A stretch of DNA of 32,628 nt from Nitrospirota bacterium (GTDB taxonomy: Bacteria > Nitrospirota > Nitrospiria > SBBL01 > JAADHI01): assembly GCA_029261135.1 (NCBI GenBank), contig JAJDBX010000011.1, positions 1-32,628 on the forward strand, given 5' to 3'. Position numbers and translations under genes: made by a program. The notes below the pieces were generated by a model. That model searched no databases, was not told the DNA's origin, and worked only from the letters and a program-made list of their open reading frames with translations. Below are positions 1 to 32,628 of the stretch, piece by piece. Each line of letters opens with the position of its first letter. Positions within the stretch are counted from its first letter, which is position 1.

Positions 1-510
1 CTTTTTTCGATCAATCTATCGGGCCAGTCTCTGGGAGATGAAGCGTTTTTGCATTATACCATCGACGCCCTTAAACAATATGCGATACCGCCTGAAAAGA
101 TTTGTTGGGAAATTACAGAGACAGGGGCCATTAGCAATCTCACAGGCGCAAACCGTTTTATGCATGCCTTAAAAAATCTCGGATGCCGTTTTGCCTTGGA
201 CGATTTTGGGACGGGTTTATCCTCCTTTGCCTATTTGAAAGCGCTGCCTGTCGATTACTTGAAAATCGCCGGGGTATTCGTGTCCGATGTCGCCGGTGAC
301 CCGATCGATTTGGCCATGGTGAAATCGATCAACGCAATCGGACAGGTCATGGGGATGAAAACGATCGCCGAAAGTGTCGAGAACGAAGAAATATTGACGA
401 TCATGCGAGAGATCGGGGTGGATTATCTTCAGGGTTATGCGCTGGGAAAACCGCTTAGACTCTCGGAGAATAAGTCTCCAGTACACGAAAAGCCCACCGC
501 CGATATGTAA
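1..510 (+). CDS. EAL-domain protein, probable c-di-GMP phosphodiesterase (5' end outside window)
   Basis: The reading frame is open from base 1, so only the C-terminal part (169 codons) of a longer gene is seen; the EAL signature itself lies upstream. Visible family motifs in order are INLSG, EITETGAI (metal-binding Glu), DDFGTGLSS, DYLKIAG, IAESVENEE and DYLQGYALGKP. These are the loop and metal-ligand segments of the EAL fold that hydrolyses cyclic di-GMP to pGpG. The usual K-I-D triplet reads K-I-A here (Ala codon at 268-270), so one residue normally counted among the metal or catalytic ligands is missing and activity is uncertain. No further domain follows; the protein ends about 20 residues after the domain. 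Upstream sensor domains cannot be judged. The fold assignment is secure; enzymatic activity is not. Confidence 0.93.
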   Translation, partial: LFSINLSGQSLGDEAFLHYTIDALKQYAIPPEKICWEITETGAISNLTGANRFMHALKNLGCRFALDDFGTGLSSFAYLKALPVDYLKIAGVFVSDVAGDPIDLAMVKSINAIGQVMGMKTIAESVENEEILTIMREIGVDYLQGYALGKPLRLSENKSPVHEKPTADM

Positions 511-803
511 ATATTTTTAAAAAAAACAGCCTTCATTAGACCATCAGTAAAATCTGCTCGATCATTGTACGGCTTCAGATCAAGAGCTTAAAAACTCGCT
601 TAATCTATGGGTGTAACGATCACCGAATAAATTGAATTGAAATTAATCATCCTCATAAGGGTTTACATTGAAATCAGTGCATAAAATAGCCAAAACAAAT
701 ATAATAACTACGGGAAGGAATCGGCGACAACAAGGATGATCGGGCGAGGGAGTGTAACTTCCCTTTAATCACTTTCACAAACAAAATATAATAAATTAGA
801 TTT
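511..803. other. Intergenic stretch without recognisable gene
   Basis: AT-rich spacer between the EAL gene and the promoter region of the sugar dehydrogenase. I see no ribosome-binding site with a plausible frame, no RNA gene and no clear terminator hairpin. The antisense open frame crossing 674-877 has no family features and overlaps the next gene's promoter, so it is not called. Confidence 0.5.
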
Positions 804-851
804 GAATCATCAGGTATCTGATTGACATGATTCACCAATTTTGAATACTCT
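804..851 (+). promoter_or_regulatory. Putative promoter with operator-like inverted repeats
   Basis: A perfect -35 hexamer TTGACA (822-827) is followed after 18 bases by TACTCT (846-851), a weak -10. Two nested inverted repeats overlap the -35: ATCAG-GTAT-CTGAT (809-822) and GAATCAT/ATGATTC (804-810 and 827-833). This is the layout of a repressor site on a promoter for the sugar dehydrogenase gene. The leader would be very short, because the ribosome-binding site AGGAG lies at 866-870. No transcription factor is identified. Confidence 0.35.
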
Positions 852-875
852 AAATTGAACACATCAGGAGTTTGC

Positions 876-2033
876 ATGTTGCTATTTTATAAAATCCTAT
901 CCCTTGGATTGATTTATATCACGTTGATCCCGGTACAAATCGTTTTCGGTGGCGCTCCTCCTAAAATCAAACTCACTCAAGTTGTTGATCAGCTACATCA
1001 ACCTCTTGCTTTAGTGCATGCCGGGGATGACAGCGGTCGACTTTTTATTGTCGAACAAGAGGGTGTGATTCGAATACTCAAAAATGGAGTGCTTTTAAAA
1101 AGCCCTTTTCTCGATATCCGAGATCGTGTGACTTCCGGCGGAGAAACGGGGCTTTTAGGGCTTGTCTTTCATCCGAAATTTTTAAAAAATGGACGCTTCT
1201 TTGTCAATTATACGACTTCGAAAGAAGGTTTGAAAACGGTCATTTCTGAATTCAAGTCAGGAAAAAGTCTTGAAAAAGTTCAGCCAAAAAATGAAATAAT
1301 CCTATTAACAATTGCGCAACCCTTCGGTAATCACAATGGCGGAAATATTGCTTTTGGTCCGGATGGGAAACTTTACATCGGTATGGGGGACGGCGGTTCG
1401 GGGAACGACCCTGAAGGCAATGGCCAAAATCTTTCAACATTGCTTGGCAGTATGCTGCGTATTGATGTTGATCGCAAAGAAGGTGGAAAGGCCTATGCCA
1501 TTCCAATTGATAATCCCTTCCGAAACCAGTCTGATATTTCTCCGGAGATTTGGGCCTATGGTTTAAGAAATCCCTGGCGATTTTCTTTTGATGCCCTGAC
1601 CGGAGATCTTTGGGCAGGTGATGTCGGACAAAATCACCGAGAAGAAATTAATATAATTCAAAGAGGCCGTAACTACGGTTGGAATATTATGGAAGGCAGC
1701 ATCTGTAGGCCGGGTGTTAATCGACTCTGTGACAAAAGTCCATATGCCTTGCCAATTTATGACTACCCTCGCAGTCAAGGGACGGTCGTGATTGGTGGTT
1801 ATGTTTATCGTGGCTTTGACATTCCCGGTTTAAAAGGCAGCTACCTTTATGCCGATTTTGGGAATGGACAGATTTCAATGTTGAAATACAATAATAAAAC
1901 CGTCACCGAAAGCCAGCCTCTACTTACGACAAATCGTATGATCAGCGCGTTTGGGGAAGATGAACAAGGTGAGCTTTATGTGCTTGATTATCGTGGCGCG
2001 GTTTTAAAAATAGTTGAGGCAAGAAAAAAATAG
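876..2033 (+). CDS. Exported PQQ-dependent sugar dehydrogenase (GSDH/HHIP-like beta-propeller)
   Basis: 385 residues starting at ATG 876, chosen because AGGAG (866-870) sits five bases upstream; a TTG at 855 lacks such a site. Residues 1-26 form a signal peptide, so the protein is periplasmic or extracellular. The rest matches the soluble glucose/sorbosone dehydrogenase propeller: GLLGLVFHPKF, NHNGGNIAFGPDGKLYIG with the His-containing active-site strand, MGDGGSGNDP, LLGSMLRIDVD, WAYGLRNPWRFSFD, GDVGQNHREEINI, NYGWNIMEG and YLYADFGNGQI. The family oxidises aldose sugars using PQQ and Ca2+. No PQQ biosynthesis gene is in the window, so cofactor supply and true substrate are unknown. It converges on the RND exporter gene with 12 bases between stop codons. 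Confidence 0.9.
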   Translation: MLLFYKILSLGLIYITLIPVQIVFGGAPPKIKLTQVVDQLHQPLALVHAGDDSGRLFIVEQEGVIRILKNGVLLKSPFLDIRDRVTSGGETGLLGLVFHPKFLKNGRFFVNYTTSKEGLKTVISEFKSGKSLEKVQPKNEIILLTIAQPFGNHNGGNIAFGPDGKLYIGMGDGGSGNDPEGNGQNLSTLLGSMLRIDVDRKEGGKAYAIPIDNPFRNQSDISPEIWAYGLRNPWRFSFDALTGDLWAGDVGQNHREEINIIQRGRNYGWNIMEGSICRPGVNRLCDKSPYALPIYDYPRSQGTVVIGGYVYRGFDIPGLKGSYLYADFGNGQISMLKYNNKTVTESQPLLTTNRMISAFGEDEQGELYVLDYRGAVLKIVEARKK

Positions 2034-2046
2034 GGCATTTTTTTTC
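2023..2046. terminator. Possible bidirectional terminator between convergent genes
   Basis: GAAAAAAAT (2023-2031) pairs with ATTTTTTTTC (2037-2046) around the loop AGGGC, overlapping the stop codons of both convergent genes. The stem is all A-T except the outer pair. It resembles a weak two-way terminator, giving a U-run on either strand, but has no GC-rich stem. Confidence 0.35.
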
Positions 2047-4520
2047 TACTCGATTTTGGGTTTATGGGGTGGTGGGCGGAGCACATCGCCATCAACATTA
2101 TACTTCTGTGCCTCCCCGCGCGTCGCCAGTTCAATCCATTCGCTGGGTCTGACGCGAAATAAAAACTCGGGTCGAATGGCCATAATGAGTGAGGGCAGTA
2201 AGATCACGGCTGAAAGGGCACTTGTTATCATGGCCAGTGGCATCAAGATCCCTTCAATATGAAGATAGTATCCTGGAAAGGCAACTAGGGCTGTTCCGAT
2301 AGCAAAGGCTGTTGCAACCAGGAGAACGGATCTGCCCGCTGTCGTTAAAGTGATCATTAAAACACGATCCAAATGTCGATTCACCGAAAGTTCATCACGA
2401 AAGCGATATAACATATAAATTGCATAGTCCGCTCCCATCCCGACAGCCATTGCCGAGGCCGCTGCAGTTGAAACCCCTAAAGGTATGCCGGTGAGTCCGA
2501 GAAAACCGAAATTCCAAGCGACTGCAATCAGGAGTGGGACTAATACAAAAAGACCGGCAATAAATGATCGAAAAATGAGGGCCGCCATTAAAAAACAGAT
2601 CAGGGTCATTTGGGCGATGTTGAGCAGCTTACCTCGAATGATGACTTCATTGAGCGCGAGTGTGACTGGAACAGATCCTGCGAACCCAATCGAAACCTCT
2701 TTGGGAAAGTGTGCTGCTTCATAGTCTTTAATTTGCGCGATGAGTGTTTCGCCCAATGCGGTTGCATCTGATTTTAAAAAGGTCATGATCACGGCATTTT
2801 GAAACGAGATGTCTGCGACCCGTTTGAAATCATCTGGGTTGCCTGAAATGGAGTAGAGAAAAAGAAACTGCGCCGCTTCTTGTCGTGTTTTAGGGACTTG
2901 TTCTTCCTCTTTATCGCCTCCATAAAATGAGCGCCGCATCCCTTTGACATAATCCACATAGGATTCTGTTCTTCCGACCAAGGGGTTTTCCTTTAATTTG
3001 GTTTGAAGACCATCGATTGCGGCCATCACTTTAGGATTTTTAAGACCGCCGGGAGTTTCTGTTTTGATGAGAATATTGAGTGTGGAAGTCCCGCCAAATT
3101 TTTCATTCAACACGGTATCATCATGCCTCAGTGATGTGCGTTCAAAAAAGAGGTTACGTAAACTGTTGCCGATGGATACTTGGCCTGAAAGGAGGAGCGG
3201 AATAAGGATTGCGATGATGCCCCCTAAGATTATTTTTTTCCTCTTGGGACCTGAGGCCCAGACGCCAATATTTGTGAGGAGTGTGTCTGAAGCGGGATGT
3301 GCCAAAACCGTTTCCAGTTCTTCGCCACTCGGCGGTGGAATAAGAGAACGAAGTGCGGGAATAAGTGTCATTTCTAGGATAAGCGCACTTAAAATCCCAA
3401 AGGAAGTCATTAAGCCAAAGGATTGAAAGGTGGGGAGTTTGAAAGTGACGAGCGAGGCAAAACTTGCCGCAGCAACAAAACCTGCAGTCAAAACGACAGG
3501 AGCCATTTTTGATGTGGCCTCAACGACCGCTATTTTTTGTGCCGGCTCGGGCACATCCATCCCAATGGCATATTCAAGTGTTTCATAAAATCGCCGCAAA
3601 ATTTGAACAGAATGTCCCGCAGCCATTGCGACAATCAAAATAGGGGTGAGGCCCTTGGTCCAAAGATCAATCTTGAGACCGAGCATCCCAATCAAGCCCA
3701 AAGCCCAGAGGCCACTTAAAAAAGCAGTCAATGCCGGGATAAACATCCCTTGAAGTGTTCTAAAGGCCCGATAATGAACGAGCATAATGATCAAAAAAGA
3801 GATGGGAAAAACCCAGTGAATCATTAAAGCCGCATCTTTTTCAAGAAATGCAAGAGAGACGGGGAGTCCTCCCAGATGAATACTGGCTTCAGCGTCTTCT
3901 TCCTGTTTGACAACTTGCTCAAGCGCATCATAAAGGGCGAGGTCTCCAAAGAATTCTCCTGGTGTTTCCCCGCTGATTTTTTCGTTTTCCCGTATCGTTG
4001 CGATATCTTGGACATCAACGATGATGGCCGCCGCCGTTGCATCTGAGGAGACCAGGGCCCCGACATAAAGTGGATTGTTAAAGACATCAGTTCGGATGGT
4101 ATCCGCTTCACTTTGGGTTGTGGGAACTGAAGGCATTAGCCGTTCGACATCAAAGCCTTGTGCGTTATAGCGAAGATTTTTAACCCTTCTTGATGCAATG
4201 CTCAGGACATTGTCTGAATAAATGCCGGGTATTTTTTTGATGTTTTCTGTGAGCCGGTCGATTTTGGCTAAAAATGAAGGCGTAAAGATGTCGCCTGTTT
4301 TTGCGACCACCCCGATAACAATCACTCTCCCTCCGCCAAAGAGTTGTTCAATCTTTGCATTTGTTTCAATGTAGGGGTGTTCTTGAGGCAGGATCTTTGT
4401 GGCGTCAATTTCAGTTTTCACTGAGCTGACCTGGGTGAGAAAAAAGAAGGTCACACCGATAAGCAGGGCCATGACAGCATATGCATGTTTGACGATGAAT
4501 TCAAAATATTTCCGACCCAT
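2046..4520 (-). CDS. RND superfamily exporter, MMPL/HpnN-like
   Basis: 824 residues from ATG 4520. The frame extends to a TTG at 4571, but neither start has a good ribosome-binding site; the ATG puts the first membrane helix at residues 12-31, as usual for this family. The architecture is doubled: helix, periplasmic loop, five or more helices, then the same again. Marker segments are the first-half cluster beginning ALMIHWVFPISFLII and the second-half motif GMGADYAIYMLYRFRDE, typical of MMPL (PF03176) RND proteins. Such proteins use the proton gradient to move lipids, hopanoids or hydrophobic compounds between inner and outer membrane. No membrane-fusion protein, outer-membrane channel or hopanoid gene is adjacent, so the cargo is unknown. 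It is transcribed alone on the minus strand. Confidence 0.88.
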   Translation of the reverse strand: MGRKYFEFIVKHAYAVMALLIGVTFFFLTQVSSVKTEIDATKILPQEHPYIETNAKIEQLFGGGRVIVIGVVAKTGDIFTPSFLAKIDRLTENIKKIPGIYSDNVLSIASRRVKNLRYNAQGFDVERLMPSVPTTQSEADTIRTDVFNNPLYVGALVSSDATAAAIIVDVQDIATIRENEKISGETPGEFFGDLALYDALEQVVKQEEDAEASIHLGGLPVSLAFLEKDAALMIHWVFPISFLIIMLVHYRAFRTLQGMFIPALTAFLSGLWALGLIGMLGLKIDLWTKGLTPILIVAMAAGHSVQILRRFYETLEYAIGMDVPEPAQKIAVVEATSKMAPVVLTAGFVAAASFASLVTFKLPTFQSFGLMTSFGILSALILEMTLIPALRSLIPPPSGEELETVLAHPASDTLLTNIGVWASGPKRKKIILGGIIAILIPLLLSGQVSIGNSLRNLFFERTSLRHDDTVLNEKFGGTSTLNILIKTETPGGLKNPKVMAAIDGLQTKLKENPLVGRTESYVDYVKGMRRSFYGGDKEEEQVPKTRQEAAQFLFLYSISGNPDDFKRVADISFQNAVIMTFLKSDATALGETLIAQIKDYEAAHFPKEVSIGFAGSVPVTLALNEVIIRGKLLNIAQMTLICFLMAALIFRSFIAGLFVLVPLLIAVAWNFGFLGLTGIPLGVSTAAASAMAVGMGADYAIYMLYRFRDELSVNRHLDRVLMITLTTAGRSVLLVATAFAIGTALVAFPGYYLHIEGILMPLAMITSALSAVILLPSLIMAIRPEFLFRVRPSEWIELATRGEAQKYNVDGDVLRPPPHKPKIE

Positions 4521-5133
4521 AAAACTAGAGTACCATTTGGAAAAATAAGCTGCAATCCGGAAATTTTCCAAAATATTGCTGGATGTCGTTTTAAGATAGG
4601 CACAAACATCAAGATTTATGTTTTATGACTTCAGAATTTTTAGCATTCAAGCGGATAGGAGGATCTGAAGCGGGGTCAGGTGCAGAAAACTGGGGTAAGC
4701 CAGAACATGCGAAGGCCTTGTCAGATTTTTTGTTTTATAATAATCTGGACAATGACAGCGGAAAAACCAAGCATAATCAATCGGGACAGGATTATGCCCC
4801 CACCGGGGAATTCAGATGGCGCGGCCCCTATGTTGAGGCTCCGGAAATACTGGATCCTTGAGGACAATCTTAGCCCGGTACTTTTCAGGAAACCCCATTT
4901 CGAGATGAAACGGGATATAATGAAGATCATCTTCAGGGTGATGATATTGGTGTGATGGTGAGATCCAATTAGAAGTATTGATTTTTGAGATCTCAGCGGA
5001 TCACTGTTCTATCCACGATGAACTTTCCTGATTAAAAATACTTTCAGTTCTTAATTACTCTTTTGTATTCACGATATTGGTATCCTTTATGTTGCTAAGT
5101 TTTTGTTTTGAATGAGTTTTTGAAGTCAAAACA
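4521..5133. other. Long intergenic region without a confident gene
   Basis: About 600 bases between divergent genes. Open frames occur on both strands (plus strand 4625-4861 and 4680-4955; minus strand 4721-4930), but none has a ribosome-binding site or a recognised family. On the minus strand two adjoining frames around 4720-5000 have protein-like composition broken by stops, which could be a decayed gene; this is speculative. I see no RNA gene. The AT content rises toward 5000-5160, where the promoter of the next gene probably lies. Confidence 0.4.
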
Positions 5134-5160
5134 TTGATTTTTTCACAGAAATGGTATACA
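5134..5160 (+). promoter_or_regulatory. Possible promoter of the AMIN protein gene
   Basis: TTGATT (5134-5139) and TATACA (5155-5160) are separated by 15 bases, which is short. Each matches the consensus hexamer at four of six positions. It would leave a leader of about 85 bases, containing a small hairpin AAAGG/CCTTT near 5178-5195. Weak evidence. Confidence 0.25.
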
Positions 5161-5251
5161 CATAACTATGTCTACCTAAAGGGCAAATTCCTTTAATGTC
5201 AATTAACGAGAAAAAGCGGGCGAAGAAATCAACGCTAAGGGGGAGGTGTAA

Positions 5252-6268
5252 ATGGGCGACCAACTAGCCGGACGCTTTCGATTGCTTAAGATGGGAGCCA
5301 TAGTGATGGTCTTGTCTGCCACATACTCTTGTGCTGTTAAAACAACGCGGAGGACAATCAGCTCACCGGATCCGATTAGAATTCAAGATATTCGTGTTGC
5401 TGAAGGGATCGACAAAACAATCATAGAATTGGAATCGGATGAACCAATTTTATATACCTCGTTTCGACAATCCGCCCCGGATAGACTGGTCATCGAAATG
5501 GCCGATGTGACCTTTGGTCAATATCAAGATAAGATAAAAATTCCTGAGGGACCTGTTCGTTCGATCACACTGGCATCAAGCGGGGAGCTTGATGTTTCTC
5601 GTCTTGAGTTTGAGCTGAATGGTTTGGTGAAGACCGAAGTCCGACCGGAAGGACTAAATATTGTGATTGAAGTGACCCGTCTCGAAAAAATGACGGGTTT
5701 TGGAAAAGAAGTCCAAGTTGAAGAAAAACATCAAAAAAAGTTTATATTCATGGGGGATGGTCAGGAAAAACCACCTGCAACTCTGACTGGGAAGCCAGGC
5801 ACGGAAGATGTGGATGCACTGTCTGTCGATATCGAGCCCTCTATCGTCCCTTCTTTGGTTCCGACTGCGCCAATGGTCATAATGGATGTGCCCGGAGTCA
5901 ACACGGAAAAGGCCTCTTCTCCCCCCGCCGTTGTCTCGAAAAAAGAAATGACAAAGATGCCTCCGGCCAAGTTTGTTTCTGAGGTGAAATTTGTACAGGC
6001 GAATGGGCTTCAACTCGTGATCACTTCGGATGGAGATTTGTCACCCGATATTTTTTTCGTGGGTAAAAATAAAAAGCGCTTGGTTATTGATTTTCCTGGT
6101 GTTAAATCGACGATGAAGCGCGGTAACATTCTTGGGGATGACCTTTTTGTGAAGCAGGTTCGTTTTGGGCAGCATCCCAAGAAACTCCGCCTTGTGCTTG
6201 ATCTCATGAAGCCGGTTATTTTCGCCTGGGATCAAAAACAGAATGAACTTTGGGTCACATTAAAATAA
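5252..6268 (+). CDS. Two-AMIN-domain envelope protein, probable lipoprotein
   Basis: 338 residues; start ATG 5252 follows a strong GGGGGAGGTG ribosome-binding site. A hydrophobic segment at residues 14-26 ends at Cys27 in a loose lipobox (TYSC), so a lipoprotein is likely though not certain. Residues about 41-142 form one AMIN-type beta domain (IRIQDIRVAEG, DRLVIEMADV, RSITLASS, SRLEFELN) and residues about 241-338 a second (LQLVITSDG, KRLVIDFPGV, VKQVRFGQH, LRLVLDL). A Pro/Thr/Lys-rich linker joins them. AMIN domains bind peptidoglycan or envelope partners in PilQ secretins and AmiC amidases, but here no secretin or amidase domain follows. It probably acts as a periplasmic cell-wall-binding or scaffold protein. 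No pilus genes are nearby. Confidence 0.8.
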   Translation: MGDQLAGRFRLLKMGAIVMVLSATYSCAVKTTRRTISSPDPIRIQDIRVAEGIDKTIIELESDEPILYTSFRQSAPDRLVIEMADVTFGQYQDKIKIPEGPVRSITLASSGELDVSRLEFELNGLVKTEVRPEGLNIVIEVTRLEKMTGFGKEVQVEEKHQKKFIFMGDGQEKPPATLTGKPGTEDVDALSVDIEPSIVPSLVPTAPMVIMDVPGVNTEKASSPPAVVSKKEMTKMPPAKFVSEVKFVQANGLQLVITSDGDLSPDIFFVGKNKKRLVIDFPGVKSTMKRGNILGDDLFVKQVRFGQHPKKLRLVLDLMKPVIFAWDQKQNELWVTLK

Positions 6269-6421
6269 AGCCACTTGCTGAAATATCCCCCTACAAAAAT
6301 GATCAACATGATTCGATGTCCTGTGTGAGAACTCTTCTCCACTTTATGTAACATAATGTTTTATGGATGCTCATCGTCAATTTTATTGTTCGTTCTGCCC
6401 GGGAGGCGCTTGATCTTCTGA

Positions 6422-7405
6422 ATGTTTAATAATAAGATCATAAGGCTCGGATTTTTAACCGTCTTTATTTTAATTTTTGGGGCATTCGGACTCAACTATT
6501 TTGAGAACACCCCTTCCCTGATGGATGCCTTGTGGTGGAGTTTTGTGACCATTACAACGGTCGGTTATGGGGACGTGACCCCGACGACGATCGGGGGTCG
6601 AGCGACCGGGGTGATCGTTATGGTGTTTGGCATCGGTCTGCTGGGCATGTTTACGGCAACCGTGGCCAGCATTTTTGTGGAGGGAAAGCTGAAAGAGGGA
6701 AAAGGTTTGAAAGCAGTCACAGTGACCGATCATTTTATTGTCTGCGGTTGGAATTACAAAGCGGAAGAAATTGTTGAAGAACTGCGTGCGGATCTAAAAA
6801 TGAAGGAACGGCCCATCGTTTTAATTGCGGATCTCTCTGAACAACCTATTGAAGCTGAAAATGTTTATTTTGTTGCCGGATTGGTTACCGAAGAAAGTCT
6901 TAAAAAAGCCAATATAAGCGAAGCCGCTGTTGTCTTGATCATTTCTGACGAACGGCTGGATTCTCACTCGAGTGACGCAAAGGTGGTTTTTAATACCTTA
7001 ACGGTGCGTTCTTTCCACCCGGATATTTATATCTGTGCGGAGATTACCGATGTGAAGAGCACACAACATTGTAAAATGGCGGGTGCCAATGAAATCGTGG
7101 TGATCGGTGCATTAAGCAGTAATCTTTTGGTGCAGGCGGCGCTTGATCATGGTATTACGCACATGATCTCCGAACTGATCAGTAATAAAACTGGCAGCAA
7201 CCTTTATAAAATGATGCCCCCGGAAGATCTGATCGGCCGACCTTTTATTGATGCCTTGACAGAATTAAAGCGGGATCATAATGCGATTGCACTTGCGATT
7301 GAATCCAAAGATGAAAATCGATTTATATCAAACCCGTCCATGAGCTATGCAGTTCAGGAGGATGATCTCTTTGTTGTGATTTCTGAAGAACGACCACAGG
7401 TTTGA
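6422..7405 (+). CDS. Two-TM potassium channel with RCK (TrkA-N/TrkA-C) domain
   Basis: 327 residues; an in-frame stop lies directly before ATG 6422, so the start cannot be earlier. TM1 is at residues 8-26, the pore helix at about 33-45, the K+ selectivity filter TVGYGD at 46-51 and TM2 at about 62-86. The cytoplasmic part begins HFIVCGWNYKAEEIVEEL (104 on), the RCK Rossmann fold with a changed glycine motif. It ends in a TrkA-C module (DLIGRPFIDALTELK to ISEERP). This is the MthK-type layout, in which RCK rings gate the pore in response to a ligand such as Ca2+ or a nucleotide. It is the first gene of the PspA/DUF350/spermidine synthase cluster; K+ channels of this kind recur in such clusters, which suggests a role in ion balance during membrane stress. 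Confidence 0.93.
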   Translation: MFNNKIIRLGFLTVFILIFGAFGLNYFENTPSLMDALWWSFVTITTVGYGDVTPTTIGGRATGVIVMVFGIGLLGMFTATVASIFVEGKLKEGKGLKAVTVTDHFIVCGWNYKAEEIVEELRADLKMKERPIVLIADLSEQPIEAENVYFVAGLVTEESLKKANISEAAVVLIISDERLDSHSSDAKVVFNTLTVRSFHPDIYICAEITDVKSTQHCKMAGANEIVVIGALSSNLLVQAALDHGITHMISELISNKTGSNLYKMMPPEDLIGRPFIDALTELKRDHNAIALAIESKDENRFISNPSMSYAVQEDDLFVVISEERPQV

Positions 7406-7457
7406 CCTAAGTGCTTGAAGAATTGTTGATGATTACGAAATCAGGGGGAATGAAACG

Positions 7458-7856
7458 ATGTCTGAAAACTATGAAAAAGTAAGAAACTATCTACTGGAGT
7501 TGGGCCTGTCCATTACCAGTGAGGACGAGAAGGAAGAGTTGGCCGTTGTCGAAGATGAAGAAAAAGGCATTAAAAATTTAATCGTTGATTGCGAAGCACC
7601 CATCCTGATTATCGAGCAGACGATTATGCCTGTTCCCGCAAAGAGCGAGACCCTCTACAAACGCCTGCTTCAGATGAATCGTACGCTGGTGCATGGTGCT
7701 TTTGTGCTTGATGAGGATGAGAAAAACGTGCTCTTTCGGGATACGCTTCAACTCGAAAACCTTGATTTGAATGAATTAGAGGGATCGATCAATGCACTCA
7801 GTCTGGCCTTGGCCGAAAATGCCAACGAGCTGATTGCATTTAGCAAAGGGGAATAG
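7458..7856 (+). CDS. YbjN-like (type III chaperone fold) small cytoplasmic protein
   Basis: 132 residues from ATG 7458 with ribosome-binding site AGGGGGAA. It is acidic and soluble, with no signal or membrane helix. The segment LLQMNRTLVHGAFVLDED followed by VLFRDTLQLENLDLNELEGSI matches the helix-strand pattern of the YbjN family, often labelled Tir/CesT-type chaperone. E. coli YjfI (DUF2170), which occupies the same place before a PspA paralogue, has a related layout, so the two may be equivalent. It probably binds a partner protein of the cluster, with PspA an obvious candidate by position. No enzymatic motif is seen. It lies 52 bases after the channel gene and 61 before pspA. Confidence 0.75.
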   Translation: MSENYEKVRNYLLELGLSITSEDEKEELAVVEDEEKGIKNLIVDCEAPILIIEQTIMPVPAKSETLYKRLLQMNRTLVHGAFVLDEDEKNVLFRDTLQLENLDLNELEGSINALSLALAENANELIAFSKGE

Positions 7857-7917
7857 ATCCCTGAGTGGTTTTTTTTCGAAAAAAACGCGATTAAAATGAA
7901 CGATAAGGAGAAATCTG

Positions 7918-8628
7918 ATGGCAGGCATTTTTCAGCGATTATTTAAAGTCGGGCAATCTGAAGCCCATAGCGCAATTGATAAATTTGAAAATCCAATCAA
8001 ATTGACCGAGCAAGGCATTCGTGATCTCAAAAAAGATTTGCAAGAATCCATGAAAAGTCTTGCCGAGGTGAAGGGCGTTGCCATTCGTCTCAAGCGAGAA
8101 GCGGAAGAAGATAAAAAGCGTGCAGTGGATTATGAGCGAAAAGCGATGTTGCTCTTGAAGAAAATGGAGAGTGGGGAGTTAGAAGCGGCCCAAGCAGAAC
8201 GATTGGCTTCAGAATCTTTAAGCCGAAAAGAAGAGGTGAGTCAGAAAGCGGTTCGTTTGACGCAAGATTGGGAGAAGCAGGATAAAATGGCGGCGCAGCT
8301 TCAACGTAATGTCGAAAAATTGAAATCGACCGTTTCGGCCTACGAAAATGACCTGATCACCCTTCGGGCCAGGGCGAAAACAGCCTCGGCGACGCGTAAA
8401 ATTAATGAGCAAATGGCAAAGGTCGATTCTTCTGGCACCATCTCCATGCTGGAAAAGATGAAATCAAAAGTGGAAGAAGACGAAGCCCTCGCGGAATCCT
8501 ATGGGGAGATGGCTGCCGTAGACAAGAGTGTTGACGATGAAATCAACGCCGCTTTAGAGGGGGGCTCAACCAGTCCTGCGAGCGACCAGCTTATCGCGCT
8601 GAAGAAGAAAATGGGCATCACGCAGTAA
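7918..8628 (+). CDS. pspA: PspA/IM30 family membrane-stress protein
   Basis: 236 residues from ATG 7918, with AAGGAG eight bases upstream. The N-terminus MAGIFQRLFKVGQSEAHSAI is the membrane-binding amphipathic start of the family; a long Lys/Glu-rich coiled coil follows from about residue 25 to 165. Then come SGTISMLEKMKSKVEEDEALAES and a C-terminal helix ending KKKMGI. Family members polymerise into ESCRT-III-like rods and rings that stabilise damaged inner membrane and limit proton leakage. No pspF regulator or pspBC is nearby, so this is not the classical phage-shock operon; the YjfJ-like context with YbjN, DUF350 and spermidine synthase fits better. The next gene of the cluster is displaced by the pseudogene insertion. 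Confidence 0.93.
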   Translation: MAGIFQRLFKVGQSEAHSAIDKFENPIKLTEQGIRDLKKDLQESMKSLAEVKGVAIRLKREAEEDKKRAVDYERKAMLLLKKMESGELEAAQAERLASESLSRKEEVSQKAVRLTQDWEKQDKMAAQLQRNVEKLKSTVSAYENDLITLRARAKTASATRKINEQMAKVDSSGTISMLEKMKSKVEEDEALAESYGEMAAVDKSVDDEINAALEGGSTSPASDQLIALKKKMGITQ

Positions 8629-8631
8629 AGT

Positions 8632-8638
8632 GTTAGGG
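8632..8638 (+). other. Possible cassette boundary (GTTRRRY-like core site)
   Basis: GTTAGGG starts three bases after the pspA stop and differs from the integron core GTTRRRY only in the last base. It stands directly before the foreign pseudogene, where a cassette boundary is expected. A single short motif carries little weight on its own. Confidence 0.3.
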
Positions 8639-8667
8639 TTAATGAACCGCAAAATAGAAGCCAAAAA

Positions 8668-9305
8668 TTGAGTCCAAACAATATACAATATTTGCCTATT
8701 AAATATGCAAAAAGCTTAGTCATCTCTGGAAATATAAAAATTGGGACACTGCTAGGTTATCAAAATATTGAAGAATTAGGTAGTGAAATAGGGGATAAGG
8801 ATGAGGGTATTACGATAGAGTTTCGCACGACAAAGAACCAAAACCAGGAGATGAATTAAACTCACTTGAAAGCACCGCTATTAAAGCCGGTTCAGGAATG
8901 ATCGTGTTAGGAAATTATATTGAAAAGAGATATTTATCACCGGATCTATTCTTATTTTGTGCCTCGTTGTCTTATGACGATTCAATATTAAAGAAAATAA
9001 ATAAAGATTGTCCTAAAGATAAATGCGATTCCTGCGTAAAAATAACCAATCTGAACGATTTTGTCGAAGAAATTAACGCAGTATTTTCTGATAGAGGAAG
9101 ATTCATAGGTTGTGTTCAATGTGCATATTAGAGAAAGGAAGGACCATTACACTGAAAAAAACGTATCCTGCAATTACAAAAAGATACAAGGTATTCCTAT
9201 CAAAATGAAGTTCGATTAATTTGGGAAGCAATTAGTAGTGAAAGTCCGATAGAATCAGAATATTTGAGCATTTCGAATATTAAAAAGTATTGCCGCTTGT
9301 GTTGA
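8668..9305 (+). pseudogene. Frameshifted gene of unknown family, probable decayed cassette gene
   Basis: Three reading-frame segments read as one former protein: frame A from 8668 (LPIKYAKSLVISGNIKIGTL, then GDKDEGITIEF), frame B from about 8845 (KPGDELNSLESTAIKAGSGM onward, through FLFCASLSYDD and KINKDCPKDKCDSCVKI to QCAY, stop 9129-9131), and after a brief move into frame A (KDHYTEKNV) back to frame B (KDTRYSYQNEVRLIWEAI to the stop at 9303-9305). At least three frameshifts are needed. The pattern (an early G-x-I-x-I-G-T-L, a D-x-D-E-G, a C-A-S strand and a late Y-Q-N-E-V-R-L-I-W-E) recalls uncharacterised proteins common in mobile islands, but I cannot name a family. It is more AT-rich than its neighbours. 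The only start seen is a TTG without a ribosome-binding site. Confidence 0.7.
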
Positions 9306-9401
9306 AGACAAGCCCTCACACGGCGCTCAACCCGACCGCATAATACCTTGCTTGGTTTTGTTGGGTTGTTTTCCGGCCGGATTAGCTTAGTTGATAGATG
9401 C
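9306..9401 (+). repeat. Degenerate attC-like recombination site
   Basis: Immediately after the pseudogene stop is an imperfect inverted repeat. CAACCC (9328-9333) pairs with GGGTTG (9363-9368), with weaker outer pairing of ACAAGC (9308-9313) and GCTTAG (9385-9390). The 3' end reads GATAGAT, one base from the core GTTAGAT (GTTRRRY). Size, position after a gene end and the ACAAGC...CAACCCGACC start resemble integron attC sites, but the 5' core is not recognisable. Best read as a decayed attC. Confidence 0.4.
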
Positions 9402-9450
9402 ATTTTTAGTTTTGTTGTGGTAGGACAATAATTTTGAATCGGGAGATCAT

Positions 9451-10092
9451 ATGACAGGAACCATTATTATTTTACTCATTGTTTGTGGTGTTGTTTTTTT
9501 TATGATGAATAAAAAAAAGTCCGATTCATCAAAAGAGAAGATCCCGTCCACGCGCCCTGCATCAATCCCTTATGCAAAAGATGAGCTACGCATCGAAAAT
9601 GTGGAAGCCGGCGGGATGATTCATATCTCTGGTATCGGCCCGAATGTGGATGAATATGATGTGAATGTCATTGCCAGACACCTCTATCGTCAAGGTGGAT
9701 CCACTTGGTACGAGCTTGAAGGGGAATCGACCGAAGATAAAGTTTGGATCGACCTCGAAGAAGATGACGGACTGGAATTAACGATTACCCTGAAGAAAAT
9801 GAAACTGCGCGATGTGGATCTGAATAAAGAAAAACTCGATGAAATCGACGATGAAGAAGACGGGGAGATTGTTTACGAAGGCGAAAAATATTATTACGAG
9901 GATTCTGATCGCGCGATGTATTACAAATATGGCGACGAAAACAAGGGCGAGCGATTCTATTATTGGGATTTCGAGAATAAGGCAGGTGACAAGTTTATTG
10001 GCGTTGAGAAGTGGGAAGATGGCGCGTATGATGTGTCCTACAGTGAATCGATTGCGCCACATCAAGTCACGGTGTTTAGCCTAAAGAAATAA
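9451..10092 (+). CDS. DUF4178 membrane-anchored protein
   Basis: 213 residues from ATG 9451 with GGGAG upstream. Residues 3-19 are a single hydrophobic helix followed by Lys residues, so the bulk faces the cytoplasm or is simply anchored there. The remaining acidic beta-rich part (GGMIHISGIG, HLYRQGGSTWYELEGES, VWIDLEEDDGLELTI, YYYEDSDRAMYYKYG, RFYYWDFENKAGDKFIGVEKW) fits DUF4178, a domain found next to DUF350 and polyamine genes in many bacteria. No catalytic motif is evident; the role is unknown. It is the first intact gene after the inserted pseudogene and lies 10 bases before the DUF350 gene, so the two are almost certainly co-transcribed. Confidence 0.8.
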   Translation: MTGTIIILLIVCGVVFFMMNKKKSDSSKEKIPSTRPASIPYAKDELRIENVEAGGMIHISGIGPNVDEYDVNVIARHLYRQGGSTWYELEGESTEDKVWIDLEEDDGLELTITLKKMKLRDVDLNKEKLDEIDDEEDGEIVYEGEKYYYEDSDRAMYYKYGDENKGERFYYWDFENKAGDKFIGVEKWEDGAYDVSYSESIAPHQVTVFSLKK

Positions 10093-10102
10093 GGGACAAG
10101 AT

Positions 10103-10948
10103 ATGGAAAATCTGGGCTATGAAATTTTGCATGGCGGAAGCCTGATCCTGCTGTTTATGTTTATCCTGCTTCTCGCGAAAGAGGCCAATGACTTTTTTAC
10201 CCCCTATAAAGTTGATGAACACTTGCATGAAAAAGACAATGTGGCTTTGGCTACGAGCATGGCAGGTTATCTCGGCGGAACAACCATTGTTTTTATCGGT
10301 GCTTTTTTAGGCCCTTCTAAAGGCATCTTAGAAGACCTTGTTTCTGTCGGTGGGTTTTCCATTGTTGGGATTCTGCTTTTAAACCTCTCTCATGAAATCA
10401 ATGACCGCTTTCTCCTGTACCGATTTTGCAACGTGAAAGAGATTATCGAAGATCGGAATATCGGCGCGGGGGCCGTCCAGTTCGGTTCTTACATGGCTTC
10501 CGGTTTGATTGTTGCCGGGTCGATTCATGGCGAAGGCGGCGGCATTGCCACAATCGCGGTCTTTTATATTCTCGGGCAAGCGGCCCTGATTTTTTTTACG
10601 TGGTTTTACAACAAGATCACGCCTTTCGACATTCACTATGAAATTGAGCAGGACAATGCGGCAGTGGGTATTGCGTTAGGCGGTACCCTCATGGCTGTCG
10701 GCATTATTTTAATGAAAGGCGCGTCAGGGAATTTCGTCAGCTGGGCTGATAATCTATCCATTTTTGCAATGGATGCGGTCTTGGTTTTTATCCTATTGCC
10801 CGTCGTTCGATTCTTTTTTGACAAAGTGATTATGCCGAGGACTTCTCTCAACCATGAGATTCAACATGACCGTAACATGGGTGCGGGCTTGCTCGAAATG
10901 GTGGGCGCTATTTCTTTTTCTATTATTCTGTTATTTGTGATGGGGTGA
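10103..10948 (+). CDS. Double DUF350 integral membrane protein (YjfL-like)
   Basis: 281 residues from ATG 10103 with AAGGGA just upstream. About eight membrane helices are arranged as two copies of the four-helix DUF350 unit. The repeated signature is an acidic loop entering a Gly-rich helix: KDNVALATSMAGYLGG (44-59) and QDNAAVGIALGGTLMAVG (183-200). A further charged loop, EDRNIGAGAVQFGSYMASG, closes the first half and HDRNMGAGLLEM repeats it near the end. Family function is unproven; membership of stress and polyamine clusters and conserved acidic residues in membrane loops suggest transport or sensing. E. coli YjfL is the single-repeat relative beside the PspA paralogue YjfJ. Confidence 0.88.
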   Translation: MENLGYEILHGGSLILLFMFILLLAKEANDFFTPYKVDEHLHEKDNVALATSMAGYLGGTTIVFIGAFLGPSKGILEDLVSVGGFSIVGILLLNLSHEINDRFLLYRFCNVKEIIEDRNIGAGAVQFGSYMASGLIVAGSIHGEGGGIATIAVFYILGQAALIFFTWFYNKITPFDIHYEIEQDNAAVGIALGGTLMAVGIILMKGASGNFVSWADNLSIFAMDAVLVFILLPVVRFFFDKVIMPRTSLNHEIQHDRNMGAGLLEMVGAISFSIILLFVMG

Positions 10949-10973
10949 TTAAAAAATTGAGTTTTGATCGCTG

Positions 10974-11549
10974 ATGGATAAAAAAGACATGTCTCAGGCT
11001 GGGATGGCGCTGATTTTTTTTGCTATTTTAAGCTTTGTGACCGCACTGGTGTTTAATGTGAGCACAGACTCACCCATTGATCAATCCCTGCCTCCCACTG
11101 GGGGCGTGGTCGGCCCCATCACGGTTGAAAAGGATCGCACCGTTTACCAAATTCAGGTGGGTCAAGAGCTGCCTCAAAACGGCCCTGGAAACCAAGTGAC
11201 CGGCATTGTGCTCGATAAAGATAAAAACCCGCTCTTTAGTTTTGGTGAAGATTTTTGGAGTGAATCGGGTTATGATTCTGACGGGTCCTGGTCTGAAAAG
11301 AAGACCTCCTATGACATCAAGGTGACCCTAGAAAAAGGAAGCTATTTTTTTGAATTAGAATCGGATAATTCGACCGCGAGTTTAAGTCAGATTCGCATTA
11401 TTGTGAAGAAAAAAGGCGGGAGCGCGGTGCCTTTCTTTATTGCGGGCATTATTGCACTGATTATTGGCGTCATCCTCAATGAAATGTCCAAAGGCACCAT
11501 TGGAAAAGGCTTAAAAAATTTGGATTCGGGAGCCAGTCGATGGGGATAA
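10974..11549 (+). CDS. Small two-TM protein with extracytoplasmic beta domain
   Basis: 191 residues from ATG 10974, without a clear ribosome-binding site; translation may depend on the preceding gene 25 bases upstream. A first helix at about residues 10-27, a beta-rich central part (TVYQIQVGQELPQ, VTGIVLDKDKNPLFSFGEDF, SYDIKVTLEKGSYFFELES, LSQIRIIVKK) and a second helix at about 152-168 suggest a periplasmic sandwich domain held at both ends. The family is not recognised. Its last ten bases overlap the next gene, which supports tight coupling within the cluster. Confidence 0.75.
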   Translation: MDKKDMSQAGMALIFFAILSFVTALVFNVSTDSPIDQSLPPTGGVVGPITVEKDRTVYQIQVGQELPQNGPGNQVTGIVLDKDKNPLFSFGEDFWSESGYDSDGSWSEKKTSYDIKVTLEKGSYFFELESDNSTASLSQIRIIVKKKGGSAVPFFIAGIIALIIGVILNEMSKGTIGKGLKNLDSGASRWG

Positions 11550-11836
11550 AAAAAGGCTTACAAGCATCGCATTCTTCCCCCTTGAGTCATGTGCTGAAGA
11601 ATCAACGCGGTGGGATTTTTATCGGGGTCATCATTTTTTTAGTGGTGATCTACCTGTTTTTGTTCTCCCTGAGTTTTAGGGGATGGGGTTATCCAAGATA
11701 TTATGGCGGGTATGCCTATGGGCCGTCCTTTTGGTATTTTGGCGGCCCGCGATATTATAGTGGTGGCCCCAGCGTCAGAAGGGGGAGTACAGGCGGGCCC
11801 AATCGTGTGGGTGGCGGCCCACGGGCCGGCAAGTAA
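11540..11836 (+). CDS. Small membrane protein with Gly/Tyr/Pro-rich tail
   Basis: 98 residues; ATG 11540 overlaps the end of the previous gene by ten bases. A single helix lies at residues 25-44, followed by a low-complexity tail rich in Gly, Tyr, Pro and Arg (RGWGYPRYYGGYAYGPSFWY and PRYYSGGPSVRRGS). Tails of this kind occur in small uncharacterised proteins in DUF350/spermidine synthase clusters. Function unknown. The frame has a normal codon pattern and is bracketed by two real genes with no gap, so I regard it as genuine. Confidence 0.7.
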   Translation: MGIKKGLQASHSSPLSHVLKNQRGGIFIGVIIFLVVIYLFLFSLSFRGWGYPRYYGGYAYGPSFWYFGGPRYYSGGPSVRRGSTGGPNRVGGGPRAGK

Positions 11837-11842
11837 CACAGG

Positions 11843-13378
11843 ATGAATTCAGAAGTTCAATCGGGATCCAAAAAAGAAATATCCATCCTGATTATTTCCA
11901 TCTTTATCGCCGGGCTTTGCTCCATTGTCTACGAGCTGCTCATTAGTACCGCGTCTTCTTATTTTTTAGGCGATAGTGTGAAGCAGTTTTCGATCACCAT
12001 CGGCCTTTACATGGCGGCGATGGGGATCGGCTCTTATATCTCCCGTTTAATCAAAAAAAACCTTCTTTCCAAATTTATCGCCGTTGAAATCCTGCTCGGA
12101 TTCCTGGGGGGCATGAGCGTTCCCATCCTTTATTTTTGTTATGCCTATACAGATTTTTATTCTCTTTATATGGTGATTGTGATCCTTGCGATTGGTATTT
12201 TAATCGGTTTAGAAATTCCATTGCTCACGCGCATTATGGAACGCTACTACACCTTAAAAATTAATATCTCCACCGTACTTTCGATAGATTATCTCGGGGC
12301 CTTAATCGCCACACTGCTCTTCCCATTCATTCTATTGCCTTTTCTCGGGACTTTTAAAAGCGCGCTTTTTTTTGGTCTGATTAACATGGGCATCGGGTTT
12401 TTAAACCTGTGGTGTTTTCGAGATGTACTCAATGTGGGACGAAGAAGGCTATATGGTATCGCATCCATCGCCGTTTCGGTTTCACTGTTGCTCATCTTTC
12501 TTTCGGCGCCTTTGTTTTTAAAACAGTGGAGCAACAGTCTTTATGAGGATCGCATTATTTTTTCACAGCAGACAAAGTACCAGAAAATTATTTTGACCAA
12601 AAATAAAGCAGACCTTCGCCTTTTTTTAGATGGCAATCTGCAATTTTCATCCATTGATGAATACCGCTATCACGAAGCCCTGGTACACATTCCCTTTGGC
12701 TTTGCCGAAAATCAGACCCATGTGCTTCTATTAGGCGGCGGGGATGGTTTGGCGATTCGGGAGATGTTGAAATACCCGGATGTCAAAACCATTACTGTGG
12801 TGGATATCGATCCAGAAATCACACGGATTTCAAATGAAAACCGGCATTTGCGCCAAATGAATCAAGGCAGTTTGTTAGATGCCCGCGTCACGGTCATCCA
12901 TGAAGATGCCTTTGTTTTTTTAAAAGATGTGCAGCAGAAGTTTGATGTCATTATCGCAGACCTCCCGGATCCCAATAATGTCTCACTGGCGCGTCTTTAC
13001 AGCCAAACCTTTTATCAACTTGTCGGGGCGAGGCTGAAACCCAAGGGGGTTTTTTTAACGCAGGCCACAAGTCCTTATTTTTCAAAAAAATCATTTTGGT
13101 GTATCAACACGACCATTGACGCCGCAGGTTTGAAGACCTATCCCTACCATGTTTACATCCCTTCTTTCGGGGACTGGGGTTTTGTGCTCGGCTCAAGAAA
13201 CGATCTCGACCCGAAGACGATCGAAATTGAGGTGCCCACACAATATTTGGAAGAAGACATTCTGGAAAGCCTCTTTGCCTTTTCGAAAGACCTTCTTGAT
13301 GAAGATACTGCCCCCAGTACCTTAGACAAACCTGTGATCTTGAGTTATTACCTGAAAGGCTGGAAATATTGGAATTAA
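11843..13378 (+). CDS. speE: Membrane-fused polyamine aminopropyltransferase (spermidine synthase-like)
   Basis: 511 residues from ATG 11843, six bases after the preceding gene. Residues 12-225 contain about seven membrane helices (GLCSIVYELLISTASSYFLG, LAIGILIGLEIPLLTRIME, DYLGALIATLLFPF). Residues about 235-470 form a spermidine synthase domain: LFLDGNLQFSSIDEYRYHE, LLLGGGDGLAIREML with GGGDG at 298-302, VVDIDPEI and ADLPDPNN with the acidic catalytic loop. The family transfers the aminopropyl group of decarboxylated AdoMet to putrescine or similar amines. Membrane-fused forms are common in stress clusters and may have altered substrates. No speD or ornithine/arginine decarboxylase is in the window, so the donor must come from elsewhere or the substrate differs. 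Confidence 0.88.
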   Translation: MNSEVQSGSKKEISILIISIFIAGLCSIVYELLISTASSYFLGDSVKQFSITIGLYMAAMGIGSYISRLIKKNLLSKFIAVEILLGFLGGMSVPILYFCYAYTDFYSLYMVIVILAIGILIGLEIPLLTRIMERYYTLKINISTVLSIDYLGALIATLLFPFILLPFLGTFKSALFFGLINMGIGFLNLWCFRDVLNVGRRRLYGIASIAVSVSLLLIFLSAPLFLKQWSNSLYEDRIIFSQQTKYQKIILTKNKADLRLFLDGNLQFSSIDEYRYHEALVHIPFGFAENQTHVLLLGGGDGLAIREMLKYPDVKTITVVDIDPEITRISNENRHLRQMNQGSLLDARVTVIHEDAFVFLKDVQQKFDVIIADLPDPNNVSLARLYSQTFYQLVGARLKPKGVFLTQATSPYFSKKSFWCINTTIDAAGLKTYPYHVYIPSFGDWGFVLGSRNDLDPKTIEIEVPTQYLEEDILESLFAFSKDLLDEDTAPSTLDKPVILSYYLKGWKYWN

Positions 13379-13438
13379 TTATGGCTTATGATATATATTG
13401 TTGCTTGAAGTGAGCGTATTAATTAGAGCATTTTCCCT

Positions 13439-13903
13439 ATGACATCTTTATTTTTGAGAAATATCCGCTCTAAAATCAATGCCACTTTCATTGTTTTATT
13501 TGTCCTGCTTCCCATTCGACCTGCTTCAGCTGATTTGGTGATTGTGGGCGAAGCGGTTGCCGTCATCAGTGGCGATACGATGAAAGTGTTGTGGACAGGG
13601 GGTATTGAAATGGTGCGTTTGGCAGATGTCGATTGCCCTAAAAAAGGGCATCTCCACTGGCAGGAAGCCAAGATGTTTACAGAAGATCAGACTATCGCGC
13701 GAAGCGTGATCGTGACGGTCAAAGATGTCGATAAATTTGGGCGAAGTGTTGGTGAAGTTTTTTTAGATGATGGGAAAAGCTTGAATAAAGCGCTGGTGAA
13801 AAATGGTCTGGCCAAGTGGACTCAGAAATATTTAGATGGGACGGTCTTTTCAAAACTCGAACGTGAAGCAAGAGGGAAGAAGATCGGCGTATGGCAAAAA
13901 TAA
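13439..13903 (+). CDS. Exported SNase-fold (thermonuclease-like) protein with changed active site
   Basis: 154 residues from ATG 13439; no strong ribosome-binding site. Residues 1-31 are a signal peptide ending PASA, so the protein is exported. The remainder is the staphylococcal nuclease fold: VISGDTMKVL, MVRLADVDCPKKG, VKDVDKFGRSVGEVFLDDG and LNKALVKNGLAKW. Aligned by eye with S. aureus nuclease, R60, D65, D46 and R102 match R35, D40, D21 and R87. However, Lys68 stands where the general base Glu43 should be and Ser44 where Asp19 should be. It may therefore be a non-catalytic nucleic-acid or ligand-binding protein, or use other residues. Weakly linked to its neighbours, with 60 to 70 bases on either side. 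Confidence 0.85.
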   Translation: MTSLFLRNIRSKINATFIVLFVLLPIRPASADLVIVGEAVAVISGDTMKVLWTGGIEMVRLADVDCPKKGHLHWQEAKMFTEDQTIARSVIVTVKDVDKFGRSVGEVFLDDGKSLNKALVKNGLAKWTQKYLDGTVFSKLEREARGKKIGVWQK

Positions 13904-13975
13904 AAAACAAGCCCTCCGCGAGATGTCTAACCATATTCGGCAAATGCTTCTAAAGTTCCTCAAATAAGCCATGAG

Positions 13976-16153
13976 ATGAAACGCACTTTTTTCAGATATG
14001 CTCTAAGCTTATTTATTATTTCTACCCTCCAATGTATCCAGCTTAAAGAAGCGGTTTCCCAAGAGCTTGAAAAACAATCGATGACGGCCTTTTCTGTCGT
14101 CGACAAAGAAATCACGATAGACGGCCTTTTGAATGAATCCATTTGGCAGATCGGACAGGCTGCGACTGGATTTGTTCAGCAAGAGCCGAATGTCGGTGCA
14201 TTTGCGCAAACAGAAACATTTGTTCGTATCGCTTACGACAATGAAAATATCTACATCGGGGTCTTGTTAAACGATCCGAATCCCGAAGCGGTTCGGGGCG
14301 ATGAGCGGCAAGAGGATGGTTCCTTTAATCGAAGTGATACTTTTGGGGTGCTCATCGACACCTACCACGATCATCAAAACGCTTTTTTCTTTGAAACCAA
14401 TCTGTTGTCGGCCATGTCCGATGCGCTCATCAGTCAAGAGGGCCTGCTTCAAAATCGGGATTGGGATGGCAACTGGGAGGTCGCGGCGAAGCGAACCGCG
14501 ACAGGCTGGTCTGCAGAATTTCGCATTCCTTTTGAAACGATCCGATTCAAACCGGGTGAGGCACAGACCTGGGGTGTCCAATTTCGCCGCCGCGTGCCCC
14601 ACCTCAAAGAAGTGTCGTTTTGGAACCCGCTCACTGCCGAACAGACCTTTTTTGAAATTTCTCGCTCCGGACATGTGGATGGGATTAAAACAACCGCACA
14701 GGTCAAGCCATTTTCCTTCAAACCTTATCTGAAAGCCTCGTATCAAAAAGATAAGACGGGCACAAAGGATATTTCTGAAGATGACTTTGATGGGGGGCTT
14801 GATTTTCGCTACCGTTTCAAAACAAACCTCACGCTGGATGTGACCTATAACACCGATTTTGCAGAAACAGAAATCGATCGTTTCCAAACCAATCTCACCC
14901 GTTTTCCGCTCTTTTTTCCTGAGAAGCGCGAATTTTTTTTGGAAGGCAAGGGCTATTATGATTTTGGTCTTTCCGGTCGGGTGCAGCCATTTTTTAGTCG
15001 GCAGATTGGTTTGGTGAATTTTGATGAAGTGGTGCCTATTTTTTTTGGTGGCAAGCTGAGCGGAAAAGTCGGGCCTTATGGCATCGGGGCATTGGTGATG
15101 GAGACCGAGTCGAAAGGCGACGCGCCGACAGAACGTTTTGGCCTTGCCCGCATGTCGCGTGATATCGGCCTCCGTTCAAACCTGGGTTTCATCGTCACCG
15201 AACGGGCTGAAAAAGATCATTCCGGAAATGGCACCCTGGGTTTTGACGGGACGTTTGCGCCGAATGCTTACCTCACCACAAGCGGTTTTTGGGTCGCTTC
15301 AAGAGGGAAAGCGTCCATTGATGAAGGGGAAGCTTCTTTTGCCCAAGTGCAATGGCGGGATCCTTTTTGGCGCATTCGCTTGGATCATCTTCGAATTGAT
15401 CCAAGATTTATGGGTGATCCGACATCATCCAGCCCATCATCACCCATTCTTGGTTTTGTTCAGCAGCGTGATTTGCATGAGACTTATACTTTTGTGGATA
15501 TTCGTCCGCAGCAGGAAACGGGGATTACACGTGAGATCGGGCTCAAAACCGAGCTAACCTACCAAACCGATGCCAATGGCAATTTTTTATACCAAAGCAA
15601 TTACAACCGCTTTCAGGCTGATTTTCGCTCCGGAGACTTTCTTTTAATCAGCGTTGATCCGCAGCGCGAACGACTGCCGGATCAATTTACCATTCGTCCG
15701 GGTATTACCATTCCTGCGGGAACTTACACCTACACGCACACGAACATTATTTTTTTCACGGACAGTCGGCGACCTGTTTCAGGTGTGGCGAGTTTTTTGT
15801 GGGGCGGCTTTTATGGGGGAGACAAAACCTCTTTTGATTTAAGCCTGACCTTGGCGCCGGAAGAAGGCGTCAAAATTGGCGCGGGCTGGGAGCTGAATCA
15901 AGTCGATCTGCCGCAGGGGGATTTTACCGCGCAACTTTTAAATGGAGATGTTGCGTGGTCGCTCAATAATGAGTTCTTGCTTCAAGCCTTGATGCAATGG
16001 GACGAAGAAGAAAAATCTCTCGAGGCGAATTTCCGCCTCTCATGGGAATATCAAGAAAGCAGTTGGGTATATTTGGTGATCAACCCCTCTCGACAAAAGG
16101 ATCAAGATGCCTTATTGGTGTTGGCGAAGGTTAATTGGCTTTGGGAACCGTGA
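13976..16153 (+). CDS. Outer-membrane protein: CBM9-like domain plus DUF5916 barrel
   Basis: 725 residues from ATG 13976 with a signal peptide over residues 1-28. Residues about 40-230 are a carbohydrate-binding family 9 sandwich (EITIDGLLNESIWQ, AYDNENIYIGVLLNDP, FNRSDTFGVLIDTY, GWSAEFRIPFETIRF). Residues about 245-725 match DUF5916, a predicted outer-membrane beta barrel (VTYNTDFAETEIDRFQTNLT, FFPEKREFFLEGKG, PFFSRQIGL, and alternating strands to the final KVNWLWEP, ending in an aromatic-Glu-Pro rather than a terminal aromatic). The pair is common in environmental Gram-negative bacteria, where it may bind or take up glycans or organic matter, but no substrate is proven. It stands alone, 72 bases after the SNase-like gene, and the accessory patch begins right after its stop. 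Confidence 0.87.
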   Translation: MKRTFFRYALSLFIISTLQCIQLKEAVSQELEKQSMTAFSVVDKEITIDGLLNESIWQIGQAATGFVQQEPNVGAFAQTETFVRIAYDNENIYIGVLLNDPNPEAVRGDERQEDGSFNRSDTFGVLIDTYHDHQNAFFFETNLLSAMSDALISQEGLLQNRDWDGNWEVAAKRTATGWSAEFRIPFETIRFKPGEAQTWGVQFRRRVPHLKEVSFWNPLTAEQTFFEISRSGHVDGIKTTAQVKPFSFKPYLKASYQKDKTGTKDISEDDFDGGLDFRYRFKTNLTLDVTYNTDFAETEIDRFQTNLTRFPLFFPEKREFFLEGKGYYDFGLSGRVQPFFSRQIGLVNFDEVVPIFFGGKLSGKVGPYGIGALVMETESKGDAPTERFGLARMSRDIGLRSNLGFIVTERAEKDHSGNGTLGFDGTFAPNAYLTTSGFWVASRGKASIDEGEASFAQVQWRDPFWRIRLDHLRIDPRFMGDPTSSSPSSPILGFVQQRDLHETYTFVDIRPQQETGITREIGLKTELTYQTDANGNFLYQSNYNRFQADFRSGDFLLISVDPQRERLPDQFTIRPGITIPAGTYTYTHTNIIFFTDSRRPVSGVASFLWGGFYGGDKTSFDLSLTLAPEEGVKIGAGWELNQVDLPQGDFTAQLLNGDVAWSLNNEFLLQALMQWDEEEKSLEANFRLSWEYQESSWVYLVINPSRQKDQDALLVLAKVNWLWEP

Positions 16154-16170
16154 GGGATAAATTCAATCGA

Positions 16171-16220
16171 TAACGCCTAGCTCTCAGCAATGTGTGCCGG
16201 TGAGCAGCTTTTTGTTAGGT
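16171..16220 (-). repeat. attC-like site following the DUF2834 gene
   Basis: Read on the minus strand, the gene is followed by ACCTAAC (RYYYAAC, 16220-16214), then AGCTGCTC, a short spacer, GAGAGCT and GTTA. AGCTGCTC pairs with GAGAGCT with one unpaired base, like the extrahelical base of attC stems. The 3' core is degenerate (GTTATCG instead of GTTRRRY). It is short for an attC at about 50 bases but has the right order of parts and lies right after a gene end. Confidence 0.55.
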
Positions 16221-16222
16221 AT

Positions 16223-16525
16223 TTATGTGGTTTCTCTTGCATAAAGGTATGCTGGTAATGCACAACTTAACCCAATTGTAAGATTTAGAAAGATAAATAA
16301 GTATGGCTTAGGTCCATTTGACTCTCTTGCTTGCAGAAACATAAATAGCCAAAAAACAAATGATGTAAACAAAAGATCAGTACTGAATCCCCCAGCGGCA
16401 CCGTTCACAAATAAAGACTCGATGAAAAGTGGCAAATTCAGCCCTTCAGCTCGGATGAACTGGAAAAAGAAGAGGTAAGGAACAATAGCTCCTAGAATGG
16501 CTAGAGTAAGATATATTTTCTTCAT
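16223..16525 (-). CDS. DUF2834-like membrane protein carried on an integron-type cassette
   Basis: 100 residues from ATG 16525 with GGAGA (16530-16534) upstream. Three hydrophobic segments are seen (about residues 4-22, 45-63 and 75-95). The order ILGAIVPYLFFFQFI, GLNLPLFIESLFVNGAAGGFSTDLLFTSFVFWLFMFL and PYLFIFLNLTIGLSCALPAYLY fits DUF2834, small inner-membrane proteins of unknown function. The gene is closely framed: GTTAGGC lies 23 bases before its start codon and an attC-like site begins at its 3' end. That compact layout is how integron gene cassettes are built. It is antisense to the flanking gene and more AT-rich, as expected for acquired DNA. Confidence 0.75.
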   Translation of the reverse strand: MKKIYLTLAILGAIVPYLFFFQFIRAEGLNLPLFIESLFVNGAAGGFSTDLLFTSFVFWLFMFLQARESNGPKPYLFIFLNLTIGLSCALPAYLYARETT

Positions 16526-16547
16526 TATTTCTCCATTGATTCCTGAT

Positions 16548-16554
16548 GCCTAAC
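16548..16554 (-). other. Integron core site GTTAGGC at the cassette 5' end
   Basis: On the minus strand the sequence is CTTGTTAGGCATC, and GTTAGGC is a perfect GTTRRRY core. It is placed 23 bases before the DUF2834 start codon, the normal position for the left edge of a cassette in an integron. Confidence 0.55.
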
Positions 16555-16873
16555 AAGTCGGTATCTAGTTTCTGGATAGTAGCTATTCATTTTCTAAATA
16601 GCAATTTTCTTCTTGTTGATGACTTGAATGTATCTTTATATCATGATCCAATAGAATGGCATATGACATCTTAGATTTTGCTCGCTTGAGGATGTATGTG
16701 GGTGACTAAAGCTGTAAAAGGCGGAATTAAAGTCATCTTGGAAGAAGTCTGATGAAAGCAATGGGATATCACAAATACGGGTCTCCCGATGTGCATGGGG
16801 TGGTTTTGCCGTATTGTCTCCTTTTAATGCGAAGTGTCTTTGATTGTGAGGCGGGGAGGCGCAGGCACCGAAG
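16555..16873. other. Gene-poor accessory stretch between the cassette and tRNA-Phe
   Basis: About 320 AT-rich bases without an intact gene. It holds a small inverted repeat (GCTATT/AATAGC near 16584-16604), the short oxidoreductase remnant listed separately, and the region directly downstream of tRNA-Phe. GGCACC/GGTGCC (16864-16880) is an inverted repeat that includes the 3' end of the tRNA and might act as a processing or weak termination signal; it has no U-run. Confidence 0.45.
16752..16796 (+). pseudogene. Remnant N-terminus of a zinc-type quinone oxidoreductase/alcohol dehydrogenase
   Basis: The frame from ATG 16752 begins MKAMGYHKYGSPDV, which closely matches the N-terminus of MDR-family NAD(P)H:quinone oxidoreductases (typically MKA-x-x-YHKYGSPDVL). 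Similarity stops after about 14 residues and the frame then runs into tRNA-derived sequence. It is most simply the stub of a gene whose remainder was deleted, perhaps by an event at the adjacent tRNA. The match is short, so chance cannot be fully excluded. Confidence 0.5.
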
Positions 16874-16949
<76 letters not shown>

Positions 16950-16959
16950 AACGGCGCAA

Positions 16960-16989
16960 AAAGTAACAAAAGGGCGTGATGATTGTCAA
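16960..16989 (-). promoter_or_regulatory. Promoter of tRNA-Phe
   Basis: On the minus strand a perfect TTGACA (16989-16984) is followed after 18 bases by TACTTT (16965-16960), with tRNA position 1 ten bases further. The -10 is weak, but the -35 and the distance to the mature 5' end fit well. Confidence 0.6.
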
Positions 16990-17027
16990 GAAATTCTGAT
17001 CCGCATTTTTTATTTTAAAACAAATGC

Positions 17028-17312
17028 TTAGTCTGTCCGGCTTGTGATTTCGATGAGATGGTAGCCGAACTGCGTTTTAATCGGCCCGTGAACGGCATTG
17101 AGTGCTTCTGAGAAGACAACTGTGTCAAATTCCTTCACCATTTGTCCCGGGCCGAATTCACCCAAATCGCCCCCTTGTTTACCTGAAGGGCAGTTTGAAT
17201 GATCTGCTGCAGCCTTTGCAAAGTCTGTTGTGCCTGCCTTGATTTGATCTTTCAGTGTTTCACATTCTTCCGCCGTATCCACCAAAATATGTCGCGCCTG
17301 TGCTTTGGCCAT
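17028..17312 (-). CDS. ppiC: Single-domain parvulin-type peptidyl-prolyl isomerase (PpiC family)
   Basis: 94 residues from ATG 17312 with AGAAGGAG (17319-17326) upstream. The whole protein is one parvulin domain: QARHILVDT, FAKAAADHSNCPSGKQGGDLG, GQMVKEFDTVVFS and GPIKTQFGYHLIEI. There is no signal peptide, so it is cytoplasmic, like E. coli PpiC and unlike the surface chaperones SurA or PrsA. It catalyses cis-trans isomerisation of peptide bonds before proline and assists folding. It is 41 bases downstream of thi4 on the same strand and is probably transcribed from the riboswitch-controlled thiC promoter, though a separate promoter is possible. Confidence 0.93.
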   Translation of the reverse strand: MAKAQARHILVDTAEECETLKDQIKAGTTDFAKAAADHSNCPSGKQGGDLGEFGPGQMVKEFDTVVFSEALNAVHGPIKTQFGYHLIEITSRTD

Positions 17313-17353
17313 TTTATTCTCCTTCTGTGATTATTATTTTTTTAAATTGACGG

Positions 17354-18154
17354 TTAACAAAGATTAACGAGCTTATCCATGATGATCTCTGCCCCTTTTT
17401 TCCCTGATAACAGCATGGCACCAAAAGAAGGCCCCATTCTCGGGCTGCCGTAGGCGGCGGCGACGGAAAGGCCAACCATGAATAGCTTGGGGTAGGCTTC
17501 ACCTGTATTTTTCATGACCAAAGCTTCCGAATTCTCAACCCACATGGCCCCGTTTCCAGGGACTTTTTCATGTAAACCCCGCTTGGCCAATATTTGAAGG
17601 GCGATGGCGTCATGTCCGGTCGCATCCACCACCATTTTGGATTCGAGGGCGATGGGATCCACATGAGCCAGATCATGGTTCATGACTTCGAGGGGGTACC
17701 AATTGACAACGACTCCTTCAAGATGGTTGTTTTCACCACGAATGATGAGATCGACGACCCTTGTCATGTTGAGTACCGTAACGCCGGCTTCATAGGCTGC
17801 GGCAATCAGTTTTCCTGTTGCGTGAGGGGGGTCAACAATACTCATTTCGTCAGAGATTTTTTTGCAGGGAACCCCGATCTTTTCTAAGATTTCTTGTGCA
17901 GGGTGGGCAATGGCGGCCTTGTTCATTAAATATCCGCCATTCCAAAACCCGCCGCCAAGGTGGTTCAGTTGTTCAATAATGACGACATTGAGTCCGGAGG
18001 CGGCGAGTTCTGTGCCGCAGACCAGTCCGGAAGGGCCTGATCCGATGATCACGACATCGGATGAAATGATATGGTCAAAGGTGCTATACCATTCCCGTGC
18101 GATGGTTCGAGTGATTTCAGCCTCATGTAGTGGGGCAATTTCTCTTGATTCCAT
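17354..18154 (-). CDS. thi4: Thi4-type thiazole synthase, likely sulfide-dependent
   Basis: 266 residues from ATG 18154 with AGGAG (18166-18170) upstream. The N-terminal FAD/NAD-binding Rossmann motif is VVIIGSGPSGL (residues 34-44); further family marks are EQLNHLGGGFWNGG, VDATGHDA, GMLL-like GPSFGAMLLSGKKGAE and the RMGPSF loop (239-244). Thi4 makes the ADP-thiazole half of thiamin from NAD and glycine. In yeast and plants the sulfur comes from the protein's own Cys, making it a single-turnover enzyme. Here the matching position is His164 (LAHVDP instead of the C-M-D-P type), as in archaeal and some bacterial Thi4 proteins that use free sulfide and Fe(II) catalytically. It lies 32 bases downstream of thiC. 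The name is used by homology; such genes are also called thi1 or archaeal ribose-1,5-bisphosphate isomerase-like in older databases. Confidence 0.92.
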   Translation of the reverse strand: MESREIAPLHEAEITRTIAREWYSTFDHIISSDVVIIGSGPSGLVCGTELAASGLNVVIIEQLNHLGGGFWNGGYLMNKAAIAHPAQEILEKIGVPCKKISDEMSIVDPPHATGKLIAAAYEAGVTVLNMTRVVDLIIRGENNHLEGVVVNWYPLEVMNHDLAHVDPIALESKMVVDATGHDAIALQILAKRGLHEKVPGNGAMWVENSEALVMKNTGEAYPKLFMVGLSVAAAYGSPRMGPSFGAMLLSGKKGAEIIMDKLVNLC

Positions 18155-18186
18155 ATTTATTTTGACTCCTAAAAAACTTAAAGCGC

Positions 18187-21022
<2,836 letters not shown>

Positions 21023-21029
21023 TTCAGCC

Positions 21030-21057
21030 TTGACAATAATGGATTATTTGGTATCTT
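21030..21057 (+). promoter_or_regulatory. Promoter for the secreted two-module protein
   Basis: TTGACA (21030-21035), 16-base spacer and TATCTT (21052-21057). The perfect -35 and the location just after the protease stop make it a plausible promoter. Confidence 0.5.
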
Positions 21058-21117
21058 TTGTTTGTTCTTAAACTAGTCGTTCTGTGCAAAGGATCCTTAT
21101 TATTTAAAGGTGCAAAT

Positions 21118-22029
21118 ATGATGGAGAAATGGTCTAAAATTGAAGTGGCTTTTTTTGTTTTGTCGTCTTTTTACTTAGGGATCGTGGTGTCCCCATCTCA
21201 TGTCTTTGCTGATGGGCTTGAAATAGAAAAAATAGAAACTAAGACGCCGATCGATGCCCCGCCTCCTCCTGTGCTTGAGGCGGTTGATGCACTTTTTCTT
21301 CCTCCAGAAGAAGAAATCGTGGCAGTGGTCGAAGCACCTAAGGAAGATCCGTGGTCTGCGATCTCAAAAGGCATGGTAATCCAGGTGCCGAGGCATATTG
21401 GCACTATTTCAGCGTCTGAAGATCAGAAAACGATGTTGGGACAAGGTGATGTGGTTTATCTCAGCTCAGATAGTGAGACTTTTCGTATTGATCAAGAGTG
21501 GGTTGTCTATAAAAACATCAAGGATGTGCATCATCCAAAGACCGAAACCTTATTAGGAAACCTGGTGTATGTTCTCGGTAAAGTAAAAGTTCTGGATGCC
21601 GATGAAAAAGCGGCCACGGCACGCATTACCCGATCCTTAGAACCCATGACTCAGGGCGATCAGATTGCGATGATCGAATCATTCATTCCCCTGAGCACTG
21701 AAAAGGGGACTAGGCCTCCAAACGGGGCGGAAGCGGTGATCATTGAAGTCAGAGAGGAGCGAAAAAACAACGCTCAGCATGACATCGTTTATATTGATCA
21801 AGGTAAGGGAGAGGGTATTTCGCAAGGAGATCAGTTTATTGTGATTCATGGTGGGGTTCGAAGTGACACCTTTTCAAAAACAAATCTAATCGATAGTCGT
21901 CTTCCTTACCGGAAAATTGGAAAAATGGTTGTTCTTGCAACGCAGGCACATACGGCAACAGCAAAAATCACCCAAAGTGTCGAGCCCATCACAAAAGGAG
22001 ATACCCTTCTATTTCAAGCTCCAGAGTAG
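21118..22029 (+). CDS. Secreted protein with two similar C-terminal modules, function unknown
   Basis: 303 residues from ATG 21118, preceded by AAAGGTG (21106-21112); ATG 21121 is equally possible. Residues 1-34 form a signal peptide ending HVFA. A Pro-rich acidic linker (IDAPPPPVLEA, LPPEEEIVAVV) follows. Two similar modules share the sequence pattern G-x-x-V-V-L-x(6-8)-A-T-A-R/K-I-T-x-S-x-E-P-x-T-x-G-D: around GKVKVLDADEKAATARITRS and around GKMVVLATQAHTATAKITQS, each after a strand pair with G-D-x-V/F. The pattern resembles the C-terminal domain of FlgT and of LysM-linked envelope proteins, but the relationship is only suggestive. Probably a periplasmic envelope protein. Independent promoter upstream. 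Confidence 0.75.
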   Translation: MMEKWSKIEVAFFVLSSFYLGIVVSPSHVFADGLEIEKIETKTPIDAPPPPVLEAVDALFLPPEEEIVAVVEAPKEDPWSAISKGMVIQVPRHIGTISASEDQKTMLGQGDVVYLSSDSETFRIDQEWVVYKNIKDVHHPKTETLLGNLVYVLGKVKVLDADEKAATARITRSLEPMTQGDQIAMIESFIPLSTEKGTRPPNGAEAVIIEVREERKNNAQHDIVYIDQGKGEGISQGDQFIVIHGGVRSDTFSKTNLIDSRLPYRKIGKMVVLATQAHTATAKITQSVEPITKGDTLLFQAPE

Positions 22030-22129
22030 TTTGTTTTAAATCTCACCCCGTTTTCATCAAAAATTAATTCTTATTCATATTAAGCGCGCTTTAAGCCGGT
22101 TTACTCTAGAAGGATAAAAAGGCTTTTGC

Positions 22130-22159
22130 TTGAAGTTTTGTGCGTGAATACGGTAGTAT
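22130..22159 (+). promoter_or_regulatory. Possible promoter of the aromatic amino acid operon
   Basis: TTGAAG (22130-22135) and TAGTAT (22154-22159) with an 18-base spacer, about 32 bases before the pheA start. Each hexamer has four of six consensus bases. No leader peptide or attenuator is visible in the 160-base gap. Confidence 0.4.
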
Positions 22160-22177
22160 TTCAAGATTTACTTGTGT

Positions 22178-22183
22178 AGAGGG
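22178..22183 (+). promoter_or_regulatory. Ribosome-binding site supporting the TTG start of pheA
   Basis: AGAGGG ends eight bases before TTG 22192, a good distance. ATG 22201 would be 17 bases away, which is too far, so the TTG is preferred. Confidence 0.6.
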
Positions 22184-22191
22184 CCCAATTT

Positions 22192-23292
22192 TTGTCAGAA
22201 ATGAATGCACTGTCACCCTATCGGAAGAAGATTGACCAAATCGATGACAAGCTCTTAAGGCTTCTCAACGACCGCGCTAAAATTTCGCTTGAAATCGGGA
22301 AAATTAAACACAACAACAAATTCGACTTATATGACCCTTCACGCGAAAAACGCATCTTCGCACGTTTGATCCAGCAGAGCTCGGGCCCTTTGCCGAATGA
22401 GGCGATTGCCCATATTTTCAGAGAGGTGATCTCGGCATCACACGCACTGCAAGCGCCCATTAAAGTAAGTTATTTAGGGCCAAAAGCGACATTTACGCAC
22501 ATTGCTTGTTTAGCGCATTTTGGCCTTTCTGTGATGGACAGACCGGTCAAGAGCATCAAAGCTGTTTTTGTTGAAGTTGAAAAAGGATTGGCGGATTTTG
22601 GTGTTGTCCCGATAGAAAACTCTACAGAAGGGGTGGTAAATCATACCCTGGATTTATTTGCCGATTCACCGCTTAAGATTTATGCGGAGATTTTTTTAGA
22701 AATTACACATCATCTCCTTTCAAAAGCAAGGCGGATTGAAGATATTCAGCAGGTTTTATCCCATCCGCAGGCCTTTGGGCAGTGTCAGGACTTTTTAGAC
22801 CAACAATTGCCTCATGTCACCTTAACAGGGGTCGCGAGTACAGCTAAGGCCGCAGAACTCTGTCAGGGCGATCCGCATTCTGCAGCGATTGCCTCAGAGG
22901 TGGCCTCGGAGATCTATCAAGTACCTATTCTAGAAAAAAGGATTGAAGACCATGCCCAAAATATCACCCGTTTTCTCGTTATTTCGCGAAAAATAAATAA
23001 AGCAAGCGGCAAGGATAAGACTTCAATTATTGTGTCGATTAAAGATACCCCCGGAGCGCTCTATCAATTACTGCGTCATTTTTCTGATCAGGAGATTAAT
23101 TTAGCTAAAATTGGCTCACGCCCTTCGAAGAAAAAGGCTTGGGAGTACCTGTTCCACATTGATATGACTGGGCATGTGGATGACGAGGCCATTCAGCTTG
23201 TTTTGGAAAACCTTAAATCACAAAAAATCTCAATTAAAGTTTTAGGATCTTATCCCATTGCAGAAGAAGATCAAATTAATACTTCGCCATGA
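22192..23292 (+). CDS. pheA: Bifunctional chorismate mutase / prephenate dehydratase (P-protein)
   Basis: 366 residues from TTG 22192. It converts chorismate to prephenate and then to phenylpyruvate for phenylalanine. Residues 5-85 form the AroQ-type chorismate mutase helices (YRKKIDQIDDKLLRLLNDRAKIS with the catalytic Arg/Lys pattern). Residues about 92-270 are the dehydratase, with YLGPKATFTH, VVPIENSTEGVV and the substrate-binding triplet T-R-F in QNITRFLVI. Residues about 283-358 form an ACT domain for phenylalanine feedback (GALYQLLRHFSD, then GSRPSKKKAWEYLFHID). The ESRP element reads GSRP. The stop overlaps the start of the aminotransferase gene by four bases. Confidence 0.97.
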   Translation: MSEMNALSPYRKKIDQIDDKLLRLLNDRAKISLEIGKIKHNNKFDLYDPSREKRIFARLIQQSSGPLPNEAIAHIFREVISASHALQAPIKVSYLGPKATFTHIACLAHFGLSVMDRPVKSIKAVFVEVEKGLADFGVVPIENSTEGVVNHTLDLFADSPLKIYAEIFLEITHHLLSKARRIEDIQQVLSHPQAFGQCQDFLDQQLPHVTLTGVASTAKAAELCQGDPHSAAIASEVASEIYQVPILEKRIEDHAQNITRFLVISRKINKASGKDKTSIIVSIKDTPGALYQLLRHFSDQEINLAKIGSRPSKKKAWEYLFHIDMTGHVDDEAIQLVLENLKSQKISIKVLGSYPIAEEDQINTSP

Positions 23293-24383
23293 TCAAAGTC
23301 AGCTCAGATATTTCAAAAATTACCCCTTATGTCCCTGGAAAACCGATCTCGGAACTCGAACGTGAGCTGGGCATTACCGACTCGATTAAGTTATCTTCAA
23401 ATGAAAATCCTCTGGGCCCTTCCAAAAAGGGATTAAAGGCCATTCGAGAAGGCTTAAAGGACGTCGGACGTTATCCAGATAGCGGAGGTTATGCGTTAAA
23501 AGAGGCCTTGGCCGATAAGTGGAAAGTGGGCCAAGAACAGGTCCTGCTTGGAAATGGCTCAAATGAGGTCATCGAATTACTTGTCCGAACCTTCGTCATG
23601 CCGGGAGATGAAGTGATTATGGCCCAACCCACTTTCTCGCTCTACGGATTAGTGGTTCAGTCCGGGCATGGAAAAGCAATCCAAATTCCCCTTAAAGTGG
23701 GGCGCCATGATCTCCCTCTAATGACAAAAGCCCTGACAAAAAAAACAAAGTTGATTTTTATCTGTAACCCCAACAATCCGACGGGGACCATTGTTCGAAA
23801 AGCAGAAGTCAATTTATTCTTATCAAAAATTCCAAAACATGTCCTCGTTGTTTTCGATGAAGCCTATGCAGAATATGCGTGTGATGCGGATTACCCTCAC
23901 TCTATTCACCTGTTAAAAGATGGTGCCCCTTTGATCATGCTACGTACATTTTCAAAAATCTATGGTTTGGCCGGAATGAGAATTGGTTATGGGGTGAGTC
24001 ATCCAGAAGTCATAACGCAGATGAATCGAGTGAGACAACCCTTTAATAGTAATTTCCCAGCACAAGTCGCGGCCTTGGCCGCGCTTTCGGATGAGTCGCA
24101 TTTTACGCGGTCGAGGGCGGTGAACCAAAAAGGGAAAACATATCTCTTCAGGCAGTTTGCTTCGATGGGAATTTCCACCTTTCCATCTGAGTCAAATTTT
24201 ATCTACTTTTTTTTAGATGGGAAAAATCCCAATATAGCCGATCAAGTTTTTAATGCCCTTCTTTTAAAAGGGGTGATTATTCGGAATTTCGGAAGGAATG
24301 CGCTGAGAGTGACCATTGGTTTGCCACATGAAAACTATCGTTTTATTAAAGCTTTAAAGCAGGTAATCTCAAAATTGAGATGA
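23289..24383 (+). CDS. hisC: HisC-family aminotransferase (histidinol-phosphate or aromatic)
   Basis: 364 residues; ATG 23289 overlaps the pheA stop (ATGA), indicating translational coupling. Class I/II PLP enzyme of the HisC branch: [10 protein letters not shown] (36-45), [23 protein letters not shown] (160-167), [10 protein letters not shown] with Asp190, the Schiff-base lysine 223 in [12 protein letters not shown] and the phosphate-binding Arg in that segment. The reaction is histidinol phosphate with 2-oxoglutarate, or, for members in aromatic operons, phenylpyruvate and hydroxyphenylpyruvate. Its position between pheA and aroF/tyrA favours the aromatic role, perhaps with both. Sequence alone cannot choose. 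Confidence 0.92.
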
Positions 24384-24414
24384 ATTAAACCCTTTTAAGG
24401 ATCAGGAGAAAAAA

Positions 24415-25428
24415 ATGATTATTGTATTAAAACCCGGAACAACAGATCAGGAGCGAGAAGGTGTTGTTCAAAGAATTGAAGACGCGGGCCTTTCTCCTCA
24501 TGTCTTAATTGGAAAAGAACGAACCGTGATTGCGGTTATCGGAGATGAACGTAAACTTCAAGAAAAGACCCTTTCGGCCATTCCCTGTGTGGAATCGTCA
24601 TTACCGATTCTCTCTCCATATAAGCTGGTGAGTCGGGAGTTTAAAAAAGAAGACACGGTGATTGATGTGGATGGGGTGAAAATCGGCGGAAATAAAATTG
24701 TGATTATGGCGGGACCGTGCTCGGTTGAAACAAAAGATCTCCTTTCGGGGATTGCAGGGGAAGTGAAAGCCGGGGGTGCGACCATTCTTCGAGGCGGTGC
24801 ATTTAAGCCTCGTACATCGCCCTATTCTTTTCAAGGTTTAGGGGAAGAGGGTTTGGAATTTCTTTCCGAAGTCAAAAAGCAGACGGGTCTTCCCGTCATT
24901 ACCGAAGTCATGGATCCCCGGGATATGCCCATGATGATGAAACACGCAGACATTGTTCAAATTGGCGCAAGAAATATGCAAAACTTCCGTTTGTTGGCGG
25001 AGGTGGGCGCGCACAATAAACCCGTCATGTTGAAGCGGGGACTTTCTGCTACAATTAAAGAGTTTTTACTTTCTGCAGAATATATTCTTGCTGCAGGGAA
25101 TGACCAGGTGATGTTGTGCGAAAGAGGCATCCGAACCTTTGAAACCGCTACACGCAATACCCTGGATCTTTCTGCGATTCCTGTCTTGAAGCAACTCACG
25201 CATCTTCCCGTCATCATTGATCCCAGTCATGCTGTCGGAAAGACGCACCTCATTCCTGCCATGGCCAAAGCGGCGATTGCCGCAGGGGCCGATGGCCTGA
25301 TGATTGAAGTCCATTCAAATCCTTCAGAAGCATTCTGCGATGGTGATCAAGCCATGTTGCCGCATAATTTTAAATCTTTAGTCTCTGAGCTACAACGCAT
25401 CGCCTCAGCTGTAGATAGAGTGATCTAA
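24415..25428 (+). CDS. aroF: 3-deoxy-7-phosphoheptulonate synthase, type Ibeta with N-terminal regulatory domain
   Basis: 337 residues from ATG 24415 with AGGAG (24404-24408). Residues 1-70 are a ferredoxin-like regulatory domain ([13 protein letters not shown]), as in Thermotoga-type DAHP synthases. The TIM barrel follows: [11 protein letters not shown] with the metal Cys (residue 102), [57 protein letters not shown] and MIEVHSNP. It joins PEP and erythrose-4-phosphate to make DAHP, the first step of the shikimate pathway. It sits between the aminotransferase and tyrA, so entry to and exit from the pathway are transcribed together. The N-terminal domain probably senses Tyr or Phe. Confidence 0.97.
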
Positions 25429-25479
25429 TTGAACTGAACCTGATTCTTCGTTTAAATAAAAGTACATTAAGGAGTCTTT

Positions 25480-26340
25480 GTGTTATTAAATCAAATAACG
25501 ATTGTCGGGGTGGGTCTGATCGGGGGATCCCTCGGGCTCGCTTTAAAAAAGAAAAAGGTGGTAAAAAGTGTTGTCGGATATGGCCGCCGTCGCGGTGCCT
25601 TGCATAAAGCCGTGTCGATCAACGCCATAGATCGTTATTGCTTGACCTTGCCCAAAGCGGTAAAAGATGCTGATCTTGTTCTTTTGTCAACGCCATTGGG
25701 TAGTTTCGAACCTCTGTGTAAGATGATGGCACCTCACTTGAAAGAAGGGGCGATTGTCACCGACGCCGGAAGCGTCAAAGGCGACTTGGTCAAAAGTCTT
25801 TCTGCTTTGCTCCCCTCATACGTTCACTTTGTGGGTGGTCATCCCATTGCTGGTCTTGAAAAATCAGGTGTCATGTCTGCGACAGGCGTGCTTTATCAGG
25901 GATGTCGCACGATTTTGACCCCAAGCCCTCAAACCGACCCAGATGCACTTAAAACAGTGAGGGCACTTTGGGAATCGGTCGGTGCGAGCGTATCCGAGAT
26001 GGATCCTTATGATCATGATCGCATCTTGAGTTTTGTGAGTCACCTACCGCATGTTGTGGCCTATGCATTGATGGAGTCCCTCATGCATCCGATCGTGGCG
26101 AGTCTTAACCCCGTGGCATTTTCTGCAGGTGGTCTACGGGACTTTACGCGAATTGCTGCGAGCTCTCCAGAAATGTGGCGTGATATTTTTCTCGCCAATA
26201 AAAAAGCCGTGGTCAACAGTATTGATGTTTACCAAGAGACGATGGCGTCTATCAAAAAGAAAATTATAAAAAATGATGCTGAGGGGCTGATCGAAATTTT
26301 TAAACGTGCGAACAGCATCCGAGAGCAAGTGGCAAAATGA
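25480..26340 (+). CDS. tyrA: Prephenate dehydrogenase
   Basis: 286 residues from GTG 25480, with AAGGAG (25469-25474) five bases upstream. It oxidises prephenate with NAD(P) and decarboxylates it to 4-hydroxyphenylpyruvate for tyrosine. The dinucleotide motif is VGVGLIGGSLGLALKK (9-24); STPLG, DAGSVKGD, GGHPIAGLEKSGV and SHLPHVVAYAL are the family's substrate and catalytic segments. There is no fused chorismate mutase or ACT domain, so it is the simple monofunctional form. Its stop overlaps the aroA start (ATGA). Confidence 0.96.
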   Translation: MLLNQITIVGVGLIGGSLGLALKKKKVVKSVVGYGRRRGALHKAVSINAIDRYCLTLPKAVKDADLVLLSTPLGSFEPLCKMMAPHLKEGAIVTDAGSVKGDLVKSLSALLPSYVHFVGGHPIAGLEKSGVMSATGVLYQGCRTILTPSPQTDPDALKTVRALWESVGASVSEMDPYDHDRILSFVSHLPHVVAYALMESLMHPIVASLNPVAFSAGGLRDFTRIAASSPEMWRDIFLANKKAVVNSIDVYQETMASIKKKIIKNDAEGLIEIFKRANSIREQVAK

Positions 26341-27614
26341 CGGCACTAAAGGGGAGAATCTCTCTTCCCGGCGATAAATCCATTACACATCGTGCCATCA
26401 TTTTATCGGCTCTGGCCGAAGGGCCTAGCCGCATTACCGGCTATCTCCCTTCAGAGGATTGCCAACGGACAATGGCCGCTTTTCAGTCTATGGGTATCTC
26501 GATTCAAGAAAACTCAGATCGTGGTCTCCCTATGCTTGAAGTGGAAGGGAAGGGATTGTTTGGGCTTTCAGAGCCAGTAGACGTGATTGATTGCGGAAAC
26601 TCCGGGACGACGATGAGGCTTCTGACAGGTCTTTTAGCTGCACAGCCCTTTTTTTCTGTTTTGACGGGAGATCAATCACTTCGAAAACGACCGATGCGTC
26701 GTGTTGCAGACCCGCTTCGAATGATGGGTGCAGAGATTGCTGGACGTTCAGAAGGCAATCGGGCTCCTTTGGCCATTTCCGGAAAAAGACTTCGTCCAAT
26801 TCGCTACGATCTTCCTATTGCCAGCGCGCAAGTAAAATCGTCGTTATTGTTGGCAGGATTAAGCACAACAGGGCTGACAAGTGTGAGTGAACCGGGCCCC
26901 TCTCGCGATCACACGGAACGCATGTTTGACTATTTTGGCATTCCTTTTAAGAAGGAGGGCAATGTTCTTTCCGTCGAAGGGGGTTTTGTTTTTCGTGGAA
27001 AAATGATTGATATCCCAGGGGATATTTCCTCAGCTGCTTTCTTTCTCGTTGCTGGATCAATCGTGGATGGATCTGAACTTATTCTTCAAAACGTCGGGAT
27101 GAACCCCACGCGCACAGGGGGACTAGAAGTGTTGCAATCAATGGGGGCGAATATCACTATAAAAACTCAAAAGAGTCGCTGTAATGAACCTGTCGCGGAT
27201 TTGACAGTGCGATCCGCTGCCTTAAAAGGATGTGTGATTGAGGGCGATTTAATGACTCGTGCAATCGACGAGTTTCCCATTCTTTGTATTGCTGCGGCCC
27301 ATGCGGAAGGAAAGACCCTTTTTAAAAATGCCTCTGAGTTGCGTGTCAAAGAGAGTGACCGAATCGAGATGATGGCCGCTGGATTGCGCGGCATGGGTAT
27401 CACTGTGGAAACCTTTCCAGAAGGTATGGCCATTACAGGAAGATCGGATTGGAAAGGCTGTGATTGCAAAACGGCAGGGGATCATCGCATCGCGATGTCG
27501 ATGGCTGTGGCAGGCTTGCTTACAGAAGGGGGAAATTGTATAGATGATGTGGATTGTATTAAGACCTCTTTCCCTGGTTTTATTGATTTATTGTCAAGTT
27601 TGGCAGAGACTTAA
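26337..27614 (+). CDS. aroA: 3-phosphoshikimate 1-carboxyvinyltransferase (EPSP synthase)
   Basis: 425 residues; ATG 26337 overlaps the tyrA stop. It transfers the enolpyruvyl group of PEP to shikimate-3-phosphate. Signatures: PGDKSITHRAIILSALAEG (11-29), CGNSGTTMRLLTGLL (86-100), LRKRPMRRV with the PEP-binding arginines, SAQVKSSLLLAGL, DISSAAFFLVAG, ELRVKESDRIEMMA and DHRIAMSMAVAGL. Two alpha/beta inverse folds and a normal length. The GNSGTTMR form resembles Bacillus-type enzymes more than the E. coli GNAGTAMR form; this is a sequence comparison and says nothing firm about inhibitor response. Confidence 0.98.
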   Translation: MTALKGRISLPGDKSITHRAIILSALAEGPSRITGYLPSEDCQRTMAAFQSMGISIQENSDRGLPMLEVEGKGLFGLSEPVDVIDCGNSGTTMRLLTGLLAAQPFFSVLTGDQSLRKRPMRRVADPLRMMGAEIAGRSEGNRAPLAISGKRLRPIRYDLPIASAQVKSSLLLAGLSTTGLTSVSEPGPSRDHTERMFDYFGIPFKKEGNVLSVEGGFVFRGKMIDIPGDISSAAFFLVAGSIVDGSELILQNVGMNPTRTGGLEVLQSMGANITIKTQKSRCNEPVADLTVRSAALKGCVIEGDLMTRAIDEFPILCIAAAHAEGKTLFKNASELRVKESDRIEMMAAGLRGMGITVETFPEGMAITGRSDWKGCDCKTAGDHRIAMSMAVAGLLTEGGNCIDDVDCIKTSFPGFIDLLSSLAET

Positions 27615-27638
27615 CAAGCAGGGCATTGAGAAGACCTT

Positions 27639-28325
27639 TTGAAAAAAAGATTAACGATTGCGATTGACGGGCCCGCCGGCGCTGGCAAAAGCAGTGCGGC
27701 CAAAGGGTTATCTGAGCAGCTTGCCTATCTCTATTTAGATACGGGTGCGCTGTACAGAGCGATGGCTTGGAAAATACTTGAGGGAAAGATCGATCCGAGC
27801 GAGGTCTCAAAAGTCGATCTCCTTTGTCAATGTATCGAGATTAAGCTGGCTTTGAGTGAGACTCATATTTCGGTTTGGGTAGATGGAAAGGATGTTTCTT
27901 CTTTGATTCGTTCCCCTGAAGTCACCGCTACGTCTTCATTGATTTCTTCTTATCCAGATGTTCGGGAGAAATTGTTGTCTGTCCAGCAAGCATTTGGCCG
28001 AGAGGGCGGTGTCGTTGCAGAAGGACGTGATATTGGGACGGTGGTCTTTCCCAATGCCGATTTAAAGTTTTTTCTTGATGCTGATATCTCCGTGCGAGGA
28101 GAAAGGCGTCAAAAAGATCTTTTAAGTCAGGGAATTGAGGTTGATCAATCCAAAACGACCGATGATCTTGAAGTGCGGGATCGCAAAGATAGTCGTCGGC
28201 CGCTTTCTCCTTTGAAGAAAGCAGAAGACGCCATCTCCATTGATTCTACGAATTTAAAGCCCCAGGAAGTGATCGACCTTATGTTAAATGAAGTCGCAAT
28301 ATTGCAGAGCTCACGGCCCTCATAG
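27639..28325 (+). CDS. cmk: Cytidylate kinase
   Basis: 228 residues from TTG 27639; no ATG is available before the P-loop. It phosphorylates CMP and dCMP with ATP. The P-loop GPAGAGKSS (11-19), LDTGALYRAMAW, VVAEGRDIGTVVFP and RDKKDS-type segment RDRKDSRRPLSPL (lid and CMP-binding arginines) are all present. The length is normal. It lies 24 bases after aroA; the aroA-cmk-(plsC)-ispH-rpsA order is widespread in bacteria. Upstream GAGAAG is a weak ribosome-binding site, suggesting modest expression. Confidence 0.96.
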   Translation: MKKRLTIAIDGPAGAGKSSAAKGLSEQLAYLYLDTGALYRAMAWKILEGKIDPSEVSKVDLLCQCIEIKLALSETHISVWVDGKDVSSLIRSPEVTATSSLISSYPDVREKLLSVQQAFGREGGVVAEGRDIGTVVFPNADLKFFLDADISVRGERRQKDLLSQGIEVDQSKTTDDLEVRDRKDSRRPLSPLKKAEDAISIDSTNLKPQEVIDLMLNEVAILQSSRPS

Positions 28326-28355
28326 GAGATATGTTTAAAAGACCTTTCCTCTGTC

Positions 28356-28979
28356 ATGTTGTATCAATTTGCCCATGTTCTTGTCTTCTTTCTTGCTAAA
28401 ATATGTTTCTCGCTACGGATTGAGGGTGTTGAAAATGTGCCCAAAGTGGGTGGAGTGATTGTATCAGCAAATCACAACAGCTACTTCGATATTCCACTTC
28501 TGGGTTGTGCATTGCCAAGGCCCGCAGATAATATTGCGAAAAGTGAATTATTTAAAAATAAAATCCTGGGTCATTTTTTTAGAAAACTGGGTGGCTTTCC
28601 GATTCGCCGTGGGAAAGCAGATCGCCTGGCGATGAATGAATCGATTCATCGCCTAAAACAAGGTCGGCTTCTGTCTTATTATCCTGAAGGAACACGGAGC
28701 AAGGATGGCAACCTTCAATCGGGCAAACCCGGCATTGGTAAAGTGGTTGTTGAATCGGGTGTGAAGGTTGTCCCTGCCTATATCCAAGGAACGCATCGGG
28801 TACGCCTTTTTCATTCCGTCAGGATTCGCTTTGGAAAGCCAATCGATTTCTCAGAACAGATTGAAACCGCAAAGAAAGAAGGGATGCATAGCAAAACACT
28901 TTATGGTACAATCTCGACCAAAGTGATGAAGGAAATTTCTGCTTTAAATGATGAACATCAGGATACAAATAAGACATAG
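28356..28979 (+). CDS. plsC: 1-acyl-sn-glycerol-3-phosphate acyltransferase
   Basis: 207 residues from ATG 28356. It acylates lysophosphatidic acid to phosphatidic acid at the inner membrane. The N-terminal hydrophobic helix (residues 2-19) anchors it; the catalytic NHNSYFD (His40, Asp45), FPIRRGK, YPEGTRSKDG (110-119) and VVPAYIQGTHRV blocks are complete. No good ribosome-binding site precedes this ATG: the strong AGGAGAT at 28324-28330 serves an ATG at 28331 in another frame, giving a 22-codon open frame that overlaps the plsC start. The start is chosen because it matches the family N-terminus. Confidence 0.92.
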   Translation: MLYQFAHVLVFFLAKICFSLRIEGVENVPKVGGVIVSANHNSYFDIPLLGCALPRPADNIAKSELFKNKILGHFFRKLGGFPIRRGKADRLAMNESIHRLKQGRLLSYYPEGTRSKDGNLQSGKPGIGKVVVESGVKVVPAYIQGTHRVRLFHSVRIRFGKPIDFSEQIETAKKEGMHSKTLYGTISTKVMKEISALNDEHQDTNKT

Positions 28980-29004
28980 GGTTTGTTCCTAATTAAAGGG
29001 TTTT

Positions 29005-29010
29005 GGAGGA
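29005..29010 (+). promoter_or_regulatory. Ribosome-binding site supporting ATG 29015 of ispH
   Basis: GGAGGA lies four bases before ATG 29015, which excludes the in-frame TTG at 29003 as the start. Confidence 0.7.
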
Positions 29011-29014
29011 TTTG

Positions 29015-29857
29015 ATGGAAGTCGTACTTGCGGAACATGCGGGTTTTTGTTTTGGTGTAAAGCGAGCTGTGAAGATGGCCGATGATGCGGCCAGTACTCA
29101 TGACACCGTTCAAAGCCTCGGCCCCTTGATTCACAACCCTCAAGTGGTGAATCAGCTTTCCGAAAAGGGGGTTCGTCGTGTCGATTCCCTTGACGAAATT
29201 GATGAAGGTGTGGTCATTTTTCGATCTCATGGTGTTTCTTCTCCAAACTTAATGGATGAAGCCTTAGAGAAAGGATTGAAGGTGGTGGATGCCACTTGTC
29301 CTTTTGTGACCAACGCGCAACGTTATGCCAAGCAACTGGTCAATGAGGGTTACCAAGTGGTGATGATTGGGGATGGCCAACACCCTGAAGCCAAGAGTGT
29401 CCTGGGGCATGCGGGTGGAGAGATCCTGGTCACCGAATCGTTTGAAGAAATTAAAGCGATGTTGAACCGCTTTACAAAACGGAGGCTGGGGATTATATCC
29501 CAAACAACACAGACCTATAGAAAGTTTTCAGAAATTGTCGTACAATGCCTGGAAATCTGTGAGGAAGTAAAGGTTTTTAACACGATCTGCTACGCAACAG
29601 AAGATAGGCAGACTGAGGCAGAAGCCTTAGCACATAAGGTGCAAGCAATGGTGGTGGTTGGAGGTAGAAATTCGGCAAATACAACACATCTAGCAGACAT
29701 CTGTCGTAACAATGATGTCCCTGTTTATCATATTGAGACAGCTGATGAGATTAAGGTGGATTGGTTTCCATCAATTGAGTCGGTGGGTGTGACTGCGGGT
29801 GCCTCGACACCGGATTGGATTATTAACAATGTTGTTGATTCTTTAAAAAGAATGTAA
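29015..29857 (+). CDS. ispH: 4-hydroxy-3-methylbut-2-enyl diphosphate reductase
   Basis: 280 residues from ATG 29015. Last step of the MEP isoprenoid pathway: reductive dehydration of HMBPP to IPP and DMAPP with a [4Fe-4S] cluster. The three cluster cysteines are present at 12 (AGFCFGVKRAV), 95 (VDATCPFV) and 192 (NTICYATEDRQ). Substrate-binding elements LIHNPQVV with His40, HPEAKSVLGHAGG with His123, SQTTQT and GGRNSANTTHLADIC are intact. The length is normal for the family. It lies 35 bases after plsC and 20 before rpsA in one operon. Confidence 0.98.
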   Translation: MEVVLAEHAGFCFGVKRAVKMADDAASTHDTVQSLGPLIHNPQVVNQLSEKGVRRVDSLDEIDEGVVIFRSHGVSSPNLMDEALEKGLKVVDATCPFVTNAQRYAKQLVNEGYQVVMIGDGQHPEAKSVLGHAGGEILVTESFEEIKAMLNRFTKRRLGIISQTTQTYRKFSEIVVQCLEICEEVKVFNTICYATEDRQTEAEALAHKVQAMVVVGGRNSANTTHLADICRNNDVPVYHIETADEIKVDWFPSIESVGVTAGASTPDWIINNVVDSLKRM

Positions 29858-29877
29858 CCAAGGAGAAGAACATTCTC

Positions 29878-31650
29878 ATGACCAAAGTGAAAAGAAAAAG
29901 AGCATTTGAATCAGACGAAATCACCGAGGAAGAACGTCAAAATCGGGTTGAGCAGGAAGCCCTCTATGCTGAAACTTTTAAAGATAAAGAGCAGGGTTCT
30001 GTGCTTGAGGGAACAATTCTCGCTTTTGAAGGCGGAGATGTCTTGGTGGATGTCGGCTACAAATCTGAAGGGATGATCCCAAAAGAAGAATTTAAGCCCG
30101 AAGAATATGCAGAACTTGAGATTGGTAGTAAATTGCTCGTTTATTTAGAAGAACGTGAGGATGCAGATGGCAATATTGTCTTGTCAAAAGAAAAGGCAGA
30201 TCGAATGCGGATCTGGAAAGAAATAGAAGAGATTTATAACAAAGAAGCCATTGTGGAAGCCAAAGTCCTTTCTCGAATTAAAGGCGGCATGATTGTTGAT
30301 ATTGGCGTAAAGGCTTTTCTTCCGGGTTCTCAAATTGATCTTCGCCCTGTTCGTAACCTTGAGCGCCTCATTGGTGAAACCTATCCGATGAAGATTATTA
30401 AGATGAATCACAAGCGGGGTAATATTGTCGTTTCCCGTCGTGTTCTCCTTGAGGAATCACGTGATAAACGTAGAGAACTGACTCTTTCATCTCTTCAAGA
30501 AGGTCAAGTCATCGAAGGAGCGGTCAAGAATATTACAGAATATGGTGCTTTTATTGATTTAGGCGGTATCGATGGGCTTTTGCATATTACGGATATGTCA
30601 TGGGGACGTGTGGGGCACCCCTCAGAACTCTACATGGTTGGCGACAAAGTTTCTGTGGTTGTGTTGAAATATGATAAAAGCTCAGGCCGCGTTTCACTGG
30701 GGACAAAGCAGAAAACACCGGATCCCTGGGGAGGTGTTGAAACAAAGTATGCGCCAGATACAAAAATTGTGGGGAAGGTTGTCAGTTTAACCGATTACGG
30801 CGCGTTTGTTGAACTTGAGCCGGGAATCGAAGGATTGGTGCATATCTCTCAAATGTCATGGGCGCATGAAGTTAAACATCCTTCACGGATTGTTTCTGTT
30901 GGAGAGATGGTCGGTGCTGTTATTTTAAGTGTTGATCGGAAAGGGCGGAAAATTTCCCTGGGCATGAAACAAATTGAGCCAAATCCTTGGGATCTTGTTG
31001 AAAAACAATACGCCCCAGGAACAAAAATCGTTGGAAAAGAAATTAAGAGCATTACCGATTTTGGCGTTTTTGTCGGGCTTGAAGAAGGCATTGATGGTTT
31101 GATCCATATATCTGATATTTCCTGGACACGTCATATCAAACATCCCTCTGAAGTCTTCAAAAAAGGGGATGTAATTGATGTGGTGGTGCTTAAAGTGGAT
31201 AGAGACAAAGAACGCATCTCCATCGGTTACAAGCAGTTGACCTCTGATCCCTGGGAACAGGATATTCCTAAAAGATTTAAGAAAGGTGCCAGTGTAAAAG
31301 GTAAAGTCACAAAAATTACCGATTTTGGCATTTTTATTGAACTTGAAGAAGGGATTGAAGGCCTCGTTCATATCAGTGAAACAGGGGTTGAACCGCCTAA
31401 ACGGGTTGAAGATGTTTACCACATCGGGAGTGATGTCGAAGCAAAAATTGCCCGCGTTGACTTAGGTGAACGAAAGATTGCACTAACCATAAAAGGCTTA
31501 AGTCGTGATGAAGATAAGAGTGCATTAGACACCTTTCATCGGAAACAGGGGGATTTAGATCAATCTCTTGGTGCGATGATTGCCAACAAGATAAAAGAAA
31601 AAAGTGATGCTGCGCCAGTGCCAGTAGAGGAAGAGAAAGCAGTAGAATAG
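29878..31650 (+). CDS. rpsA: 30S ribosomal protein S1, six S1 domains
   Basis: 590 residues from ATG 29878; AAGGAG upstream is 12 bases away, somewhat far. S1 holds mRNA on the small subunit and unfolds structured leaders. Six OB-fold repeats lie at about residues 39-105, 121-188, 208-276, 295-364, 382-451 and 469-539. Repeats 3 to 6 share the typical G-x-V-x-x-I/L-T-D/E-Y/F-G-x-F-V/I-x-L-x-x-G-I-x-G-L-x-H-I-S pattern; repeats 1 and 2 are divergent, as in other S1 proteins where they bind the ribosome. The N-terminus is basic and the tail acidic. Full-length Gram-negative type; followed by a long perfect hairpin. Confidence 0.98.
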   Translation: MTKVKRKRAFESDEITEEERQNRVEQEALYAETFKDKEQGSVLEGTILAFEGGDVLVDVGYKSEGMIPKEEFKPEEYAELEIGSKLLVYLEEREDADGNIVLSKEKADRMRIWKEIEEIYNKEAIVEAKVLSRIKGGMIVDIGVKAFLPGSQIDLRPVRNLERLIGETYPMKIIKMNHKRGNIVVSRRVLLEESRDKRRELTLSSLQEGQVIEGAVKNITEYGAFIDLGGIDGLLHITDMSWGRVGHPSELYMVGDKVSVVVLKYDKSSGRVSLGTKQKTPDPWGGVETKYAPDTKIVGKVVSLTDYGAFVELEPGIEGLVHISQMSWAHEVKHPSRIVSVGEMVGAVILSVDRKGRKISLGMKQIEPNPWDLVEKQYAPGTKIVGKEIKSITDFGVFVGLEEGIDGLIHISDISWTRHIKHPSEVFKKGDVIDVVVLKVDRDKERISIGYKQLTSDPWEQDIPKRFKKGASVKGKVTKITDFGIFIELEEGIEGLVHISETGVEPPKRVEDVYHIGSDVEAKIARVDLGERKIALTIKGLSRDEDKSALDTFHRKQGDLDQSLGAMIANKIKEKSDAAPVPVEEEKAVE

Positions 31651-31656
31651 TTTCTT

Positions 31657-31697
31657 GTCTTAACCTGGAAGGTCCAGAAGGCCTTCCAGGTTAAGAC
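31657..31697 (+). terminator. Long perfect hairpin after rpsA, terminator-like but without a U-run
   Basis: GTCTTAACCTGGAAGG (31657-31672) and its exact complement (31682-31697) form a 16-base stem with a nine-base loop, seven bases after the rpsA stop. No T-run follows, so it may be a 3' stabiliser, a processing site or a Rho-linked stop rather than an intrinsic terminator. It would lower sppA expression relative to rpsA. Confidence 0.5.
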
Positions 31698-31722
31698 CAA
31701 CTGACAAAGTTAGGCGAAATTG

Positions 31723-32610
31723 ATGCAGCGTAAATCTATTCTGATTGGCAGCCTTTATTTTCTTCTTTTTTCATTTCTTTTTTTTCTATTTTCCTATTTT
31801 TTTGTTTCAAATGATGATTCCCCATCGGGATGGGGCGCTCAGGATAAAATCGCGTTAATCCGAGTTGAAGGGGTGATTACTGATTCCCGTAAAATTATCC
31901 AAGAGCTTCGGCGTTATCGGAAAGATCCAAATATTAAAGCGATTTTGATTCGTGTGGATAGCCCCGGTGGGGCAGTGGCACCTTCCCAGGAAATTTATGA
32001 TGAACTGATCGATATCCAAAAAGAGGGGGTAACGAAGGTTATTACCTCCATGGGAACCGTTGCTGCATCTGGTGGATATTACATTGCCAGTGCAACAGAC
32101 CTTATTTTTGCAAACCCCGGTACTTTGACAGGTAGTATTGGGGTTATTATGGAACTCACCAATGTCGAGGGTCTGCTTCAAAAAATAGGTATTGAGGGGA
32201 TCACCATTAAAAGTGGTGAAAATAAAGACGTCGGTTCTCCTTTTCGAAAAATGACAACAAGAGAGCGGGCCTTGCTGCAAAGTGTTTTAGATGATGTGCA
32301 TGGCCAGTTTATTGAAGCCGTGGCTCAGGGTCGTTCACTCGAAATTGAAACGGTTCGAAAACTTGCTGATGGACGAATTTTTACAGGTCGCCAGGCCATG
32401 GCTGTTGGCTTGGTTGATGAAATGGGTAGCCTTCAAGCGGCGATAGAAAAACTGGCCGAAATGGTTGGGATTGAGGGAGAACCCCATATCGTGGAAACGA
32501 AGGAAAAGACGCCTTTGCTCGAATTTTTAGAGGCTCGGTTTTGGGGAAGCATACAAAATACCAAGCTCCCGATATCATCAATTGGGATGCATTATCTATT
32601 TTCTTTTTAA
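31723..32610 (+). CDS. sppA: Signal peptide peptidase SppA (short, single-domain type)
   Basis: 295 residues from ATG 31723 (a TTG directly before it adds one residue). One N-terminal membrane helix (residues 6-28) anchors it in the inner membrane with the protease domain in the periplasm. The S49 domain carries DSPGG (79-83), the catalytic Ser116 in AASGGYYIAS and the general base Lys168 in SGENKDVGSPFR, 52 residues apart as in Bacillus SppA. GSIGV and GRIFTGRQA are also present. It degrades signal peptides left after export. The short form lacks the duplicated N-terminal domain of E. coli SppA. It is separated from rpsA by the long hairpin. Confidence 0.95.
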   Translation: MQRKSILIGSLYFLLFSFLFFLFSYFFVSNDDSPSGWGAQDKIALIRVEGVITDSRKIIQELRRYRKDPNIKAILIRVDSPGGAVAPSQEIYDELIDIQKEGVTKVITSMGTVAASGGYYIASATDLIFANPGTLTGSIGVIMELTNVEGLLQKIGIEGITIKSGENKDVGSPFRKMTTRERALLQSVLDDVHGQFIEAVAQGRSLEIETVRKLADGRIFTGRQAMAVGLVDEMGSLQAAIEKLAEMVGIEGEPHIVETKEKTPLLEFLEARFWGSIQNTKLPISSIGMHYLFSF

Positions 32611-32628
32611 GCGTGGGGATTCAACTCG

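What the first reader, a model, noticed from the sequence alone, without database searches (positions are those of the whole stretch)
6422..13378. K+ channel / YbjN / PspA / DUF4178 / DUF350 / membrane-fused spermidine synthase cluster
Seven intact same-strand genes link an RCK-gated K+ channel, a chaperone-like protein, a PspA/IM30 protein, two DUF families, two unrecognised small membrane proteins and a spermidine synthase fused to about seven membrane helices. Related clusters are known (E. coli yjfIJKLMC, with a PspA paralogue, DUF350 and an ATP-grasp enzyme). This version has neither an ATP-grasp enzyme nor AdoMet decarboxylase, and it adds proteins at 10974-11549 and 11540-11836 that I cannot place. 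A joint function in membrane and ion stress involving a polyamine-like molecule is inferred from this company.
Basis: partly seen in the sequence, partly recalled or inferred. Interest (0 to 1): 0.65.

Follow-up and report, generated by a model that had tools for sequence, protein, structure and literature searches.

The report
Lysine-tailed partner of membrane spermidine-synthase-like enzyme
This is a known type of bacterial membrane-stress gene cluster, but comparing it across phyla shows that its membrane-anchored polyamine-type enzyme nearly always travels with an otherwise variable membrane or lipoprotein whose last amino acid is lysine, a strong candidate for the missing substrate of that enzyme.

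Summary
In detail: eight (not seven) same-strand genes at 6422-13378 encode an RCK K+ channel, CesT/Tir-YbjN protein, PspA, DUF4178, double DUF350, a membrane-anchored beta-sandwich, a 98-aa membrane protein and a seven-helix-fused aminopropyltransferase. The unit recurs intact in four congeners and another genus with different flanks. The operon type is known (Ravi et al. 2024, second CesT/Tir-PspA group; the K+ channel is described there in the third). The "missing" AdoMet decarboxylase exists elsewhere in the genome, as do a separate soluble spermidine synthase and an ornithine-type decarboxylase; no GSP-type ATP-grasp gene was found. In other phyla speD sits beside the fused enzyme. The new point: the 98-aa protein ends in Gly-Lys. 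All 35 GTDB loci with DUF350 beside the fused enzyme have this tail, separate or fused to the beta-sandwich protein, and 17 of 18 further DUF350-positive loci have a K-terminal neighbour, often an unrelated lipoprotein. In the ATP-grasp sister clusters the partner lipoprotein ends in Gly-Gly instead. I propose that the fused enzyme aminopropylates the C-terminal lysine of this tail, making a polyamine-like group on a membrane protein managed with PspA. Anatomy and conservation are shown; the chemistry is inferred and untested.

The parts
6422..7405 (+). RCK-gated K+ channel (two TM helices, TrkA_N/Slo-like RCK)
   Evidence: Pfam PF07885 3e-18, PF22614 5e-11, PF02254 3e-10; first gene of the unit in four congeners and G005; also in clusters of Verrucomicrobiota L054 and Gammaproteobacteria L153, L155, L160
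7458..7856 (+). CesT/Tir-YbjN-like chaperone-type protein
   Evidence: PF22550 CesT_Tir_1 3e-54, PF10722 YbjN 4e-7
7918..8628 (+). PspA/IM30 (ESCRT-III-like) protein
   Evidence: PF04012 2e-42; 80-92% identical in the relatives
8629..9450 (+). about 820-nt insertion with a decayed, frame-broken gene, found only in this genome; not part of the system
   Evidence: no frame open across it; relatives have 13-50 nt here; no credible Pfam match to the fragments
9451..10092 (+). DUF4178 protein with one N-terminal TM helix
   Evidence: PF13785 5e-16
10103..10948 (+). membrane protein with two DUF350 repeats (YjfL type)
   Evidence: PF03994 2.5e-48, two stretches; the only DUF350 in the genome
10974..11549 (+). 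TM - jelly-roll beta-sandwich - TM protein, sandwich predicted periplasmic (BSAND)
   Evidence: AlphaFold2 pLDDT 88; matches to pre-peptidase C-terminal, GOLD and TNF-like sandwiches, Z about 9-10; homologues in 42 loci
11540..11836 (+). 98-aa single-TM protein with R-x-G-S ... Gly-Lys C-terminus (tail protein, SMALL); candidate substrate
   Evidence: 30 separate homologues, all ending GK; 33/33 unique tails K at -1 and G at -2, all four Gly codons used
11843..13378 (+). seven-TM membrane domain fused to an aminopropyltransferase (PRK03612 type)
   Evidence: NF002956 632 bits; AlphaFold2 pLDDT 88, seven long helices then the aminopropyltransferase fold; best PDB match T. thermophilus triamine/agmatine aminopropyltransferase 3anx E 1e-17; Q247, Q267, D272, E273, Y276, H277, D323, D355, D376 invariant in 62 sequences

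Best explanation
The cluster is a PspA-CesT/Tir envelope-stress module built round a membrane-bound protein-modifying enzyme. Shown: the unit, its conservation, an aminopropyltransferase fold with conserved active-site residues, the presence of speD in the genome, and the lysine-ended tail. Inferred: the seven-helix-fused aminopropyltransferase takes decarboxylated AdoMet made by SpeD and transfers aminopropyl to the C-terminal lysine of the small Gly/Ser/Arg-rich tail protein (11540-11836), probably on its epsilon-amino group. The lysine side chain is a C4 amine like putrescine, so the product would be a spermidine-like cation fixed to the membrane surface. The beta-sandwich protein and DUF350 protein would hold enzyme and tail together or serve transport. 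PspA with its CesT/Tir partner and the K+ channel would couple the state of this surface charge to membrane repair and ion flux. In the sister ATP-grasp clusters the same end would be reached by joining spermidine to a C-terminal glycine of the lipoprotein.
For: (1) All 35 of the 71 GTDB loci that carry DUF350 beside the fused enzyme encode a tail ending Gly-Lys, in Nitrospirota, Alphaproteobacteria, Gammaproteobacteria, Zetaproteobacteria, Verrucomicrobiota, SAR324 and Bacteroidota. (2) Selection is on the protein: K-1, G-2 and S-16 in 33/33 unique tails, R-19 in 32/33, with GGC/GGT/GGA/GGG, AAA/AAG and all three stops used. (3) When the small gene is absent (Pseudoalteromonas, Catenovulum, SAR324) the tail is fused to the C-terminus of the beta-sandwich protein and still ends GK. 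(4) In 26 further loci, 21 have a K-terminal neighbour, 17 of the 18 with DUF350 found; carriers fall into 11 groups unrelated by BLAST, 12 of them lipoproteins of 193-536 aa ending RGK, GGK or SGK. (5) Genes upstream of canonical speE: 0 of 24 K-terminal; background of ORFs ending GK 60/4048 including the tails. (6) ATP-grasp clusters: the partner protein ends GG in E. coli YjfM and YgiB and in six of seven other loci; YgiC/YjfC are annotated peptide-spermidine ligases (Pederick 2023, title). (7) speD is in the genome and next to the fused enzyme elsewhere. (8) A separate soluble SpeE beside an ornithine-type decarboxylase already covers ordinary spermidine. (9) Positive-inside charge puts tails and enzyme domain on the same, outer side.
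Against: No biochemical data. If the enzyme domain is periplasmic, decarboxylated AdoMet would have to be exported, which is unprecedented to my knowledge; if it is cytoplasmic, the tail must be modified before export. Topology rests on AlphaFold helices plus charge counts only. No K-tail was found within the stretch read for Burkholderia (L113), L156, L158 and L163 (L159 is a 4-kb contig). Fused enzymes with speD but without DUF350 (Lewinella type; no DUF350 in five whole genomes) lack the tail, so the enzyme can have another role. Some K-terminal carriers in the second set were found by looking for K, so that set is partly selected: mechanical gene calls alone gave 11 of 14 directly upstream of DUF350.
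Confidence: 0.5

Rival explanations
1. The fused enzyme is a membrane-tethered spermidine/spermine synthase that makes a free polyamine near the membrane; the K-tail protein is a structural partner.
For: PRK03612 is named polyamine aminopropyltransferase; active-site residues are conserved; best fold match is a triamine/agmatine aminopropyltransferase; speD is often adjacent, and Lewinella-type clusters have enzyme plus SpeD without tail.
Against: The genome already has a soluble SpeE next to an ornithine-type decarboxylase. It does not explain a C-terminal lysine kept across carriers of many kinds, nor the GG/K split between the two cluster types. From memory, Li et al. 2019 reported that such fusions do not complement an E. 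coli speE mutant (not readable here).
Confidence: 0.22
2. The C-terminal lysine is a peptidoglycan anchor, as in Braun's lipoprotein, whose terminal lysine is cross-linked by L,D-transpeptidases; the cluster ties the membrane to the wall.
For: 12 carriers are lipoproteins or lipobox-like with flexible Ser/Gly/Arg tails ending in Lys; tails are predicted periplasmic.
Against: The window's tail protein is an inner-membrane single-TM protein; no transpeptidase is in the cluster; the lysine follows the presence of the aminopropyltransferase and is replaced by GG when the enzyme is an ATP-grasp ligase.
Confidence: 0.12
3. The tail is only a docking or sorting signal (for example for DUF350 or PspA), and the enzyme's acceptor is a lipid or other envelope molecule.
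For: Tail conservation includes R-19 and S-16 as well as the terminus, as a binding motif would; aminopropylation of 'other substrates' is left open in PMC11237479.
Against: A docking motif rarely needs the very last residue fixed as lysine in carriers of different architecture.
Confidence: 0.12

Closest known systems
CesT/Tir-PspA plus 7TM-spermidine-synthase operon (Ravi et al. 2024, PMC11237479, second group; example AAN56744-AAN56747)
   Same: CesT/Tir-PspA dyad, 7TM-fused SpeE, YjfL/DUF350 protein, DUF4178 protein, a further uncharacterised membrane or lipoprotein
   Different: The window adds an RCK K+ channel (in that paper part of the ATP-grasp group), has no RHH gene, and has the separate K-tail protein, which the paper's main text does not mention (no 'lysine' in it)
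E. coli yjfIJKLMC and ygiBC (ATP-grasp peptide-spermidine ligase clusters)
   Same: PspA paralogue, chaperone-like protein, DUF350, a membrane or lipoprotein with a Gly/Ser/Arg-rich tail, polyamine chemistry; RCK channel in some (L168, L177)
   Different: ATP-grasp ligase instead of aminopropyltransferase; DUF2491 and DUF1190 instead of DUF4178, beta-sandwich and tail protein; tail ends GG, not GK
MFS-SpdSyn fusion / AdoMetDC clusters (Li et al. 2019 Biochem J, cited as ref 89 in PMC11237479; not readable here)
   Same: Membrane-fused SpeE-like enzyme with AdoMetDC and DUF350 linkage, thought to aminopropylate something other than putrescine (my recollection)
   Different: Substrate left open there; here a specific protein terminus is proposed
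Braun's lipoprotein (Lpp)
   Same: Membrane-anchored protein with a C-terminal lysine
   Different: Trimeric coiled coil cross-linked to peptidoglycan; no dedicated aminopropyltransferase

Membership tests
CesT/Tir-PspA + 7TM-SpeE operon (Ravi second group) | CesT/Tir-PspA dyad | tested here: met
   PF22550 and PF04012 in adjacent genes 7458-8628
CesT/Tir-PspA + 7TM-SpeE operon (Ravi second group) | spermidine-synthase domain fused to an N-terminal 7TM domain | tested here: met
   AlphaFold2: seven long helices 10-220 then the aminopropyltransferase fold; NF002956
CesT/Tir-PspA + 7TM-SpeE operon (Ravi second group) | YjfL-type DUF350 protein (8TM) and DUF4178 protein | tested here: met
   two DUF350 repeats and DUF4178; TM number of the DUF350 protein not modelled
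CesT/Tir-PspA + 7TM-SpeE operon (Ravi second group) | lipoprotein with Ctha_1186 domain | tested here: inconclusive
   no profile at hand; the window's beta-sandwich and tail proteins show no lipobox on reading, whereas many gammaproteobacterial K-tail carriers have one
yjfIJKLMC-type ATP-grasp cluster | GSP_synth ATP-grasp ligase | tested here: not met
   none in the cluster; no PF03738 match in the genome or seven relatives, while E. coli and Caulobacter controls ring
yjfIJKLMC-type ATP-grasp cluster | DUF1190 lipoprotein and DUF2491 | tested here: not met
   no Pfam match in the cluster proteins
PRK03612 membrane-fused aminopropyltransferase | family profile over cut-off and conserved active-site residues | tested here: met
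   632 bits against 472; nine active-site-region residues invariant in 62 sequences
PRK03612 membrane-fused aminopropyltransferase | aminopropyl transfer from decarboxylated AdoMet | not testable with these tools
   needs enzyme assay; speD is present in the genome
Lpp-like peptidoglycan-anchored protein | C-terminal lysine | tested here: met
   all tails end in K
Lpp-like peptidoglycan-anchored protein | outer-membrane lipoprotein with coiled-coil body | tested here: not met
   window tail protein is 98 aa with one TM region and no lipobox on reading

The most novel reading that the evidence does not exclude
A widespread protein modification: membrane-fused spermidine-synthase-like enzymes aminopropylate the C-terminal lysine of dedicated membrane or lipoprotein tails, while ATP-grasp ligases in sister clusters put spermidine on a C-terminal glycine, so two chemistries give a polyaminated protein terminus within PspA/DUF350 envelope-stress systems.
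Probability: 0.45. Interest if true: 0.87.

Novelty: new variant of a known kind. Interest (0 to 1): 0.7.

Why it matters
The substrate of the membrane-fused spermidine-synthase-like enzymes, found in many phyla, is unknown, and DUF350 and its partners have no function. A fixed C-terminal lysine beside the enzyme, matched by a C-terminal Gly-Gly beside the peptide-spermidine ligases, gives both families one testable hypothesis: polyamination of a protein terminus. It would be a new post-translational modification and would explain why PspA-type membrane maintenance is so often tied to polyamine genes.

Tried and rejected
Pfam and NCBIfam gave nothing for the tail and beta-sandwich proteins. 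Reading the missing speD as a sign of a dead or different pathway was rejected: speD is elsewhere in the genome. A DNA-level cause for the GK end, such as a ribosome-binding site of the next gene, was rejected because codons and stops vary freely and the sequence that follows differs. The search for the tail motif in fused-enzyme loci without DUF350 (Lewinella, Saprospiraceae) gave nothing; K-terminal neighbours there (9 of 36, one of which, L058, is a true tail on a cut contig) are scattered. Actinobacteria (DUF4247/DUF2617 variant) could not be reached with the collections at hand. Li et al. 2019 and Pederick et al. 2023 are not held, so their content is known only by title, citation and recollection. 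The decayed insert at 8629-9450 could not be named. The promoter scan was at chance level, so transcription units were not inferred from it.
Full report
What is there. The window is contig C3 of a 3.2-Mb draft genome. Its nearest named relatives are Nitrospirota MAGs, one of them called Candidatus Manganitrophaceae. Eight same-strand genes occupy 6422-13378.

Is it a unit? Yes. In four congeners and in a second genus of the family the same genes stand in the same order. In the second genus the flanking MMPL, AMIN and nuclease genes are gone, which sets the boundaries at the K+ channel and the fused enzyme. A scan of GTDB genomes with an alignment of the fused enzyme gave 71 named loci. Iterated profiles found DUF350, beta-sandwich protein and fused enzyme together in Nitrospirota, SAR324, Alpha-, Gamma- and Zetaproteobacteria, Verrucomicrobiota and Bacteroidota. 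PspA and a chaperone-like gene (YbjN type or DUF2170) accompany it in many, and the K+ channel in several.

Donor supply. The genome has an AdoMet decarboxylase on contig C42, and on C12 a separate soluble SpeE beside an ornithine/arginine-type decarboxylase. No GSP-type ATP-grasp gene was found in this genome or in seven relatives. Elsewhere speD is often the neighbour of the fused enzyme. So the enzyme very probably uses decarboxylated AdoMet, and ordinary spermidine synthesis has its own genes.

The enzyme. AlphaFold2 (62 sequences, pLDDT 88) gives seven long helices followed by an aminopropyltransferase domain, closest to T. thermophilus and plant triamine/thermospermine synthases. Residues around the active site are invariant in 62 sequences. 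Lys/Arg counts per sequence in the loops after helices 2, 4 and 6 are 2.0, 1.7 and 3.2, against 0.8, 0.1 and 0.6 after helices 1, 3 and 5. By the positive-inside rule the catalytic domain would then lie outside. This is a prediction, not a result.

The two unplaced proteins. The 191-aa protein is TM - beta-sandwich - TM (pLDDT 88), with matches to pre-peptidase C-terminal, GOLD and TNF-like sandwiches at Z 9-10, typical of extracytoplasmic domains. The 98-aa protein has one TM region and a Gly/Tyr-rich stretch, and ends R-x-G-S-x-G-G ... G-G-G-P-x-x-G-K.

The lysine tail. All 35 GTDB loci with DUF350 beside the fused enzyme, and the window, encode this terminus; one more (L058) has it on a cut contig. 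In 33 unique tails the last two residues are always Gly-Lys, with free use of Gly, Lys and stop codons, so the constraint is on the protein. In Pseudoalteromonas, Catenovulum and SAR324 the tail is fused to the C-terminus of the beta-sandwich protein and still ends GK. I then read 26 more loci found independently: 18 from a sample of the class that holds L071, 5 from plasmids and 3 new ones from a sample of the class that holds L065 (L172 repeats L108). 21 have a K-terminal neighbour, and 17 of the 18 in which DUF350 was found beside the enzyme. Mechanical gene calling alone gave 11 of 14 directly upstream of DUF350; the rest are short or overlapped ORFs found on inspection, so this set is partly selected. 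The carriers fall into 11 BLAST groups: 45-67-aa single-TM proteins, 193-215-aa lipoproteins, 309-536-aa lipoproteins, and a DUF4178-like protein with the tail at its end. Very short carriers may be undetected homologues, so the number of independent origins is smaller than 11. Controls: 0 of 24 genes upstream of canonical speE end in K. Fused-enzyme loci without DUF350 lack the motif, and five such genomes have no DUF350 anywhere.

The sister clusters. E. coli YjfM and YgiB, partners of the ATP-grasp enzymes YjfC and YgiC, have Gly/Ser/Arg-rich tails ending Gly-Gly. So do the partner proteins in six of seven further loci (the exception, L178, is a gene at a contig end with a changed frame or terminus). 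RefSeq names YjfC and YgiC peptide-spermidine ligases, after Pederick et al. 2023 (title). An ATP-grasp ligase needs a carboxylate, an aminopropyltransferase needs an amine. The termini Gly-Gly and Lys match these needs.

Mechanism proposed. SpeD makes decarboxylated AdoMet; the fused enzyme puts aminopropyl on the terminal lysine of the tail; the beta-sandwich and DUF350 proteins form the membrane complex; PspA with its CesT/Tir partner and the K+ channel respond to or act on membrane state. The last two steps are inference from gene company, in line with Ravi et al. (PMC11237479). Weak points are how decarboxylated AdoMet would meet an exported tail, the loci without a tail, and the complete lack of biochemistry.

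What is known. Ravi et al. describe this operon type (CesT/Tir-PspA, 7TM-SpeE, DUF350, a lipoprotein, DUF4178) and suggest monitoring of polyamines or aminopropylation of other substrates. The K+ channel appears there with the ATP-grasp type. The main text has no mention of lysine, and a full-text search for the combination found no other paper that joins these terms. The cluster itself is therefore a new member, slightly variant, of a known kind. The lysine tail and its Gly-Gly counterpart are what I believe to be new; no claim is made about papers that are not held.

Noticed in passing
window 8629-9450: Insertion with a decayed gene (frames such as SPNNIQYLPIKYAKSLVISGNIKIGTLLGYQNIEELGSEIGDKDEGI), absent from relatives. 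A GTTAGGG near its left end and GTTGGGT/RYYYAAC-like motifs near its right end faintly recall an integron cassette; not tested.
   Followed up: partly
window 20166-20270 (-): TPP riboswitch (Rfam RF00059, 68 bits) overlapping the ORF call upstream of a thiC-like gene (18187-20364, -), next to a Thi4-like gene (17354-18154, -).
   Followed up: no
L067 11233-11703; L048 and L050 about 5035-5385: A short J-domain-like protein (YRALEVPVDSDRKTVKTAYRRLMKRYH) lies just before the YbjN-PspA pair in Nitrospirales and Bacteroidota clusters; a possible co-chaperone of the system.
   Followed up: no
L057 4122-4793, L104 4356-4994, L064: M50B-like intramembrane-protease-family protein between speD and the DUF2170-PspA pair in several proteobacterial clusters (PF13398 3.5e-37).
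   Followed up: partly
L114 9442-11058, L174 4439-6070, L175 4718-6337: FAD amine-oxidase-like gene directly after the fused enzyme in Novosphingobium-type clusters (Pfam hit for the L114 protein), where the K-tail ends S/T-H-K; a possible eraser or further modifier of the aminopropyl group.
   Followed up: partly
L116 10512-11618: TelA (toxic anion resistance) gene inside an Alteromonas plasmid cluster with SpeD, fused SpeE, DUF4178, a K-tailed lipoprotein and DUF350.
   Followed up: partly
L173 9816-10421: This cluster carries two beta-sandwich genes and two GK-tailed proteins (98-aa type and a 201-aa one ending SGFSGGK), as if duplicated.
   Followed up: no
G058 (L071 and L154): One Pseudoalteromonas genome holds two different fused-SpeE clusters, each with its own DUF350 and its own GK tail (beta-sandwich fusion; 314-aa lipoprotein).
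   Followed up: partly
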